Assembly (NCBI GenBank): GCA_937981585.1
Contig: CALJOA010000034.1
Coordinates: 38,427 to 102,426 of the forward strand
From: an uncultured Pirellulaceae bacterium
GTDB lineage: Bacteria > Planctomycetota > Planctomycetia > Pirellulales > Pirellulaceae
Length of the DNA: 64,000 bases
Direction of reading: 5' to 3'
Position 1 is the first letter of the stretch. Each line of letters begins with the position of its first letter. Below the pieces are notes generated by a model, which did no database searches, was not told where the DNA came from, and was given only the letters and a program-made list of their open reading frames with translations. Position numbers and translations under genes: made by a program. This document shows, piece after piece, positions 1 to 64,000 of the stretch.

Positions 1-1266
1 GTTTTTGAGTGACATCAGTCGAGAAGGGTTGAGAGCCAACTGCTCTACTTCCAACGCAAATTGATCGGGAGTATCGCAAACGACGATCGGATCGTGGGTT
101 GACTGAGCTAGGTCGAGCCCCAAGACTCCTTCGGCAGTGGTGAGCAAGGGTTTGCCAAACGCGAGTCCTTCGACAGATTTGATTTTTAGTCCGGTTCCAA
201 ATTCGACCGGGTTGATAACTGCATCGACCGATTCGTAAAAGTCAACAAGTTCTTCAACGTGACCGATCAGTCGTATGTTTGAGAGGTTGGTTTCAAGATG
301 TCCAGCAACGAACTCGCAGATGCTGCCTCCGATGACCAGCTCGATTTTCGCGTTGGAGCCTTGACGATTCAGCGTTCTGCTGACGGGCAGCCAGACGAAA
401 TCCAGAAACTTCTTGATCGCTTGAGCGTTTGAGTTGTTGGTTGAAGCGAGGTAGCCGATCGAAAACTTGGTCTGGTTGCAACTGGGCGAGTCTTCAGTCG
501 ATTCGCTTTGCCCACCTGATCTACCAACTCGGGGGGCATGGCCACACACGATCGTTTTGGCACTTGGAGCCATCGTTTGGAACAATTTGGCTTCGTCTGG
601 CTGAATTGCGATTACGGTATCGAACTTGTTCAGTTCGTTGGCTTCTTCATCTCGGCTGATCTCGATCCAGTGCTTCAGCCCTCGCTCTTTGAATCGCTCG
701 CAACGAACGTGAAGTGCGTCATGAGTGTCGATCACGCAGTGGATAGAGTTTCGCTGTTGCGAACTGAGACAATCGATCAGGTAGCTTAGCTTGACATACT
801 CGATCAAAATGGAGTCTGGTTTGAACTGGTCGATCGTTTCAGAAAACGCCTTGGACGCCCACGGCCAGCGAAAGTCATCGAGGCAAAGTGGATCAAGAGC
901 AAGCGGTTCTAAGCCGGGCCTCGGATTTGAATCTGATGCAGGTTCATCGGGAGTTCTGTCTTTCCCGTTGCTCAGTTTAGCTGGACGTCTTGGCCTAATC
1001 TGATCGGCGTACCAACCGATTTTTCGCGTCCACGATTTTGGAATTTGATCGGACGATTGTTGGTCAACGTCAAGTTGTTGCTCGGCGATCAGTTGGCGAT
1101 CATTCTCGGTGTAGCGATCGGACCCGGTTTGGCCAAGATAAAAAGTCCGTACGACAAACGATTCGGAAACAAGAAACTCGACAAGCGAGTTGATGCGCGT
1201 CTGGGCACCCGTTGACTTTCGCCAAAACGGTACATCAGTTGCGATCAAGATGCGGTGCTGTTTCAA
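1..1266 (-). CDS. Glycosyltransferase family 4-like protein (C-terminus truncated by window edge)
   Basis: Not in the ORF track because it runs off the window start. Reverse-strand frame translated by hand is open from a TTG at 1266 to position 1: LKQHRILIATDVPFW...IDTHDALHVRCERFKERG...AIQPDEAKLFQTMAPSAKTIVCGH...IELVIGGSICEF...NPVEFGTGLKIKSVEGLAFGKPLLTTAEGVLGLD, a GT-B C-terminal donor-site pattern. Exact start uncertain. Confidence 0.85.
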   Translation of the reverse strand, partial: MKQHRILIATDVPFWRKSTGAQTRINSLVEFLVSESFVVRTFYLGQTGSDRYTENDRQLIAEQQLDVDQQSSDQIPKSWTRKIGWYADQIRPRRPAKLSNGKDRTPDEPASDSNPRPGLEPLALDPLCLDDFRWPWASKAFSETIDQFKPDSILIEYVKLSYLIDCLSSQQRNSIHCVIDTHDALHVRCERFKERGLKHWIEISRDEEANELNKFDTVIAIQPDEAKLFQTMAPSAKTIVCGHAPRVGRSGGQSESTEDSPSCNQTKFSIGYLASTNNSNAQAIKKFLDFVWLPVSRTLNRQGSNAKIELVIGGSICEFVAGHLETNLSNIRLIGHVEELVDFYESVDAVINPVEFGTGLKIKSVEGLAFGKPLLTTAEGVLGLDLAQSTHDPIVVCDTPDQFALEVEQLALNPSRLMSLKN

Positions 1267-1538
1267 AGGGCAACGTTTAGTTGATTGTGAGTGTTTAGTG
1301 CAGTTTCGTTGGCAACAGGTGGCTTGTCAATTCAAGCAAGTCGCTTGAGAACCGGGACTTTTCGAGTGCAGAGCTGACGGAAATTGATCGGCTTGCAAAA
1401 TCGGTTAAACTGCCTCCAAGGCATTGGTGGGGTGAATGTTCTAAGAAAGACGTCTTTGTCGAATCTGCACAGTCATAATCTTGTTGAGTTGATTTATCCG
1501 CTTTGTCCGTTTTTTAAGTTTTGAAACTAGGGAATAGA

Positions 1539-1880
1539 ATGGAAGAAGAACTCGATCTGCTCCGGTTGCTTGTTTGCGAAACGGAGATTGAAGCCCAGGT
1601 TTCCAAAGGTTTCCTTGAAGAGAATGGAATCAAAGTCATGGTGCGCGGGCTCGACAGTGGGGGCTCGGTATTTGGTGGCGCGGTGGACGATCCTGAAATC
1701 GAGTTGTTTGTCTCGCCAGACGATTTTGAAAAGGCCGGCGAGTTAATTGAGGAATTGATGGCGCAAGAAGACGAGCCTGTCCCGGCTTGGACTTGCAAGT
1801 GCGGCGAAGATGTCGACGAAGGATTTGCCGTCTGTTGGAACTGCGAAGCCGACTATCAGCCGTCTGGTGAATCCGACTAG
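1539..1880 (+). CDS. DUF2007-like putative signal-transducing protein with C-terminal zinc-ribbon-like Cys motif
   Basis: ORF 1521-1880; ATG at 1539 is the likely start. LLRLLVCETEIEAQVSKGFLEENGIKVMVRG is DUF2007-like; C-terminal WTCKCGEDVDEGFAVCWNCEADY. Confidence 0.7.
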   Translation: MEEELDLLRLLVCETEIEAQVSKGFLEENGIKVMVRGLDSGGSVFGGAVDDPEIELFVSPDDFEKAGELIEELMAQEDEPVPAWTCKCGEDVDEGFAVCWNCEADYQPSGESD

Positions 1881-1996
1881 GTCGTCGCTAGAGCAAAACA
1901 GTCTTCGCAGGAATGAAGGAACCGCTGGGGAACGCCGATGCGAGTTCTGAAAGTTTGTGTAATGGTAACGCTCCATGGAGTGCGTTGGTGCTTACT

Positions 1997-2049
1997 GGTA
2001 ACCCGATGTGTGAGCGAGGGACCGTCCCTCGCTCACGCTTCGGGTTGCC
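1997..2049. repeat. REP-like palindrome, GTGAGCGAGGGAC family
   Basis: ggtaacccgatgtgtgagcgagggac-cg-tccctcgctcacgcttcgggttgcc: near-perfect inverted repeat between genes. Confidence 0.7.
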
Positions 2050-2249
2050 ATTTAAGGATTGCCGGGGCTGCACAATAACTGGGCTTGTATTTCAGCCGAC
2101 CACGCACTTGGAGGCGCGCCACCTTTGTCATTAGCCGATTAGTGTTTATTAGCGGTTAAAAAGACCGTGCTTCTTCTGTACGATCATATCCATCAGTAAG
2201 TCTTGACTGATATACCTCTCCGAAATCGAGTGAAGAATCTGAGATTAAG

Positions 2250-3143
2250 ATGGCAAAGAACAGTTCAAAAAATCGTAAATCCAGAGCCAAGGGGTTTCCT
2301 CCGGCGGTGGAGAACAAACCAGCTCCTGCAACGAAGGCCGCCAAGTCTCCGATCCGTTGGGATCTATTGGCTTTGTTTTTAACGATCGCGGTTGGCGGAA
2401 CCTATTTGGCAAACGCCATGCGCCCCCGTCCTCCGTTGCCGAGGTTTGGTTATAAGGTAGTCAAGACTTACAAGCATGATCCGGCAGCGTTCACTCAGGG
2501 CTTGCAGGTTCATGATGGGTTTCTTTGGGAGAGCACTGGTCGCAAAGGTCAGTCCTCGATTCGCAAGATCGAGCTGGAAACTGGTGAGGTTCTCAAGCAA
2601 GAGAATTTGGAAGACAAGTATTTCGGAGAAGGCCTGACGTACCACGATGGCTTGTTTTATCAGCTGACCTGGAAAGCTGGCAAAGCGTTCGTTTACGATC
2701 TTGATCTCAACAAAGTCGGTGAGCGCAGCTACCAGGGTGAGGGGTGGGGATTGACGTCCAATGGTACCGATTTGATTCTCAGCGACGGATCAGCGTATTT
2801 GAAGTTTCTGGATCCTGAGACATTTGAAGTGCGCCGCCAAATACGCGTCTTGAGGCCAGATCGGGTTTCAGTTGGACAATTGAACGAGCTTGAATACCTC
2901 GATTACTTGGGTGGGCGAATCTACGCCAACAGTTATGGCTCCGATTGGATTTACGAGATTGATGCCAACACTGGAGACGTCACGAGACTAATCGAGATGG
3001 GCGGTTTATGGCCGAACCGCGAGCGCCCCAAAGATGGAATTCTCAATGGGATTGCGCATAATCCGAAAACGGACCATTTTCTGGTAACTGGTAAACTCTG
3101 CCCGACCATTTATGAGGTTAAGCTGTTTCTCAAAGAGAATTAG
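2250..3143 (+). CDS. Glutaminyl-peptide cyclotransferase (bacterial beta-propeller type)
   Basis: N-terminal TM, then FTQGLQVHDGFLWESTGRKGQSSIRKIELETGEVL...FGEGLTYHDGLFYQLTWK...LNELEYLDYLGGRIYANSYGSDWIYEID...GILNGIAHN...FLVTGKLCPTIYEV. Confidence 0.9.
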   Translation: MAKNSSKNRKSRAKGFPPAVENKPAPATKAAKSPIRWDLLALFLTIAVGGTYLANAMRPRPPLPRFGYKVVKTYKHDPAAFTQGLQVHDGFLWESTGRKGQSSIRKIELETGEVLKQENLEDKYFGEGLTYHDGLFYQLTWKAGKAFVYDLDLNKVGERSYQGEGWGLTSNGTDLILSDGSAYLKFLDPETFEVRRQIRVLRPDRVSVGQLNELEYLDYLGGRIYANSYGSDWIYEIDANTGDVTRLIEMGGLWPNRERPKDGILNGIAHNPKTDHFLVTGKLCPTIYEVKLFLKEN

Positions 3144-3243
3144 TTGGGCAATGTCGACCTCGACGCGTTAGCGAGGGCGAAGCTAACTGCGGTTGTCCGT
3201 CCAATAACTGAATGGCTTCCCTTTTCTGGTTTCAAGCTGGCGT

Positions 3244-4014
3244 TTAGTAAGACGCTTGCCGACCCATCATCTGACGCCAGACGAGCTGTGGAAAAATCCA
3301 AGCGTCTTTGGCGTAGCGTTTGACCAATCGTTTGGGCTGGCTGCACATTCGGTGAAGCCACTCGACACCACCTTTCTGCATCCAGACAGGGGCTCGTTTT
3401 TGCTCGCCGGCCAAAAAGTCGATTGTTGCGCCAACGCAAAGTGCCGCCTTCGCGTTCATCTGTTTGTAATGACGATTTACCCAGATTTCTTGCTTGGGAG
3501 CGCCCAAGCCAACGATAACCACATCGGGTCGGCAAAGAGCGATTCGCCCGAGGATGAAATTGTTTTCCTCCGGGTCTTTTTCGAATCCCATCGGCGGACT
3601 GTAGACCCCGACTGTTTCAACGTTGGGCCACTGCTTTTTCATGTTGGCGGCCGCAATTGCGCCGACACCGGGCATGGCTCCCAGCAAAAAGACTCTCAAG
3701 TTGCCTTTTGTGTTAAACGAATCAAACATCGCTGGGACCAATTCTGATCCAGCAACTCGCTCGGGCAGCGGCTGCCGCAACAAACGGGATGCCCACACGA
3801 TTGGGTGACCGTCGGCGAGGATCATGTGGGCTTCCTGATACGACTTTACAAGATCTTCGTTTTCTTGAAGCAAGACAGTGTGGTCAACGTTGGGGGTAAC
3901 CACGTAACGACACTCACCACTGTCGTCATTGATCCAAGATCGCAAGCTGGCGACGGCTTCCGGCATTCGAATCGCATCGATACTAATTCCGAACAGGTTG
4001 CGTTTTGCTGACAT
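3244..4014 (-). CDS. WecG/TagA/CpsF-family glycosyltransferase
   Basis: ORF extends to 4134; the homologous part starts at MSAKRNLFGISIDAIRM (4014). YVVTPNVDHTVLLQENEDLVKSYQEAHMILADGHPIVWASRLL, VERVAGSEL and VGLGAPKQEIW motifs. Confidence 0.9.
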   Translation of the reverse strand: MSAKRNLFGISIDAIRMPEAVASLRSWINDDSGECRYVVTPNVDHTVLLQENEDLVKSYQEAHMILADGHPIVWASRLLRQPLPERVAGSELVPAMFDSFNTKGNLRVFLLGAMPGVGAIAAANMKKQWPNVETVGVYSPPMGFEKDPEENNFILGRIALCRPDVVIVGLGAPKQEIWVNRHYKQMNAKAALCVGATIDFLAGEQKRAPVWMQKGGVEWLHRMCSQPKRLVKRYAKDAWIFPQLVWRQMMGRQASY

Positions 4015-4340
4015 GTCTGATTCCGCGTTGGTCGTAAAGGAAAAATGATTGATGCTGCCAAAGCGCAAAGCCCCTGCAGTTGGAGAAACGTAGGTTGCAG
4101 AAGCTTTGTCGCGACCAGCGGATGTACCGATCACGCCTATTTCTCGACCCCAAGTAAACGGTCAGGGATGTTTGTAGGATTTGTGAGGGTTCTTCGTTCG
4201 AAACGCACTTTCTATAGGTTGAATTAAGTCTGGCAAACTCCCCGAAATCCCAACGGTGACCAACACTAATGTGTGCAGCATTCGCTTTCTCCACTCACCA
4301 AGATGTGGGCGAATGTGCTGGTCGTTGAAACATCAAAACC

Positions 4341-5321
4341 ATGCCGAGTTGGAAATCCAATTTGATTGAGGCCTACCGCATTGCGTCGTGGCCGCATCGT
4401 CGTTGGCAGTACCTCAACCGATATCGCAACGGGAAACTCCCGGTTTACTCGTTGTTTTATCATCGCGTTGCCGACACGGAGTTGAATCCTTGGACGATTT
4501 CGTGTGACGATTTCCAACGTCAGATTGACTGGTTCCAAGAGAACTTTGAAATCGTCGATTTACGTGAGTGTCAGCGCCGGATCAATTCGGGATTCAACAA
4601 CCGCCCAACGCTCTCAATCACCTTCGACGACGGCTACGCAGAAAACTGTGAGTTTGCATTGCCGATGCTGATTGAACGAAGCATCCCGGTGACTTACTTT
4701 GTCACCACCTATCACACAACCGAGCAGCAAAGTTTTGCTCACGATCTCGAGCGAGGAGCACCATTGCCAGTCAATACGATTGAGTCATTGCGTGCATTGG
4801 ATTTGGCCGGAGTTGAAATTGGAGCTCACACCAGGACCCACCCGGACTTGGGCCAAGTGACTTGCGAAGCCGAGTTGGTAGACGAAGTAATCACCGCGTC
4901 TCGGGAGATGGAGAGGCTGATCGAGCGCAAGATTGAGTACTTCGCGTTTCCATTTGGTCAGTACCACAATCTGAATCCACGCGTGTTTGAATTGCTTCGC
5001 CAAGCCGGTTTTCTTGGCGTTTGCTCTGCATACGGCGGCTGGAATGACGTCGGAAGCGACGCGTTTCATATTCAGCGGATTCACGGCGATCCGGATTTTA
5101 CCCGGATGAAGAACTGGCTCACTTATGATCCGCGCATCAATAAGGTCCAGCGTTACGATTACAAACAAAACGCTGAAATTCTTCACAGCGAAGAAGCGAC
5201 CTCCAAGTCGTTGCGGCAGATTGCGGACAAGGAAACGGATTTGACTTGCGAATCAAGCTCATCCTTTCCCGACCTTTATGTTCCGCCTATTGACTCAACG
5301 ACGACCAATCAAGAGGGATAA
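4341..5321 (+). CDS. Polysaccharide deacetylase (NodB-like)
   Basis: LPVYSLFYHRVAD, TLSITFDDGYAEN (DD motif), EIGAHTRTHPDL, FAFPFGQYH. Confidence 0.92.
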   Translation: MPSWKSNLIEAYRIASWPHRRWQYLNRYRNGKLPVYSLFYHRVADTELNPWTISCDDFQRQIDWFQENFEIVDLRECQRRINSGFNNRPTLSITFDDGYAENCEFALPMLIERSIPVTYFVTTYHTTEQQSFAHDLERGAPLPVNTIESLRALDLAGVEIGAHTRTHPDLGQVTCEAELVDEVITASREMERLIERKIEYFAFPFGQYHNLNPRVFELLRQAGFLGVCSAYGGWNDVGSDAFHIQRIHGDPDFTRMKNWLTYDPRINKVQRYDYKQNAEILHSEEATSKSLRQIADKETDLTCESSSSFPDLYVPPIDSTTTNQEG

Positions 5322-5324
5322 CAG

Positions 5325-6545
5325 ATGTTGAAGAAGTTGACCGACCAAGAACCTCGACCTTTACGGTTGATGTTCCTGCTGACCAGCATGCCGATCGGAG
5401 GAGCTGAAACTCTGTTGGTCAATATGGTTCGCCGATTGGATCGCAATCGCATTGAGCCATTGATTGGTTGCATGAAACAGAAAGACGTTCTGGGTGAAGT
5501 CCTTTCCAACGAAGTCCCGGTCTTTGAGAATCTTATCCGGAGCAAATACGATTTCGCCGTCGTAGGTCGGTTGAAACGACTTTTCATCGAGCAAAACGTT
5601 GATGCGCTGGTTACGATCGGTGCTGGCGACAAAATGTTCTGGGGCAGACTGGCGGCCTATAGGGCCAAGGTTCCCGTGATTCTCTCGGCACTCCACTCGA
5701 CTGGCTGGCCTGACGGAGTCGGACGGCTTAACCGAATGTTGACCCGGATCACTGACGGTTTCATCGCTGTTGCTCGTCAGCATGCACAGTATCAAGTAGA
5801 ACAGGAAAAGTTTCCACGGCGAAAAGTGTTTTTGATTCCCAATGGCATCGATACCGAAAAATTCGTTTTCGATCCTGAGGCGCGTCAACGCTGGCGAAAT
5901 GAACGGGGGATCCAGGCTGATGCTCCCGTTGTCGGGATCGTGGCGGCCCTTCGATCCGAAAAGAACCACGATCTGTTTCTGGAGTCGGCAAAGCGAGTTT
6001 CCAGCCAGATGTCAGATGCGCAATTTGTGATCGCTGGCGACGGCCCCGAACGATCGCGACTTGAGGCGCTGGCTCGCGAAAAAGGCATTGAAGATCGGGT
6101 TCACTTTATCGGGTCCACACAGGATGTCGTTGGAGTGCTTTCGATGTCGGATATGTTTGGGCTTTCATCGCACAACGAAGCCAGTCCGGTTTCGATCATG
6201 GAGGCATTGTCTTGCCAGCGACCAGTTGTCGCAACCGACGTTGGTTCGATTGACGAGTCGGTGCTTGAGGGCAAAACCGGGTTCCTTGTGCCTTGTGACG
6301 ACGCAGACGCGATGTCACAACGGTGGCTAGAAATACTTGGCGACAAAACGCTTGCTCAAACACTTGGCGCTAACGGTCGTGAGCATATCGTGGCCAACAG
6401 TTCGCTGGACAGCATGACTGAAGGGTACGCGTCGCTTGTCGAAAGTCTTTATGCTCGCAAAACCAATCGCCCAGTTTCTGACCTCAATGGTTGGGTCGAA
6501 TGGGAGTTCGACGCTTCAGCCGAATCTGCTCAGCAACGCTGCTGA
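5325..6545 (+). CDS. Glycosyltransferase family 4
   Basis: PLRLMFLLTSMPIGGAETLLVNMVRRL; FLIPNGIDTEKF; GIVAALRSEKNHDLFLESA; FVIAGDGPERSRLEALA; GLSSHNEASPVSIMEALSCQRPVVATDVG. Confidence 0.95.
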   Translation: MLKKLTDQEPRPLRLMFLLTSMPIGGAETLLVNMVRRLDRNRIEPLIGCMKQKDVLGEVLSNEVPVFENLIRSKYDFAVVGRLKRLFIEQNVDALVTIGAGDKMFWGRLAAYRAKVPVILSALHSTGWPDGVGRLNRMLTRITDGFIAVARQHAQYQVEQEKFPRRKVFLIPNGIDTEKFVFDPEARQRWRNERGIQADAPVVGIVAALRSEKNHDLFLESAKRVSSQMSDAQFVIAGDGPERSRLEALAREKGIEDRVHFIGSTQDVVGVLSMSDMFGLSSHNEASPVSIMEALSCQRPVVATDVGSIDESVLEGKTGFLVPCDDADAMSQRWLEILGDKTLAQTLGANGREHIVANSSLDSMTEGYASLVESLYARKTNRPVSDLNGWVEWEFDASAESAQQRC

Positions 6546-6707
6546 TTGATTGTTTCTGCTCGGGTGGCGCACGACGTCAGAAACCTCTGCTTGCTCTTGC
6601 ATCATTTTCTTCCTATTCACCTTGCAATTGGGGACTGGACTGCTTGAAACAACGGCGATCTTGAGAACAATGAGGGCCTAAATCTACTCTCGTCGATGGT
6701 TGTTTGA

Positions 6708-7319
6708 ATGAAGCAGATCACGGTACCGGTATTGGCCGCGATCGCCAAAGCGCTCAGCGGTGCGACAGTGCGCTGGGTCGATTGCGAGCCAGACACTTGC
6801 CAGCGAATTTACTTCGCCAACCACACCAGCCATCTTGATGCCTTGGTGTTGTGGTCGTCGTTGCCCAGAAATATTCGGAGCTTGACCCGGCCTGTTGCTG
6901 CGGTCGACTACTGGCAAGGCGGACCGGTCCGGCGATACATGGCGTCTGTGTTTGACCTGTTGATGATTGATCGCAAGAAGATCAAGGTTCACAACAGTCC
7001 GATCGACATGATGATTCGGGAGATCGGCAACACGAATTCTTTGATCGTGTTTCCAGAAGGTGGTCGAAACACGACTGGAGAGATTGGGGAGTTCAAAAGC
7101 GGTTTGTTTCACCTGGCCAAGAAAAGGCCCGATTTGGAATTGATGCCCGTCTACATCGACAATTTGAACCGGGTGATGCCCAAAGGAGAATTTCTACCGG
7201 TTCCATTGTTGAGTTGTATTTCGATTGGGGCTCCGATTTTTCTGGAGTCCGGTGAAAACAAAAAAGAGTTTTTGAAAAAGGCGCGGGAGTCTGTCATGAA
7301 TTTAAAAGAGACCGAGTAG
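6708..7319 (+). CDS. 1-acyl-sn-glycerol-3-phosphate acyltransferase (PlsC-like)
   Basis: NHTSHLDALVLWSSLP (HX4D-type) and IVFPEGGRNTTGEIGEFKSGLFHLA. Confidence 0.85.
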   Translation: MKQITVPVLAAIAKALSGATVRWVDCEPDTCQRIYFANHTSHLDALVLWSSLPRNIRSLTRPVAAVDYWQGGPVRRYMASVFDLLMIDRKKIKVHNSPIDMMIREIGNTNSLIVFPEGGRNTTGEIGEFKSGLFHLAKKRPDLELMPVYIDNLNRVMPKGEFLPVPLLSCISIGAPIFLESGENKKEFLKKARESVMNLKETE

Positions 7320-7405
7320 AGCGGAGAGTTATTTTCCAAGATCAGATTTGCGAATCCGAATCACAATTGACAAAGAACAGTTGAAAACTTCTCGAAAGGG
7401 AAACG

Positions 7406-8599
7406 ATTACATCTGACAACCAAGACACTGAAATAAAATGGCCGGCTCGTCCCAGCGAACTTACGGTCGAGCTAGTCGAGTCTCCAGAGACTCTGACCAT
7501 TGTCAAACGAAGAGGCGCCGGTCGAGGCAATGGGTTTCTGTTGGTTTGGCTGGGCATCTGGACTTTGGTTTGTATTCTTCTGGGTGGCTTGGTTTTGGGC
7601 GAGCGCGACCTATTCTCTCTGATGTTCGCAATTCCTTTTTGGGCCTCGTGGCTGTTTGTTGCTGGATTGGTGGTTTGGCAGCGGTTTGGCAAGGAGCTTG
7701 TCCAAGCCGATCAGGACGGGATTTATTTTGAGCGTTACGCCTTAATCCGAATTACTCAACGATCAATTCCGCGCAAGGAAATTCTGGGATTCGACAAGTG
7801 CAAAAGCTTCCACACTCAGAACGATGAGCATCTTTGGGGGATCGAAGCCCGAACACTTGAAAAGCCGCTCAGGTTCCTGTTTGATTTGCCGAGCAATGAG
7901 CTGATTTGGCTGATCGATCGTTTGAACCAATTTTTTGGTACCCAATCCACCTACCTCGACCCCAAACCAAAGCCGATAAGTGAAGTACTGGACGAGCATA
8001 ATTCTCTGGCTCAGATGCCCTGCGGCTGTCGGTGGAAGCTGGAACGAGATTCACGAGCGATTCATTTTCGACGCCGCAGTAAAACCAACTGGTTCTCGCT
8101 ATTGGGCTCTTTATTTGCGTGCATTTTTTGGAATGGAATCGTCGGTCTTTTTGTTTTGGTACTCTTGGGACTTGTCCCTCTGGATCAGCAAATGGGCAAA
8201 GGGGAGTGGTGGGGGCTATTCTTCTTCCTGATTCCATTTGAAATCGTTGGCGCCGGGATGCTGCTAAGTGTACTCAGCAACATGCTTATGCCTTTGCACG
8301 TTACGGCATGGGAAGTGACCAGGAACTCCGTCACCGGCTGCAGCTCGTGGGCAATCGCGAGTTTTCGAAAAACGCGGAAGATCGACCGTTTGGCCTGGAT
8401 CGAGATTCGCGAAACCGAACCCAAGAACAGCTGGTTCTTCGGCAATCAAGCGGCAACGGGTGACGTTTTTTCCCTCGTTATGATCGACCGCAACGACTCA
8501 GAGTGTTGCACCATCGTTGGCTTGACCCAGGGGGAAGCTCGTTGGATGGGTCACCAGATTCTGACATACCGAAGCCAATGGTTTGAAAAAGGAAAATAG
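7406..8599 (+). CDS. Uncharacterised membrane protein (start uncertain; ORF track begins at 7541)
   Basis: ORF 7541-8599 has several TM segments. The same frame is open and protein-like back to about 7406 (TSDNQDTEIKWPARPSELTVELVESPETLTIVKRRGAGRGNGFLL). Confidence 0.6.
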   Translation: MTSDNQDTEIKWPARPSELTVELVESPETLTIVKRRGAGRGNGFLLVWLGIWTLVCILLGGLVLGERDLFSLMFAIPFWASWLFVAGLVVWQRFGKELVQADQDGIYFERYALIRITQRSIPRKEILGFDKCKSFHTQNDEHLWGIEARTLEKPLRFLFDLPSNELIWLIDRLNQFFGTQSTYLDPKPKPISEVLDEHNSLAQMPCGCRWKLERDSRAIHFRRRSKTNWFSLLGSLFACIFWNGIVGLFVLVLLGLVPLDQQMGKGEWWGLFFFLIPFEIVGAGMLLSVLSNMLMPLHVTAWEVTRNSVTGCSSWAIASFRKTRKIDRLAWIEIRETEPKNSWFFGNQAATGDVFSLVMIDRNDSECCTIVGLTQGEARWMGHQILTYRSQWFEKGK

Positions 8600-8753
8600 C
8601 CGCGTGAAACAAAGACGCTTGGTATTCCGCTTTCACGGCCTTCGCCACTTCCTCGCCTGCCGTTTTCAAAGACGATTTCCGGTAAGCCTTAAAAGCGACC
8701 AACTTCACTCCTTCCGCCTCGAATTCCACAGTGCATAATGATGCCTATCGAGT

Positions 8754-9965
8754 TTGGGTTCTGGCCCAATCGGAAGGGTCAAAGGTTTGGTCAAAAGTTT
8801 GGTCAAAGGTTTGATCAAGCAAAGTCTACTCGTCCATCTTCAGCCGAAATCAAACGTGCTCAATCATCTCACTTCACTTGCAAACTGGCCGGAAATTTTG
8901 GCGATTGTTGCACCCCAACAGGCGAAGTTGTTGGACAAGTGGACTATTGTTCTGGTTTTGATTGTTCTGGTTTCCCTGACGATCTTGCTTTTCATTGGTC
9001 AAATGCTCAAGCGGCAGCCCGAGTCACATGTTGATCCGGCGATCATACGAAACTTCAACAAGCGAGTGATTTCGTGGCTGACGATTTGCGCCTTGCTGGT
9101 TGTTGCGCTGTTGCTTCACAAAACCGTAACGGTGGTACTGTTCGGATTCGTTTCGTTTTGGGCGTTGCGTGAATTTATTACGATGACTCCGACCCGTCGT
9201 GGCGATCATCGGACACTGTTCTGGGTTCTTTTCGGATTCACGCCGCTTCAATATGTCCTGGTCGGTTTTGACTTGTACTCGATATTCTCGATCATGATTC
9301 CGGTCTACGCGTCTCTGTTCATTCCCGCGCGGATTGCTTTTACTGGGGATCACAAGCGGTTTTTAGAGCGGACGGCGAAGATCCAGTTCGGTCTGTTGAT
9401 CTGTGTCTACGCTTTGAGCCACGCACCCGCGTTGTTGAATCTGGATCTCGTGACGCTTAACCCGTCCTCGGGCCAGCTTGAGCAATGGACCGGCTCAACC
9501 GCTGGTCTGCTGTTTTTCTTCATTGTGATGGTCCAGATCAGCGACATGTTACATTTCGTTTGGGATCGGCTGTTTGGAAAGCACGTGATCGCCGCGACGG
9601 TCAACGCAACCAAAACTTGGGAAGGCCTAGTCGGTTCGGCCTGCTGTACGTCAGTGGCTGCGATGTTGATTCAAAGTGTCTTGCCGGTGACTCCGTTTAC
9701 GTGGTACGGAGCCGGGTTTATGGCGCTGTTGATCAGCGTGATGGCCTCTTCAGGCAGCATGACGATGTCGGCAATCAAGCGCGATCGGCGGGTTAAAGAT
9801 CATGGAACTCTGGTTCTGGGGCATGCGGGAGTTTTGGATCGAATCGATTCGCTTTGCTTTGCGGCTCCCATCTTTTTCCACGTAACCCGGTTCTTTTTGC
9901 ACGCAGAGAATCGATTTGGCAAGTCGGTTGTCGAAACGGTTGCCCAACTGTTAGGTTCTGTGTAG
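8754..9965 (+). CDS. cdsA: Phosphatidate cytidylyltransferase
   Basis: Multi-TM protein; ends with AATVNATKTWEGLVGS...MTMSAIKRDRRVKDHGTLVLGHAGVLDRIDSLCFAAPIFFH, the CdsA signature region. Confidence 0.92.
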   Translation: MGSGPIGRVKGLVKSLVKGLIKQSLLVHLQPKSNVLNHLTSLANWPEILAIVAPQQAKLLDKWTIVLVLIVLVSLTILLFIGQMLKRQPESHVDPAIIRNFNKRVISWLTICALLVVALLLHKTVTVVLFGFVSFWALREFITMTPTRRGDHRTLFWVLFGFTPLQYVLVGFDLYSIFSIMIPVYASLFIPARIAFTGDHKRFLERTAKIQFGLLICVYALSHAPALLNLDLVTLNPSSGQLEQWTGSTAGLLFFFIVMVQISDMLHFVWDRLFGKHVIAATVNATKTWEGLVGSACCTSVAAMLIQSVLPVTPFTWYGAGFMALLISVMASSGSMTMSAIKRDRRVKDHGTLVLGHAGVLDRIDSLCFAAPIFFHVTRFFLHAENRFGKSVVETVAQLLGSV

Positions 9966-10004
9966 CAAACCAGATGTTCAAACGCGACCAAACGAAAGCA
10001 ACCA

Positions 10005-10637
10005 TTGGCGAGTCTTAAAAAAACGATCGAGATGTTTGAGTTGGACGTTCCTCCAACCGCTTACCCTCAGTTGAAGCAATACTGTCAGGCGCTTTGGGAG
10101 ATCAACAAAGATCTCAACCTGACGCGGCACACGACTTACGAGAAATTCGTGACCCGAGATTTGCTTGATACGGTCGAGCTTTCGAAATTGATTCCCGAGG
10201 GTAAAGAGGTCCTCGATATTGGCTCCGGAGGTGGTGTGCCGGGGATGGTGTTGTCGATCATCCGCCCCGATTTGAAAATCGCGTTGACTGATTCGGTGGG
10301 AAAGAAAGCCGTCGCGTTGGGGGAGCTTGCCGAAACCGTTGGTGTCAACGTTGAGGTTTACAAATGCCGAGCCGAGGAGTTGCTGGAGGACTTTAACTAC
10401 GACTACACAACTGCACGGGCGGTCGGACCGTTAAAGAAAATGGGAACTTGGTTTGTCGACGTTTGGCCGTCGCTGGGGAGACTTCTCGCGGTCAAAGGCC
10501 CGAAGTGGATTGAGGAAAAAGCCGAAGCCGACGAACTTGGTTTACTCAAGAACGTCGACTTGCGTGTCGTTGCAGAGTATGAGGTCCCAGGGTTGGACTG
10601 GAAAAGCGTCGTGCTGCAACTCAAGGCCTCGCGATAG
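10005..10637 (+). CDS. rsmG: 16S rRNA (guanine527-N7)-methyltransferase RsmG/GidB
   Basis: NKDLNLTRHTTYEKFVTRDLLDTVEL...VLDIGSGGGVPGMVLSIIRPDLKIALTDSVGKKAVALGELAE...TARAVGPL; TTG start. Confidence 0.9.
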   Translation: MASLKKTIEMFELDVPPTAYPQLKQYCQALWEINKDLNLTRHTTYEKFVTRDLLDTVELSKLIPEGKEVLDIGSGGGVPGMVLSIIRPDLKIALTDSVGKKAVALGELAETVGVNVEVYKCRAEELLEDFNYDYTTARAVGPLKKMGTWFVDVWPSLGRLLAVKGPKWIEEKAEADELGLLKNVDLRVVAEYEVPGLDWKSVVLQLKASR

Positions 10638-10681
10638 GAGAATTCAGGTAGCTGTTTCCTGGGCCGGCTGTTTCCTTATTT

Positions 10682-10789
10682 GGGTGGCTGGGGTCGAGCC
10701 CAAGCGAGCCCCCAGTTTTTCAACTGCTGAATGCCCTTTGTGATCTGGGGGCTCCTCGCTCGTGCCTCGCGATCCGACCCCAGCCACCC
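10682..10789 (+). repeat. GGGTGGCTGGGGTCG palindromic element, copy A
   Basis: gggtggctggggtcg...cgaccccagccaccc: 15-bp perfect terminal inverted repeat, inner gagcccccag/ctgggggctc arms, 108 bp. Confidence 0.85.
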
Positions 10790-10836
10790 TGTCGATCGGT
10801 TGGTTGTAGATTTTTGGTTAGCTGTTTCCTTAATTT

Positions 10837-10942
10837 GGGTGGCTGGGGTCGAGCCCAAGCGAGCCCCCAGTTTCTCAACTGCCGAATGCCCTTTGTGATC
10901 TGGACTCCTCGCTCGTGCCTCGCGATCCGACCCCAGCCACCC
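10837..10942 (+). repeat. GGGTGGCTGGGGTCG palindromic element, copy B
   Basis: Near-identical direct copy of 10682-10789, including the upstream gctgtttcctta(a)ttt flank. Confidence 0.85.
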
Positions 10943-11249
10943 TGCAATCCGACCCGGCCGCCCTGCAATCTGATCCCAGCCACTCAGTGTGATCCTTCGC
11001 CCCAAAGCAAGCAGGATAAGTCGGCAACGGTTGCAAATCGTTAAAGTCGTTGGAGCCGTCAGCTGTGGTGCGTTTGTCCCCGGATTTCGTCCAAGTTAAC
11101 ACCGTCGCGCGGGACCGGATTTAGTGTAGAATCGGGAGCTTTGAAGTCGACATGCGATTGCTGCTTCCACAGATTGCCTCGCCATGATTGATTTCGGCGT
11201 TTTCGAGTGATTCCTTTGACCAAGACTTTTAGATTCCAACCAACCTACC

Positions 11250-12341
11250 ATGCAAATTAGATCAGCTGATGAGTGCCGTTTTGATATTCTTTCACTGGGT
11301 GAAGTCATGCTTCGCCTTGACCCTGGAGACGGTCGTGTTCGGACCGCTCGTACTTTCGACGCTTGGGAAGGCGGTGGCGAGTACAACGTTGCCCGTGGCC
11401 TTCGCCGTTGTTTCGGACTGAGAGCCGGGTTGGTTTCGTCTTTCGTCAAAAACGAAGTCGGCAGGCTCATGGAGAATCTGATTCTCACCGGCGGTGTCGA
11501 TATGGAATTCGTGAAGTGGGTAGACTTCGACGGCTGCGGTCGAGCCAGCCGTAACGGGCTGAACTTTACTGAGCGTGGATTTGGTGTTCGCGCAGCACTG
11601 GGAACTTCTGACCGTGGCTACACGGCGGCGTCTCAGTTAAAGCCGGGCGACATTGATTGGGAACACATTTTTGGAACGCTTGGTGTTCGCTGGTTCCACA
11701 CCGGTGGGATCTTTGCCGCGTTGTCCGATACGACTCCGGGCGTTATCGCTGAGGCGCTTCAGTGTGCCAAGAAGCACGGCACGATCACTTCCTACGATTT
11801 GAATTTCCGAGCTTCGCTTTGGGAGGGCTACGGAGGAAAAGAAAACTGCCAAAACGTTAACCGAAAACTGGCTCCGTACGTTGACGTCATGATCGGAAAC
11901 GAAGAGGACTTCACCGCTTGTCTTGGGCTGCATGTCGAGGGGCTTGATGAGCAGATGAAAGAGTTGCCGATTGAAGGATACAAAAAGATGATCGCCCAAG
12001 CGATTTCCGACTTTCCCAACTTTCAGGCAATCGCAACGACACTACGAACCGTCAAGACGGCCTCGATCAACGACTGGGGCGCGTTGTGTTGGAAAGACGG
12101 CGAACTGCATCAAGCCATCCACCGCGAGAATCTGGAGATTTTCGATCGCGTTGGAGGCGGTGACAGTTTCGCTTCTGGTTTGATCTACGGATTTCTGACC
12201 ACGGGCGACCCTGCCAAGGCGGTCAACTACGGAGCGGCTCACGGAGCATTGGCCATGACAACCGAAGGCGACACAACTCAGGCGTCGCTGGAAGAAGTTG
12301 AGGCTTTGGTTGCCGGTGACAGCGCTCGAGTGAAACGCTAG
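11250..12341 (+). CDS. PfkB-family carbohydrate kinase (2-keto-3-deoxygluconate kinase-like)
   Basis: FDILSLGEVMLRLDPGDGRVRTARTFDAWEGGGEYNVARGLRRCFGL; IGNEEDF; DRVGGGDSFASGLIYGFL. Confidence 0.9.
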   Translation: MQIRSADECRFDILSLGEVMLRLDPGDGRVRTARTFDAWEGGGEYNVARGLRRCFGLRAGLVSSFVKNEVGRLMENLILTGGVDMEFVKWVDFDGCGRASRNGLNFTERGFGVRAALGTSDRGYTAASQLKPGDIDWEHIFGTLGVRWFHTGGIFAALSDTTPGVIAEALQCAKKHGTITSYDLNFRASLWEGYGGKENCQNVNRKLAPYVDVMIGNEEDFTACLGLHVEGLDEQMKELPIEGYKKMIAQAISDFPNFQAIATTLRTVKTASINDWGALCWKDGELHQAIHRENLEIFDRVGGGDSFASGLIYGFLTTGDPAKAVNYGAAHGALAMTTEGDTTQASLEEVEALVAGDSARVKR

Positions 12342-12455
12342 GCCTGTGGCCTGACGATGGCGCGCCATTGGCTTGATACAGCATCGTTTTTGATGAACGA
12401 TCTGGCTTGCCGATTTTGTTCGGCGCGCTGAATCAATCGAAGTTTTTCCAAGTTA

Positions 12456-12662
12456 TTGAATCTCACAGAGGCTTTGACATTGAAACGTTACAGTGCCCTT
12501 TGGCGTGATTCGTGGTGGGCTTGGATTACGATCGTTGTCTTTGGCTTGGTCGGAGGATTCTTTCACTGGATCTTTCTTTCGGCGCTGCCCATCGCGGTAT
12601 TTGCTTTTTTCTATTTTGGCGTGATGCGATACGACGACGAAGGCAACGGGAAAGAAATGTAG
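12456..12662 (+). CDS. Small membrane protein, uncharacterised
   Basis: Two hydrophobic segments (WWAWITIVVFGLVGGFFHWIFLSALPIAVFAFFYFGVMRYDD); TTG start, possibly TTG at 12480. Confidence 0.55.
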   Translation: MNLTEALTLKRYSALWRDSWWAWITIVVFGLVGGFFHWIFLSALPIAVFAFFYFGVMRYDDEGNGKEM

Positions 12663-12758
12663 GATTTTTTGCGGACGTCAACCTAAGCCAATATGGCTTT
12701 CCAGCCTTCCTCCCCAGTCTCTTCTTTTTGATTCAACACAGTTTGAGGTAAGTCGGAA

Positions 12759-13931
12759 ATGTCAGAAAACACTTTTGGTGAAGACGTTGAGTTTTTGAGA
12801 AAGCACGTTGGTGTCATTGAGCTATCGAATTCAGATGGCGCTAGAGTTGCGATAGTTCCTCAATACCAAGGTCGCACGATGACCTCGACTTCGGGTGGTT
12901 CTGAAGGCAAGAGCTACGGCTACATCAATTACGGCTGCATTTCCAGCGACAAGCACGACCCTCAGGTCAATCTATACGGTGGCGAAGACCGTATGTGGAT
13001 CTCCCCCGAAGGCGGTCAGTTCTCGGTCTTCTTTGAGCCGGGAGCGGAAATGGAGTACGCAAATTGGCGAACTCCTCCGGTGCTTGATACAGAAGCGTTC
13101 GACCTGATCCGGCAGGACTCGGATTCTGTCTCGTTCACCAAAACGGCTCGGTTAGTTAACTGGAGTGGGTTCGAATTTCGCGTCCAGATGGATCGCGATG
13201 TTGTCCTGCTTGATCGTTCTTCGGCGGCTGAGTTTTTGGAAGTCTCCGCTGACGAACTTGCTGGTATCAAGCTTGTGGCTCATGAAAGTTACAACCGGTT
13301 GACCAATGTCGGTGATTCAAAATGGCAGCCAGCGACCGGGTTGATCGGGATTTGGAATCTCTGCATGAACAAGCCTTCGCCCGGTGCGACGCTGGTTGTG
13401 CCGTACCAAAAAGGTGACGTCGAAACCAAAGGAGCGATCGTCAACGCAGATTACTTTGGAAAACTCGATGGATCGCGATTGCAAGTCGATGAAGAAGCTG
13501 GCTTGATCTATTTTCTTGGCGATGGCAACATGCGATCCAAACTTGGCCTCACGTTCGAGCGTGCTCAACCTTGGCTTGGCAGTTGGGACAAAGAGCGAGG
13601 TGTGCTTTCAGTGGTTCAGTTTAACCTGCCTAAAAAGGCGCCAAATGGATATAACAATAATCTTTGGGAGCATCAGGACAAGCCGTATTCGGGTGACGTG
13701 ATCAATGGATACAACGATGGTCCCAACGAAACGGGTGCGAAGCTCGGAGGATTCTTCGAACTCGAAACAATCAGTCCGGCGTTATCGCTTGACCCCAAAG
13801 AATCGTTTACCCACATTCACCGCACGATTCGGATGGAGGGTGATCGAGACGCGCTGACGTCGATCGCTCAGAAGGTGTTCGGTGTTTCAATCGATGAGAT
13901 CGAAAGCAAGTTTTCATCCGCGCCAGCTTAA
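12759..13931 (+). CDS. DUF6786-like uncharacterised protein
   Basis: Complete 390-aa ORF with ATG start (MSENTFGEDVEFLRKHVGVIELSNSDGARVAIVPQYQGRTMTSTSGGSEGKSYGYINY). Family assignment from memory. Confidence 0.75.
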   Translation: MSENTFGEDVEFLRKHVGVIELSNSDGARVAIVPQYQGRTMTSTSGGSEGKSYGYINYGCISSDKHDPQVNLYGGEDRMWISPEGGQFSVFFEPGAEMEYANWRTPPVLDTEAFDLIRQDSDSVSFTKTARLVNWSGFEFRVQMDRDVVLLDRSSAAEFLEVSADELAGIKLVAHESYNRLTNVGDSKWQPATGLIGIWNLCMNKPSPGATLVVPYQKGDVETKGAIVNADYFGKLDGSRLQVDEEAGLIYFLGDGNMRSKLGLTFERAQPWLGSWDKERGVLSVVQFNLPKKAPNGYNNNLWEHQDKPYSGDVINGYNDGPNETGAKLGGFFELETISPALSLDPKESFTHIHRTIRMEGDRDALTSIAQKVFGVSIDEIESKFSSAPA

Positions 13932-14046
13932 GTGTTTTGCCGTAGCAAATTGGTTGAGAACTCGTTCCCACGCAACTATTGACCGCTCAGAACCCGCACT
14001 TACTATATTGCTTTCCTGATTTCACGCCTGATCAAAGCCCGTTTTC

Positions 14047-15867
14047 ATGTCACTTGTCACCATCCGCGAGCTAACGATCGGATTCCGCGGTCCTGTTTTG
14101 CTTGACTCAGTCGATTGCCAGATTGAGCCGGGGCAAAGAATCGGTCTGTTGGGGCGCAATGGCGCCGGTAAAACAACGCTCATGAATCTGGTCATGGGTG
14201 ATGTTGAGCCGGATCACGGCTCAGTTGTGATTTCTCCGGGCAAGCATGTTGCCAAACTTTCTCAAGACGTTCCACAGGATGTGACCGCCCAAATCAAAGA
14301 GGTTGTCGCTGAGGGTTTGCGCGATACCGAGTTACCAGAAGAGGAGCAGTGGAAGCAGCAGAATGACGTCGAGCAGATTCTCTCACGGATGGAACTCGAT
14401 GGAGAAGCCCGGTTTGAAACGCTTTCGTCGGGAATGAAACGGCGAGTGCTGCTGGCGCAGGCGTTGGTTTCCAAGCCCGACCTGCTTTTGCTGGACGAGC
14501 CGACCAACCATTTGGACATCGACGCGATCGACTGGCTAGAGAATTTTTTGCTGCGCTTCAACGCGTCATTGATGTTTGTAACGCACGATCGAATGTTCTT
14601 GCGGAAACTGGCGACGCGAATTTGGGAAATTGACCGTGGCCGAATATTCGATTGGTCCTGCGATTACGACACGTTTCTCATGCGGAAAGAGCAAGCGCTG
14701 GCGACCGAAGACAAACAGAACGCGCTGTTTGACAAACGGCTTGCAGAAGAAGAAGTCTGGATCCGCAAGGGAATCAAGGCCCGCCGAACACGGAATGAGG
14801 GGCGAGTTCGTGCACTCAAGGCGATGCGCGAGCAGCACCGTGAACGTCGTAAGCACGTAGGGACATCCAGGTTGCAGATTCAGGAAGCCGAACGGTCAGG
14901 CAATCTGGTGATTGAACTTGAGGACGTTTCGTTTTCGTATGACGATCGTACGATTTTCCAAAACTTGACAACGTCGATCATGCGGAATGACAAACTTGGA
15001 ATCATCGGTCGAAATGGAGTTGGCAAAACAACGTTATTAAAAGTGTTGCTTGGCAAGCTTAAACCGACTAGCGGCAAGGTGAAGCTTGGGACAAATCTCA
15101 AGATCGCCTACTTCGATCAGTTACGCGATCAGCTCGATGGAGAAGCAACTGTTCAGGAGAACGTGGGAGAAGGTTCTGATGCGATCGTGATCAATGGTGT
15201 CAAGAAACATGTGCTTGGTTACCTGCAAGATTTTTTATTCGCTCCCGAGCGAGCCAGAACCCAGGTCAAGTTTCTTTCCGGCGGTGAGCGGAATCGAATT
15301 CTGTTGGCCAAGCTATTTGCCAAACCGGCCAATGTCGTAGTGCTCGATGAGCCAACCAATGACCTCGATGCTGAGACGCTTGAATTACTCGAAGAAAAGC
15401 TGGTCGACTATTCTGGGACTGTGCTAATGGTCTCTCACGATCGGGCGTTTCTCAACAACGTCGTGACCAGTACGCTGGTTTTCGAAGAAGACGGTTTGCG
15501 AGAGTACGTTGGTGGGTTTGACGATTGGCAACGCCAAGTCGCTCAGCGACGATCGGCCAATAAAGCCGACAGTACGGCTTCTACGAAAAAGAAACCGGTG
15601 TTGCCTCAGACATCGCAGGCAGAAACCAAATCCGATAAACCGCGAAAGCTAAAATTCAAAGAGAAGCAGGAGCTTGAAAAGCTGCCCGGGCAGATCGAAG
15701 AGCTCGAATCGGAAATCGCGAAGTCGCATGAGTTGATGGCTCAGCCCGAGTTTTATCAAAAATCCGGACCCGAGATCGCCAGTGCTCAAGCTGAGCTGAA
15801 GCAGCTCGAAGATTCACTGGCGACTGCGTACGCGCGGTGGGAAGAACTGGAAGAGATCGGTTCTTGA
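14047..15867 (+). CDS. ABC-F family ATPase (Uup-like)
   Basis: Two ABC cassettes: GLLGRNGAGKTTLMNL...LSSGMKRRVLLAQALVSKPDLLLLDEPTNHLDIDAIDWLE and GIIGRNGVGKTTLLKVL...LSGGERNRILLAKLFAKPANVVVLDEPTNDLDAETLELLEE; C-terminal coiled coil. Confidence 0.95.
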   Translation: MSLVTIRELTIGFRGPVLLDSVDCQIEPGQRIGLLGRNGAGKTTLMNLVMGDVEPDHGSVVISPGKHVAKLSQDVPQDVTAQIKEVVAEGLRDTELPEEEQWKQQNDVEQILSRMELDGEARFETLSSGMKRRVLLAQALVSKPDLLLLDEPTNHLDIDAIDWLENFLLRFNASLMFVTHDRMFLRKLATRIWEIDRGRIFDWSCDYDTFLMRKEQALATEDKQNALFDKRLAEEEVWIRKGIKARRTRNEGRVRALKAMREQHRERRKHVGTSRLQIQEAERSGNLVIELEDVSFSYDDRTIFQNLTTSIMRNDKLGIIGRNGVGKTTLLKVLLGKLKPTSGKVKLGTNLKIAYFDQLRDQLDGEATVQENVGEGSDAIVINGVKKHVLGYLQDFLFAPERARTQVKFLSGGERNRILLAKLFAKPANVVVLDEPTNDLDAETLELLEEKLVDYSGTVLMVSHDRAFLNNVVTSTLVFEEDGLREYVGGFDDWQRQVAQRRSANKADSTASTKKKPVLPQTSQAETKSDKPRKLKFKEKQELEKLPGQIEELESEIAKSHELMAQPEFYQKSGPEIASAQAELKQLEDSLATAYARWEELEEIGS

Positions 15868-15966
15868 ACGACTTTTGAGGGCGAGGCCGAGCTAAGAAAC
15901 AGAGTCGTTTCTTTTTGAGGGCGCGAAAGCTGAAATGGGTGCTCGTAGGAATTCCAGTTGGAAGAC

Positions 15967-18900
15967 TCACGTTTCTCGCCGTGGCAAGCGTTCAAGTTTT
16001 TCGCGGAGCTCGGCGATTGGGATCGGAGGAGAGTCAAGGTACGGGTTTTGGTACAGGATTTCCCGAAGACGTTTTGGCAAAATATGCTGACGGACTTCGT
16101 TTTCCAACGTGGCCAACCAAGCCGGAAGGTCGATGCCGACGCCCATCGTTGAGCGGGAAAACGCGCGGGCTTCGTTCTTGAGCAGCTCGAACGCGCGAGA
16201 CGACTCCTTGGTAGCGGGTTCCATCATTGCCGGTTCGACCAACGCCTTGAGTCGATCGATTTGCATCTGATGCCCGAACTTGCCTTCGAGTCTTCGGGCC
16301 ACAGAAGCCATCTGGATTGAGTACTTCTTGCGAAGCGTCGCCAGTGAGTGGAGGTACTTGTCCGCCTCGGGACCGACTTTTTCGGTTAGCGATCGGCGCC
16401 ACATTCTTGCCACTGAGTTCTCCTGCTCATTAACCAGAATTCGGTGAGCCCAGACAACCGGTTTTAGGTTCCAGCAAACCCGATCGTACTTGGCTCGCAG
16501 TCGCAGGAAATCAAGAAACATATACAGCGACTCGCCATGATCGGATTGCGTGGTCGTGGTGTTATAGTCGCGATACTCGTTGTAGTTTTCAATCACTGAC
16601 TCAAGGACCAGCGTCAGGTAACGAACGGCTTTTTGCCGTGGCAAGACATGACCGAGTTCATCGAACAGTCTCAAGTCTGGATCACGGGCCGACTGTTGGA
16701 CTTGAGTCAACCAGTGATCGACTCCTTGATGAAGAATCGCACGAATGTTTGAAAGGTGGAGGAACTGTTGCGTGAACAATCCGCCGCCATAGTTTTTGGT
16801 AAACTCGACCAGCTTTTCCCAGGAAGACGAGTCGAGGACCTTCTCGAGTACGCTTAAGCGAAGTGTTTTGCTGTGATCCAACCACAGAATAAGCATCGAC
16901 TCGGTCAGCATCTCGATGCAGTCGAACAATACGGTGTGCGACTCCTTGCTGATCTCTGGGGGCGACAATTCCCCGGCTGCTTTGCGGTCGGATTTCAGTT
17001 GAGCGGTTGATTTGACAAGGGCATCAACCATTGATGAGAACGCGACTTCGAAGACTTCGTCGAATTCAGTAACCGCACCACGACCGATCGGGTTGTTGCG
17101 CTCCATTTCCAGAGCGGTCCGAGTTAAGTCATGGGTTTCGACCAGTAGTCCCAGAGTCGGCATCCGGTCGAGCAAATCGAGAATCGCAGTTTGCACGCCA
17201 CGCGTTCGCACGATCTCCAATGGGTCGCCGCCCTTGGAGAGCGGGACGTATAGGATTGACTGGCTATTCAAATATTCGGTCAATGCCTCGAAGTTGTCGA
17301 CGACAAGTTTCGGGTTTTGAATCAACAGTGCCGCGTAGACACATACCACCGGTGCGCCGCCGTTGCTGGCGTCACGATCATCTGTATCGGGAGCGCTCGT
17401 TCCAGAATCGGGAGCGATCGTGCCAGAATCGGCAGCGCCAGGATCGCCTTGATCGGGTTGGCTCGATTGCGCCGGATCGGGTTCTGATTTGTCAGAGCTT
17501 GCAGCTTCAAATATCAGTGGCTTGCCATCGACCAAGTGATCGACGGCATGGACGACCGCGACGAGCATGCGAATTGCATTTTCGGTTTCGATGCAAGTCT
17601 TAATTGCCTGGTCCTGAAGCGCGTCCTTGTTGAGCCGGTAGCGATCATAGAGCAGCATTGCGTCGTGATCGGATCCGGTTTTGGGAAGCGAATAGCGGTT
17701 GATCGTCCGTAGGAGATTAAACAGACGTTCCCGATTCTTGGTCGCTTGCTTGACCCAAGCCAAAATGATCTCTCGGCGTTTGACCATTCGTTTGGTAATC
17801 GACTCGGTCAGATCTTCTGGGCGGACAATCGGCAGTGGAATCGTTGCCGCGACGGTCCAGTATTCGGCGATTGCGCTGTGGAACTCAAGCCGATCGAACA
17901 CCCGATCGACTTCCGCCTCCAGAGCGTCATCGGACGAAAGGCTGTCGTCAAATACTTCACCCTCAAACCCGTCGTCGGTCGTGTCGAGATACGTGACCTC
18001 GTCGTAGGCGGCTTTGTACAGATCTCGTTCTTCTTCCTCGGACTCGTCGGGGTTATCGGGATCGCCAAACGGATCGCCATCGAGGTTTTCGGGGTCGTTG
18101 AAGAGGTCGGCAAGCGACTCAGGCGGGACGATTTTTCGATTGACCTCGAACTTGGGGACTTCCCAATAGTGTTCCGCGTTGGCTTCGATGAAGTCGTAGA
18201 ACTTTCTGATTCGATTCCAAATCTCTTCCGGGGGGGCTTCTTCAGGATCGGCGTGACGAAGCAAACTTTTCTGTTCCGAGATCCAGCGGTAAAGCAGATT
18301 GTGGAACGAGCTATCGCCCTGTTGCAGCGGAATGAAGTCCGCTTGGGAAAGCCAATGGACCATGATCGCGGTCGAGGTTTTGTAGTCGGCGCGTTGCATC
18401 AGGGCGTCGATCACCAACGTGTAAGCTTTGGGTGAGTCGAACATCTCGGCGTGCTGGGCCCAGAATTCGATGTCACCGGCCGCGGCACCGCCTTTGTGCC
18501 AAAGGTTGAGTGCATCGGCGACCAGTTCAGCGGCGGCAAAGATGTCGTCGGCGTCCACCGCTTCGACCGACATGACTTCGTGAGCAGCGTACTTTCGCCA
18601 CCAGTTGACGATCTCGACGAACTCTTTGCGAATCGCTACGCACATTGATTCGCGGTCGCTGGCGGCGGCTTCACTCCACAACCGTGAACAAGTCGCAAAG
18701 ATTCGGTCCATCGTATCGACCAAATCAAAAACTCGATGGTCGCGGACCGAGTTCTCGACCGCCGGAAAAAGGCTGTAGTTGGCGTCGAAGCCGATGATGT
18801 TCCATGGATCGACGATCGCGCCGCAGTGAATTCCGCGCTTAACCCGAGACATGATTTTGGGAAGCGTCGCAAATGCGTCGTCGAGGTTTCCCTTGGTTGT

Positions 18901-20247
18901 TTCTTCGGCGGCAACGTTGAGCAGGCAATCGATCTGACAGTTGATCCGCGCCGCGGCGACGGGCACAATTTGCGATTGCTCCTCGGCTGCGTCTGGGTAA
19001 CCCATCCGCGCGAAAATCGAAGCCAATCGGCAATTGACCAACTGAGAGGCACGGCGCTGGGCAAGCTGGGCATTGAGGTTCTGACGCACGCCGCCAAAGG
19101 GCTGGTATTTGGTCTTGGCTTCTTCTTCCAACCGCTTTCGATGTTGAGGTGACAGCCGTCCCATGAGGTCTTTGTAGAACTGATCCCGGTAGCCAGCGAT
19201 CACAGGAAGCAGCGAAGAAAGCGTTGTGTTGGAGTCGTAAGTCCCCGGGCCGGAGCCAGAAATTCCAGAGGCCATCAGCATCGTGCCAGCCATCACGGCG
19301 CTGGCTTCGATCATCGCTTCTTCATAGTCGATCGGATTCTCGGGATCGTTCTTGCAGCTTTCGGCTCGATCAAGCAGCGCGTCAATGGTCACCTGATGAA
19401 CGATGAATCGGCGAAAGTAGCCCGAGCCATCAATCCCGTGCTCATCCCATTGTCCAAAATGGTGATTGGGTCGTTGGTTGATTGGATGGTCAAAATCAAA
19501 TGCCCTTGGATCAATCGCCAGCTCGTTGAGCTTGGAGGCGTCGAAGTGGGCCGCGCGCAGGATATGCGGATCGGTTTCTCTGAGAATCTGGATCGCGTGT
19601 TCAGTGATGGCTTGATAGCGGCCCGCCGCGGCGCCGACTTCTCGAATGTAAATCGGAATCGGACGAATCCACTCGTGATCGTAGGGTTGGATCTTCCGGG
19701 ACTCGAGCGTTGCGATCGGGCGGTGTCCAATGTAGTCGTTAAGCCGATGGAGGACTTGCGGGACAATCTGATTCTCGTCCCAAGGGCGCTCTTGCCGTAG
19801 CACCGTTTCCAGGACTTGGCCAACCATCAACGAGTTGAACAACATCTGATCTGACTGATGAAAAAGCAGATCTCGATGGTGTTTTCGGTAAGCCAACAGC
19901 ATTTTGGAGAAAGTCAGGTCAAGAACCAACCTGGCTTGGCTGGCGTCCCGAAACGTTGGGTTTGTCGTTTCGGCTTCGTCCAGTCGCTTGGAAAGGTGTT
20001 GGCCGATTTGAAACGCGAGCACATGATCATTGGAGCGGGCGAGGGTTGATTTACGCTTTTTGCGTGGCGAAGGAGCTTCGTCCGAATCGTCGCTTTGCTG
20101 GACCGCTTGCTGAGTTTGGAAATATTCAAACAGCCAATTGATGTTGGCGAGGAATTTCGGATCGTGATTACCCGAGGAGAAATTGAGATACCCAAGAACC
20201 TGGTCCAGGATCGCGTTAACTTGTTGTTCGGGTTTGGGTGATCCCAT
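15967..20247 (-). CDS. Large uncharacterised helical protein (1426 aa)
   Basis: Single long ORF, ATG start at 20247; largely alpha-helical composition with acidic and Asp/Ser-rich linkers; no family recognised. Confidence 0.85.
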   Translation of the reverse strand: MGSPKPEQQVNAILDQVLGYLNFSSGNHDPKFLANINWLFEYFQTQQAVQQSDDSDEAPSPRKKRKSTLARSNDHVLAFQIGQHLSKRLDEAETTNPTFRDASQARLVLDLTFSKMLLAYRKHHRDLLFHQSDQMLFNSLMVGQVLETVLRQERPWDENQIVPQVLHRLNDYIGHRPIATLESRKIQPYDHEWIRPIPIYIREVGAAAGRYQAITEHAIQILRETDPHILRAAHFDASKLNELAIDPRAFDFDHPINQRPNHHFGQWDEHGIDGSGYFRRFIVHQVTIDALLDRAESCKNDPENPIDYEEAMIEASAVMAGTMLMASGISGSGPGTYDSNTTLSSLLPVIAGYRDQFYKDLMGRLSPQHRKRLEEEAKTKYQPFGGVRQNLNAQLAQRRASQLVNCRLASIFARMGYPDAAEEQSQIVPVAAARINCQIDCLLNVAAEETTKGNLDDAFATLPKIMSRVKRGIHCGAIVDPWNIIGFDANYSLFPAVENSVRDHRVFDLVDTMDRIFATCSRLWSEAAASDRESMCVAIRKEFVEIVNWWRKYAAHEVMSVEAVDADDIFAAAELVADALNLWHKGGAAAGDIEFWAQHAEMFDSPKAYTLVIDALMQRADYKTSTAIMVHWLSQADFIPLQQGDSSFHNLLYRWISEQKSLLRHADPEEAPPEEIWNRIRKFYDFIEANAEHYWEVPKFEVNRKIVPPESLADLFNDPENLDGDPFGDPDNPDESEEEERDLYKAAYDEVTYLDTTDDGFEGEVFDDSLSSDDALEAEVDRVFDRLEFHSAIAEYWTVAATIPLPIVRPEDLTESITKRMVKRREIILAWVKQATKNRERLFNLLRTINRYSLPKTGSDHDAMLLYDRYRLNKDALQDQAIKTCIETENAIRMLVAVVHAVDHLVDGKPLIFEAASSDKSEPDPAQSSQPDQGDPGAADSGTIAPDSGTSAPDTDDRDASNGGAPVVCVYAALLIQNPKLVVDNFEALTEYLNSQSILYVPLSKGGDPLEIVRTRGVQTAILDLLDRMPTLGLLVETHDLTRTALEMERNNPIGRGAVTEFDEVFEVAFSSMVDALVKSTAQLKSDRKAAGELSPPEISKESHTVLFDCIEMLTESMLILWLDHSKTLRLSVLEKVLDSSSWEKLVEFTKNYGGGLFTQQFLHLSNIRAILHQGVDHWLTQVQQSARDPDLRLFDELGHVLPRQKAVRYLTLVLESVIENYNEYRDYNTTTTQSDHGESLYMFLDFLRLRAKYDRVCWNLKPVVWAHRILVNEQENSVARMWRRSLTEKVGPEADKYLHSLATLRKKYSIQMASVARRLEGKFGHQMQIDRLKALVEPAMMEPATKESSRAFELLKNEARAFSRSTMGVGIDLPAWLATLENEVRQHILPKRLREILYQNPYLDSPPIPIAELREKLERLPRRET

Positions 20248-20278
20248 GGAAAAGTCCGCCGACGAATTTTGCTTTTCG

Positions 20279-20327
20279 ATTTGTTATAACTCAGCTTTGT
20301 TATAACTCAGATTTGTTATAGCTCTGA
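20279..20327. repeat. Triplicated 16-bp direct repeat TTTGTTATAACTCAG(C/A)
   Basis: tttgttataactcagc / tttgttataactcaga / tttgttatagctctga in tandem, 32-80 bp upstream of the minus-strand start at 20247. Confidence 0.85.
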
Positions 20328-20784
20328 AAAGCAAGCCGTTATCGGGTTCGTGAATAACAAGAGTTACAGTCAAGGTTTACGTTTGCTTGCCAAGTGTCGG
20401 CTCCCTCATGATCAATCATCGTAAAAATCGGTTTGCGATCGGTCTAGTCGCGATTGAAGGATCGGCCAATTAAAGCGATGTTTTTTGCTCCCGCCGTAAT
20501 TCCTAGGTGGCTTTGGCTCGTTTAAACAAATAGCTGCGAATTGATCAGGCGACGTTTTCCAAACCGGAGGAAAGTTGGGAGTGTTTTCTAGCGGCAGATG
20601 GTTGCTTGACAAGGCGTCGAATCAGAACGGTATTTCGGGTTATTTAGCCTGCTGGCCGATGGTTGGGATCTATTTGCTTTGGGAGTTCAGGGAACCGCAA
20701 CAAATCCGTCACCAACCGGTTTTTCGCTGGTAGAATAGAGCAACGATTATCGCTAGATGGAATTCCAGAGTTTAGGGCCAGAAG

Positions 20785-22371
20785 ATGAGATCAATGATTC
20801 GTGAAATTGCTTCAACCACTATGATTGTTTGTTTGGCCGCTACCGCTGTACAGGCCGCTCCCGTTGTACAGGCCAATGATAGTGTTGTCTCCAATGCAAT
20901 AATCCACCGGGCTGGACTCCAGGTCGAATGGTCAACTCACTCCGGGACTGGAACTCGCGGCAAGATTGTTGACTGGCATTTGTACGTCGACGAGAACAAG
21001 CCGACGACTTACTACACGATCACTGCTGGTGAATTAAAAGAGAAGTTCTCTGAGAACAAGCTTAATCCGTTTGGCAAACCCTATTCACAAGATGAATCCT
21101 ATGGTGTCGCCGAGTATATCGACGTTCGCAAAATGGTTCTTGCGAAAGAGCTTGAGTATTTGGGCGAGGAAAAACCAACCATCAAGGTTGATCAGTATTC
21201 CTTGCCCGAGTCAACAATTTACTTGTTGACCAATAACGGTGCAGTTTCCGCAATCGATGCCGATACTGGGAGGGTCAAGTGGCGAAACCAGGTCGGTGAC
21301 CCATTGCTAAAAAGTGTTGGCGTTGGAGCCGACAATGCGCATGTGGCCGTGATCAATGGTTCGAGGCTCTATTGCCTCAAAGCAGACAATGGCAAGTTGA
21401 TGTTTTCAGGCCAGTGTCGCCACGCGGTGGCTGCTGCTCCAACAATTTCGGAGGAGAAAATCTACGTGCCGCTGGTCAACGGACGACTGGAGGTTTTCAA
21501 AATTGGCGACCGAGGAGTCAATACGACTTCGTTTGCTGCACTGGGCGCGAGCACTTCACGTCCACTGGTGACTGAGAAAACAGTTTCTTGGTCAACAGAT
21601 CGTGGTCTGATGAATGTCGCCGCCAAATATGATGGTAAAAGCGTTGCGTATCAGCTTCGCGCCGACGATGCGATTGTCGCAAGGCCCGTGCACCAGTCAG
21701 GAATGTTCTACGTCACATCGCTTGATGGTTTTGTCTACGCCGTAGACGAAGATCAAGGCAGCGTGAAGTGGCAAGTTTCCACCGGCGCAGGCATTTCACA
21801 GTCGGCACAGGTCTTTGGCGGTTTCGTCTATGTTGTCAACGATAACAACGAGCTGTTTAAGCTTGATGTGAAAAACGGAGCTACCGCACCTGGCTGGGAG
21901 CAGCCTCAGCAGAACATCGGCCAGATTGTCGGTGCGGGGAAAAAAGATATTTTTGTTCTTGATAAAATCGGAAACCTCAAAGCACTGAACCAAAACTCTG
22001 GATCGGTCTTAAGTTCGGTGTCGTTTGGCTCGGTTGACAGAATCCTGTCCAACGCACAAAGCGATCGTTTATTTGTTGCCAATCGACAGGGAATGATCCA
22101 GTGCATTCGCGAAGTCTCTAGTCCCGTTCCCTTTTTCCATTCAGGCGATTTCGGGGCAGTTGCCGTGGATATGAAAAAGGCTTCGGGTGGAGTTGATGCG
22201 GGTGAAAAACCCATGGAGGATGCCGGAGGCGATTTGGAAGACCCGTTCAAGGCAGGAGGGGCACTGGACGATCCATTTGCGTCAACACCCAAAGCTGAGC
22301 CTGCGGCTCCTGCCAAAACGGAAGATGATCCGTTCGGCGGCAGTGATTTAGAAGACGATCCGTTTAAGTAG
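20785..22371 (+). CDS. PQQ-binding-like beta-propeller protein with repeated DPF motifs at the C-terminus
   Basis: Signal peptide; blade repeats such as GAVSAIDADTGRVKWRNQVGDPL and GFVYAVDEDQGSVKWQVSTGAG; C-terminal EDPFKAG...DDPFAST...DDPFGGS...DDPFK. Confidence 0.85.
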   Translation: MRSMIREIASTTMIVCLAATAVQAAPVVQANDSVVSNAIIHRAGLQVEWSTHSGTGTRGKIVDWHLYVDENKPTTYYTITAGELKEKFSENKLNPFGKPYSQDESYGVAEYIDVRKMVLAKELEYLGEEKPTIKVDQYSLPESTIYLLTNNGAVSAIDADTGRVKWRNQVGDPLLKSVGVGADNAHVAVINGSRLYCLKADNGKLMFSGQCRHAVAAAPTISEEKIYVPLVNGRLEVFKIGDRGVNTTSFAALGASTSRPLVTEKTVSWSTDRGLMNVAAKYDGKSVAYQLRADDAIVARPVHQSGMFYVTSLDGFVYAVDEDQGSVKWQVSTGAGISQSAQVFGGFVYVVNDNNELFKLDVKNGATAPGWEQPQQNIGQIVGAGKKDIFVLDKIGNLKALNQNSGSVLSSVSFGSVDRILSNAQSDRLFVANRQGMIQCIREVSSPVPFFHSGDFGAVAVDMKKASGGVDAGEKPMEDAGGDLEDPFKAGGALDDPFASTPKAEPAAPAKTEDDPFGGSDLEDDPFK

Positions 22372-22379
22372 TATCGTCA

Positions 22380-22411
22380 AGAGTGCTGGTTCTGAAGAGT
22401 GCTGGTTCTGA
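22380..22411. repeat. Perfect 16-bp tandem duplication
   Basis: agagtgctggttctga repeated twice head-to-tail just after the stop codon at 22371. Confidence 0.9.
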
Positions 22412-22582
22412 GTTCTCCGATGCTACCGTTTGGCGTACCAGTAATAGCGTGGGGATCTCGAAATCTCTACCCGGTTGAAAATCAAGACTTTGTTCACAAC
22501 AATTGTGCCTCGTTGTTCAGTGTCACGATGTCAATAAAGGCTGAACAGATTTTCAATTTCTGGTATCGGGTCAGCGCTCTAA

Positions 22583-24151
22583 ATGGATTCACCGACAATT
22601 AAACGTGCTTTGATCAGCGTCAGCAATAAACTTGGCATCACCGAGTTTGCCCAAGGTCTGGTCGAAGCCGGAATAGAAATCTACAGTACTGGTGGAACCC
22701 GCAGGCACCTCGAACAAGCCGGTGTTCCCGTCACCGACGTTGCTGACTACACCGGGTTCCCCGAGATGATGGATGGACGCGTTAAAACGCTGCATCCCAA
22801 GATCTTTGCTGGAATACTTTGCCGCCACAACAACTCTGTCGATATGGCGGCGATCGAAGAGCATGCGATCAACACATTTGAGCTGATCGTGGTCAATCTC
22901 TACCCTTTCGCTGAGACGATTGCTCGTCCCAACGTGATGTTGCATGAAGCGATTGAGCAAATCGACATTGGAGGGCCAAGCATGATTCGTGCGGCGGCCA
23001 AGAACAGCGATTTTGTCTCGATCGTCTGCAGTCCGCAGCAATATGAGCAAGTGCTTGGCGAGATCAAATCAGGCGGAGCAACAACCAATGGGCTTCGCAG
23101 GCACTTGATGGCTCAGGCTTTTCAGCACACGGCCGAGTACGACAACACGATCAGCGAGTACTTTTCGGGGCAGACTGAGGGCGAGACGTTTCCTTCGACG
23201 ATGCAACTACGGCTTCACCGCAAAGACATCTTGCGATACGGCGAGAACAGCCATCAGGCTGCAGCGCTTTACAGCAGCGAAAACTGCCGGGAGGCCAATC
23301 TTATTAACTCGCGGCAGCTCAACGGAAAGCAGCTTTCGTACAACAATCTGCTTGATCTCGATAGCGCGTTGTCGATGGTTCGAGGGTTTTCAAAACCTGC
23401 TTGCAGCGTGATCAAGCACAATAACCCCTGTGGCGCGGCCGTGGGAGCGACTTTGCTCGAAGCCTGTGAGAAGGGGGTCGCTGGCGACCCTTTGAGTGCG
23501 TTTGGAAGCGTGATTGGCATCAATCGAACGCTGGACGAAGAGGTCGCGGAGTTCCTGGCGGCTGGCGATTTCTTTATCGAAGCGATCGTTGCGCCTGATT
23601 TTACTTCCCAGGCCCAATCCATCCTGACGACTAAACCCAAATGGAAGAAGAACGTTCGGCTCGTCAAAGTCGGTGACTTGCAACCTTCCAAGCCAAGTTT
23701 GGAATTTCGAAACGTGCTTGGTGGTCTACTCGTTCAAGAGTCCGACAATCAGCCCGATGACGAATCGAATTGGAACATTGCGACGACCGCTCAGCCGACC
23801 GACGCGATCATGGACGAGTTGCGATTCGGATGGTCGATGGTTCGCTATATCAAGTCCAATGCAATTTGCCTGTCCAACAACGAAGCGTTGGTGGGAGTTG
23901 GAGCCGGGCAAATGAGCCGAGTCGATTCAGTTGAGATATCGATCAAGAAAGCTGGCGATCGTGCGGCAGGTTCAGTGCTTTCGTCGGATGCGTTTTTTCC
24001 GTTTGCCGATTCGATCGAGGTTGCTGCTGCAGCCGGAATCATTGGAATCATCCAGCCAGGCGGAAGCGTACGGGATCAGGAAGTCATCGAAGCCTGCGAC
24101 AAGCACGGAATACCGATGGTGCTGACAGGAAACCGACATTTCCGTCATTAA
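22583..24151 (+). CDS. purH: Bifunctional AICAR transformylase/IMP cyclohydrolase
   Basis: RALISVSNKLGITEFAQGLVEAGIEIYSTGGTRRHLEQAGVPVTDVADYTGFPEMMDGRVKTLHPKI...LRYGENSHQAAALY...IKHNNPCGAAVG...GWSMVRYIKSNAICLSNNEALVGVGAGQMSRVDS. Confidence 0.97.
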   Translation: MDSPTIKRALISVSNKLGITEFAQGLVEAGIEIYSTGGTRRHLEQAGVPVTDVADYTGFPEMMDGRVKTLHPKIFAGILCRHNNSVDMAAIEEHAINTFELIVVNLYPFAETIARPNVMLHEAIEQIDIGGPSMIRAAAKNSDFVSIVCSPQQYEQVLGEIKSGGATTNGLRRHLMAQAFQHTAEYDNTISEYFSGQTEGETFPSTMQLRLHRKDILRYGENSHQAAALYSSENCREANLINSRQLNGKQLSYNNLLDLDSALSMVRGFSKPACSVIKHNNPCGAAVGATLLEACEKGVAGDPLSAFGSVIGINRTLDEEVAEFLAAGDFFIEAIVAPDFTSQAQSILTTKPKWKKNVRLVKVGDLQPSKPSLEFRNVLGGLLVQESDNQPDDESNWNIATTAQPTDAIMDELRFGWSMVRYIKSNAICLSNNEALVGVGAGQMSRVDSVEISIKKAGDRAAGSVLSSDAFFPFADSIEVAAAAGIIGIIQPGGSVRDQEVIEACDKHGIPMVLTGNRHFRH

Positions 24152-24167
24152 CTAACAAGGCTGACCG

Positions 24168-25103
24168 ATGAAACGTAGCGTCGCAGTCTTGGGCCACACG
24201 CCTCAATTTCTTCGGTGGGCGATCGCTCATCCTTGCCAATTGCGTTCGTTGTCCGATGATAACCTCCCAGATCAGTCGTTTCGGCAGCTCAGATCGTTGC
24301 GAGAGTTTTCAGTTGGTCGCTCCCAAGGCCGCGTGATCGATGGTGTTTGTGTTCATCCAACTGCGAGTCTATCGGAGCCATCTGAAGTGCGCGGTTTCTT
24401 TGCTTCAGAGATTCTTGATGCTCACGGTGATGAGCTTTTCGTAGAAAGCTGCTGCAATTCCTGCCCTGCAAATGCGATACAGGACCGGGGCCAAGAACTT
24501 TGGGCAGGCTGTTACGGTTGGCTGCCCGCCGATCCGAAGTTTCAGTTTAATGTTACGCAGCAAGCCGTCGAATCACGACCGCCTCCAGATGGCTCTGAGT
24601 CTGATGCGATTGTTGCGATGCTCGATCAGGCAATCGATCAGCTCGGGTTAAGTGGCGCGGCCGAAGAACTGTTCAAGCCGACTCGGCCGAGGTGGTACGG
24701 CATCTGGAAGTCCAAGCGCTTTGCTCAGCAGAAATTAGATTTTCTCCTAAAAGCCTTTAATCAGTTGGCCGATCAGTTCGAAGCTCGCCCAGCGGACCTT
24801 GAGCATTTTCTGGCCGCGCTAAAACGGTGCGCCAAACATGAACTCACGTTGCATGTCGAACTAGTCCCGCCGGGCTTCTCGGACGGTCAGACGTGGCAGA
24901 TTTCAGGTTGTTGTCCCGATTGCGGATTTGCTATGCCGGCGGTGGGTCAGCAGAAGTGCTTGGCGTGTAAACGATATGGCCACCCGCACGAGATTCGCAA
25001 AAGCAAAGTGCTGGGACTTAGGCCTTATGTTTTTCTCAAAGGAGTGATTGGCGAGACCAAGACTGTCGAGCTGTTAAAAAAGCTCAAGGCTAAGAGCCGA
25101 TAG
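24168..25103 (+). CDS. Uncharacterised protein with C-terminal zinc-ribbon-like Cys pairs
   Basis: 311-aa ATG ORF 17 bp after purH; CCPDCGFAMPAVGQQKCLACKRYGHPHE. Confidence 0.7.
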   Translation: MKRSVAVLGHTPQFLRWAIAHPCQLRSLSDDNLPDQSFRQLRSLREFSVGRSQGRVIDGVCVHPTASLSEPSEVRGFFASEILDAHGDELFVESCCNSCPANAIQDRGQELWAGCYGWLPADPKFQFNVTQQAVESRPPPDGSESDAIVAMLDQAIDQLGLSGAAEELFKPTRPRWYGIWKSKRFAQQKLDFLLKAFNQLADQFEARPADLEHFLAALKRCAKHELTLHVELVPPGFSDGQTWQISGCCPDCGFAMPAVGQQKCLACKRYGHPHEIRKSKVLGLRPYVFLKGVIGETKTVELLKKLKAKSR

Positions 25104-25144
25104 CCGCGAGGCGAGTCAGTCCGTCAACTCTAAATTCTTGGGAT

Positions 25145-25203
25145 GGCGAAGCTCCTGCTGAGCCGGTGTCATCTGGCGTTTCAGGCTCAGCAGGAGTTTC
25201 GCC
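25145..25203. terminator. Long inverted repeat, terminator-like or REP-like
   Basis: ggcgaagctcctgctgagcc - 19 nt - ggctcagcaggagtttcgcc: 20-bp arms with one mismatch, about 40 bp after the stop at 25103. Confidence 0.6.
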
Positions 25204-25317
25204 CGCATCGCCCTCCCAGCGAACGCCTTGAGATGTTCCACAGTTTCCAGCTAGGCAAGAAAGGGAGCGGGCTGTGTAGCGCGCAAAGTATTCTTGATTA
25301 ATAGAAACTCGTAACGA

Positions 25318-25596
25318 CTAACCGCGATTGAAAAACTTGCGAACTGATGTGCAAGTTTGAAAGCCGTCGTGTTTTGATTCAACGATGAGAAGTTGTTCGT
25401 CGATCCAAGCTGAAAACTCTTCAAGAGTTTTGAATTCCGATTCAGTTGGATTGCCGTTGGCTTTTCGTTCGTCTCGAGGACGATCGGAGTCGGGCTGGCT
25501 TGTTTTGAACATTCGTCTACCGTTTCTGTCGAAGTCGATCAAATGGCCGTGTCTTCGACTAAAGTTGGTCGCACTTGGTCGCACTTTGGTGTGCAT
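25318..25596 (-). CDS. Small hypothetical protein
   Basis: 92-aa ORF in otherwise empty intergenic DNA; FKTLEEFSAWIDEQLLIVESKHDGFQTCTSVRKFF looks protein-like. Confidence 0.4.
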   Translation of the reverse strand: MHTKVRPSATNFSRRHGHLIDFDRNGRRMFKTSQPDSDRPRDERKANGNPTESEFKTLEEFSAWIDEQLLIVESKHDGFQTCTSVRKFFNRG

Positions 25597-26298
25597 TTGT
25601 CGACGCAGCGAGTCAGGTTTTTGCGTCCTCTATAAAAAGTATGCAAATTCAGTGCCGAGCTTACTCGGAATGCCGCCTTTTTCCTCTAAGTCCTTGAAAA
25701 CACTTGTCCATAACGGGTCTGAGTGTGTTTGGCAGTCAAGGAGAATTGCACACCAGTGTTTAATCTGACTGCAAGACTGATCCAAAGGACCACAGGTTCA
25801 TTCTCAGACGCAGTTTTTTTGCAACTTCGTGACAATAATCACAAAGTCAAAAAAGCGACTCAAATCCATATATCGTTTATCGGAATTTGGCTTGCCAATC
25901 CGCCAACTAAAAACGTTTCGATGACACCGGCTTACCCAGTGAATATTGAACTAATGCACAGGCTTGGAGCTTGTGATTTTTAGGCCGTTTTGGCGTTTTG
26001 TCGGTTGCCATGGTTGAACCGCAATCGAGCTGGCGCTGAATGAAGTTGGACCAACACGTTCAATGTAAATTACCCTTGCAACTGACCTTTCTACCTAGCG
26101 GCAGCAAAACAACTGCTCGGAACAGGTAAGCAGGCGGGTTTGGGTAGAGTCTCTCTGGTTTGACATTTAGACTTAAAAAAGCGCCCATCTGGTTGAAGCA
26201 GCTTTGACGACGGTTACACTTAGCGGAAATTTGACCATAAGCTCGTGATCATTCGTTGCTCGAGCAAAAAGCTAATTCTAATTGTATGGAGATCTAGG

Positions 26299-27084
26299 AT
26301 GAAGAAAGTGTTTTTTAGTTTAGTTGTCGCGGCCTCAATGGTGACCTCATCTGCTGTTGTCGCTCAAGAAGCCGAAGAAAAACTTGACGCCCAAGCTGCG
26401 GAAACTGTCGAAGCTGTTGTTGATGCTTCGTCACCGGCTGAGGAAGTTGCACCGGTAGCCGTAGCGGTTGACGCACAAGAGTCGGTTAGTGATGGCGTTG
26501 CGTTGGATCAGCCAGGAGTCCCGATGGCTCCCGCAGTTGGTTCAGAGGTTATGGTCGATGCCGGAGTTATTAGCGGCGGCGGATTCGTCGACGCAGGTTA
26601 CGGTCAGGCTTTTGTTCCGTCTTCTTGCTGCAACTCGTGTTGTGGCGACGCTTCGTTTGTTCAGCCAGTCGTATTCAACCAGCCAGTTTTCCAAGACACG
26701 ACTGCTCAAGCCGTTCCTGCGATTCAAGCTTCTACCACTTCGATCGTGACAGCTGCGCCTGCTCCAGCGGCAGTATACTCGCAGTCGGCTACTCCCGGAT
26801 GCGGTTCTTGCAGCGGTGGCGGGATTGTAAATTATGCCCCTAGCTACTCAGCTGCTCCGGCAGCAAGTTACCCAACAGCTGCTCCGGTTGATTTCAGTTA
26901 CGCTCCAGTTGAGACTAGCTACGTCGAAGCAGCTCCTGCAGTTTCTTCAGGATGTGGTAGTTGCGGTAGTGCAGCTGTCTCCTGCGCCGCTCCGACTTGC
27001 TGCCCGCAAAACAGTCGTTTGCGACGCGGAATGTCAACTCGAATTGGTGGAGCCTTGCTCGGACGTTTGATCCGGGATCGCTAG
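26299..27084 (+). CDS. Secreted Ala/Pro/Cys-rich protein
   Basis: ATG 26299: MKKVFFSLVVAASMVTSSAVVAQEA signal peptide; CCNSCCGD, CGSCSGGG, CGSCGSAAVSCAAPTCCPQ. Confidence 0.75.
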   Translation: MKKVFFSLVVAASMVTSSAVVAQEAEEKLDAQAAETVEAVVDASSPAEEVAPVAVAVDAQESVSDGVALDQPGVPMAPAVGSEVMVDAGVISGGGFVDAGYGQAFVPSSCCNSCCGDASFVQPVVFNQPVFQDTTAQAVPAIQASTTSIVTAAPAPAAVYSQSATPGCGSCSGGGIVNYAPSYSAAPAASYPTAAPVDFSYAPVETSYVEAAPAVSSGCGSCGSAAVSCAAPTCCPQNSRLRRGMSTRIGGALLGRLIRDR

Positions 27085-27119
27085 AACTCCGCTCGACTTC
27101 GAGCCTACTAGATGAATCA

Positions 27120-27148
27120 AGTCGCTCTTTATGGGGCGGCTTTTTTTG
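27120..27148 (+). terminator. Rho-independent terminator
   Basis: agtcgctc-tttat-ggggcggct followed by a T-run. Confidence 0.65.
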
Positions 27149-27328
27149 TGGTGTATCGTGAGTGGGATGCAAATTGACAAACGTGCCGTGGGTTACAGTT
27201 TCATCGAAGGGCTGTTCGATAACCCAGTTTGCTTTGACTTGAAATTGAGTTACCGTTCTAATCTGGAGATCGACCATAACATTTCCAGCTCCATCTCAAG
27301 AGCTGCTGCAATTTCAAAGGAATTTCAA

Positions 27329-28078
27329 ATGAAAAAACTGCTTACCTTAGCCACCATTTCGCTGATAACGATTGCGCTTGCATCCAGTTCGTCTTACTCA
27401 AGTGCTCAGTGCATAGGCTGTTCACAGGGCGTTGCGCCAGTGTTCGCTCAGCCAATGGGCACCGTTGGATCATTAGGCACGGCTCAGTCGTACGGAGCAC
27501 CAGTCTACAACTCCGGCGTCTATGACGCGGCTCCAGTTTACGGCGCGGCGCCGAGCTACAGCTCAGCTCCTATCTACGATTCGACACCGGTCTATTCTTC
27601 GGCACCGTTTGTTAGTTCGGTTCCTTCAGCGAACTCTTACGTCGAGCCGGTTTATGGTTCGCCTGTCATTAGCTCAGCAGTTGAAACTCCAATCAGTTTG
27701 TACTCTCAGCCATTGCCGGTCTACTCGCAACCGACGGTTTCCTATCCGGTGCCATTGCCAGTTGCGGGTTACCCGAGTTCAGTGGGCAGTTGTTGTGGAG
27801 GCATTGTTGGGGGCGGGGTTGTCGCTCAGCCGATTCAAGAAGGCTATCCTGCTTTCCTGCCGGGAACCTATGGTGGTTTTCCAGTTCCCTCGGGGGCGAT
27901 CATTGATGGTTCGACAGTGATTGGCGAAACCGTCATTGCTTCAACGCCAACGGTTGTTGGTGAAGCCGGCGGCGATTCAGTCTCACCTCCCGAGCCGGTT
28001 GCCGATGACAATCAGGGTGCGGCTGGCTCGGAAAAATCGGACGGTGCTGAAGAAGCCAAGGTAGACGACGGAACTTAG
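27329..28078 (+). CDS. Secreted Tyr/Pro/Ser-rich low-complexity protein
   Basis: ATG 27329: MKKLLTLATISLITIALASSSSYSSAQ signal; VYGAAPSYSSAPIYDSTPVYSSAPF repeats. Confidence 0.7.
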   Translation: MKKLLTLATISLITIALASSSSYSSAQCIGCSQGVAPVFAQPMGTVGSLGTAQSYGAPVYNSGVYDAAPVYGAAPSYSSAPIYDSTPVYSSAPFVSSVPSANSYVEPVYGSPVISSAVETPISLYSQPLPVYSQPTVSYPVPLPVAGYPSSVGSCCGGIVGGGVVAQPIQEGYPAFLPGTYGGFPVPSGAIIDGSTVIGETVIASTPTVVGEAGGDSVSPPEPVADDNQGAAGSEKSDGAEEAKVDDGT

Positions 28079-28558
28079 TGGTCTTTTTCAAAACTGAGTT
28101 GACTGGTTTGTGGTCTCGGCTTTAGTTGGAATTGCGCCAATTTCGCCTAAAGGCGGTACTGCGAACTGTTCATTTCAGCTTTGACGATCGCTAGTTCGCG
28201 GCATCTGTCGAAGCTCCACTAAACCAAGCCGCCCCAATCGGAGAGGCCAGACCATTCTGTCGCCCTTGCATGACTGGTGGTTAGTCCAATTCTCTCACGC
28301 TAAGCTGTCCAGTAAGGGTTTGCGTGCCAACCGAAAAGGTGACTTTGTCGTCGATTCGGTTTGGCTAATAATGACATTCCGACTTTGTAGTCTTGCAAAA
28401 CCGCGAGTAGTTTTTGGAACCCGGGTAAATTCAATATGCGAATCCGAATTGGGTATGGCGGCCCTCGACAGTATCGGCACGGCCAGTACTTTCCTGGTGG
28501 GCGCCGCAATAACGGTAACTTAACCGAGATTGAGCGATTGATTCACCTGATCGCGAGC

Positions 28559-29125
28559 ATGCAGATTCTCTTCGGTTCACGCCGAGGTGGTGCGCTTATT
28601 CCGTTGCTCGTCATTGGTGCACTGATTGGAGGGTGGTTTCTTTACCGACACCATTTCTCGCCGGAAAAGCAGCTTGAAAAAGCTCACGCCATGTGGGAGT
28701 CCAACGATTCCAAGCAACAGATTGGGGCGATCAAGATCTACAAGGAGCTATTGGTCAAAAGTGATCCAATCGAGCCAGGGCGTCATTGGTTGATGGACGA
28801 TCGCGATACTCTATATCGCCGAGTCATTCGACATGAATTCAAATATGCGAAAGACTCGGACAACGCACGCGAGTGGATCATTAAAGCTTGGGACGAGGGG
28901 TTGCGCTTAGACACCCTTCGGATTCAGGAAAGTGATGAAGCATTGCGAGAGTTCTGGACCGAAAAAACAGACGAATTCCGCCAGAAGAATAAAGCCAAAC
29001 CTCGCAAGCCCAAAAAGCCCAAGCAGAACGATGGAAAGTTCGATCTCATTCCGGGAGTCGATCTCATTCCGGGAGTCGATCTCAATGGCGGCTTGAGCCC
29101 GCAGGCTGGTTTTTCGTTCGCTTAG
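28559..29125 (+). CDS. Hypothetical single-TM protein with TPR-like region
   Basis: ATG 28559: MQILFGSRRGGALIPLLVIGALIGGWFLYRHH; perfect 18-bp in-frame duplication (DLIPGV x2) near the C-terminus. Confidence 0.6.
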   Translation: MQILFGSRRGGALIPLLVIGALIGGWFLYRHHFSPEKQLEKAHAMWESNDSKQQIGAIKIYKELLVKSDPIEPGRHWLMDDRDTLYRRVIRHEFKYAKDSDNAREWIIKAWDEGLRLDTLRIQESDEALREFWTEKTDEFRQKNKAKPRKPKKPKQNDGKFDLIPGVDLIPGVDLNGGLSPQAGFSFA

Positions 29126-29148
29126 TGCTATGACCGAGAATGTGTTTT

Positions 29149-29210
29149 GACAGGATGAACATGATTGAAATGATGTCGAGCAACATCCTGTTGATCATGT
29201 TAATCCTGTC
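29149..29210. repeat. ATCCTGT/ATCATGTT-type intergenic inverted repeat
   Basis: gacaggatgaacatgatt ... atcctgttgatcatgttaatcctgtc; related copy at 49700-49725. Confidence 0.7.
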
Positions 29211-29297
29211 AATTACCTTCACCACGATGCTAACAACAGTAGAGCAAGGCCTACAATCGCTCAGTTGGTAGCCATGGCAAACTGGCGAATGGATTTC

Positions 29298-29846
29298 CTA
29301 TTCCAGTTCTTCACTCAAAAGCGTATCCAGCTCCGCGTCGATGAGCGGGTCGTCTTCGTTGATTTTCAACTGCTCGTTCAAGCCTTTGATGATGGAGAGC
29401 ATTTCGACTTCTTGTTCTTCGGTCAACGTAACCGACTCGTTGATCATGTCGCGTTCGATTTTCGTCAGCATTCCATCTAGACGGGAAATGGTGGAATCGT
29501 AAATCGCCAACTGGCCCTTTAGTTCCTTGATGCTTTCGGTCCAACCTTTGAGGTTCCGAATCGCCATTTCAGCGTTGGGGTCACCCTCGGCGTCGGCAAC
29601 TGATCGGATCCCTTTGTCTTTTAAAAACTTTACGTTTTCGGTTTTACGGTCTTCCAGTCGGGCAATTCCCTGTTCGAGATCCTCTTTGTTCATTCTGATT
29701 TCAGCAATTTTTTCGCGGAAATCGGCTTCGGTTCTAAGTGGCTTGGGTCCGTTGTCGTCAACCGGTAGATCCGGTTTTTCCATGATGAAATAAACAAGCC
29801 CAGCTGTTACCAAGCAAGCGAGGAGTAGAGTCACTAAGTTTTTCAT
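29298..29846 (-). CDS. Hypothetical secreted or membrane-anchored coiled-coil protein
   Basis: MKNLVTLLLACLVTAGLVYFIMEKP N-terminus, then charged heptad-like helices; ATG start. Confidence 0.75.
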   Translation of the reverse strand: MKNLVTLLLACLVTAGLVYFIMEKPDLPVDDNGPKPLRTEADFREKIAEIRMNKEDLEQGIARLEDRKTENVKFLKDKGIRSVADAEGDPNAEMAIRNLKGWTESIKELKGQLAIYDSTISRLDGMLTKIERDMINESVTLTEEQEVEMLSIIKGLNEQLKINEDDPLIDAELDTLLSEELE

Positions 29847-29889
29847 GGTTCGCCCACAGAGGTTGCTGGTCGTGCGTAAAGTCGGTACG

Positions 29890-29922
29890 TAAAAATAGCC
29901 AGCCGTTTTGCAACGGCTGGCT
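29890..29922 (-). terminator. Rho-independent terminator of the 29938-30750 gene
   Basis: agccagccgtt-ttgc-aacggctggct: 11-bp perfect stem; reverse strand continues atttttacg. Confidence 0.85.
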
Positions 29923-29937
29923 GAATCGGTTCAAAAT

Positions 29938-30750
29938 TTACTGAAGAAGCTTGTCGAGCATGTCTTCTGTAGACTGCATGTCAGCAGGGGCTGAAAGAAG
30001 CTCATCAGCAACTGACGACGTGTTCTCCATGTCTTGCATTCGATCGGTTTCGATTCGAAGTGCAGCTTCTACATCAACACCAAGATCTTCGATTTCCTTG
30101 GCCATGGCTTCAAGTCCTTCGCCAATCGACTTGTTGTCGCCAGCAATCGAAGTTGAATCCCGGACGGCATCGACAGCAATTTTCTTGGCGTCGATCTCGG
30201 AAATCTTCTGCTTAAGGTCTTTCATCAAGCTGCTGGAGGTTGTTTCTTGTTGCTTGAGGAATGCAACTGATTGCTCAAGCGCTTTGTAGCTTGTTTCCAA
30301 ACTGGCGAGCTTGGTTTGCTCAGTCTTGAACATGCGAGCTACGTCTTCAGCCGTCTGCTGAATGTCATCGGCGGTATACGTCTTGCCGCCCTTTTCAATC
30401 GTTCCTTCTGATGACTCTTTGACCTTGGCCACAAGAGCTTTGACTTGCTCAACTTTTCCACGCATTGATTCCAATGCATCAGCAGAGTTTCCTTTTTTCT
30501 TTCTCAGAAGATCCAAACGTGCTTCGGTGCGGTACCGTTGCTCACGCAGAGTCGCAAGTTTGTCTTGAAGCTCAGTTTGCTTCATTTCGATCTTCTTGCG
30601 TTTGACGTTTAGTTCTCCCAGTGCGGCATCAAGTTTCTTGATGATCGCGTCCTTGGCCACACCAGCACGGGCTCCCGCACCGTCGCAACCGACGTAACTC
30701 ACTACCGCCACGCCGACGATAAGTAGGCCAAGTAACAAATATTTAGACAT
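29938..30750 (-). CDS. Hypothetical lipoprotein-like coiled-coil protein
   Basis: MSKYLLLGLLIVGVAVVSYVGCDGAG (lipobox-like VGC), then long coiled coil. Confidence 0.75.
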   Translation of the reverse strand: MSKYLLLGLLIVGVAVVSYVGCDGAGARAGVAKDAIIKKLDAALGELNVKRKKIEMKQTELQDKLATLREQRYRTEARLDLLRKKKGNSADALESMRGKVEQVKALVAKVKESSEGTIEKGGKTYTADDIQQTAEDVARMFKTEQTKLASLETSYKALEQSVAFLKQQETTSSSLMKDLKQKISEIDAKKIAVDAVRDSTSIAGDNKSIGEGLEAMAKEIEDLGVDVEAALRIETDRMQDMENTSSVADELLSAPADMQSTEDMLDKLLQ

Positions 30751-31196
30751 TTCAGACTCCAAAGTTATTTAGTGGTCACAGGTGTTCGATATACCTGTGA
30801 GATCAGTGATTCGCTAGAAATTCAGAATTCTTGGTAAATCAGATTGAGCAACTTCCAGCCAGTTTCAGGCCTTCGTTGAAAGATCTACCGAGACAAAACC
30901 CAGCCGGCATAGCAGGCGAAATGCGCCATTGCCAAAATGGAATTCTAAGCAACTGGTTGGGAAAGTTCGATGAAAATCGCGATTCAGTCCCGATCTTATG
31001 ATTAGAACGTCCATTTGCCGGAATTTCAAATAGCTAAATCCGAAACTTTTTTACAAGACAGTTGGATCAGTTTCCCCAGACGCTCTATTTCAGTTCGCCA
31101 GCAGGCGTTCTTGTTCAAAGCGGATGAGCTCGCTTGAGCGAGCTTTAGATTTGGGAAGGTGGCCTGGGCGTGCATGGCCGGGCTGGCTTGGCGGTT

Positions 31197-32747
31197 CTAC
31201 CGAAACATCGGGAACCGGTCGCCCAGCTTCTTTTTGAGTTCGCCAAAGAGGAGTGACTTTTCGTCCTGATTGAGAATCAGGTTCGACTTTGCCACAATCA
31301 ACACGAGCAAGAGGACTCCAATTGCAGCAACCGGTTTGCTCAGGAGCAACAGAAGCGGAATTGCGGTCGAAGCCCAGATTCCGAAATCGGGCCGACATCC
31401 GAATCGAGCGTTCGCAGTAAATATGATCAGCACAATTGCGCCATTACCGATCGCTGTTGCGTAGACAGCTCCGAGGAGACCGTAGTGCGGAATCAAAACC
31501 ATATTGAAAATCACGTTTAGGATCAGGCCAACGCCAAGCGCCAGTGAAGCCCACTTTCCCTTTTCAGCAACCCACAAGTAATCCTGCCCAATTGCCATCA
31601 GGCTAAACCAGATGCAGTACACAAGCGTGATTGGCAAAACTGCCAGCCCGTCGGAGTATCTTCCTTGCAGAATCATTTCGAACAGGATTGGCGAGAGCAG
31701 TAGAATCACAACGCCACAACCGGTAAACAGAACCGAAGTCAGTTTCACGGCTAGGTTAAGCTGATTTTTGGCTCGAGGTTTGTCGTTGTCTTCCCATGCT
31801 TTGCTCATGTACGGAAGCAGCGCGCCGGAGACAACAACTGCGATGCTTGCCAAAAGCAGCGGTACAACTCGACCGCTGTGGTATTGACCGACGGATCCTT
31901 GTGCCAAATCGGCTGTCGTGTTGGACCAGTGGATCAACATGTAGCGGTCAGAGACTTCGATCAGGTTGTTCAGCAGATTGGAAACCCAAAGCCAAACCGC
32001 GAACGGAGCAATTCGTTTCCACATCGTAGACTGTGTAAGTTGTGAGCCCGTGTTGGTCAGTTCACCGCGATATCTCCAGAGAATCCAGATGGCGGGAATC
32101 GCTCCGATGGCGCAGCTGATCGCGAATCCAGCTGTCGCCGCCGTTGACGAGTCTTCCCAAGTCAACAGGAAGGCCGTGGCTACAACCGCGAACGATATTC
32201 CAGTGATGAATCGCATGATCGTAACGATTCGGACTTGCCGAAGCGATTCCATCAGCGAACCGAGGAAGTTCGACGCCGAGACGATAATCAACGCCATTCC
32301 CAAGCAGATCGTTAGGCCCTGTTGGTTGGGGTCGCGGAAGAGAAAGTACGAAACCTTCTCCGAGAAAACGACGATCGCTCCGGACATCATTGCTGTTGTG
32401 ATCAAGCTGATAATGGCGATCCGGCCAATAAAGCTTTTGAGTTGTCCGCGCTGGCGGTAGTACTCCGTGAACTTTCCGAAACACCCCGGTAGCCCAAGCA
32501 CAGCCAGCGGTGCCAAGAGCATCAAATAACTCCACACCATCGACCACTGACCAAGCTGTTGGTCGGTCATCAAGCGGCAAAAGAGAATTCCTCGGCCAAA
32601 CCCGACCAGACGTTGTCCTATCGTCAACACGATCGCAAAAATCACTCCCGCCGCGATCGTATCCGAAACCATTTCGGATTTGGCGCGTTTCGATTCAGGG
32701 CTACAAAACAGCTCTGCGGTTCGATTTTTTACGTTGGCGGACGACAT
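31197..32747 (-). CDS. Oligosaccharide flippase / polysaccharide biosynthesis protein (MATE/MOP superfamily)
   Basis: About 12-14 TM segments; SDTIAAGVIFAIVLTIGQRLVGFGRGILFCRLMTDQQLGQWSMVWSYLMLLAPLAVLGLPGCFGKFTEYYRQRG. Confidence 0.88.
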   Translation of the reverse strand: MSSANVKNRTAELFCSPESKRAKSEMVSDTIAAGVIFAIVLTIGQRLVGFGRGILFCRLMTDQQLGQWSMVWSYLMLLAPLAVLGLPGCFGKFTEYYRQRGQLKSFIGRIAIISLITTAMMSGAIVVFSEKVSYFLFRDPNQQGLTICLGMALIIVSASNFLGSLMESLRQVRIVTIMRFITGISFAVVATAFLLTWEDSSTAATAGFAISCAIGAIPAIWILWRYRGELTNTGSQLTQSTMWKRIAPFAVWLWVSNLLNNLIEVSDRYMLIHWSNTTADLAQGSVGQYHSGRVVPLLLASIAVVVSGALLPYMSKAWEDNDKPRAKNQLNLAVKLTSVLFTGCGVVILLLSPILFEMILQGRYSDGLAVLPITLVYCIWFSLMAIGQDYLWVAEKGKWASLALGVGLILNVIFNMVLIPHYGLLGAVYATAIGNGAIVLIIFTANARFGCRPDFGIWASTAIPLLLLLSKPVAAIGVLLLVLIVAKSNLILNQDEKSLLFGELKKKLGDRFPMFR

Positions 32748-33159
32748 ACGTTGAGAGGATTTTAAGTTGGAACTAGCTCAGGCAATAAAACGCGATGAGC
32801 ACGTGAAATCGGTAGGAAATTGAGCTTAAATGTGGGTTATGGCTTCGTTGGCGCTCCCTTTACTCCTTGGATATTCGCACTTCTGGCTAACTTGGGTTGT
32901 TCAGCGTCGGGTACGACGGGTCGTAATGATGTTGACGGTCGGGCATGCAACTCAATGCGGTCCATCAGCAACTTAGCCAATCTGAACCTTTCGAGCTGAT
33001 CAATGTCAAAGTCGCCTGAGATCGTGTTAATTGAAGTTCTTTGGCTGGTTTTTGATCCCGGTTTTTTCAAACTCAAACCGCGTATGCCCTGTTCATTGAC
33101 GACTGCACCGTGATAAACTTACGGTTGAAGAAAATTCTGATTTTGTAATAGGCCGCCGC

Positions 33160-36100
33160 TTGTCTTCCATCGCACCAACGGACCAACCCAACCCGGGTGA
33201 ACCAACAAAAATTGACGTAACAATTGTTGCGCGTGATCTCAAGTTGCCTCCCGAAAAAATCGACGCGACGGTTGAGTTGCTGGATCAAGGCAACACGATT
33301 TCATTCATTACTCGGTTTCGAAAAGATCTCACCGGTGGCCTGGACGAACGACAGATTCAGGCAATCAAGAACCGGGTTGCCCAGCTCCGAGCTCTTGGGG
33401 AAAGAAAAGAATTCGTTCTCAAGTCGATCGACTCTCAGGGCAAACTGACCGATGAGCTCAAAACTGAAATTGGAAAGGCGTCGACCAGTCGCCGCTTAGA
33501 AGATCTGTATCTTCCCTTCAAGCCAAAAAAGCAGAGCCGCGCACTGGTCGCTCGGCAACAAGGGCTCGAGCCGTTGGCCGATGACATTTTCAATGGGATC
33601 TCTCCCGATGTTGATCTCGCGACTCGCGCAACCGATTTTGTGCGAGTTGACAAGGGATTGAAGACCGTCGACGAAGTCTTCAAGGGTGTGCGGGATCTTC
33701 TGGCCGAACGCTTCAGCGACAAAGAGGAACTCAGGGGTACACTGCGAAAGATTCTTTGGGATTTAGGCAAGCTCAAAACTCAGGTCATCGAACCCAAGCC
33801 AAACAGCGGCGATGAGCAAGCGGCCAAAACCGATGAGGCTATTACTGATGCTTCCTCCGAAACCGTAACCGATGCCAAACAAAAGTCGTTGCCTCAGCAA
33901 CCTGCAGGTGAAACGGTTGAAGATAAACAGCCTCAGTCTGAGTCTAAGTCTGAGCCCAAGCAAAGCGCTGTAGCCGAAGTCTCGGCTGAGAAAACTGCTT
34001 CTGCTGAAACTTCACCAGCACAAGCCACTACAGAAGCAGAATCGACGTCGGCAGATCCTACCCCGACCGACGCCACATCAACGGAAACTGCGGCATCAGA
34101 ATCTGCTTCAACAGAAACTTCGGAATCGGAAACTACTTCGGTTGAAAAAGAGCAGCCCACATCAGACGCCGCAGAAGAATCAGCAGGCGGCGAACCAGCC
34201 GCCAACCAGCCTACAGCCGAATCCGCAGCAGCCGGCGGAACTATTGAGAAGCCCAAGAAAAAGAAAAAGAAGAAGAAAAAAAAGAAAGTCGAAGATCCCT
34301 ACAAGGATTACCGCGAGTTCGAACAGGGGCTCAAGGAGCTTCCGCATCACAGGATATTGGCCATCAATCGCGGTGAACGAGCTGGGAAGCTCAAAGCCAA
34401 AATCAGCATCGACAATCAAAAGTTGGAAGAGCCCACGTTTGCGGCCCTTGTTCCTGCTGAACATCCGTTCAAGGAATTCATGCAGAAATGTGCTGGTGAC
34501 GCGCTCAATCGCACCATTGTCCCGAGTCTCGAACGGGAGATTCGCCGCGAGCTAACCGATGCCGCTGAGAAACATGCCGTCGAAGTCTTCGCCAACAACT
34601 TGCGTAATCTGCTGCTCCAACCTCCACTGCGTAATCAAACTGTGTTGGCGATCGACCCTGGTTTTAAACGCGGATGCTCGGTTGCTGTCGTAGATCCGTG
34701 TGGAACAGTGCTTGACTCTGGTCATATCTTCGTGGTCGGGAATCAGAAACGGCGAGATGAGAGTAAGCAAAAACTGATCGACTGGCTCAATCAGCACCGC
34801 GCCAATGTTATCGCGATCGGAAATGGGGCGGCGTGTCGACAAACCGAGCAATTGGTTTCGGACTTGCTTGCTGAGAATCCCGACCAGTCAAAAATCAAAT
34901 ACGTGATGGTCAATGAAGCCGGCGCCAGTATCTACTCGACCAGCGAAATCGGTCGTGAAGAAATGCCCGACGCGGCGCCGTCGATTCGTAGTGCCGTTTC
35001 GATTGGCCGTCGCCTGCAAGATCCGCTTTCCGAGTTGGTGAAAATCAGTCCCGCCAATATCGGTGTCGGAATGTACCAGCACGACGTCAAGGCGAAGCAT
35101 CTCAGTGAGTCGCTTGACGACGTCGTTGCATTTTGCGTCAACCAAGTTGGCGTTAACGTTAACACGGCCAGCCCTTCACTGTTAAAGTATGTCTCTGGAT
35201 TGAACGCATTGACGGCCCGTCGACTGGTCGAACATCGTGAAGCCAACGGGAAGTTCGCCAATCGTGAACAGCTTAAGCAGGTCAGTGGAGTTGGTGATGC
35301 GACCTTCGTGCAGGCGGCTGGATTCCTGCGGATTCATGGCGGCGACACGCCATTGGACTCGACCTCGATTCATCCTGAAAGTTATGGCTTAGCCGACGAA
35401 GTGCTAAAGCGGGCCAACGTTTCAGTTGCCGAACTTTTCATCAGGCCCAAGCCGGTCGAGCCAAGATCAGAAGCAAAAAAAGTTCTGCCGGCTGATGCAA
35501 AACCCGACGCCGAAAAAACTGAAAAAGCCGTTGCAGTAGAAGCTCCTGCAGCCGCCAATACAGCTACAGAAGCAACCAGCTCCGAAGCGAATCCGGCCAC
35601 CGCCGAAGAGCTAAAGGCTTCAGAGGCTATGGACTCTGGGACCGAAAACACAGAAACCGTTGCTGCTCCCGCGCCTGCCGCCGAAGCAACCAAGCCCGAT
35701 TCGCCCGGCGTCAAACCGGAATCCAAAACCGGCGAAGCGGACACGGGAGTCGATCCAAAAACCGAGTCAGCAAAAACCGAGTCGGCAAAAACTGAGTTGG
35801 CAAAACCCGAACCTGTTCCGCCTGCCCCGGCGCCAAAGCCAGCACCGCGGCTCAGTCCCGAGGACTTGGCCAAGCGAAAAGAGATTCTCAAACGAATTTC
35901 CGAGCTCGACATCGCCGAGATCGCTAAAGATCATTCAGCCGGTCGAATGTTGGTCAAAGACGTCTTGATGGCGCTTAAGCGACCTGACTGGGATCCACGT
36001 GGTAACTCGAAAAAACTGATTTTTCGCAGTGGGATCATCAAGTCCGATGACCTCAAACTTGAAATGCAACTTGAAGGTCAAGTCGTCAATGTTGTCGACT

Positions 36101-36633
36101 TTGGCGTGTTCGTTGACATTGGATTGGGCGAAAGCTCGTTGGTCCACGTGAGTCAGCTTTCTAATCACTTCGTTCGTGATCCGCATCAGCTCTACGCTGT
36201 CGGCGATGTGCTAAAAGTTTGGGTATCTGAAATCGACACTGAGCGGCGCCGCGTCAAATTGACCGCTGTGCGTCCTGGTAGCAAAAAGGCCCCGCCGAAG
36301 CGTCGACGTAGATACGAAGGAAGCAAGACCGACGGCAAGCCTGAGGAGCGCAGCGGTGCTCGCTCTGGTCCCGGGAAACCCGCTGGCAAGTTTGGTGGCG
36401 GCCGCAAGTATGAGGGTAGCAATCCGTCGAGATCTCGTAGTTACAGCAAGGGCTCGTCGTACAAAGATCGCCCCAAACACAAATCCAAGCCCAAGCCGGT
36501 CAAGCCAATCACTGAAAGTATGCTTGAAGGAAAAGAACCGATGCGTTCCTTTTCCGATTTGGCTCAGTTTGTCAAAAGTACACCCAAGAAAAAGGGTGAC
36601 AGTGGCGAAGATTCGGAAACTCAAAAAGGCTAG
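33160..36633 (+). CDS. Tex-like S1 RNA-binding protein with two large low-complexity insertions
   Basis: TTG start; Tex N-terminal, YqgF-like (TVLAIDPGFKRGCSVAVVD), HhH (VNVNTASPSLLKYVSGLNALTARRLVEHRE) and S1 (LEGQVVNVVDFGVFVDIGLGESSLVHVSQLS) signatures. Confidence 0.93.
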   Translation: MSSIAPTDQPNPGEPTKIDVTIVARDLKLPPEKIDATVELLDQGNTISFITRFRKDLTGGLDERQIQAIKNRVAQLRALGERKEFVLKSIDSQGKLTDELKTEIGKASTSRRLEDLYLPFKPKKQSRALVARQQGLEPLADDIFNGISPDVDLATRATDFVRVDKGLKTVDEVFKGVRDLLAERFSDKEELRGTLRKILWDLGKLKTQVIEPKPNSGDEQAAKTDEAITDASSETVTDAKQKSLPQQPAGETVEDKQPQSESKSEPKQSAVAEVSAEKTASAETSPAQATTEAESTSADPTPTDATSTETAASESASTETSESETTSVEKEQPTSDAAEESAGGEPAANQPTAESAAAGGTIEKPKKKKKKKKKKKVEDPYKDYREFEQGLKELPHHRILAINRGERAGKLKAKISIDNQKLEEPTFAALVPAEHPFKEFMQKCAGDALNRTIVPSLEREIRRELTDAAEKHAVEVFANNLRNLLLQPPLRNQTVLAIDPGFKRGCSVAVVDPCGTVLDSGHIFVVGNQKRRDESKQKLIDWLNQHRANVIAIGNGAACRQTEQLVSDLLAENPDQSKIKYVMVNEAGASIYSTSEIGREEMPDAAPSIRSAVSIGRRLQDPLSELVKISPANIGVGMYQHDVKAKHLSESLDDVVAFCVNQVGVNVNTASPSLLKYVSGLNALTARRLVEHREANGKFANREQLKQVSGVGDATFVQAAGFLRIHGGDTPLDSTSIHPESYGLADEVLKRANVSVAELFIRPKPVEPRSEAKKVLPADAKPDAEKTEKAVAVEAPAAANTATEATSSEANPATAEELKASEAMDSGTENTETVAAPAPAAEATKPDSPGVKPESKTGEADTGVDPKTESAKTESAKTELAKPEPVPPAPAPKPAPRLSPEDLAKRKEILKRISELDIAEIAKDHSAGRMLVKDVLMALKRPDWDPRGNSKKLIFRSGIIKSDDLKLEMQLEGQVVNVVDFGVFVDIGLGESSLVHVSQLSNHFVRDPHQLYAVGDVLKVWVSEIDTERRRVKLTAVRPGSKKAPPKRRRRYEGSKTDGKPEERSGARSGPGKPAGKFGGGRKYEGSNPSRSRSYSKGSSYKDRPKHKSKPKPVKPITESMLEGKEPMRSFSDLAQFVKSTPKKKGDSGEDSETQKG

Positions 36634-36747
36634 TGCAGTTTGTGTCACATGTGTTACACCTTGGAATGCGAGCTGCAACCTGAGCCGTTTTGGCGCTAGC
36701 TGTGGTGGTGCCATGGCAATTGGTAACCTGACGTGACTGTGATTTTA

Positions 36748-36812
36748 TTAGCCGTTTGGGCGATAGCCCCGGTTGAATCGCCGTCAACCGTGGCTATCGC
36801 CAAAACGGCTAA
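36748..36812. repeat. TTAGCCG...CGGCTAA palindromic intergenic repeat, copy 1
   Basis: ttagccgtttgggcgatagccccggttg...caaccgtggctatcgccaaaacggctaa; imperfect long hairpin, related to 54670-54732. Confidence 0.8.
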
Positions 36813-36930
36813 CGTCAACATTCGATGTCAACAGCTGATGTTTTTAGTGAGTTTTGAAATTTCGATATTGGGCTGAGCGGCAAGGCGCTATACGCCCACC
36901 TCGCCAGGCGGTTCCAAGAGTAAATAAAAG

Positions 36931-37413
36931 ATGGATTTCGAAGATAAACTTGAGCAAGCGATCCAGCGCGGTCAGGACCGCAACGCGGCCAAAGCCAACG
37001 CGAAAAAAAAGACCGAGCTATCCAAGGAAGCGATTCGCAACCGATACAACGAAATTCGTTTGAACCTTTCCGACCATATCGAAGAGGGACTCAAGAAGAT
37101 CGCCAACCATTTTCCCGGATTCGAGTACGAGACGATTTACGGCTCAAAGGGTTGGGGCGGAGCGTTGTCGCGAAATGATCTTGATCGCGGGCCTGATGGC
37201 AGAGCCGGTTCGTTTTTTAGCCGGGTTGAGATGACGGTGCGACCGCAGAACGAGTTTGATGTGATCAACATTGTTGGTAAAGGCACCATCCGGGACAAAG
37301 AACTGTTCGCCTGGAACCATTTCGACAATATCGCTGACAGCAATCAGGACGAGTTCATCCAGATGATCGACAACTGGCTGTTGCAATTTGCGGAACAGTT
37401 CGCAGCGCGGTGA
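36931..37413 (+). CDS. Uncharacterised 160-aa protein
   Basis: ATG start; MDFEDKLEQAIQRGQDRNAAKANAKKKTELSKEAIRNRYNEIRLNLSDHIEEGLKKIANHFPGFEYETIYGSKGWGGALSRND. Confidence 0.75.
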   Translation: MDFEDKLEQAIQRGQDRNAAKANAKKKTELSKEAIRNRYNEIRLNLSDHIEEGLKKIANHFPGFEYETIYGSKGWGGALSRNDLDRGPDGRAGSFFSRVEMTVRPQNEFDVINIVGKGTIRDKELFAWNHFDNIADSNQDEFIQMIDNWLLQFAEQFAAR

Positions 37414-37532
37414 TGGTCATCGTATTGCTTGCTCTTTGACTTTCGCTTTTTCTCTTGGTCAACCGGGCTTATTCAACCCAGTTGTTGCCAATTACAATGC
37501 CGTGAACCTATGGTTGGCAAAGACTTAAAAGT

Positions 37533-38570
37533 ATGAACGAAATTCAAGATCAAGCGCAACACATGGGGCCCCCTGGCTTTGGCAACGACGAAGCAAAATC
37601 GTTGTCACTTGGAGGTTGCGTGCTTCGCGCCGTTACCATTCTGCTTGCCTTGGGAGTGGCCGCCTATTTTGTTGAAGCGTGGATTGCCCAAGAGGTTGAT
37701 CCGAACAAGACCAAGCCGGTGGTTATCAATGACACGGGTAAATCTGCGGAGAAATCTCCTGAGGATCCTGAGGTCAAATTGCCAGAGGGCGCGATCACGG
37801 CCACGATCAATCAACGGATGATCGATGAAGCGAAGCATCCATTTGAACCGTTGATGAGAATCGCGAAACTGAGCATTGAAGAGATTGATGCCAACTACCG
37901 CGACTACACAGCGACACTGGTCAGTCAGGTCCGTGTCGACGACAAGCTGCAGGAAGAGAAGTACATCTTCTGCAAGATTCTCCATGCAGAAGCCGCGCCT
38001 GATTCGGATCTTGAGCAGCCTCAGATCCCGTTTTCGGTTTACACCAAATTCCTCGCACCCAGAGCCAGCGTTGGCCAGGAAGCGATTTGGGTTCAGGGCC
38101 AAAATGATGGAAAAATCATCGCCCATCCAACCGGACTGCTCAATATCAAACGTGTTCCGTTAGACCCCGATGGCCCATTGGCGATGGAAGGCAACCGCTA
38201 TCCGATTTACATGATCGGGTTTCGCAACCTGTTGGTCAAAATGGTCGAGCTTGGTCAGAAAGACATGGAGCACGGCGAATGCATCGTTTCGATTAAGCGA
38301 GAGGTCGAGATCAATGATCGGCTGTGTACGACGCTTGAGGCAGTTCATCCAGCTCCGCGCGAACATTTCGATTTTCATATCGCAAGGATCTATATCGACG
38401 ACGAGCTGAATATCCCGATCGCTTACGAGGGGTTTCTTTGGCCCGAGAAAGAGGGTGGCAAGCCGGTTCTGCTGGAGCGATACGTTTATACCGAACTCAA
38501 ACTCAATGTTGGACTGACGGCTGACGACTTTGATCCGGGCAATGAAGAGTACGACTTTCCGGCGTGGTAG
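37533..38570 (+). CDS. DUF1571-like protein with N-terminal TM
   Basis: RIAKLSIEEIDANYRDYTATLVSQVRVDDKLQEEKYIFCKI...FDFHIARIYIDDELNIPIAYEGFLWP. Confidence 0.85.
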   Translation: MNEIQDQAQHMGPPGFGNDEAKSLSLGGCVLRAVTILLALGVAAYFVEAWIAQEVDPNKTKPVVINDTGKSAEKSPEDPEVKLPEGAITATINQRMIDEAKHPFEPLMRIAKLSIEEIDANYRDYTATLVSQVRVDDKLQEEKYIFCKILHAEAAPDSDLEQPQIPFSVYTKFLAPRASVGQEAIWVQGQNDGKIIAHPTGLLNIKRVPLDPDGPLAMEGNRYPIYMIGFRNLLVKMVELGQKDMEHGECIVSIKREVEINDRLCTTLEAVHPAPREHFDFHIARIYIDDELNIPIAYEGFLWPEKEGGKPVLLERYVYTELKLNVGLTADDFDPGNEEYDFPAW

Positions 38571-38727
38571 CGGCGTTTAGGCCGACAAGAAGATGCTTAA
38601 ACCTCGAAAGCAGTTGAAGAGGTGACCCGAGGTGATCTATTGGGAGCCACGACGCCTGCTGCTGATCCAGCGGGCGACGATCCGTTTGGGATATAACCGC
38701 CGGGACGACAGCGTATGTGATTCAAAT

Positions 38728-38759
38728 AGCCCGCTCTCCAAATGAGAGTAGGCTTTTTT
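38728..38759 (+). terminator. Rho-independent terminator
   Basis: agcc-cg-ctctc-caaat-gagag-ta-ggct followed by tttttt, downstream of the DUF1571 gene. Confidence 0.75.
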
Positions 38760-38772
38760 GCAATCTCGTTTC

Positions 38773-39597
38773 TTAATCTGGCGAAAAGTTCGGTTGATTC
38801 TCCGGTTGTCCTTCGGCTGGGTCCTGAGCAAAAAAGTTGTTTAGAACTTCTTTAGAGCCGGAAGTCAGGAAAGGATCCTCGGAATCGGCTTTGCCTGTCA
38901 GCACCGAGCCGTAAAGAAGAAGCCCACGAAGTCCGATTCCCATTCTGGCGTCTTGAGGTAACTGAGAATTTTCAACGGCATTGCATCCGCTGGCCCACGC
39001 GAACTGATCCAACGCGTCTTTGGCGCTGTCTTCGTATTTTCGATACTGCGGAACTTTGACCAGAAAGCAAACGCTATCCTTGTTCAATTGGCAGTAGACC
39101 TTGCAAGTATCGTCCAGTTCCTTGTCGGCGTCCGATCCGCCATCCTCCACGATCGCCGCATTTATCGCTGCGGATAATACTATCGAGAAATCACTCGCCA
39201 AAGCGGTGGCTTGAGGCGAGTTGCCGCTGGCAATCGCATCGGCGGAGGAAAGCTTTAGATTGGCCTGATCCAATCCGCTCATGTTTCGATTTGCCTGGGC
39301 AGCGTTACCGAAATCAGGCGGATTAAAATACATGGGAGCCAGATAGAGACTAAGCGGAAAAAAAATGTAACCCAAAACCAATCCGGTAATCGCTTGCCAA
39401 CGACCGAACAGCGTTCCGTTGCTTCGTTTGATTTTCACAAGCGCGACATGGCCAAGAATAATGGCCAATAGCGAAGTCAAGATCGTAGGAAGGCAACTGC
39501 ACAGGACTACGGGAGACATTAGGCCCAGTACAAAACTGGTCACCGCTGAAACTGACGTCTGGGTAGTTAGCCGCTGAGAATCTGGATTGAGTGACAT
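38773..39597 (-). CDS. DUF4190-like membrane protein
   Basis: TSVSAVTSFVLGLMSPVVLCSCLPTILTSLLAIILGHVALVKIKRSNGTLFGRWQAITGLVLGYIFF. Confidence 0.75.
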   Translation of the reverse strand: MSLNPDSQRLTTQTSVSAVTSFVLGLMSPVVLCSCLPTILTSLLAIILGHVALVKIKRSNGTLFGRWQAITGLVLGYIFFPLSLYLAPMYFNPPDFGNAAQANRNMSGLDQANLKLSSADAIASGNSPQATALASDFSIVLSAAINAAIVEDGGSDADKELDDTCKVYCQLNKDSVCFLVKVPQYRKYEDSAKDALDQFAWASGCNAVENSQLPQDARMGIGLRGLLLYGSVLTGKADSEDPFLTSGSKEVLNNFFAQDPAEGQPENQPNFSPD

Positions 39598-39700
39598 TTA
39601 TTTATGTTGTTTACGGTTTGATTGATGCGCCAAACAGTCGTCTCACGTTTGTAGCTGGCGGGCGAAGCCGATCAGTTTCGCTGGATGATCGCGGAATCAA

Positions 39701-41533
39701 CTAATCCTCGTCGAGCTTGAATACAAAGATGTCATCTCGTGCCCCTCCTTGAGTGACGGCAACCAGCGAACCATCGGGTGAGGCTTCAATTTTTTGGATG
39801 TAGGGAACATCAGGGACTGACCAGACTTTGAGCAGTTCCTGAGAAGTCAGATTCCAGAGATAGAACATCCTGTTTCCGCCGACCAAAATCTTCTCGTCAT
39901 TGACATTTGCGATCGTCCATTGAACTCCGCTACTTTTAAGTCGGTAAAGTTCTTCTTTCTCATCGAGCTTGTGTGCTTCAACACCACCGCCAGCCGAACC
40001 GAGCATTCGCGTTCCGTCTCCGCTGTATGATGCGTGCTGGCCCATGTGAAACGGAAACTCGCCATCCTTCAAAACTTCGCCATCAGCAAAACTATGTTCG
40101 CTCCATTTTTTTGAGCCTGCCAACGTGATGGAGTTGCGCTTCGAATCGACGTGAAATGTCAGGAGCTTGGTTCCAAAATCTTCGATCTTCTTAATGCAGG
40201 ATTCTTCATTCACATCCCAAAAACAGACACCATGCTTTCGGTCGAAAGACATCAAATGAGTGCCTTCCGAATTAAACGCCAAATAGGTGATGCTGGAATT
40301 GTGCCCGCCATACGATTGGACGGATTTTGGTTTTCCACGTGACAGGTCATACAACTCGATGATTCCTTGATCGCCGCCCACCGCCAGCATGGAACCATCG
40401 TCCGAAAGACTCACGGTGCTGAATCGGTCGATCGCACCAAGCTTCTTCGTCGAACTGACAACGCGTCCCTTTTTACTGTCAAAGACGATAAAGTTGTCCG
40501 GTGTGGTCGCGTACAACATTCCCTCGTTGGAAATCGCGAGACCTTTGGCGCCCCATCCTTCGACCTTCATTTGGGACATCAAACCATCCAGTGGTTTTTC
40601 CTTGGCAGCGAGTTCCATCGCTGCCAGATGCTCCTTGGCCTCGGATTCAATTCGTTTGGCTTCCTCACGGGCCAATTCTCGTTTCTCTCGCTCGATTCTT
40701 TCTTTATCGCGACGAGCTTCCCTTGCCTTATTGGCTATCTCTCTTTCACGGTCACGTATTTCCTTTTCGGCTCTCGCTTTTTCTGCAAGCCGTTTGGCAC
40801 TGAGTTCGGCCGTGGCGCGTTCGGCTTCTTCGGCGCGAATCTCAGCGGGGCTTTTCTTGCGAGATTTGTTTTCCGTAAAACCTGAGTTCCCTGAACGGCT
40901 TGATCCGTTGTCACCAGTCGGAGCGCCGGTATCGATCTCAAACGGATTGACGGGTAACGGATTGACGGGCATCGAATTGTTGTCGGGAACCACCGGGCGG
41001 TCTGCTCGCTCGGGCCGATCGTCGTTGCTTTCTGCTCTAGCCTTTTCGTCCAACTGATTTGCTACGGCACCGACATCATGAACCGCTCTACCGAGAAAGC
41101 TAACGACTGCCAGAAGCAGTGGAAGAATGATTGCCGCCAAGACCGCTGGAATCATCCAGGGATTTGATACGTGACGACTCGCTGGCTCAGGAGACGGATA
41201 ACCTCCCAGGCCAGTGCTTGCCGGGCCAACTGCTGTGGCCCCCGCGCTGCCGCCAATCAAGTATTGGCTGATGTCTTCTCCAGCAGGTTTTGCCTGCACC
41301 AACTCGGCCGTCACTAGTTCCGCTTCGACAGGTTGATCTGTCAAAACTGGGCGGGACATTGTCGGGTTGGGCTGAGACGTCTTTCGGGGAGGAAGACGAT
41401 CCGATGGCGGGCGGGTAGAGTCGCGACCAAGAAAGGCATGGCTGCACTTTTTGCAGCGCATTCGTTTTTCGAGATGCTCTTGCGACACCGAATACTTTTG
41501 ACTGCAACTGGGACACCAAACGGCGACTTTCAT
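39701..41533 (-). CDS. MJ0042-like zinc-ribbon / TM / coiled-coil / WD40-type protein
   Basis: MKVAVWCPSCSQKYSVSQEHLEKRMRCKKCSHAFLG; TM; long E/K/R coiled coil; WD40-like repeats. Confidence 0.85.
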   Translation of the reverse strand: MKVAVWCPSCSQKYSVSQEHLEKRMRCKKCSHAFLGRDSTRPPSDRLPPRKTSQPNPTMSRPVLTDQPVEAELVTAELVQAKPAGEDISQYLIGGSAGATAVGPASTGLGGYPSPEPASRHVSNPWMIPAVLAAIILPLLLAVVSFLGRAVHDVGAVANQLDEKARAESNDDRPERADRPVVPDNNSMPVNPLPVNPFEIDTGAPTGDNGSSRSGNSGFTENKSRKKSPAEIRAEEAERATAELSAKRLAEKARAEKEIRDREREIANKAREARRDKERIEREKRELAREEAKRIESEAKEHLAAMELAAKEKPLDGLMSQMKVEGWGAKGLAISNEGMLYATTPDNFIVFDSKKGRVVSSTKKLGAIDRFSTVSLSDDGSMLAVGGDQGIIELYDLSRGKPKSVQSYGGHNSSITYLAFNSEGTHLMSFDRKHGVCFWDVNEESCIKKIEDFGTKLLTFHVDSKRNSITLAGSKKWSEHSFADGEVLKDGEFPFHMGQHASYSGDGTRMLGSAGGGVEAHKLDEKEELYRLKSSGVQWTIANVNDEKILVGGNRMFYLWNLTSQELLKVWSVPDVPYIQKIEASPDGSLVAVTQGGARDDIFVFKLDED

Positions 41534-41604
41534 GACTTTACTACCCTAAGTGCTAACCCAAGCGAACAACTTGCCTGGCCGAGAACATTCATTCTACCAC
41601 CACA

Positions 41605-44600
41605 TCACTTGGCTTGGAACTTCCACTTCATCGCACGAAACTTCTTTCCGTACAACCTGGCAGCGCCATACTGAACGAGTTTGTAAGCTCGTGTCAAACC
41701 CGGGTTTTTATCCTCTTCATCAATTCCTTCGTACATCGTTTTGAGCTGGGTAGTCACTTCGCCGTAGGGGCGTTGTGTTCCCATATTTTGCAAAACGCAA
41801 ATCACCTGTTCATAGTTGAATTGGAAGTACGAGTTCATCCCCATTGGATCGACGTCGCGAATGTACTCTAGCGCCAGTTCGGGTGACCCGTAAATAATTT
41901 GGTAAAGCGCCGCCAGAACCAAATGCCTACCGGTGCTTGCGTCGGGCTTCAAATTCTTGATCGAATGAATGGAAACCTCGTTCGCTTGGTGGTCCTTCTT
42001 CTGATCCCAAAGCGACATAGCCAGCGCCGAAAGACCCCAAGGAGTTGTGTCCTTGCGGTTGCGCCAATCAGCCATGTAGGTGCAGACTTCGGCGTCCATG
42101 TCACCCATGCAAAGCGCAGAACCAACCCACTCCCACATCTTGGTCGATCCTCGAAGCGCCTGTTCATTCTCTGCCATGAACTTCCGCATCCGCGGATGCT
42201 GCGCGAACTCTTCTGCGGTCGAAGATTCGACCATGAACTTTTGAGCCGCCGACTCCCAAAGCTGTTTTCGATTCTTCAGCGTCTTGATCTTCGTTTCACA
42301 CAGATCCCATTTTCCCATCGACGTGGTCAAGTGCACAAACACGAACCCGACTCCGGGTTTTGCATCAGGCTTGGCAATTTCCCTGGTAAGGAACTCAAGC
42401 GTTTCATCGGTCCAGCCCGCAAGGTACAGCGACTCCACCGCTCCATCGATCGCCGAGGGATCGTCGCCAGGAATTTGACAAAGCTCTTGAAGCTTTTCAA
42501 AAGCAACCTGTTTGTCACCGCTAAGCGCCGCGATTCTGATCTTCTCTGAAAGGACCCACTCAGGTGAAAGGTGCGGCGTAACGAAATCCAGCATCTCCTT
42601 GGCTTCATCCCAATTTTTCTCGTCTACCAACAGATCAAGCAGGCGCCCTGACGCATAATCATAAGTCGGAGCCAAATGGACGGCCTGCGTGAAATGCTCT
42701 TTCGCTTTGTCGAAATTGTCTTTGGCCAACTCACCATCACCGAGGTAGCCCCATGAAACGGCGTTCTGAGGCTGAATGCGAACCATCTCGTTGGCCGACG
42801 CGATGTAGCGATCGACATTTCCCTGATAGCGATACCACTGGGCGAGTTCCTGCCAAGCCCAGTAGTAGTCGGGGTCAACTGCAACAACTTTTTCCATCGA
42901 AGAAATCGCGGCGTCAAAATTTCCGCGCTCTCCTTCGACCCAGGCTGCGCGAGCAACCAGTTCCATCGGCATATCGTTGGCAAGTGCTGCAGGTTGGGCG
43001 GCTGCAAGAGCTTCTTCATACATTCCCATCTGCGAAAACATAATCGACTTGTATGAATGTAGATCAACATCGTGCGGATTGAGGCTGAGACCTTTGTCCA
43101 GCGCCGCAATCGCGTCTTCGACTTGATGAGGCTGATCGAGGGTCAACGCCAGCATCCGCCAGGACTGTGGTTCGTTGGGGCGGGAGTTGGTCAGTTCCGT
43201 GGCAACTTCCACGTCAAAGTCGGGCTTGCCCAACTCGGCGCACCACGATCGAAGCGCCATCCAGCCGAACTCGTAACCAGGTTGCATCCTGACTGCTTTA
43301 GCGACCAGCTGGAGGGCTTCCTCTTTCTCTTCTTGCTGCCACATGACCGAAGCGAGCGAGCCCATGTTGACGACATCTCTGGGCTCGATCCGAAGGTTGG
43401 CCTCGAGTTCCTTTCTGGCTCCCGCAAGGTCGCCCTTTTTCTCAAGGGCTTCGGCGAGCGATCGGGTCAGGTCACCCCACGTCGGATTGATCTCTTTTGC
43501 TTTTCGCATCGCCGCGATCTCGTCATCGATTCGCCCGGCCGAGGCATTGGCCGAAGCCAGTTCCATCCACATTCGCGGAAGCAAAGGAAACTTCTGGGTT
43601 CCCTTGGTGGCCAGCTTGATCGCGTTTTCGTGCTGTTGCATGTCGCTCATTTGGCGGCACACCGCAACCCACGCTTGCCAGCAATCAAGGTTTTGCTTGA
43701 GCGTCTTTTTGAGCGTGTTAAGCAGTTGATTCGAGTCGAGGCAGGTTTGGGCCAACGCGTGATAGGTTAACAATCCTTCGCCAAGTCCGACTTGACGGTT
43801 GAGTTCGGCCAAGATGAACTGAAGCTGCGTTTCGCGTTCGGTTTTTGAATAGCAACAATGAACCAAGCCTGCCATCGCGTACTCGGAGTCGATCGAATGC
43901 TTCAGGACCTCGCGATAATGCTGGATCGCTTTGGCGGTTTCATTGCGGCTTTGGTGCAAGCGCGCTCTTAGGATCGACGTTCCGGCAACGCTCGGCTCAA
44001 CTTCGTGGGCTTTGCTGATGTATTTTTCTGCCAGCTCAAAATCTCGATGCTTCAAATACAAGATCGCTTTTTCCCGTAACGCCCACGCGTCGTCGGGGTG
44101 GTGTTTGAGAAACTCGTCAAGCTCGGCATCGATTTCTTCTTTGGTTCCCTCTTTGACCCAATCCATCAACATCGTCCGAAGCGGATACGAGTAGGGAAAC
44201 TTGTCGACATACTTGCGAAGATGCGCCGTCGCTGCAGTCGAACCTCCGTCATCAGCCAGCAACCCGGTGGCGAATCGATGGGCAACGTAATCCAGCGGAT
44301 CCTTTTCGACGAGTGACATCCACTGCTTGAGCGCGACGGAATTGTTGCCTTGATAGGATGCGATCAACGCGGCGATGCGTGTCCAGTGTTGCGCGTGCGA
44401 GATCGGTTTGGCTTTGGCGAGAAGCTTTTCGGCTTTCTCAAATTTTCCCCAGCGAGCAAAATACTCCGCCGTGTAGAGGAGGAAGTCACCATCGTTTTTG
44501 TGCGTTTGATATGCTTCCTGTAACGTTTTCATTGAGTCCTTGGTCAGCTCCAGCTGATCGTATGCCCAGCACAGCGTGCGGGCCGGAAGACTCGACCGGT

Positions 44601-46611
44601 TTCCAACTCGTTGCACACGATCTTTCAGATAACGCATCGCAGTCGGTGTGTCGTTGGTGACCCTGCAAGCGTAGAAATATTCCTTGGCGCGGTTTTCGTT
44701 TTTATCATCCAGACACGCCGCAAAACGAAGGGCTTCCACGGCCGCGTCTTTTCGTTGCTCTTCAAAATGGATTCCGCCCAACATGCTGTAGGCGGTTGGA
44801 TTTTCGGATTGGTACTTTAGTGATCGGCGCAATAAATAGTCGACCGTATCCTTCTCGCGCGCATCGCCGACCAGTTCGCCGGCGAGCTGCGTCCAGAAAA
44901 CTGGATGGCACTCGGGGTCCGCATTAAACTCGCGCAGAACTGCGATTCGGTCTTCTGCTTTCCCAAGCTCACCCAGGCAAGCCAAACGAGCGACTTTGAG
45001 ATTGACATCTTTGGGGTACTTTTCGATCAAAGCCTCAACCGTAGAAAGCAATTGGGGCAGATCGGAATCGTACCTTGCGACCACCGAATTGGCGTTGAGC
45101 GTCAATCGGTGTTTCGGACTCACTGATTCGAGTTTCTCGACGACCTTGGCAGCGAAGTCTCGTTTGTGTTTCTCAAGTCCAAGCTGCAGTTTGTAGTACA
45201 AGTCGTAAAATTTGGCTTCCGGAAGTTTGATGCCCTCAAGCAATTCAGCTTTCTCGTTGGGAACCAAAGCCATTCCGCACGGCCCCGACGATTCGTAACG
45301 TTCAAGCATTTTATCAGCATTGAATTCGCGCGAGTGGCGGTCGCCGGGATCGCGAATCAGCAGTGAACGCCGATAGTCGTCGTATCCGATAACGGCCTGC
45401 AAGTGGGCTGAGCCTGGTTCGCAAGTCGTCAACGTAAATGGGATGCCTTGGTCGATCAACGCTTTGGCAGATTCCCAAGTGACGCGGAATTCGCGTGTTT
45501 GGTAGCCTTGTTCCTCCGCCCATTTTCGCTCACTGTGCGCCGGGGTGCCGTCGTAGCAAATCTCCTCAACGATCTCGAGATGCTCAACGGGCTTTTTCCA
45601 GTAGTTGGCAATCGATGTCAGCGTCGCAGGGGCGCACGTTAGGTGATCCTGCCGGACGAATTCGACTGGCAGGCGGACACGCTTGCCTTTGAAATCCGGG
45701 TCAGTAAGTCGTTCCACCATCGAGTCAAAGAAAGGCGTGTTGGCTTTTTTTGCATGCTCCGCCGCAGCTTTGTGGTTGCCGACGTAGTATTCCATGTCCG
45801 CGTTCATCGCCGAAAGTGACTCAAGGACTTTGGGCGCCATCTTCATCAGCGGAAAGTAAGATTCAACGTTTGAGAACAGCTCTCGAGCTTCATCAAATCG
45901 CTCCAGTTCAAGAAAGAGCGAACCAAGCTGAATTCGCACATCACCTGATTCGATTTTTTGGTTTGCCGCTCGGAGTAGCTCGATCGCTTCGTCGTCGCGT
46001 TGGTCTTGCACCAAACGGTTGGCGAGGTTTTGAACGGCTGGGCGAAACCACGGCTGAAGCTCCATTGCTTTCTCCGCCGAAGCGACGGCTTGTTCGCGGC
46101 GATCCTGCAAATCGAGAATGGTCGAACGCTGGACGTGAAGCCAGGCACGGTCAGGTTGCATTTCGATGGCACGGTCAACCCACTTGTCTGCGTTTTCGAA
46201 ATCGCGAAAGACGGCGTAGAGCATGCCTCGAAGTGCAAACCAATCCGATTGCAACATTTCATCGCCTGTATCGAGGTCCCCAAGTTCTTTCATGCGCTGA
46301 AACGACTTGTAGGCGCCAAACCGACCAAGCATGGCGTAGGTGAAGAAATATTGGACTTCCGGATCATCGGGAAACCTGCGGTGAGCCAGCCGCAGCAATG
46401 TTCTTCCCAATCGAATCGAGCCAACGTGGTTGGAAATCCGCGCGCCTAAAACACGGCTTCGCGCGCCTGTCCATTTTTCCAACGGACCGACTTGCTTGGA
46501 GGCTTCGTATGCTTGAAGGTAAAGTCCTTGGTCGTAAAGTTTGGTTACTTTTTCAAACAGCTCGGGAGAAAGGGTTTCAGTTTCTTGAGGCGTTGCATGA
46601 TCGAGAGGCAT
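41605..46611 (-). CDS. Giant TPR-repeat protein with embedded C39-like peptidase domain
   Basis: ORF to 46665 (TTG) with ATG at 46611; many TPRs; VEFVRQDHLTCAPATLTSIANYW...AHLQAVIGYDDYRRSLLIRDPG supplies Q/C, H and D of a papain-like C39 fold. Confidence 0.9.
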   Translation of the reverse strand: MPLDHATPQETETLSPELFEKVTKLYDQGLYLQAYEASKQVGPLEKWTGARSRVLGARISNHVGSIRLGRTLLRLAHRRFPDDPEVQYFFTYAMLGRFGAYKSFQRMKELGDLDTGDEMLQSDWFALRGMLYAVFRDFENADKWVDRAIEMQPDRAWLHVQRSTILDLQDRREQAVASAEKAMELQPWFRPAVQNLANRLVQDQRDDEAIELLRAANQKIESGDVRIQLGSLFLELERFDEARELFSNVESYFPLMKMAPKVLESLSAMNADMEYYVGNHKAAAEHAKKANTPFFDSMVERLTDPDFKGKRVRLPVEFVRQDHLTCAPATLTSIANYWKKPVEHLEIVEEICYDGTPAHSERKWAEEQGYQTREFRVTWESAKALIDQGIPFTLTTCEPGSAHLQAVIGYDDYRRSLLIRDPGDRHSREFNADKMLERYESSGPCGMALVPNEKAELLEGIKLPEAKFYDLYYKLQLGLEKHKRDFAAKVVEKLESVSPKHRLTLNANSVVARYDSDLPQLLSTVEALIEKYPKDVNLKVARLACLGELGKAEDRIAVLREFNADPECHPVFWTQLAGELVGDAREKDTVDYLLRRSLKYQSENPTAYSMLGGIHFEEQRKDAAVEALRFAACLDDKNENRAKEYFYACRVTNDTPTAMRYLKDRVQRVGNRSSLPARTLCWAYDQLELTKDSMKTLQEAYQTHKNDGDFLLYTAEYFARWGKFEKAEKLLAKAKPISHAQHWTRIAALIASYQGNNSVALKQWMSLVEKDPLDYVAHRFATGLLADDGGSTAATAHLRKYVDKFPYSYPLRTMLMDWVKEGTKEEIDAELDEFLKHHPDDAWALREKAILYLKHRDFELAEKYISKAHEVEPSVAGTSILRARLHQSRNETAKAIQHYREVLKHSIDSEYAMAGLVHCCYSKTERETQLQFILAELNRQVGLGEGLLTYHALAQTCLDSNQLLNTLKKTLKQNLDCWQAWVAVCRQMSDMQQHENAIKLATKGTQKFPLLPRMWMELASANASAGRIDDEIAAMRKAKEINPTWGDLTRSLAEALEKKGDLAGARKELEANLRIEPRDVVNMGSLASVMWQQEEKEEALQLVAKAVRMQPGYEFGWMALRSWCAELGKPDFDVEVATELTNSRPNEPQSWRMLALTLDQPHQVEDAIAALDKGLSLNPHDVDLHSYKSIMFSQMGMYEEALAAAQPAALANDMPMELVARAAWVEGERGNFDAAISSMEKVVAVDPDYYWAWQELAQWYRYQGNVDRYIASANEMVRIQPQNAVSWGYLGDGELAKDNFDKAKEHFTQAVHLAPTYDYASGRLLDLLVDEKNWDEAKEMLDFVTPHLSPEWVLSEKIRIAALSGDKQVAFEKLQELCQIPGDDPSAIDGAVESLYLAGWTDETLEFLTREIAKPDAKPGVGFVFVHLTTSMGKWDLCETKIKTLKNRKQLWESAAQKFMVESSTAEEFAQHPRMRKFMAENEQALRGSTKMWEWVGSALCMGDMDAEVCTYMADWRNRKDTTPWGLSALAMSLWDQKKDHQANEVSIHSIKNLKPDASTGRHLVLAALYQIIYGSPELALEYIRDVDPMGMNSYFQFNYEQVICVLQNMGTQRPYGEVTTQLKTMYEGIDEEDKNPGLTRAYKLVQYGAARLYGKKFRAMKWKFQAK

Positions 46612-46869
46612 CTTTGATTCCGAAGGCAGTTTAGAGGAAAGTGCACCTTTTGCGGGCTCGACCAAGTTAGCAAATTATTGGGGCCGAGTCACTTTTTATG
46701 GACTCAATAGAGACTGAAACTGGCGCGAAAAGTTCGATGGGAGTTTCTTGAAAACTGGCGTTTTGGATGAAGCTATTTGAAGACTGGTATTCCAAAGCCA
46801 TTACTGAAGAGTTTTAGCAAAGGCTCACTGAGCGATTTGGTGATTTGGTGATTTGGAGGCTGGGAGGCT

Positions 46870-46978
<109 letters not shown>

Positions 46979-47074
46979 GAATCTGGAACCAGCCACCCGA
47001 ATCTGGAACCAGCCATCGAATCTGGAAGCAGGCACTCGAAATCTGGAAGCAGGCCCCGAAATCTGGAACCAGCC
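46979..47074. repeat. Degenerate ~19-20 bp tandem repeats (cgaatctggaaccagcca)
   Basis: About five imperfect units directly abutting element copy C. Confidence 0.8.
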
Positions 47075-47154
47075 AACGAACCGAGCGGATTGCAATCGGT
47101 CAATTCATCTTTGCCCAACCACTAGGTATACTTTGCTTTGGCTACCTTGTTTTA

Positions 47155-49650
47155 GTGGAGTACAGCGTGGACAACAAAAGTAGGTTCCTGGTTCGTTTGT
47201 TTGGCTTACTGCTATTTGGTGTGACGGTTTGTGCGTTCAGCAAACAAGTGTGGGCAAACGAGCCGACGAATCACTCCAAGTCTCCAAACATCATTTTTAT
47301 CCTTGCTGATGATGCCGGGTATTCGGATCTGGGTTGCTATGGAGCGGAAATTGAAACGCCGAATCTCGATCGGCTTGCCGAAAACGGTTTGCGATTCACG
47401 CAGTTCTATAACACCGGGCGATGCTGGCCGACGCGAGTCGCGTTGATGTCGGGCTTTTATCCGCATCAAATCCACCGTGACAAGCTACCCGAGTTGGGTG
47501 GAGGTGGAGGCGGAGGCAACCGAAATTTGCGTCAAAAGTGGGCCAGGCTGCTGCCGGATTTTCTCAAGCCTCACGGTTATCGAAATTACCACAGCGGCAA
47601 GTGGCATATCGACGGGCCAGTGCTTCCAACGGGTTTCGATCGTTCGCTTGACATGCGAAACCAAGGTAGCTTTTTTTCCAACCGTGGAAATAAAATTGAC
47701 GATGTTCCGGTCAAGCCAGTTGATTCTGATTCTGGCTATTACGCGACCACCGCAACGATCGATCACGCGATCGACTGCTTGGAAGAGCACTCGGAGAAGT
47801 TTTCAGACAAACCATTCTTCCACTACGTCGCCTTTATCGCGCCACACTTTCCGCTTCACGCATTGCCCGAAGACATCGCCAAGTACGAGGGAAAGTACGC
47901 TGACGGCTGGACGGCGATGCGAGAGAAACGATTTGCAAGACAAATAGAGATGGGGATCCACAAGACGACGTTGTCAAAGCTCGAAGAGGATCTCGGACCG
48001 CCCTATGATTTTCCCGATGCGATGGAAAAACTGGGGCCCGGCGAAGTCAACCGGCCCCTTGCCTGGGCTGAACTGACTGCCGAGCAAAAGAAATTCCAAG
48101 CCACCAAGATGGAGATCCACGCGGCGATGATCGATCGAATGGATCAGGAGATTGGTCGATTGATTGAACAGCTTAAAAAGATGGACGAGTTTGAGAATAC
48201 GTTGATCTTCTACGGCTCGGACAACGGGGCAAGCGCCGAGATCATGGTACGCGCAGGCGGACACGATCCTGAGGCCGCGCCCGGAAGCGAGGCCAGCTAT
48301 CTTTGCCTGGGGCCGGGATTCTCAAGCGCTTGTAACACGCCCTTTCGCAGACACAAAACGTGGGTTCATGAAGGCGGAATTGCCACGCCACTGATTGTGC
48401 ATTGGCCAGCCGGCATCAAAAGCAAGGGACAGTTGCGTCACACGCCGGGGCACATGATCGACATCGTTCCAACGATTCTTGAGTTGGCGGGAATTGAAAA
48501 GCCAACCAAGTGGGAAGGCGAACCGATCCCACCGGCTCCCGGTAAGAGTCTTCTACGAGCGTTCGAATCCGATGTAACGATTGAGCGAGATTCGATCTGG
48601 TGGCTTCATGAAGGCAATCGAGCGGTGCGCGTCGGTGACTTTAAACTTGTCGCTTCCGATGAAGATTCTTGGGAGCTCTACGATATGCGCACCGACCGCG
48701 CCGAGTCGAATAACTTGATTTCTTCTCAACCAGAAAAAGCTCAACAGCTGGAAAAAATCTGGAACCAACAACTGGAACAGTTTAGCGACCTGGTCCGCAA
48801 AACGGTTCACCAACAACCAAAGGGAAAGCAGCGAGCCACCAACAAAGAAAAGCAGGCTGCAAAGGAGAAAGCCAAATGGATCCAGCTTTTCAATGGTAAA
48901 GACTTAACGGGCTGGACTCCCAAGTTTGCTGGCTTTCCTGCGGGAGAAAATTTTGGCAACACTTACCGCGTCGAAGACGGCTTGCTCAAAGTCGTCTTTG
49001 ACCCCAAGGTCTACGGAGAAAAATACGAGAACCGGTTTGGCCATCTCTTTTACAACACGCCTTATAGCCACTATCGTTTGCGGATTGAATATAAGTTTAA
49101 CGGTGAAAAATATCCCAACGCTCCAAGCTGGAATCTATTCAACAGCGGTGTGATGGTTCACGGGCAGGATCCCCAAACCATGGGTGTGAACCAAGGCTTT
49201 CCGGCGTCGATCGAAATGCAATTTCTTGCTGATGTGCCGGGCAAAAAAAAGCGGAACAACTTGAATATTTGCACTCCTGCAAGTCACGTTGTGATCGACG
49301 ACAAGCTTGTCGAAAAGCACGTCATTGAGTCCAACAATCCAGCGCCTTCTAAAGACAAATGGCAAACGGTGGAGATCCTCGTTAAGGGCAGCGAAGTGCT
49401 GGAACATCGCCAGCATGGCAAAACTGTGATTCGCTACAGCCGACCCCAATTCGATCCAAGCGATAAAAAATGGCTCGACCCTGAAGCCCCCAAAACGAAA
49501 GCGTTTCTGGCGGAACTTGGCGAGAAGCGGCTAATCGTCGGAGGCAGTATCAGCCTGCAAGCCGAGGGGCATCAATTGGATTTCCGAAAGGTCGAGCTTT
49601 TGCCTTTGCCGGGCAACCGTTGTGAATATATTTTTGAAGTTCCAAAATGA
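47155..49650 (+). CDS. Sulfatase fused to DUF1080 (3-keto-disaccharide hydrolase-like)
   Basis: SPNIIFILADDAGYSDLGCYGAEIETPNLDRLAENGLRFTQFYNTGRCWPTRVALMSG (C-x-P-x-R motif); WIQLFNGKDLTGWTP and SWNLFNSGVMVHGQDP are DUF1080. ORF-track start at 46918 lies in repeat DNA; GTG 47155 or 47167 more likely. Confidence 0.93.
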   Translation: MEYSVDNKSRFLVRLFGLLLFGVTVCAFSKQVWANEPTNHSKSPNIIFILADDAGYSDLGCYGAEIETPNLDRLAENGLRFTQFYNTGRCWPTRVALMSGFYPHQIHRDKLPELGGGGGGGNRNLRQKWARLLPDFLKPHGYRNYHSGKWHIDGPVLPTGFDRSLDMRNQGSFFSNRGNKIDDVPVKPVDSDSGYYATTATIDHAIDCLEEHSEKFSDKPFFHYVAFIAPHFPLHALPEDIAKYEGKYADGWTAMREKRFARQIEMGIHKTTLSKLEEDLGPPYDFPDAMEKLGPGEVNRPLAWAELTAEQKKFQATKMEIHAAMIDRMDQEIGRLIEQLKKMDEFENTLIFYGSDNGASAEIMVRAGGHDPEAAPGSEASYLCLGPGFSSACNTPFRRHKTWVHEGGIATPLIVHWPAGIKSKGQLRHTPGHMIDIVPTILELAGIEKPTKWEGEPIPPAPGKSLLRAFESDVTIERDSIWWLHEGNRAVRVGDFKLVASDEDSWELYDMRTDRAESNNLISSQPEKAQQLEKIWNQQLEQFSDLVRKTVHQQPKGKQRATNKEKQAAKEKAKWIQLFNGKDLTGWTPKFAGFPAGENFGNTYRVEDGLLKVVFDPKVYGEKYENRFGHLFYNTPYSHYRLRIEYKFNGEKYPNAPSWNLFNSGVMVHGQDPQTMGVNQGFPASIEMQFLADVPGKKKRNNLNICTPASHVVIDDKLVEKHVIESNNPAPSKDKWQTVEILVKGSEVLEHRQHGKTVIRYSRPQFDPSDKKWLDPEAPKTKAFLAELGEKRLIVGGSISLQAEGHQLDFRKVELLPLPGNRCEYIFEVPK

Positions 49651-49699
49651 CGTTTGTCAGTGCATTTCATTTTTCTCGGTGTTCTGCTTGCGCGCACTG

Positions 49700-49725
49700 A
49701 TCCTGTCAATCATGTTCATCCTGTC
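49700..49725. repeat. ATCCTGT/ATCATGTT-type intergenic repeat, copy 2
   Basis: atcctgtcaatcatgttcatcctgtc; shares a perfect 18-mer with the reverse complement of 29149-29166. Confidence 0.7.
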
Positions 49726-49792
49726 TCAAATCCCCTGCCCGTCGCTCTTCACCGGCTGTCGGATTCCCGGATGGGATTGCCCGGCTAACATA

Positions 49793-50662
49793 CTACTTCG
49801 AGATAGTTTCCGCCCGAACCATTAGCTCGCCTCGGCCGCCATTGAGATGGTCGCCATTGAACTCGTGGTACTTCGACCTCAAGCAAGAAACGTCGTGAGG
49901 GAATTCCTGTTGCTCAAGCCAGTTGGCCAGCATCGCAAGAACCGGGACCGGGTAGCTTCCACCGCTGGAGAACGTTGGTAACAATTGCGGAGCCGTGCTG
50001 CCCGCGATCACGATCGTTCCTCGCTTCATCGAAGCCCCAACGTGTTCGCCGACTGTTCCCAGTATAATGATCGTTCCGGCCAGCATGTTCCAACCAACCA
50101 GCTCGCCCGCATGGCCACCCACGGCAATCGTACCGCGTCGCATGGCTTGGCCAAGTCCCTTGCCAACGTTGCCGCTGATCAAAATAGAACCGCGATTCAT
50201 CCCGAACTTCGAACCTTGATAGTGGCCCCCAACGCAATCGCCGGCATCGCCAGCGACTGTAATTGAGCCCCCAGTCATTTCGACGCCGAGGTAGTCTGAC
50301 ACATTTGATTTGCACATGATTCGACCGCCAGACATTTGGCTTCCGATGTGTCGACCGGCGGGCGTTTCAATTTGGATCGTGCCGCTCTTGAGCCCTGATC
50401 CGATCCAGTGGACCGGTTCGAGGATTCCATCGAAAACAATCGTTGGCGAAGCTTTTGCTGAGTCGTTTGATGATTCCACCGGTGAATCGCTCAGCGATCC
50501 GGAAACTTTGAACAGCTCGCCCAGCTCCAGCTCATGACGACCATGTCGAATCGGGAGTTTGGCAATTTGTTTGTTCGATTTTCCCGATAAAGCATCGGGC
50601 GTAATCCCGGCGACTTCGATCGGGATTGTTGTTTCGACTTGTTGACAGACAATCAGAGCCAT
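49793..50662 (-). CDS. fhcC: Formylmethanofuran dehydrogenase / formyltransferase-hydrolase complex subunit C
   Basis: Repeated G-x-M-x-x-G-x-I-x-(V/I)-x-G-x-x-G beta-roll: GRHIGSQMSGGRIMCKSNVSDYLGVEMTGGSITVAGDAGDCVGGHYQGSKFGMNRGSILISGNVGKGLGQAMRRGTIAVGG. Confidence 0.88.
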   Translation of the reverse strand: MALIVCQQVETTIPIEVAGITPDALSGKSNKQIAKLPIRHGRHELELGELFKVSGSLSDSPVESSNDSAKASPTIVFDGILEPVHWIGSGLKSGTIQIETPAGRHIGSQMSGGRIMCKSNVSDYLGVEMTGGSITVAGDAGDCVGGHYQGSKFGMNRGSILISGNVGKGLGQAMRRGTIAVGGHAGELVGWNMLAGTIIILGTVGEHVGASMKRGTIVIAGSTAPQLLPTFSSGGSYPVPVLAMLANWLEQQEFPHDVSCLRSKYHEFNGDHLNGGRGELMVRAETISK

Positions 50663-50755
50663 AGGATGCTCAAGCGATAACGAATTGGTTTTGAATTTCC
50701 GAAAGAACTTTTACAGCCCGATTCTACCTTAATCCGGTTTCCCTAATCAGGCGGT

Positions 50756-51481
50756 GTGGTGCCAGACGAAAATCAGGACAATATTAACCATCCGGGGCAG
50801 ATCTCGAATCTCGGTGCTGTCGTGCTTTGCGGTGGCAAAAGCGTACGATTGGGTGTCGACAAAACGAGATTGGACTTCAAGGGCCGAACATTTCTTGAGC
50901 AAGTCGTCGCGCAGGTCGGACAAGTCTGCGGGCCGATCGTAGTCGTTGGACATACAGATCTATCGTTCCACACACTCTCCGACGATGTTTTGGTGGCTCG
51001 CGACGAAGCGATCGACAAAGGGCCGTTGGAAGGGATTCGAGTCGGGCTGAAACGACTTGCTGAGGGCGAAAGTTCCGAATCTGATTCTCCAGGCTGCGAG
51101 TTCGCGCTGGTGACCAGCTGTGACGTTCCGCTGTTGAAACCGAACCTTATCCGTTTTCTTTTTGAGCAGTTGGCGGAAAAACCGGCCATCGTTCCGATTG
51201 AGGGCGAGCGCGTTTTCGGAATGACGGCGATCTATCGAACCGATCTGCATGTTGAGATTGGCAAACGAATTCAGGCCGGCCAACTGCGTGTTTCCGATTT
51301 GGCGGCTGCGTTTGGTGCGCATCGCATCGAGTCGGAATTGCTTCGGGAGGTTGACTCTGAGCTTGATTCACTGACCAACATCAATTCGGTGGACGACTAC
51401 CGGCGGTTGCTCGCTCGATTGGGGCTTGCTTGTCCACCTGAATTGGCCAAAGCAATTGGTCTCGATGTGGAGGAAGGTTAG
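50756..51481 (+). CDS. mobA: Molybdenum cofactor guanylyltransferase-like (MobA)
   Basis: GAVVLCGGKSVRLGVDKTRLDFKGRTFLEQVV...ALVTSCDVPLLKPNLIRFLFEQL; GTG start. Confidence 0.85.
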   Translation: MVPDENQDNINHPGQISNLGAVVLCGGKSVRLGVDKTRLDFKGRTFLEQVVAQVGQVCGPIVVVGHTDLSFHTLSDDVLVARDEAIDKGPLEGIRVGLKRLAEGESSESDSPGCEFALVTSCDVPLLKPNLIRFLFEQLAEKPAIVPIEGERVFGMTAIYRTDLHVEIGKRIQAGQLRVSDLAAAFGAHRIESELLREVDSELDSLTNINSVDDYRRLLARLGLACPPELAKAIGLDVEEG

Positions 51482-51537
51482 AAGTGATTTTTTCAAACCG
51501 CGTGGCCACTAGTAGTAATGCGCCCAACTTATTTTTT

Positions 51538-51813
51538 GGGTGCCATGTTCACGCTCGCGAGAGCATGCCTCTATTAGAGATCGCTTTTTCGCGATTAATC
51601 ATGGCCAACGCTGCGCTTCAGGCATTCCGGTAATTAAATCGGGTGCCATGCTTCACGCAACGCGTGAGCATGCAAAATCGCGGAGTGTTGAAGAACGGGA
51701 AATGAAACATCGTTCCAAAATGGTCACGGCAAGCGTGACGGTGGCATTCTTCATCCATTTTTACCACGTCGAATTGCCGGAATCCCTCAACGCTTCGCGT
51801 GGCCATGGCACCC
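51538..51813. repeat. Cluster of GGGTGCCATG(C)TTCACGC palindromic repeats
   Basis: gggtgccatgttcacgctcgcgagagcatgc (51538-51568), gggtgccatgcttcacgcaacgcgtgagcatgc (51641-51673), inverted cgcttcgcgtggccatggcaccc (51791-51813). Confidence 0.75.
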
Positions 51814-51824
51814 CACTTGAAGAT

Positions 51825-52445
51825 TTAGCTGGGAAAAAGCTTCGAGAACGCGATGACATCCTCAGCGACGTCGTGCAGTTTGCGTTTGCGATCCATGGCA
51901 AGTTTACGAATCGCTTGGTGGGCGTCCTGTTCGGACAGGCTATGTTGTTGCATCAAGATACACTTGGCTCGATCGATCTTCTTCTGGTGGTTCAAAGCCT
52001 GTCGCGCATCATCAAGCTGACTTCGAAGCAACTTGAAACTCGCAAAGGTTGCCATCGCGACCTCGATTGCAGGCCGAACCCGCTCGGCGCTCACACCGCC
52101 CACCGAGTACGCGCAAACTCCTGACGCAACCGCCGCGTGGATGGTCTGAACTTGTTGATCCTGAGCAACCATGACCACTGCCGTCGGCTGCTGATCACGA
52201 ATCGAAGCGAGCTGCTCGAGAGTATCACGACTGGGGGACTCAACATCGATGAAGATCACATCTGGCTTTGCTTCGATGACTTTTGCCAAAAGATCGGTGG
52301 TGTTCTGCACCGTCGTGATCCGCTGAAAGTCGGCCAGGCGAAGGGACTGAACCAGCAACTTGAGCCGCACCGCCGATTCGTCAACAGCCAGAATGTGAAG
52401 CTGTTCGCTTGGAGTCGGACTGATTGCTGGCTTGCTGGTGCTCAT
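51825..52445 (-). CDS. ANTAR-domain response regulator (NasT-like)
   Basis: Receiver-like N-terminus (LHILAVDESAVRLKLLVQSL...DVIFIDVESPS) and ANTAR C-terminus (ALNHQKKIDRAKCILMQQHSLSEQDAHQAIRKLAMDRKRKLHDVAEDVIAFSKLF). Confidence 0.9.
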   Translation of the reverse strand: MSTSKPAISPTPSEQLHILAVDESAVRLKLLVQSLRLADFQRITTVQNTTDLLAKVIEAKPDVIFIDVESPSRDTLEQLASIRDQQPTAVVMVAQDQQVQTIHAAVASGVCAYSVGGVSAERVRPAIEVAMATFASFKLLRSQLDDARQALNHQKKIDRAKCILMQQHSLSEQDAHQAIRKLAMDRKRKLHDVAEDVIAFSKLFPS

Positions 52446-52917
52446 TTCGCTCTCGTTCAGAGGGTCATCGATTGCCGCACTTCAATCTAGCGGGTACCAA
52501 GAGATCGAAAGACACTCCTTTGAACCAAAGACCTCAGCGGGTAAGTAGGGGAAGCAACTGCCGTGCCGCCCGAATATTAAAACTCGTTCTCATTCAATTG
52601 CCGGCTTATAAAAATGATTGATGAAAAGCCTTCTGGATTACTGCTTCAGTTTCTTGCATGCACTGCTGCCATTTCTCGCACCTTCTCAAATCGTGCAGAA
52701 CTGATCTAGCTCCTCAAGAACAATTTTCTTCGGTCAGCGCTGAGCTTCGAAACGATGTTTATTCCAAGCTATCTGAATGGTTACGCTGAAGTTGGGACCA
52801 AACGTTTTGTCAGCTTGATCGGATTAACTTAACTCACGCGATGTTTTGGCACGGCCGCTGCTATAGTTTCGCTCAGGTCGAGAAGTTCAACTTCGATCGG
52901 CTTTCTATCCAAGACTT

Positions 52918-52935
52918 CAATGCAAAGACGCATTG
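52918..52935 (+). promoter_or_regulatory. Candidate ANTAR-type RNA hairpin in the leader of the NrtA-like gene
   Basis: CAATGC-AAAGAC-GCATTG: 6-bp perfect stem with hexaloop AAAGAC (A at loop position 1, G at 4). Confidence 0.45.
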
Positions 52936-53054
52936 CCCTTTAACACCGCAGGTCCAGTTCAGAATTGGATCGGGTTTCTCCAGCTCGGTAGCATCGTTTC
53001 GCGCTATCCAATCAAGCTGTTCACAGTCGTCAGTTTTCTTTTGAAGGGTCCGTC

Positions 53055-54494
53055 ATGTCCAGTCTCAACAACCCATACGATGCTGAAAAATCGCTCGTCC
53101 ATACGTCTTGCGGTTGTCATTCATCCGAAACATGCACTCACCAAAATTCGGAATCAAGTATCACACCAACGAGCTCGAATCTGGAAGAGCCGCAACCAGA
53201 GGCTTTGCCTTCGGATGTCGATTCAATTACGGATCGAGTCGTGGAAACGGCGATCGTCAAAGCGGTTTTTGGCGGCAACGACGTTGCTCGTCGTCGGTTC
53301 ATGAAAGTCGCCGGTGCGACCGCCGCAATGTCGATGATACGCGAGTTTTTCCCGGTCGAAACTGCCAAAGCGATGATGCGGGACAAGATCAAAGACATCG
53401 AAAAACCGGACCTCTCGATCGGCTTCATTCCGATCACCTGCGCAACGCCGATCATCATGGCGGAACCGATGGGGTTCTACAAAAAACATGGCTTGAACGC
53501 GAAAGTTCGCCGAGCGTCTGGCTGGGCGATGGTACGGGACTGGGCGATTACCAAAGAGGTGGACGCCGCTCACATGCTCAGCCCCATGCCGCTTTCAATC
53601 AGCTTGGGAGCCGGATCGCCGAAGGTTCCGTTCTTGATGCCGGCCGTCGAGAACATCAATGGTCAAGCGATCACGCTGGCCAACAAACACAAGGGAGTCA
53701 AAGAAGCCAAGGACATGAAGGGCTTTCGATTCTGCGTCCCCTTCGAATACTCGATGCACAACTACTTGCTTCGTTACTTTCTAGCCGAGGGCGGCGTGCA
53801 TCCGGACAAAGATGTTCAGATCCGGGTTGTCCCGCCACCAGAGATGGTCGCCAACCTCAAAGCTGGAAATGTTGATGGATACCTGGCTCCCGATCCGTTT
53901 AATCAGCGAGCGGTTTACGAGAAATGTGGATTCATTTTCAAATTGTCCAAAGAGATTTGGGAAGGCCACCCTTGCTGTGCTTTCGCGGCGTCCAAAGAGT
54001 TTGCCACGACATATCCCAACACGTTCAAGGCTCTTTTCAAGTCCATCGTCGAGGCGACTCACTATGCATCTGCACCGGAAAACCGAGACGCAATTGCCAA
54101 GGCGATCGCGCCCAAGAACTACCTCAATCAACCTGAGATCGTTCTTAAGCAAGTCTTGACCGGAAGATACGCCGACGGTTTGGGGAACATTCAGAACGAT
54201 CCAAAACGTATCGACTTTGATCCGTACCCATGGCATTCGATGGCCGTCTGGATTTTGACTCAGATGAAACGTTGGAAGCACGTCGATGTGGAGTTCGACT
54301 ACAAAACGGTTGCGGAAGAAGTTTATCTGGCTGGTCAGTGCAGCGAGTTGACGGAAGAACTTGGCTTCAAAGCAACCAAGAAAACTTACAAGACTCATGT
54401 TTTGATGGGCAAGGAATTCGATCCGGAAAAGCCAGATGAGTACCTCAACAGTTTCAAGATCAGCAATCTTGAACCGGTGACTGCCAAAGAGTAA
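53055..54494 (+). CDS. ABC transporter substrate-binding protein, NrtA/CmpA family, Tat-exported
   Basis: ARRRFMKVAGATAAMSMI twin-arginine signal after a Cys/His-rich N-terminal extension (TSCGCHSSETCTH); LSIGFIPITCATPIIMAEPMGFYKKHGLNAKVRRASGWAMVRDWAI. Confidence 0.93.
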   Translation: MSSLNNPYDAEKSLVHTSCGCHSSETCTHQNSESSITPTSSNLEEPQPEALPSDVDSITDRVVETAIVKAVFGGNDVARRRFMKVAGATAAMSMIREFFPVETAKAMMRDKIKDIEKPDLSIGFIPITCATPIIMAEPMGFYKKHGLNAKVRRASGWAMVRDWAITKEVDAAHMLSPMPLSISLGAGSPKVPFLMPAVENINGQAITLANKHKGVKEAKDMKGFRFCVPFEYSMHNYLLRYFLAEGGVHPDKDVQIRVVPPPEMVANLKAGNVDGYLAPDPFNQRAVYEKCGFIFKLSKEIWEGHPCCAFAASKEFATTYPNTFKALFKSIVEATHYASAPENRDAIAKAIAPKNYLNQPEIVLKQVLTGRYADGLGNIQNDPKRIDFDPYPWHSMAVWILTQMKRWKHVDVEFDYKTVAEEVYLAGQCSELTEELGFKATKKTYKTHVLMGKEFDPEKPDEYLNSFKISNLEPVTAKE

Positions 54495-54503
54495 CCGACA
54501 CGG

Positions 54504-54732
54504 GGCAAATTCGATATTTTGCCAGCCAAGGAGATCTGGCGTTGCCATAGAGAGACAAACAATATTCCCGCTTGTTCTCGACGACGCCAGATCTCCATCC
54601 CTTGGCCGTTCCAATCCGCCAAGGAACGACTGGCGAGGCTGTGTTCCAAGAACAACTTTAACTCAGAGATTAGCCGTGGGCGTTAGCCCCGGTTCCGCAG
54701 CGATATCAACCGCGGCCAACGCCGCTGGCTAA
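54504..54732 (+). promoter_or_regulatory. Hairpin-rich intercistronic region between binding-protein and permease genes
   Basis: ggcaaa/tttgcc (54504-54523); ggagatctggcgt/acgccagatctcc, 13-bp perfect arms (54530-54596); REP-like hairpin (54670-54732). Confidence 0.65.
54670..54732. repeat. TTAGCCG...GGCTAA palindromic intergenic repeat, copy 2
   Basis: ttagccgtgggcgttagccccggttccgcagcgatatcaaccgcggccaacgccgctggctaa; same family as 36748-36812. Confidence 0.8.
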
Positions 54733-54793
54733 ACATCGAACAGGCTTGCAAAGCGGTGACTATCGCACCATCCACCACACGAAGTTGGAGACT

Positions 54794-55690
54794 ATGAAAC
54801 CATATGTAGACAGATTCAAGATCGTTCCCAAGCTGCTCTCACTGTTGCTGATGATCGTATTCCTGTTCATTTGGCATGGGGCCACGAGACAAGCCGCGTT
54901 CAATCAAACCGGTCTGTCCGCCGATGACCTGATGTTGATGGAAATGAATGGAGACATCATTCCCGACCCGGAGACCGAAGGGAGTTACATCAACAACCCG
55001 GAAAAGCAATCTACATTCCCCGGTCCAATCAAAGTATGGGAAAAAATTATTGAAGAATTTTCCGATCCATTTCATGCCAAAGGAACAAATGATCATGGGA
55101 TTGGATGGTTGATTATCTACACCCTAACAGTGTTCGCCATTGGATTTCTATTGGCCTCTATCGCTGGAATTGTGATGGGGGTTTGCATCGGATTGTCGCG
55201 GACTTTGTTTGATGTTCTCAATCCGTTCCTGCAAGTCCTCAAACCAATTTCGCCGGTCGCCTGGATGCCGTTGCTTTTATACACCGTCCAAGATGGGACC
55301 GCGGTCTCGATTCTGGTGGTATTTCTGGCGGCCCTATGGCCAACCGTCGCCAACACCGCATTTGGCGTCAACAACATTCGTGAGGACTACATTCGCGTTG
55401 CCAGTCTGCTTCAATTCGGATGGGTTCGGAAAATGTTCACCGTCATCCTTCCTGGAGCGGCGCCAGCAATTGTGTCGGGATTACGCATCTCGTTTGGTAG
55501 CGCTTTGATTGCAATCGTTCCAGCGGAAATGCTGCTGGGCGAGCTTGGCGTTGGCTACAACATCTGGATGGAATGGAACAACCTCGATATTGCTGGTGTG
55601 ATCTTCGCGATTCTTGTTTTCGGAGTCTTGGGGTTCGCACTCGATTCACTGCTTGACCGCGTGGCAAAAGGAGTCAGCTTTGCAGAATAA
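54794..55690 (+). CDS. ABC transporter permease, NrtB-like
   Basis: ATG 54794; BPD_transp_1-type signature NNIREDYIRVASLLQFGWVRKMFTVILPGAAPAIVSGLRISFGSALIAIVPAEML. Confidence 0.93.
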   Translation: MKPYVDRFKIVPKLLSLLLMIVFLFIWHGATRQAAFNQTGLSADDLMLMEMNGDIIPDPETEGSYINNPEKQSTFPGPIKVWEKIIEEFSDPFHAKGTNDHGIGWLIIYTLTVFAIGFLLASIAGIVMGVCIGLSRTLFDVLNPFLQVLKPISPVAWMPLLLYTVQDGTAVSILVVFLAALWPTVANTAFGVNNIREDYIRVASLLQFGWVRKMFTVILPGAAPAIVSGLRISFGSALIAIVPAEMLLGELGVGYNIWMEWNNLDIAGVIFAILVFGVLGFALDSLLDRVAKGVSFAE

Positions 55691-56609
55691 TAACGATCAC
55701 TCAAACGAACGCGACAATCGTGCGTTGGCCATGAGGGTCGACCATGCCGCCAAAGATTTTCCGGTGCTTACGAGCAACGGCAGTCCAACCAATGAGACAT
55801 TTTGCGTTTTCGAAGACGTCAACTTCGACGTTCACGAAGGTGAATTCCTTTCGATGATCGGACATTCGGGATGTGGCAAAAGTACGCTCCTCAACATCAT
55901 GGCTGGCTTCGACAGGCCGTCTCGCGGAGGCATTGTAGTCGACGGCAAAGAGGTCACCGCCCCGGGACTTGATCGAATGGTGGTGTTTCAAAGTTTTGCC
56001 CTGATGCCGTGGCTGACTTGCTTTGTCAACGTTCGCGTCGCTGTCCGCTCGGCTCACCCGGATTGGACCAAGGACCAGATCAACGCGCATACTCAAAAGT
56101 ACATCGACATGATGGGGCTAACAGGAGCCGAATCGAAGCGACCGTCGATGCTCTCCGGAGGAATGCGACAGCGGGTTGGTTTGGCCCGCGCGTTCTGCGT
56201 CGAACCCAAGGTTCTGCTACTTGATGAACCGTTCGCGCAAATTGATGCGTTGACTCGAGGTGTGATTCAGGACGAGTTGATGCGGATGTGGGAAGTCACC
56301 AACTCCACAGTGTTCATGGTAACTCATGACGTTGACGAAGCCATCCTGCTCTCGGATCGGATTGCGCTGATGTCCAACGGACCTAATGCGAAACTGGCTG
56401 AAATCATCGAAGTCAATATTCCGCGTCCTCGAACACGCCAGCAGATGATCGACTCGCCTGAATATACCCGGATACGCAATCACATTCTTCATTTCCTTAT
56501 CAGCCACCAGATGGCGGCTGAGCCGTCGGGCTCAGAGGAAGGCGGCTCAACTGAACCGCCTGATGAAGACGCTAAATCTCAACAACCGTCTGCGAGCGCA
56601 GTCGTTTGA
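55680..56609 (+). CDS. ABC transporter ATP-binding protein, NrtC/NrtD-like
   Basis: Walker A GHSGCGKSTLL, signature LSGGMRQRVGLARAF, Walker B VLLLDEPFAQID. TTG 55680 with aaaggag RBS overlaps the permease stop. Confidence 0.92.
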   Translation: MQNNNDHSNERDNRALAMRVDHAAKDFPVLTSNGSPTNETFCVFEDVNFDVHEGEFLSMIGHSGCGKSTLLNIMAGFDRPSRGGIVVDGKEVTAPGLDRMVVFQSFALMPWLTCFVNVRVAVRSAHPDWTKDQINAHTQKYIDMMGLTGAESKRPSMLSGGMRQRVGLARAFCVEPKVLLLDEPFAQIDALTRGVIQDELMRMWEVTNSTVFMVTHDVDEAILLSDRIALMSNGPNAKLAEIIEVNIPRPRTRQQMIDSPEYTRIRNHILHFLISHQMAAEPSGSEEGGSTEPPDEDAKSQQPSASAVV

Positions 56610-56689
56610 TTCTCGAACCGCTGGGTCGGACAGTCAAAGCGTCCGGCGGTTTGCAAACATTCGTTTCTGTTTTACCTATAGGAGACACT

Positions 56690-57160
56690 ATGACTACTGT
56701 AACCACCGCACCTTTAACTACGCTGGCGGATGTAACCGCCAAAATCTGCGCTAAGAAAACCGCAGAGGATTGGACTTGGGATGAACTGGCTTCGTTGACG
56801 GGACAGAATCCGGTTTGGACTGCCGCTGCGTTGACAGGGCAGTGCGCTCTGAATCCAGATCAAGCCATCGCCGTCGGCGAGAAGTTCGAACTGGATGATT
56901 TCGAAATCAAACTGCTACAAAAATGTCCTTATCGCGGTTGCATGTCCGACACCGTACCGACGGATCCGTTCGTGTACCGGTTCTTTGAAATCATGCAGGT
57001 TTACGGAATGGCAATGAAAGAGGTTGCCCAGGAAGAGTTTGGCGATGGAATCATGAGTGCGATTGATTTTTCTATCGATGTCGATCGCGAAGCCAATCCC
57101 AGTGGTGACCGGGTGAAGATCACCTACAGCGGAAAGTTCCTGCCTTACAAGCAGTTCTAA
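56690..57160 (+). CDS. cynS: Cyanate hydratase (cyanase)
   Basis: ATG 56690 with ggag RBS; LTGQNPVWTAAALTGQCALNPDQAIAVGEKFELDD...YRFFEIMQVYGMAMKEVAQEEFGDGIMSAIDFSIDVDREANPSGDRVKITYSGKFLPYKQF. Confidence 0.97.
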   Translation: MTTVTTAPLTTLADVTAKICAKKTAEDWTWDELASLTGQNPVWTAAALTGQCALNPDQAIAVGEKFELDDFEIKLLQKCPYRGCMSDTVPTDPFVYRFFEIMQVYGMAMKEVAQEEFGDGIMSAIDFSIDVDREANPSGDRVKITYSGKFLPYKQF

Positions 57161-57203
57161 TCGTACTTTCGTGCGGCACTAAACCTCGCACGCCTCGTTG
57201 GTT

Positions 57204-57221
57204 CCGGACAGGGACGTCCGG
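57204..57221 (+). terminator. Possible terminator hairpin after cynS
   Basis: ccggac-aggga-cgtccgg followed by gctttcttgttt; T-tract weak. Confidence 0.4.
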
Positions 57222-57259
57222 GCTTTCTTGTTTCAGCCGATTGCCCCGGGGCATCACCA

Positions 57260-57724
57260 ATGTTAACTTCGCTCGCACCGCCGTTCACCCTGGAAACGGC
57301 AACAGCCAAAGTCCGCGCCGCCGAGGACGCTTGGAATTCCAGAGATCCAGATCGCGTCGCGATGGCGTACTCGGAAGATTCAAAATGGCGTAATCGCTCC
57401 GCTTTCATCAACGGACGGTCTGAGATTCGCGAGTTCCTTGCAGGCAAATGGTCCGACGAGCTGGATTATCGTCTGGCCAAATCTTTGTGGGCTTACTCGG
57501 AATACCGAATCTCAGTCCGGTTTCAGTATGAGTACAAAACCGCCGAAGGAAAGTGGTTTCGCGCTTACGGAAATGAGAATTGGGAGTTCGATGCAGAAGG
57601 CTTAATGAAGCGAAGAGAGGCGAGCATCAATGACGTCCCGATTAGTGAAGAAGAACGAAAGTTCTACTGGCCGCTGGGCGAGCCACGGCCCGAAGACCAC
57701 CCCGGAATTCCGGATGTTAAGTAA
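57260..57724 (+). CDS. NTF2/SnoaL-like protein (DUF1348-like)
   Basis: [86 protein letters not shown]. Confidence 0.88.
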
Positions 57725-58321
57725 GCTTCTCCCGGTTACCATCCGCCAGCAAAGCACAATGGAAACGCACCAAGTGCATCAATCGTCCAACTGATGTGTA
57801 AGAGTCTGGACTAAGGTAATCGCTGTCCAGTTTGAGCGGTCACCTCAACTCTGTTGTTCTCCTGGATCAGCGAACTGGGAAGGCTCGCTTCAAGCGGAGC
57901 GAAAAAATCACTGAACTCTTTGTTCATCTCCCGTATAAATGGCCACCGACTCGCCGTTGACAGTGACTTTTAGGGCTTCTGTAACCCCGCCTTGTCCATG
58001 CAATCCAGCAGTCGTCCCGATTCAACGGACTCAGCCCGATCGACCTTCTCCTCAAACGCGTTCGGTTTGTTGGTTTGAGTGGTAATTCGAGTAACCATTC
58101 CGCGTCGCTCATGGGTGCCGAGCATCAACGCGTTTTCGTAAGAATGGTGGCTTTACTGCGATCGCCGGCTTGGTGATGTTTGTCCGCGGCCCTTGCAAAG
58201 AGGAAATGCGAAAGGAGCTTAGCAAAACGTCAGTCAATGATCATGATTGCTGTGGCAGCGGTGATGTTCCTGGTGACGGTTGTTAGCTTGATCTGGTTGG
58301 TCATTCGAGAGTTTTGAAATT

Positions 58322-59527
58322 CTATTTCTCGAGTTTTGAAGTTTCTTCGACTCCAGAGCTGGCTGAGCCCGCGACGGTGGCAAGACCATGGGTCTCGAGC
58401 AAATTCTTAATGCTCTTGTACTGAGATTTCCAAGCGTCAGGACTGTAGCCGCCTGAGAGTGTCAACACGACTGGCATCTTGCGCTCAATGCAGGCTTGCA
58501 CGATTGCGTGATCCCGTTTGACGATTCCATCGGGCGTCATTTTCAGGCTTGCCAACGGATCGCCGTCGAGCGGGTCGCAGCCGCCGACGATGAAGCAGAT
58601 GTCAGCGTCAGAGCCATCCAAAATTCTGGGAAGATGCTCCGACAGGACTTCCATGTACTGCTCGTCTGTCATTCCTGCATCAAGCTCTACATCAAGATCG
58701 CCGACCTCTTTAGGGATCGGATAGATATCGCCTTGATGCATTGAAAACGTAAACGTTGAATCGTCGTCGGGAAGGCAGACAATGGTGCCATTGCCTTGAT
58801 GAACATCGACATCGATAACGATCGCGCGTTCGATTAGTTTTTCAGATTGGAGTTTTCGTATTGCGATCGGTACGTCAGCGTAGAGACAGAATCCTTCGCC
58901 ACGATCGGGCTTGGCGTGATGGTAGCCACCGCCGATGTTGACGCCGATGCCAGTCGTGAGGGCTGCTCGTGCCGCCAAGATCGTGCCGCCGCTGGCTCGC
59001 CGAAACGGTTCCAGAACGGCTCGGTCAAGCGAAACCGGGGCCATTTGAAGAATCGGAGCTTCGAGATACTGGGCGACTTTCTTTCGCTTTTTCAAGTCAT
59101 CAAGGTACCCCTGAGTATGAATCAGCAGCAGTTCCTCATTGGTCACCGGAGTGGGCTTGAGCGTTTGTTCTTCGGTCAGCAGCCCATCGTTGATCAACGC
59201 ATTGTGGATCTTTTCGTATTTGCGAATATCAAAGGGATGCATCTTTTCCATGCCACCAAGGTCAATCAGATACCCGGGTGAGTAAACGACCGAAACATCA
59301 AATGGAAGATCGGGGTCTACGGTTTCGCTGGGCTCGTCAGATTGTTGTGAGTTGGTTTCGGTGGGCTGGTTCGAATTCACCTCCGTTACTTCAAACGGGG
59401 TTTGCGGCAAGTTGATGAAGACGATCCAGGCGATGATCGCGCCGCAAAAGATGGCAATAGCAGTGAGTATGATTTTCCTCAAATTCGAGTTCGGTTTGGT
59501 TGGCGGTAGGTTGGTTTTGTCTTTCAT
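58322..59527 (-). CDS. Histone deacetylase-family protein with N-terminal TM anchor
   Basis: IGGGYHHAKPDRGEGFCLYADVPIA...AIVIDVDVHQGNGT...LTLSGGY; N-terminal RKIILTAIAIFCGAIIAWIVFIN. Confidence 0.92.
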   Translation of the reverse strand: MKDKTNLPPTKPNSNLRKIILTAIAIFCGAIIAWIVFINLPQTPFEVTEVNSNQPTETNSQQSDEPSETVDPDLPFDVSVVYSPGYLIDLGGMEKMHPFDIRKYEKIHNALINDGLLTEEQTLKPTPVTNEELLLIHTQGYLDDLKKRKKVAQYLEAPILQMAPVSLDRAVLEPFRRASGGTILAARAALTTGIGVNIGGGYHHAKPDRGEGFCLYADVPIAIRKLQSEKLIERAIVIDVDVHQGNGTIVCLPDDDSTFTFSMHQGDIYPIPKEVGDLDVELDAGMTDEQYMEVLSEHLPRILDGSDADICFIVGGCDPLDGDPLASLKMTPDGIVKRDHAIVQACIERKMPVVLTLSGGYSPDAWKSQYKSIKNLLETHGLATVAGSASSGVEETSKLEK

Positions 59528-59684
59528 GTTTACCTCTTAAGGTAGTACCGTCGGCGAAGGCGCTGCGGTGCTGCAAACAGGTTGACTGGCCCTCGCTTCA
59601 TTAATCAGTACCTATTTCAAATCAATACGTTTCACAAAAACCATGCGATTGTTTCGAATTCGTGATTTGAATTAGCTTGTACCA

Positions 59685-59888
59685 AAAAGAAAAAACCGCA
59701 TCCCCGGTTAGGTGGGATGCGGTTTTAAAAAGATACGTCCGAATGAGATAGCGATGGGAGTCGCTGGGAGACAGATGTAAGTCGGACGTGCTAAGCACAA
59801 GCCACTAATGACCTAGATCTACCCTAAAAATTGGTCCCTCAGCCGTCAGTTTCGGAGGTATCCTGTTCGTTATCACAGCAGTGCTGCG
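59685..59888 (-). ncRNA. Candidate structured small RNA with own terminator (6S RNA-like architecture)
   Basis: Reverse strand: GATACcTCCGAA (59862-59851) pairs with TTCGGAcGTATC (59743-59732); nested GCTGAGGGAC/GTCTCCCAGC and AGATCTAGGTC/GACTTACATCT; TATAAC upstream; terminator at 59726-59691. No ORF. Confidence 0.5.
59691..59726 (-). terminator. Strong rho-independent terminator on the minus strand
   Basis: aaaaccgcatccc-cggttaggt-gggatgcggtttt: 13-bp perfect stem; reverse strand continues ttttttcttttt. Confidence 0.85.
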
Positions 59889-60346
59889 TGTTTCGTTATA
59901 TTTTCAATTTGACTTTAAAGCCGCCTTCAAACAAGCTGCTTTGACTTCCAATCATACTTTATGATTGAAATAACGGGGTACAAATATTTATCGACCAACT
60001 GCGTCAACATGTTCGCAAGAAGTCGATAAAAATCAAGCGTACCAGTCATGTTTATTTTTTCGAATAAACCAGACGATAAATCTGTTTTCGGAACTTAACT
60101 CGTTACCACATGTATAGAGTAGGTTTGCGATTGGGTCGACAGGAAAGTGAGCGTATAGCTTACGAACTTCGAAGAAATTCCTTCAAAAAAATGTTTGACT
60201 TTGCTTGATTTTCTTCAAGGCGAACAGTTTGCTGTAGATTGGCAACGCATGATTTGAAGCTTTGATCGGAGCACTAGGTCTGAAGCGGCTTCTGGGTAAC
60301 ATCGGTGTTAGCGGCTGTGCCTTTGCGGTGATGAGTTGGGTTAGCG

Positions 60347-61456
60347 ATGAATGACAAAGACCTCAGCGGTCAACTAGTTGAATCTGCCGATGGCGTGGCC
60401 ATGGACAGGTTGTGCGAACGAATTCGCGACTCCGAAATGCAGCCGCTTGATGTGGGAGACCCGCAGCCGAATCTGTGGCCGGCAAGCCAGTTAAAGTTGA
60501 TGGCCGAGGCAGGCGTTTATCGCTGGTTCGTTCCCCGTTCCGTTGGCGGTTGGCAATGGAGTAGTTCAGAGATCGTTGAAGGGTACATCCGTTTAAGTTC
60601 GGCTTGTCTAACGTCGACTTTTGTTTTGACTCAGCAAGTTGCGGCGCTGACGCGAATTTGCAAGTCGCCCAACGCTGAGCTGCGAGAATCGCTTGTGCCG
60701 GGTTTGCTTTCTGGCGAGCTTAGCTCAACCGTTGGGATTTCACATCTAACGACCAGCCGCCAGCATGTTAAGCGGCCAGCGCTGGGGGCGGTGGCACAGG
60801 CTGACGGCTACCAAGTCGACGGTTTCAGTCCGTGGGTTACAGGTGGATGTGCGGCAACGCATCTTTTGTTGGGCGCCCAGTTAGACGATGGACAGCAGAT
60901 TTTATTTGTCGTGCCTTCGGATGCCAAGGGAATAACGATTGATCCAGGTTTCAAGCTGGTTGGATTGACGGCTTCTCAAACTGGAGCCATTAAATGCGAC
61001 TGCGTCCGAATTAAGCAGTCGGATGTTTTAGCCGGTCCTTGCGAGAACGTGCTGGCGAGTTTGAGTCGTAATTCGACGGGCGGATTTCAGACTTCGTCGT
61101 TGGCGGTTGGGCTGAGTAAAAGTGCAATAGATTTCATCGGGCAACAATCATTTACGCGACGCGATTTGACGGTGACTTTTGAGTCGCTTGAACAACAATA
61201 TGATGAAATCGAATCTCGAATGAAGCAATTGGCTGCGGGGGTAAACGTCTGTACCAACGAAGAATTGCGAGCTCAGGCCAACAGTTTGGTGCTGCGAGCG
61301 ACGCAGTCGGCACTAGTTGCGGCCAAGGGCTCCGGTTACGTTGAAGGACATCCGGTCGGACGCTGGTGTCAAGAAGCCTTGTTCTTTCTCGTTTGGAGTT
61401 GTCCTCAAGCAGTGCTCGACGCGAATTTGTGTGAGTTGGTAGGAATTGAAAGTTAG
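60347..61456 (+). CDS. Acyl-CoA dehydrogenase-fold protein
   Basis: LMAEAGVYRWFVPRSVGGWQWSSSEIVEGYIRLSSACLTSTFVLTQQ...ADGYQVDGFSPWVTGG...VVPSDAKGITIDPGFKLVGLTASQTGAIKCDCVRI. Confidence 0.82.
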   Translation: MNDKDLSGQLVESADGVAMDRLCERIRDSEMQPLDVGDPQPNLWPASQLKLMAEAGVYRWFVPRSVGGWQWSSSEIVEGYIRLSSACLTSTFVLTQQVAALTRICKSPNAELRESLVPGLLSGELSSTVGISHLTTSRQHVKRPALGAVAQADGYQVDGFSPWVTGGCAATHLLLGAQLDDGQQILFVVPSDAKGITIDPGFKLVGLTASQTGAIKCDCVRIKQSDVLAGPCENVLASLSRNSTGGFQTSSLAVGLSKSAIDFIGQQSFTRRDLTVTFESLEQQYDEIESRMKQLAAGVNVCTNEELRAQANSLVLRATQSALVAAKGSGYVEGHPVGRWCQEALFFLVWSCPQAVLDANLCELVGIES

Positions 61457-61465
61457 TCGCTAAAT

Positions 61466-62107
61466 ATGACAGATAAAACATTGGTAACCTGGCACGACCA
61501 ATTGGTCGTTCGGCCACGCGGCTGCGTCGTTTGGTTCACCGGGCTAAGTGGCAGCGGGAAAAGCACCGTTGCCAATTGCGTTGACGCAAAATTGCATGAG
61601 CAGGGCCACAGCAGTTTCGTGCTCGACGGCGATAATATTCGCCATGGTCTCAATGCAAGTTTTGAAATCCTCGAGCCAGTTCATGGCGAGGAATTCGCGA
61701 AACGATTTGGTTTGGGATTCGCGGCTCAGGATCGCGAAGAGAATATTCGCCGCATTGGATGCGTGGCCGAGATCTTTTGCTCTACGGGGATGATTGCGTT
61801 GACCGCGTTTGTGAGTCCTTATCGTCAGGATCGCGATCGTGTTCGTGCGACCGTGGCGGCGACGGGCTCAGACCTTGATTTTGTTGAAGTGTTTGTTGAC
61901 ACGCCGCTTGAGATTTGTGAACAACGTGATCCTAAGGGGCTTTACAAGAAAGCTCGCGCCGGCGAAATCAAAGGCTTCACCGGAATCGACGCGCCGTACG
62001 AGGCTCCTGAGAATCCGGAAGTTCATCTTGACGGTGCTCAGCCCGTTGAGAAGATCGCCGATGAAGTGATCGCGTATTTGAAGAAGATAAAAAAGCTTGG
62101 GTCGTAG
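61466..62107 (+). CDS. cysC: Adenylylsulfate kinase
   Basis: GCVVWFTGLSGSGKSTVANCVDAKLHEQGHSSFVLDGDNIRHGLN...REENIRRIGCVAEIF...FVSPYRQDRDRVR...GFTGIDAPYEAPENPEVHLD. Confidence 0.96.
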   Translation: MTDKTLVTWHDQLVVRPRGCVVWFTGLSGSGKSTVANCVDAKLHEQGHSSFVLDGDNIRHGLNASFEILEPVHGEEFAKRFGLGFAAQDREENIRRIGCVAEIFCSTGMIALTAFVSPYRQDRDRVRATVAATGSDLDFVEVFVDTPLEICEQRDPKGLYKKARAGEIKGFTGIDAPYEAPENPEVHLDGAQPVEKIADEVIAYLKKIKKLGS

Positions 62108-62431
62108 AGGGGTCGGGCTGATCGGAGTCGGAGAGCCATTAGAAATCGTTTGTGGAGCCCATGCCCTGAATGTTTTGAACGATTCTGCAGCCAAAGTTAG
62201 ACAACTTTGTAACTTAGCGACTAGAAGACTTGAATTCGAAAACTGGTCCGATACAAAAACCGCTGAGAGGATCGGGTCAACAATTCCGTTGCCCATTCTC
62301 TTGTGATTTACTTCCAACACTGCCTTGTGGAATAACTAATACAGCAAAAGTAAAGGAAACACGAAGCTCAGTACGATTGCGTCATTTGGCGATTCCACTC
62401 AAACCACTTCACACACTAAGGGGAATAGTTC

Positions 62432-63673
62432 ATGTCACGAACGAAAAGAAATCGACTTGCTTTAACATCAAATGCCAGCTTGGAGCAGCGCGTGATGCTC
62501 GTAGCTGTGAGCTCAACCAAAGCATTTCTGAATGAATTAAAAGGTGATGCGGATACGATTACTGCCGCAAAAGACCTTACTTTTGACAGCACTATCGTCG
62601 TTGATAGACCCGTAACCATCGAAGGTTCAAAGGGTAAGCGTGGGACTAAGCTTACTCACACGCAGGTAAAACAAGACACGCCCTTGTTTGATATTCGGGC
62701 CCCAAATGTGACTATTGAAAACATCACCTTGGTTGGAAACGGCAGAACCAACACCAATCAGGGGCTGGTTAATCTGAACAACGATAAAGGCAAAGAAACA
62801 ACTGGCTTTACTGCCAATGATGCCAGCTTCCTCAATGCTGACAAGGGAGTTTCAAACAATGGAGATATTCCAAGAGACACAACGGTCACTCAAAGCACAT
62901 TTACCACGGCGCGAGGGATCGATTTTAACCGAGACGGTTTGCGTGGTAACGCGAGTCAAGCTACCGAAGGAGGTAAGCTGGAATTATCTGGAAATGTTTT
63001 TAACGGCAAACCGCAATTTGGAATCTCGATAGATGCGGGGAACGATGGGAACAATCCCAACCCGGCACCTGGTTTCCGAAACAATGGCCCGGCTCGTGAT
63101 CGGTTTAATGACTTGGCAGTCGAATTTGAAGACGGTCAAATTAGTCGCAATACTGTTAATGATTCTAAGGAATTTGGAATTGCAGCCGCGGCGGCAAGTA
63201 ATCTGACCATTGCGGGCAACAAAGTGACCACCGCTCAGAATCCAAGTGGTTTTGGGGCTGCGATCAATGTTGAGCACAACAGTGAGAACGTGGTGATTGA
63301 CAAAAACCAAGTCAATAACAGAGCTGCCAGCGGACAACGCTTTGGAGTGTCCGTGCTGCCGTTCCAGGACCATGGAGCAACCGCGAACTTCTCTGAGCGG
63401 ACCAAGAATGTTACCGTTTCCAACAACACGTTTACCGGTACGGCCAGGGCAGGTGTCTTCGCTTTGGGGGCTGAGAATTTAGAAGTCGTCAATAATGACT
63501 TCTCTGGTTTAGAAACCGATTTCGATATCTCGTCAGGCAATGTGCCTGGCGGAAAAAACACAGTCACTGCGTCGGGGAACACGCCTAGCAATCGAATTAC
63601 CACATTTGCAAACAGCGCTAATCCGGATCCAACTCCCAACGGTGCCAACGTGACCCCTGGTACATTCGGTTGA
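62432..63673 (+). CDS. Right-handed parallel beta-helix repeat protein with LEPR-like N-terminal motif
   Basis: SNASLEQRVMLVAV N-terminal motif; PNVTIENITLVGNG, SNLTIAGNKVTTAQ, KNVTVSNNTFTGTARAGVFALGAENLEVVNNDFSG repeats. Confidence 0.85.
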   Translation: MSRTKRNRLALTSNASLEQRVMLVAVSSTKAFLNELKGDADTITAAKDLTFDSTIVVDRPVTIEGSKGKRGTKLTHTQVKQDTPLFDIRAPNVTIENITLVGNGRTNTNQGLVNLNNDKGKETTGFTANDASFLNADKGVSNNGDIPRDTTVTQSTFTTARGIDFNRDGLRGNASQATEGGKLELSGNVFNGKPQFGISIDAGNDGNNPNPAPGFRNNGPARDRFNDLAVEFEDGQISRNTVNDSKEFGIAAAAASNLTIAGNKVTTAQNPSGFGAAINVEHNSENVVIDKNQVNNRAASGQRFGVSVLPFQDHGATANFSERTKNVTVSNNTFTGTARAGVFALGAENLEVVNNDFSGLETDFDISSGNVPGGKNTVTASGNTPSNRITTFANSANPDPTPNGANVTPGTFG

Positions 63674-63709
63674 TACAGCTGAGTGATTTTGAATTCGGCT
63701 TTTAGATTG

Positions 63710-63742
63710 GTGCCGGTTACCTAAGCTGACCGGCACTTTTTT
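63710..63742 (+). terminator. Rho-independent terminator of the beta-helix gene
   Basis: gtgccggt-tacctaagctg-accggcac-tttttt. Confidence 0.9.
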
Positions 63743-63833
63743 GCACCTCAGTCGTCGTTCGGCTGAGCTTGGGGTGGATGTGACTCCGGCCCCTTCTTTG
63801 TAGGCTCTTCACGGAATTTAGTGGGTGTGTTGA

Positions 63834-63941
63834 GGACCAACGGTCCGACCGTTTACCTGGCCCAGCCTAAGAATCGAAGATTCGCAGGGCTGGGATTGAA
63901 TCGCCATCCTGTATTTCGAAGGACCAAAGGTCCGTCCGTTT
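63834..63941. repeat. REP-like cluster: GGACCAACGGTCC direct repeats flanking a hairpin
   Basis: ggaccaacggtccgaccgttt (63834-63854), cccagcctaagaatc-gaa-gattcgcagggctggg (63861-63894), ggaccaaaggtccgtccgttt (63921-63941). Confidence 0.75.
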
Positions 63942-64000
63942 GCAATTGAGCCACGGGGGAGCTTGGGGCCTCGGCGATCGTTGCTGACGTTTGAGCCACA

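Follow-up and report, generated by a model that had tools for sequence, protein, structure and literature searches.

The minus strand of the 819-bp gap between an HDAC-like gene (58322-59527, minus) and an acyl-CoA-dehydrogenase-like gene (60347-61456, plus) carries the elements of a structured RNA, which almost certainly represents a new free-standing RNA family that is absent from Rfam. The locus lies in a 64,000-nucleotide stretch of DNA from an uncultured Pirellulaceae bacterium (the window). A preliminary description of this DNA had proposed that a structured sRNA with a 6S-like layout is encoded on the minus strand as a free-standing unit and ends at a terminator of its own, and this proposal is supported by covariation in homologues, by recurrent terminators and by unrelated flanking genes. 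Its suggestion that the RNA might be 6S RNA did not hold. For the complete explanation we favor, a stand-alone RNA outside Rfam that is bound to a protein and possibly regulates RNA polymerase (RNAP), we estimate a probability of roughly 60%.

Locus and fold of the predicted RNA

Strand, coordinates, terminator, closing stem and the hairpin in the 3' bubble strand can all be read directly in the sequence, as had been described, and the positions of the features are given in Table 1. The arms of the apical rod, AGATCTAGGTC (59820..59810) and GACTTACATCT (59783..59773), face each other with one C.C mismatch and one G-U pair. The terminator stem is perfect (59726..59714 with 59704..59692) and is followed by TTTTTTCTTTTT. 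An A-run and a T-run flank the terminator hairpin (window 59692-59729) on both strands, and judging from these letters the hairpin could also end plus-strand transcription, albeit weakly. RNAfold calculated an energy of -71.8 kcal/mol for the 204-nt segment, whereas its dinucleotide shuffles reached -50.6 ± 4.2 (z = -5.0; 0/200), and thus the fold goes beyond chance. A 58-aa ORF with a GTG start (59622-59798) overlaps the RNA on the same strand, but the covariation of the helices and the varying loop lengths argue against coding.

The TATAAC hexamer, which had been put forward as promoter, is present at 59900..59895, but it is weak, and a consensus promoter scan returned no sigma-70 site at the locus. 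When the upstream regions of the homologues were compared, no consistent -10 position was found. The motif GCCGAT was seen upstream in 29 of 99 loci at scattered distances (for instance L234, L094, L119, L210), and in several loci it directly precedes a TAnnnT hexamer (GCCGATAtaat, GCCGATAgaat). Motif and hexamer together could constitute an extended -10 promoter type.

Table 1. Elements of the predicted RNA gene and their positions in the window
Feature	Position	Strand	Basis
Predicted stand-alone ncRNA, about 200 nt	59685..59888	-	5' end inferred from TATAAC, 3' end from terminator
Closing stem, 5' arm GATACcTCCGAA	59851..59862	-	GATAC-C-TCCGAA read directly; closing stem backed across 100 homologues
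Closing stem, 3' arm TTCGGAcGTATC	59732..59743	-	TTCGGA-C-GTATC opposite 5' arm; backed across 100 homologues
Conserved core	59746..59846	-	match of covariance model R1, 111.9 bits
5' bubble strand ACGGCTGAGGGACCAATTTTTA	59825..59846	-	C2, G3, C5, G7, G10, C15 (alignment A4) at least 96% conserved, 100 homologues
First apical helix, 5' side GGG (other lineages: GCG or GGA)	59822..59824	-	100% of cells paired; three pairs changed on both sides
First apical helix, 3' side CCC (other lineages: CGC or UCC)	59766..59768	-	model-aligned homologues
Bulged UCU, 3' side	59769..59771	-	UCU in 92/100 homologues
Apical rod, 5' side, with C (59816) of C.C mismatch	59810..59820	-	C.C in 94/100 homologues
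Apical rod, 3' side, with C (59777) of C.C mismatch	59773..59783	-	opposite 59810..59820
Terminal hairpin GTGC-TTA-GCAC	59788..59798	-	99% of cells paired; double changes in 3/4 pairs
Hairpin in 3' bubble strand, AGCGA-CTCCCA-TCGCT, C-rich loop	59750..59765	-	read directly; covariation
Intrinsic terminator: 13-bp stem, 9-nt loop, T tract	59684..59726	-	read directly; terminator common among homologues
Candidate -10 box TATAAC, weak, without good -35	59895..59900	-	read directly

Compensatory changes among relatives, which the preliminary description had named as a check, are present. When 100 homologues were aligned to the covariance model, 23 of the 25 core pairs had changed on both sides and 92.6% of the cells were paired compared with 76.6% after shuffling, but this alignment was fitted to the model and hence leans towards it. 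An unfitted MAFFT alignment of 32 sequences indicated changes on both sides in 12 of the 25 pairs, and RNAalifold recovered the same helices from the homologues without guidance. For the closing stem we compared flank pairing energies of matched and mismatched genomes, which is independent of any alignment. Here, the mean energy was -22.7 kcal/mol when the 5' and the 3' flank came from one genome and -13.4 ± 0.3 when they came from different genomes. A chance fold is ruled out by the shuffle z-score, the covariation in homologues and this matched/mismatched comparison.

The clearest covariation was observed in the first apical helix, which reads GGG/CCC here, GCG/CGC in most distant members and GGA/UCC in others. 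Closing stem, apical stem and 3' hairpin of the original fold are all backed by covariation. The letters of its middle stem (GCTGAGGGAC/GTCTCCCAGC) are also in place, but no compensatory change was found for it in 32 sequences. According to RNAalifold this stem has to be replaced: the GGG after the A/U-rich stretch pairs with that CCC and leaves UCU bulged, with GC/CG/AU covariation.

In the layout of the family, about 10-18 bp form the closing stem, and the 5' bubble strand is strongly conserved (GGCuGAGGGACCAA in the window, CCGuCGGAGGuGCCAA in distant members). The apical rod begins with GsG/CsC, the bulged UCU and the C.C mismatch and is capped by a GUGC/GCAC hairpin. The 3' strand contains a hairpin whose loop is rich in C, and a terminator completes the layout. 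In 76 of 98 copies (2.6 expected) such a terminator was found in the orientation of the RNA, and since it ends about 63 nt after the core the full length should be near 190-205 nt. The 5' strand contains GGGA, with which the loop of the 3' hairpin may pair. Complementarity between loop and 5' strand was slightly better within than between species (-5.10 compared with -4.63 ± 0.15; 0/300 permutations, with relatedness ignored), and a pseudoknot is possible.

Distribution of the family

Of the 27 further genomes that belong to the window's genus, 24 have a DNA homologue of the segment, as do some genomes of other genera. Together with the window's own, 25 of the 28 genomes of this genus thus carry the new RNA. 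A covariance model built from 32 members (R1) matched 170 of 198 Pirellulales genomes (90 of 103 genera). In a sample of 249 genomes of the phylum it matched all 4 Pirellulales and 11 of the 12 Planctomycetales, and no other convincing match was found elsewhere in this sample. A broader model of the family (R3) matched 89 of 199 genomes of the class, only in Pirellulales and Planctomycetales, and none of these genomes belongs to the families f106-f109. The two order names are our presumed reading, taken from the Pirellulaceae relatives of the neighboring gene and from general knowledge of the class; the order-level grouping that underlies them consists of a "same order" group and family f21.

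The copy number is one in nearly every genome. Second copies were seen in G349 (strong; C56:13216-13317, C208:2463-2564) and in G539 (weak; C1:394492-394586), and a search for plasmid copies yielded none. No family of Rfam 15 matched the RNA; other Rfam families were rejected, since their matches stayed below the gathering scores and fell on one strand or the other or beyond the RNA. An RNA with such a strong structure that is kept as a single copy across two bacterial orders likely plays an important role.

Proposed function and alternative explanations

Because conservation concentrates in bubble, bulge and mismatch and not in an antisense seed, the RNA would probably act in trans, bound to a conserved protein. 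The conservation of the 5' bubble strand, the UCU bulge and the C.C mismatch has no evident explanation in base pairing and suggests that these three features are protein contacts. RNAP is the first candidate for the partner because of the 6S-like geometry and because 6S-shaped RNAs without recognizable 6S ancestry, such as Ms1 and CoRP, can bind this enzyme (PMC11077062, PMC9130861). The new RNA would then be a second RNAP decoy or regulator that is not related to 6S, much like Ms1 or CoRP RNA; it would work alongside 6S where 6S is present and perhaps replace it where it is absent. This choice of partner is derived from the shape and is tentative, being less likely than not. It is opposed by the fact that many lineages with the new RNA carry 6S too, and a single abundant type of RNAP-binding RNA per species has been proposed (PMC11077062). 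Moreover, the bubble would be closed if its 5' strand paired with the 3' loop, which does not suit a mimic of an open promoter. More speculative still is a separate lineage of RNAP-regulating RNAs, unrelated to 6S and to Ms1/CoRP, that would exist beside 6S and would replace lost 6S, for instance in the window's genus. If RNAP is indeed the partner, the RNA would be a second RNAP-binding RNA beside 6S.

The RNA might alternatively be a base-pairing sRNA that attaches to G-rich ribosome-binding sites on mRNAs by its C-rich loop (CUCCCA, UCCACC), with its own GAGGGA/GGAGG strand restraining the loop. C makes up 184 of 353 loop letters, and nearly every member has a C-rich loop. This and the slightly better fit to the 5' strand within species would agree with the idea, but sequence and length of the loop vary (CUCCCA, UCCACUC, UCCAUUU, GCAUCCG), unlike a conserved seed, and most of the conservation is located outside the loop. 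We consider this explanation unlikely.

Another possibility is descent from a 6S duplication, as a 6S-2-like paralogue that has lost sequence similarity. Layout and length are similar, GGG/CCC pairs border the bubble in both RNAs, and Bacillus subtilis is known to carry two 6S copies per genome (PMC11077062). However, covariance models did not indicate similarity in either direction, and the bulged UCU, the C.C mismatch and the bubble sequence are specific for the new family. In our view such a descent is improbable, and the sequences compared here do not support a common ancestry with 6S.

It is very improbable that the RNA is the canonical 6S RNA of the bacterium, too diverged for Rfam. Its size, closing stem, bubble with 3' hairpin, rod and own terminator would suit this identity. 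With about 180-200 nt it also has the rod shape of 6S, which is made up of a closing stem, a central bubble and a terminal stem, and canonical 6S went undetected in the 28 genomes of the window's genus. However, the Rfam 6S model (RF00013) was applied to the window at its gathering score, to the surroundings of the locus at E <= 10, to the whole genome and to 20 divergent homologue loci at E <= 1, each time without a match. Conversely, R1 found nothing in 25 planctomycete 6S loci at E-values up to 10, and the Pirellulales 6S alignment has no motif block in common with the new family. Most importantly, 30 genomes carry both RNAs, always at separate loci wherever both positions are known. They comprise 11 Planctomycetales (G123, G149, G170, G188, G206, G237, G280, G293, G317, G339, G533) and 19 Pirellulales (G030, G031, G048, G060-G064, G067, G069, G070, G072, G084, G357, G369, G371, G388, G399, G451). 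In G123, for example, 6S is located at C1:1001906 and the new RNA at C1:2602093. The 6S matches are full-length with E-values down to 1e-50, and thus they cannot all be false. Because of the separate loci and the lack of cross-matches between the models, the new RNA is not 6S by identity.

Among 249 Planctomycetota genomes, 115 had an RF00013 match, and among 198 Pirellulales 12 had one. A planctomycete-specific 6S covariance model (R2) detected 6S in 9 of 14 Pirellulales from other families and gave 14 strong matches in 41 Pirellulaceae genera; other genera of the window's family do carry canonical 6S. Many Pirellulales have canonical 6S genes (L141-L152, L153-L175, central ~200-230 nt), mostly below the RF00013 gathering score, and their conserved blocks are TCTGCCATGTTCGTG, GAGCCGATA, CGGGCTCTC and CCACGGCATT. 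In the 28 genomes of the window's genus (G000-G027), the planctomycete 6S model found no canonical 6S in a search that scores only part of its first-look candidates. A search with 6S motif patterns in this genus gave three matches, all without 6S context, and an 18-bit 6S match in G026 was rejected, because it has none of the 6S motifs and lies across a long open frame. According to PMC5673643 (citing Wehner 2014), earlier screens reported 6S as absent from Pirellula, Rhodopirellula and Thermogutta, which would fit genera in which 6S has diverged or is gone. Both the new RNA and the diverged but canonical 6S of many other Pirellulales can now be tested.

At about 70 loci, the nearest predicted ORFs upstream and downstream of the RNA were grouped by similarity into about 80 clusters, which are unrelated and in either orientation; the larger clusters of flanking genes mostly represent single genera. 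One locus, L013, was indexed wrongly in this comparison. Since the flanking genes differ between lineages, the RNA is not the leader of a neighboring gene. As expected for a stand-alone sRNA, it has its own terminator on the RNA strand and no conserved downstream gene, and it is a free-standing gene. A role as cis-acting leader or attenuator of the HDAC-like gene, the start codon of which is located about 160 nt downstream on the same strand with the terminator in between, is hardly credible and was rejected, since relatives have unrelated genes downstream of the RNA, often in the opposite orientation, and none of 10 contigs around homologues of the HDAC-like gene carried a convincing copy of the RNA.

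Comparison with known systems

The Rhodopirellula-1 motif is, like the new RNA, a structured-RNA candidate from Planctomycetes. In PMC2864571 it is assigned to Proteobacteria and Planctomycetes and its table entry has no Rfam number, and the comparison relates to name and spread only.

With 6S/SsrS RNA (RF00013) the new RNA shares the length of about 190-200 nt, the closing stem, the large central bubble, the hairpin-prone 3' bubble strand, the apical rod and the GGG/CCC at the apical edge of the bubble. It differs from 6S in that neither sequence nor covariance models match and in that it is a separate gene in genomes with RF00013-type 6S. In addition, it has another conserved bubble sequence, the UCU bulge, the C.C mismatch and a possible loop pairing that closes the bubble.

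The actinobacterial RNAs Ms1 and CoRP are longer (about 300 and 500 nt; PMC11077062) and stem from another phylum, and their RNAP binding has been demonstrated, whereas that of the new RNA is conjectural. In common with it, they are clade-restricted and 6S-shaped and not homologues of 6S (PMC9130861, PMC11077062).
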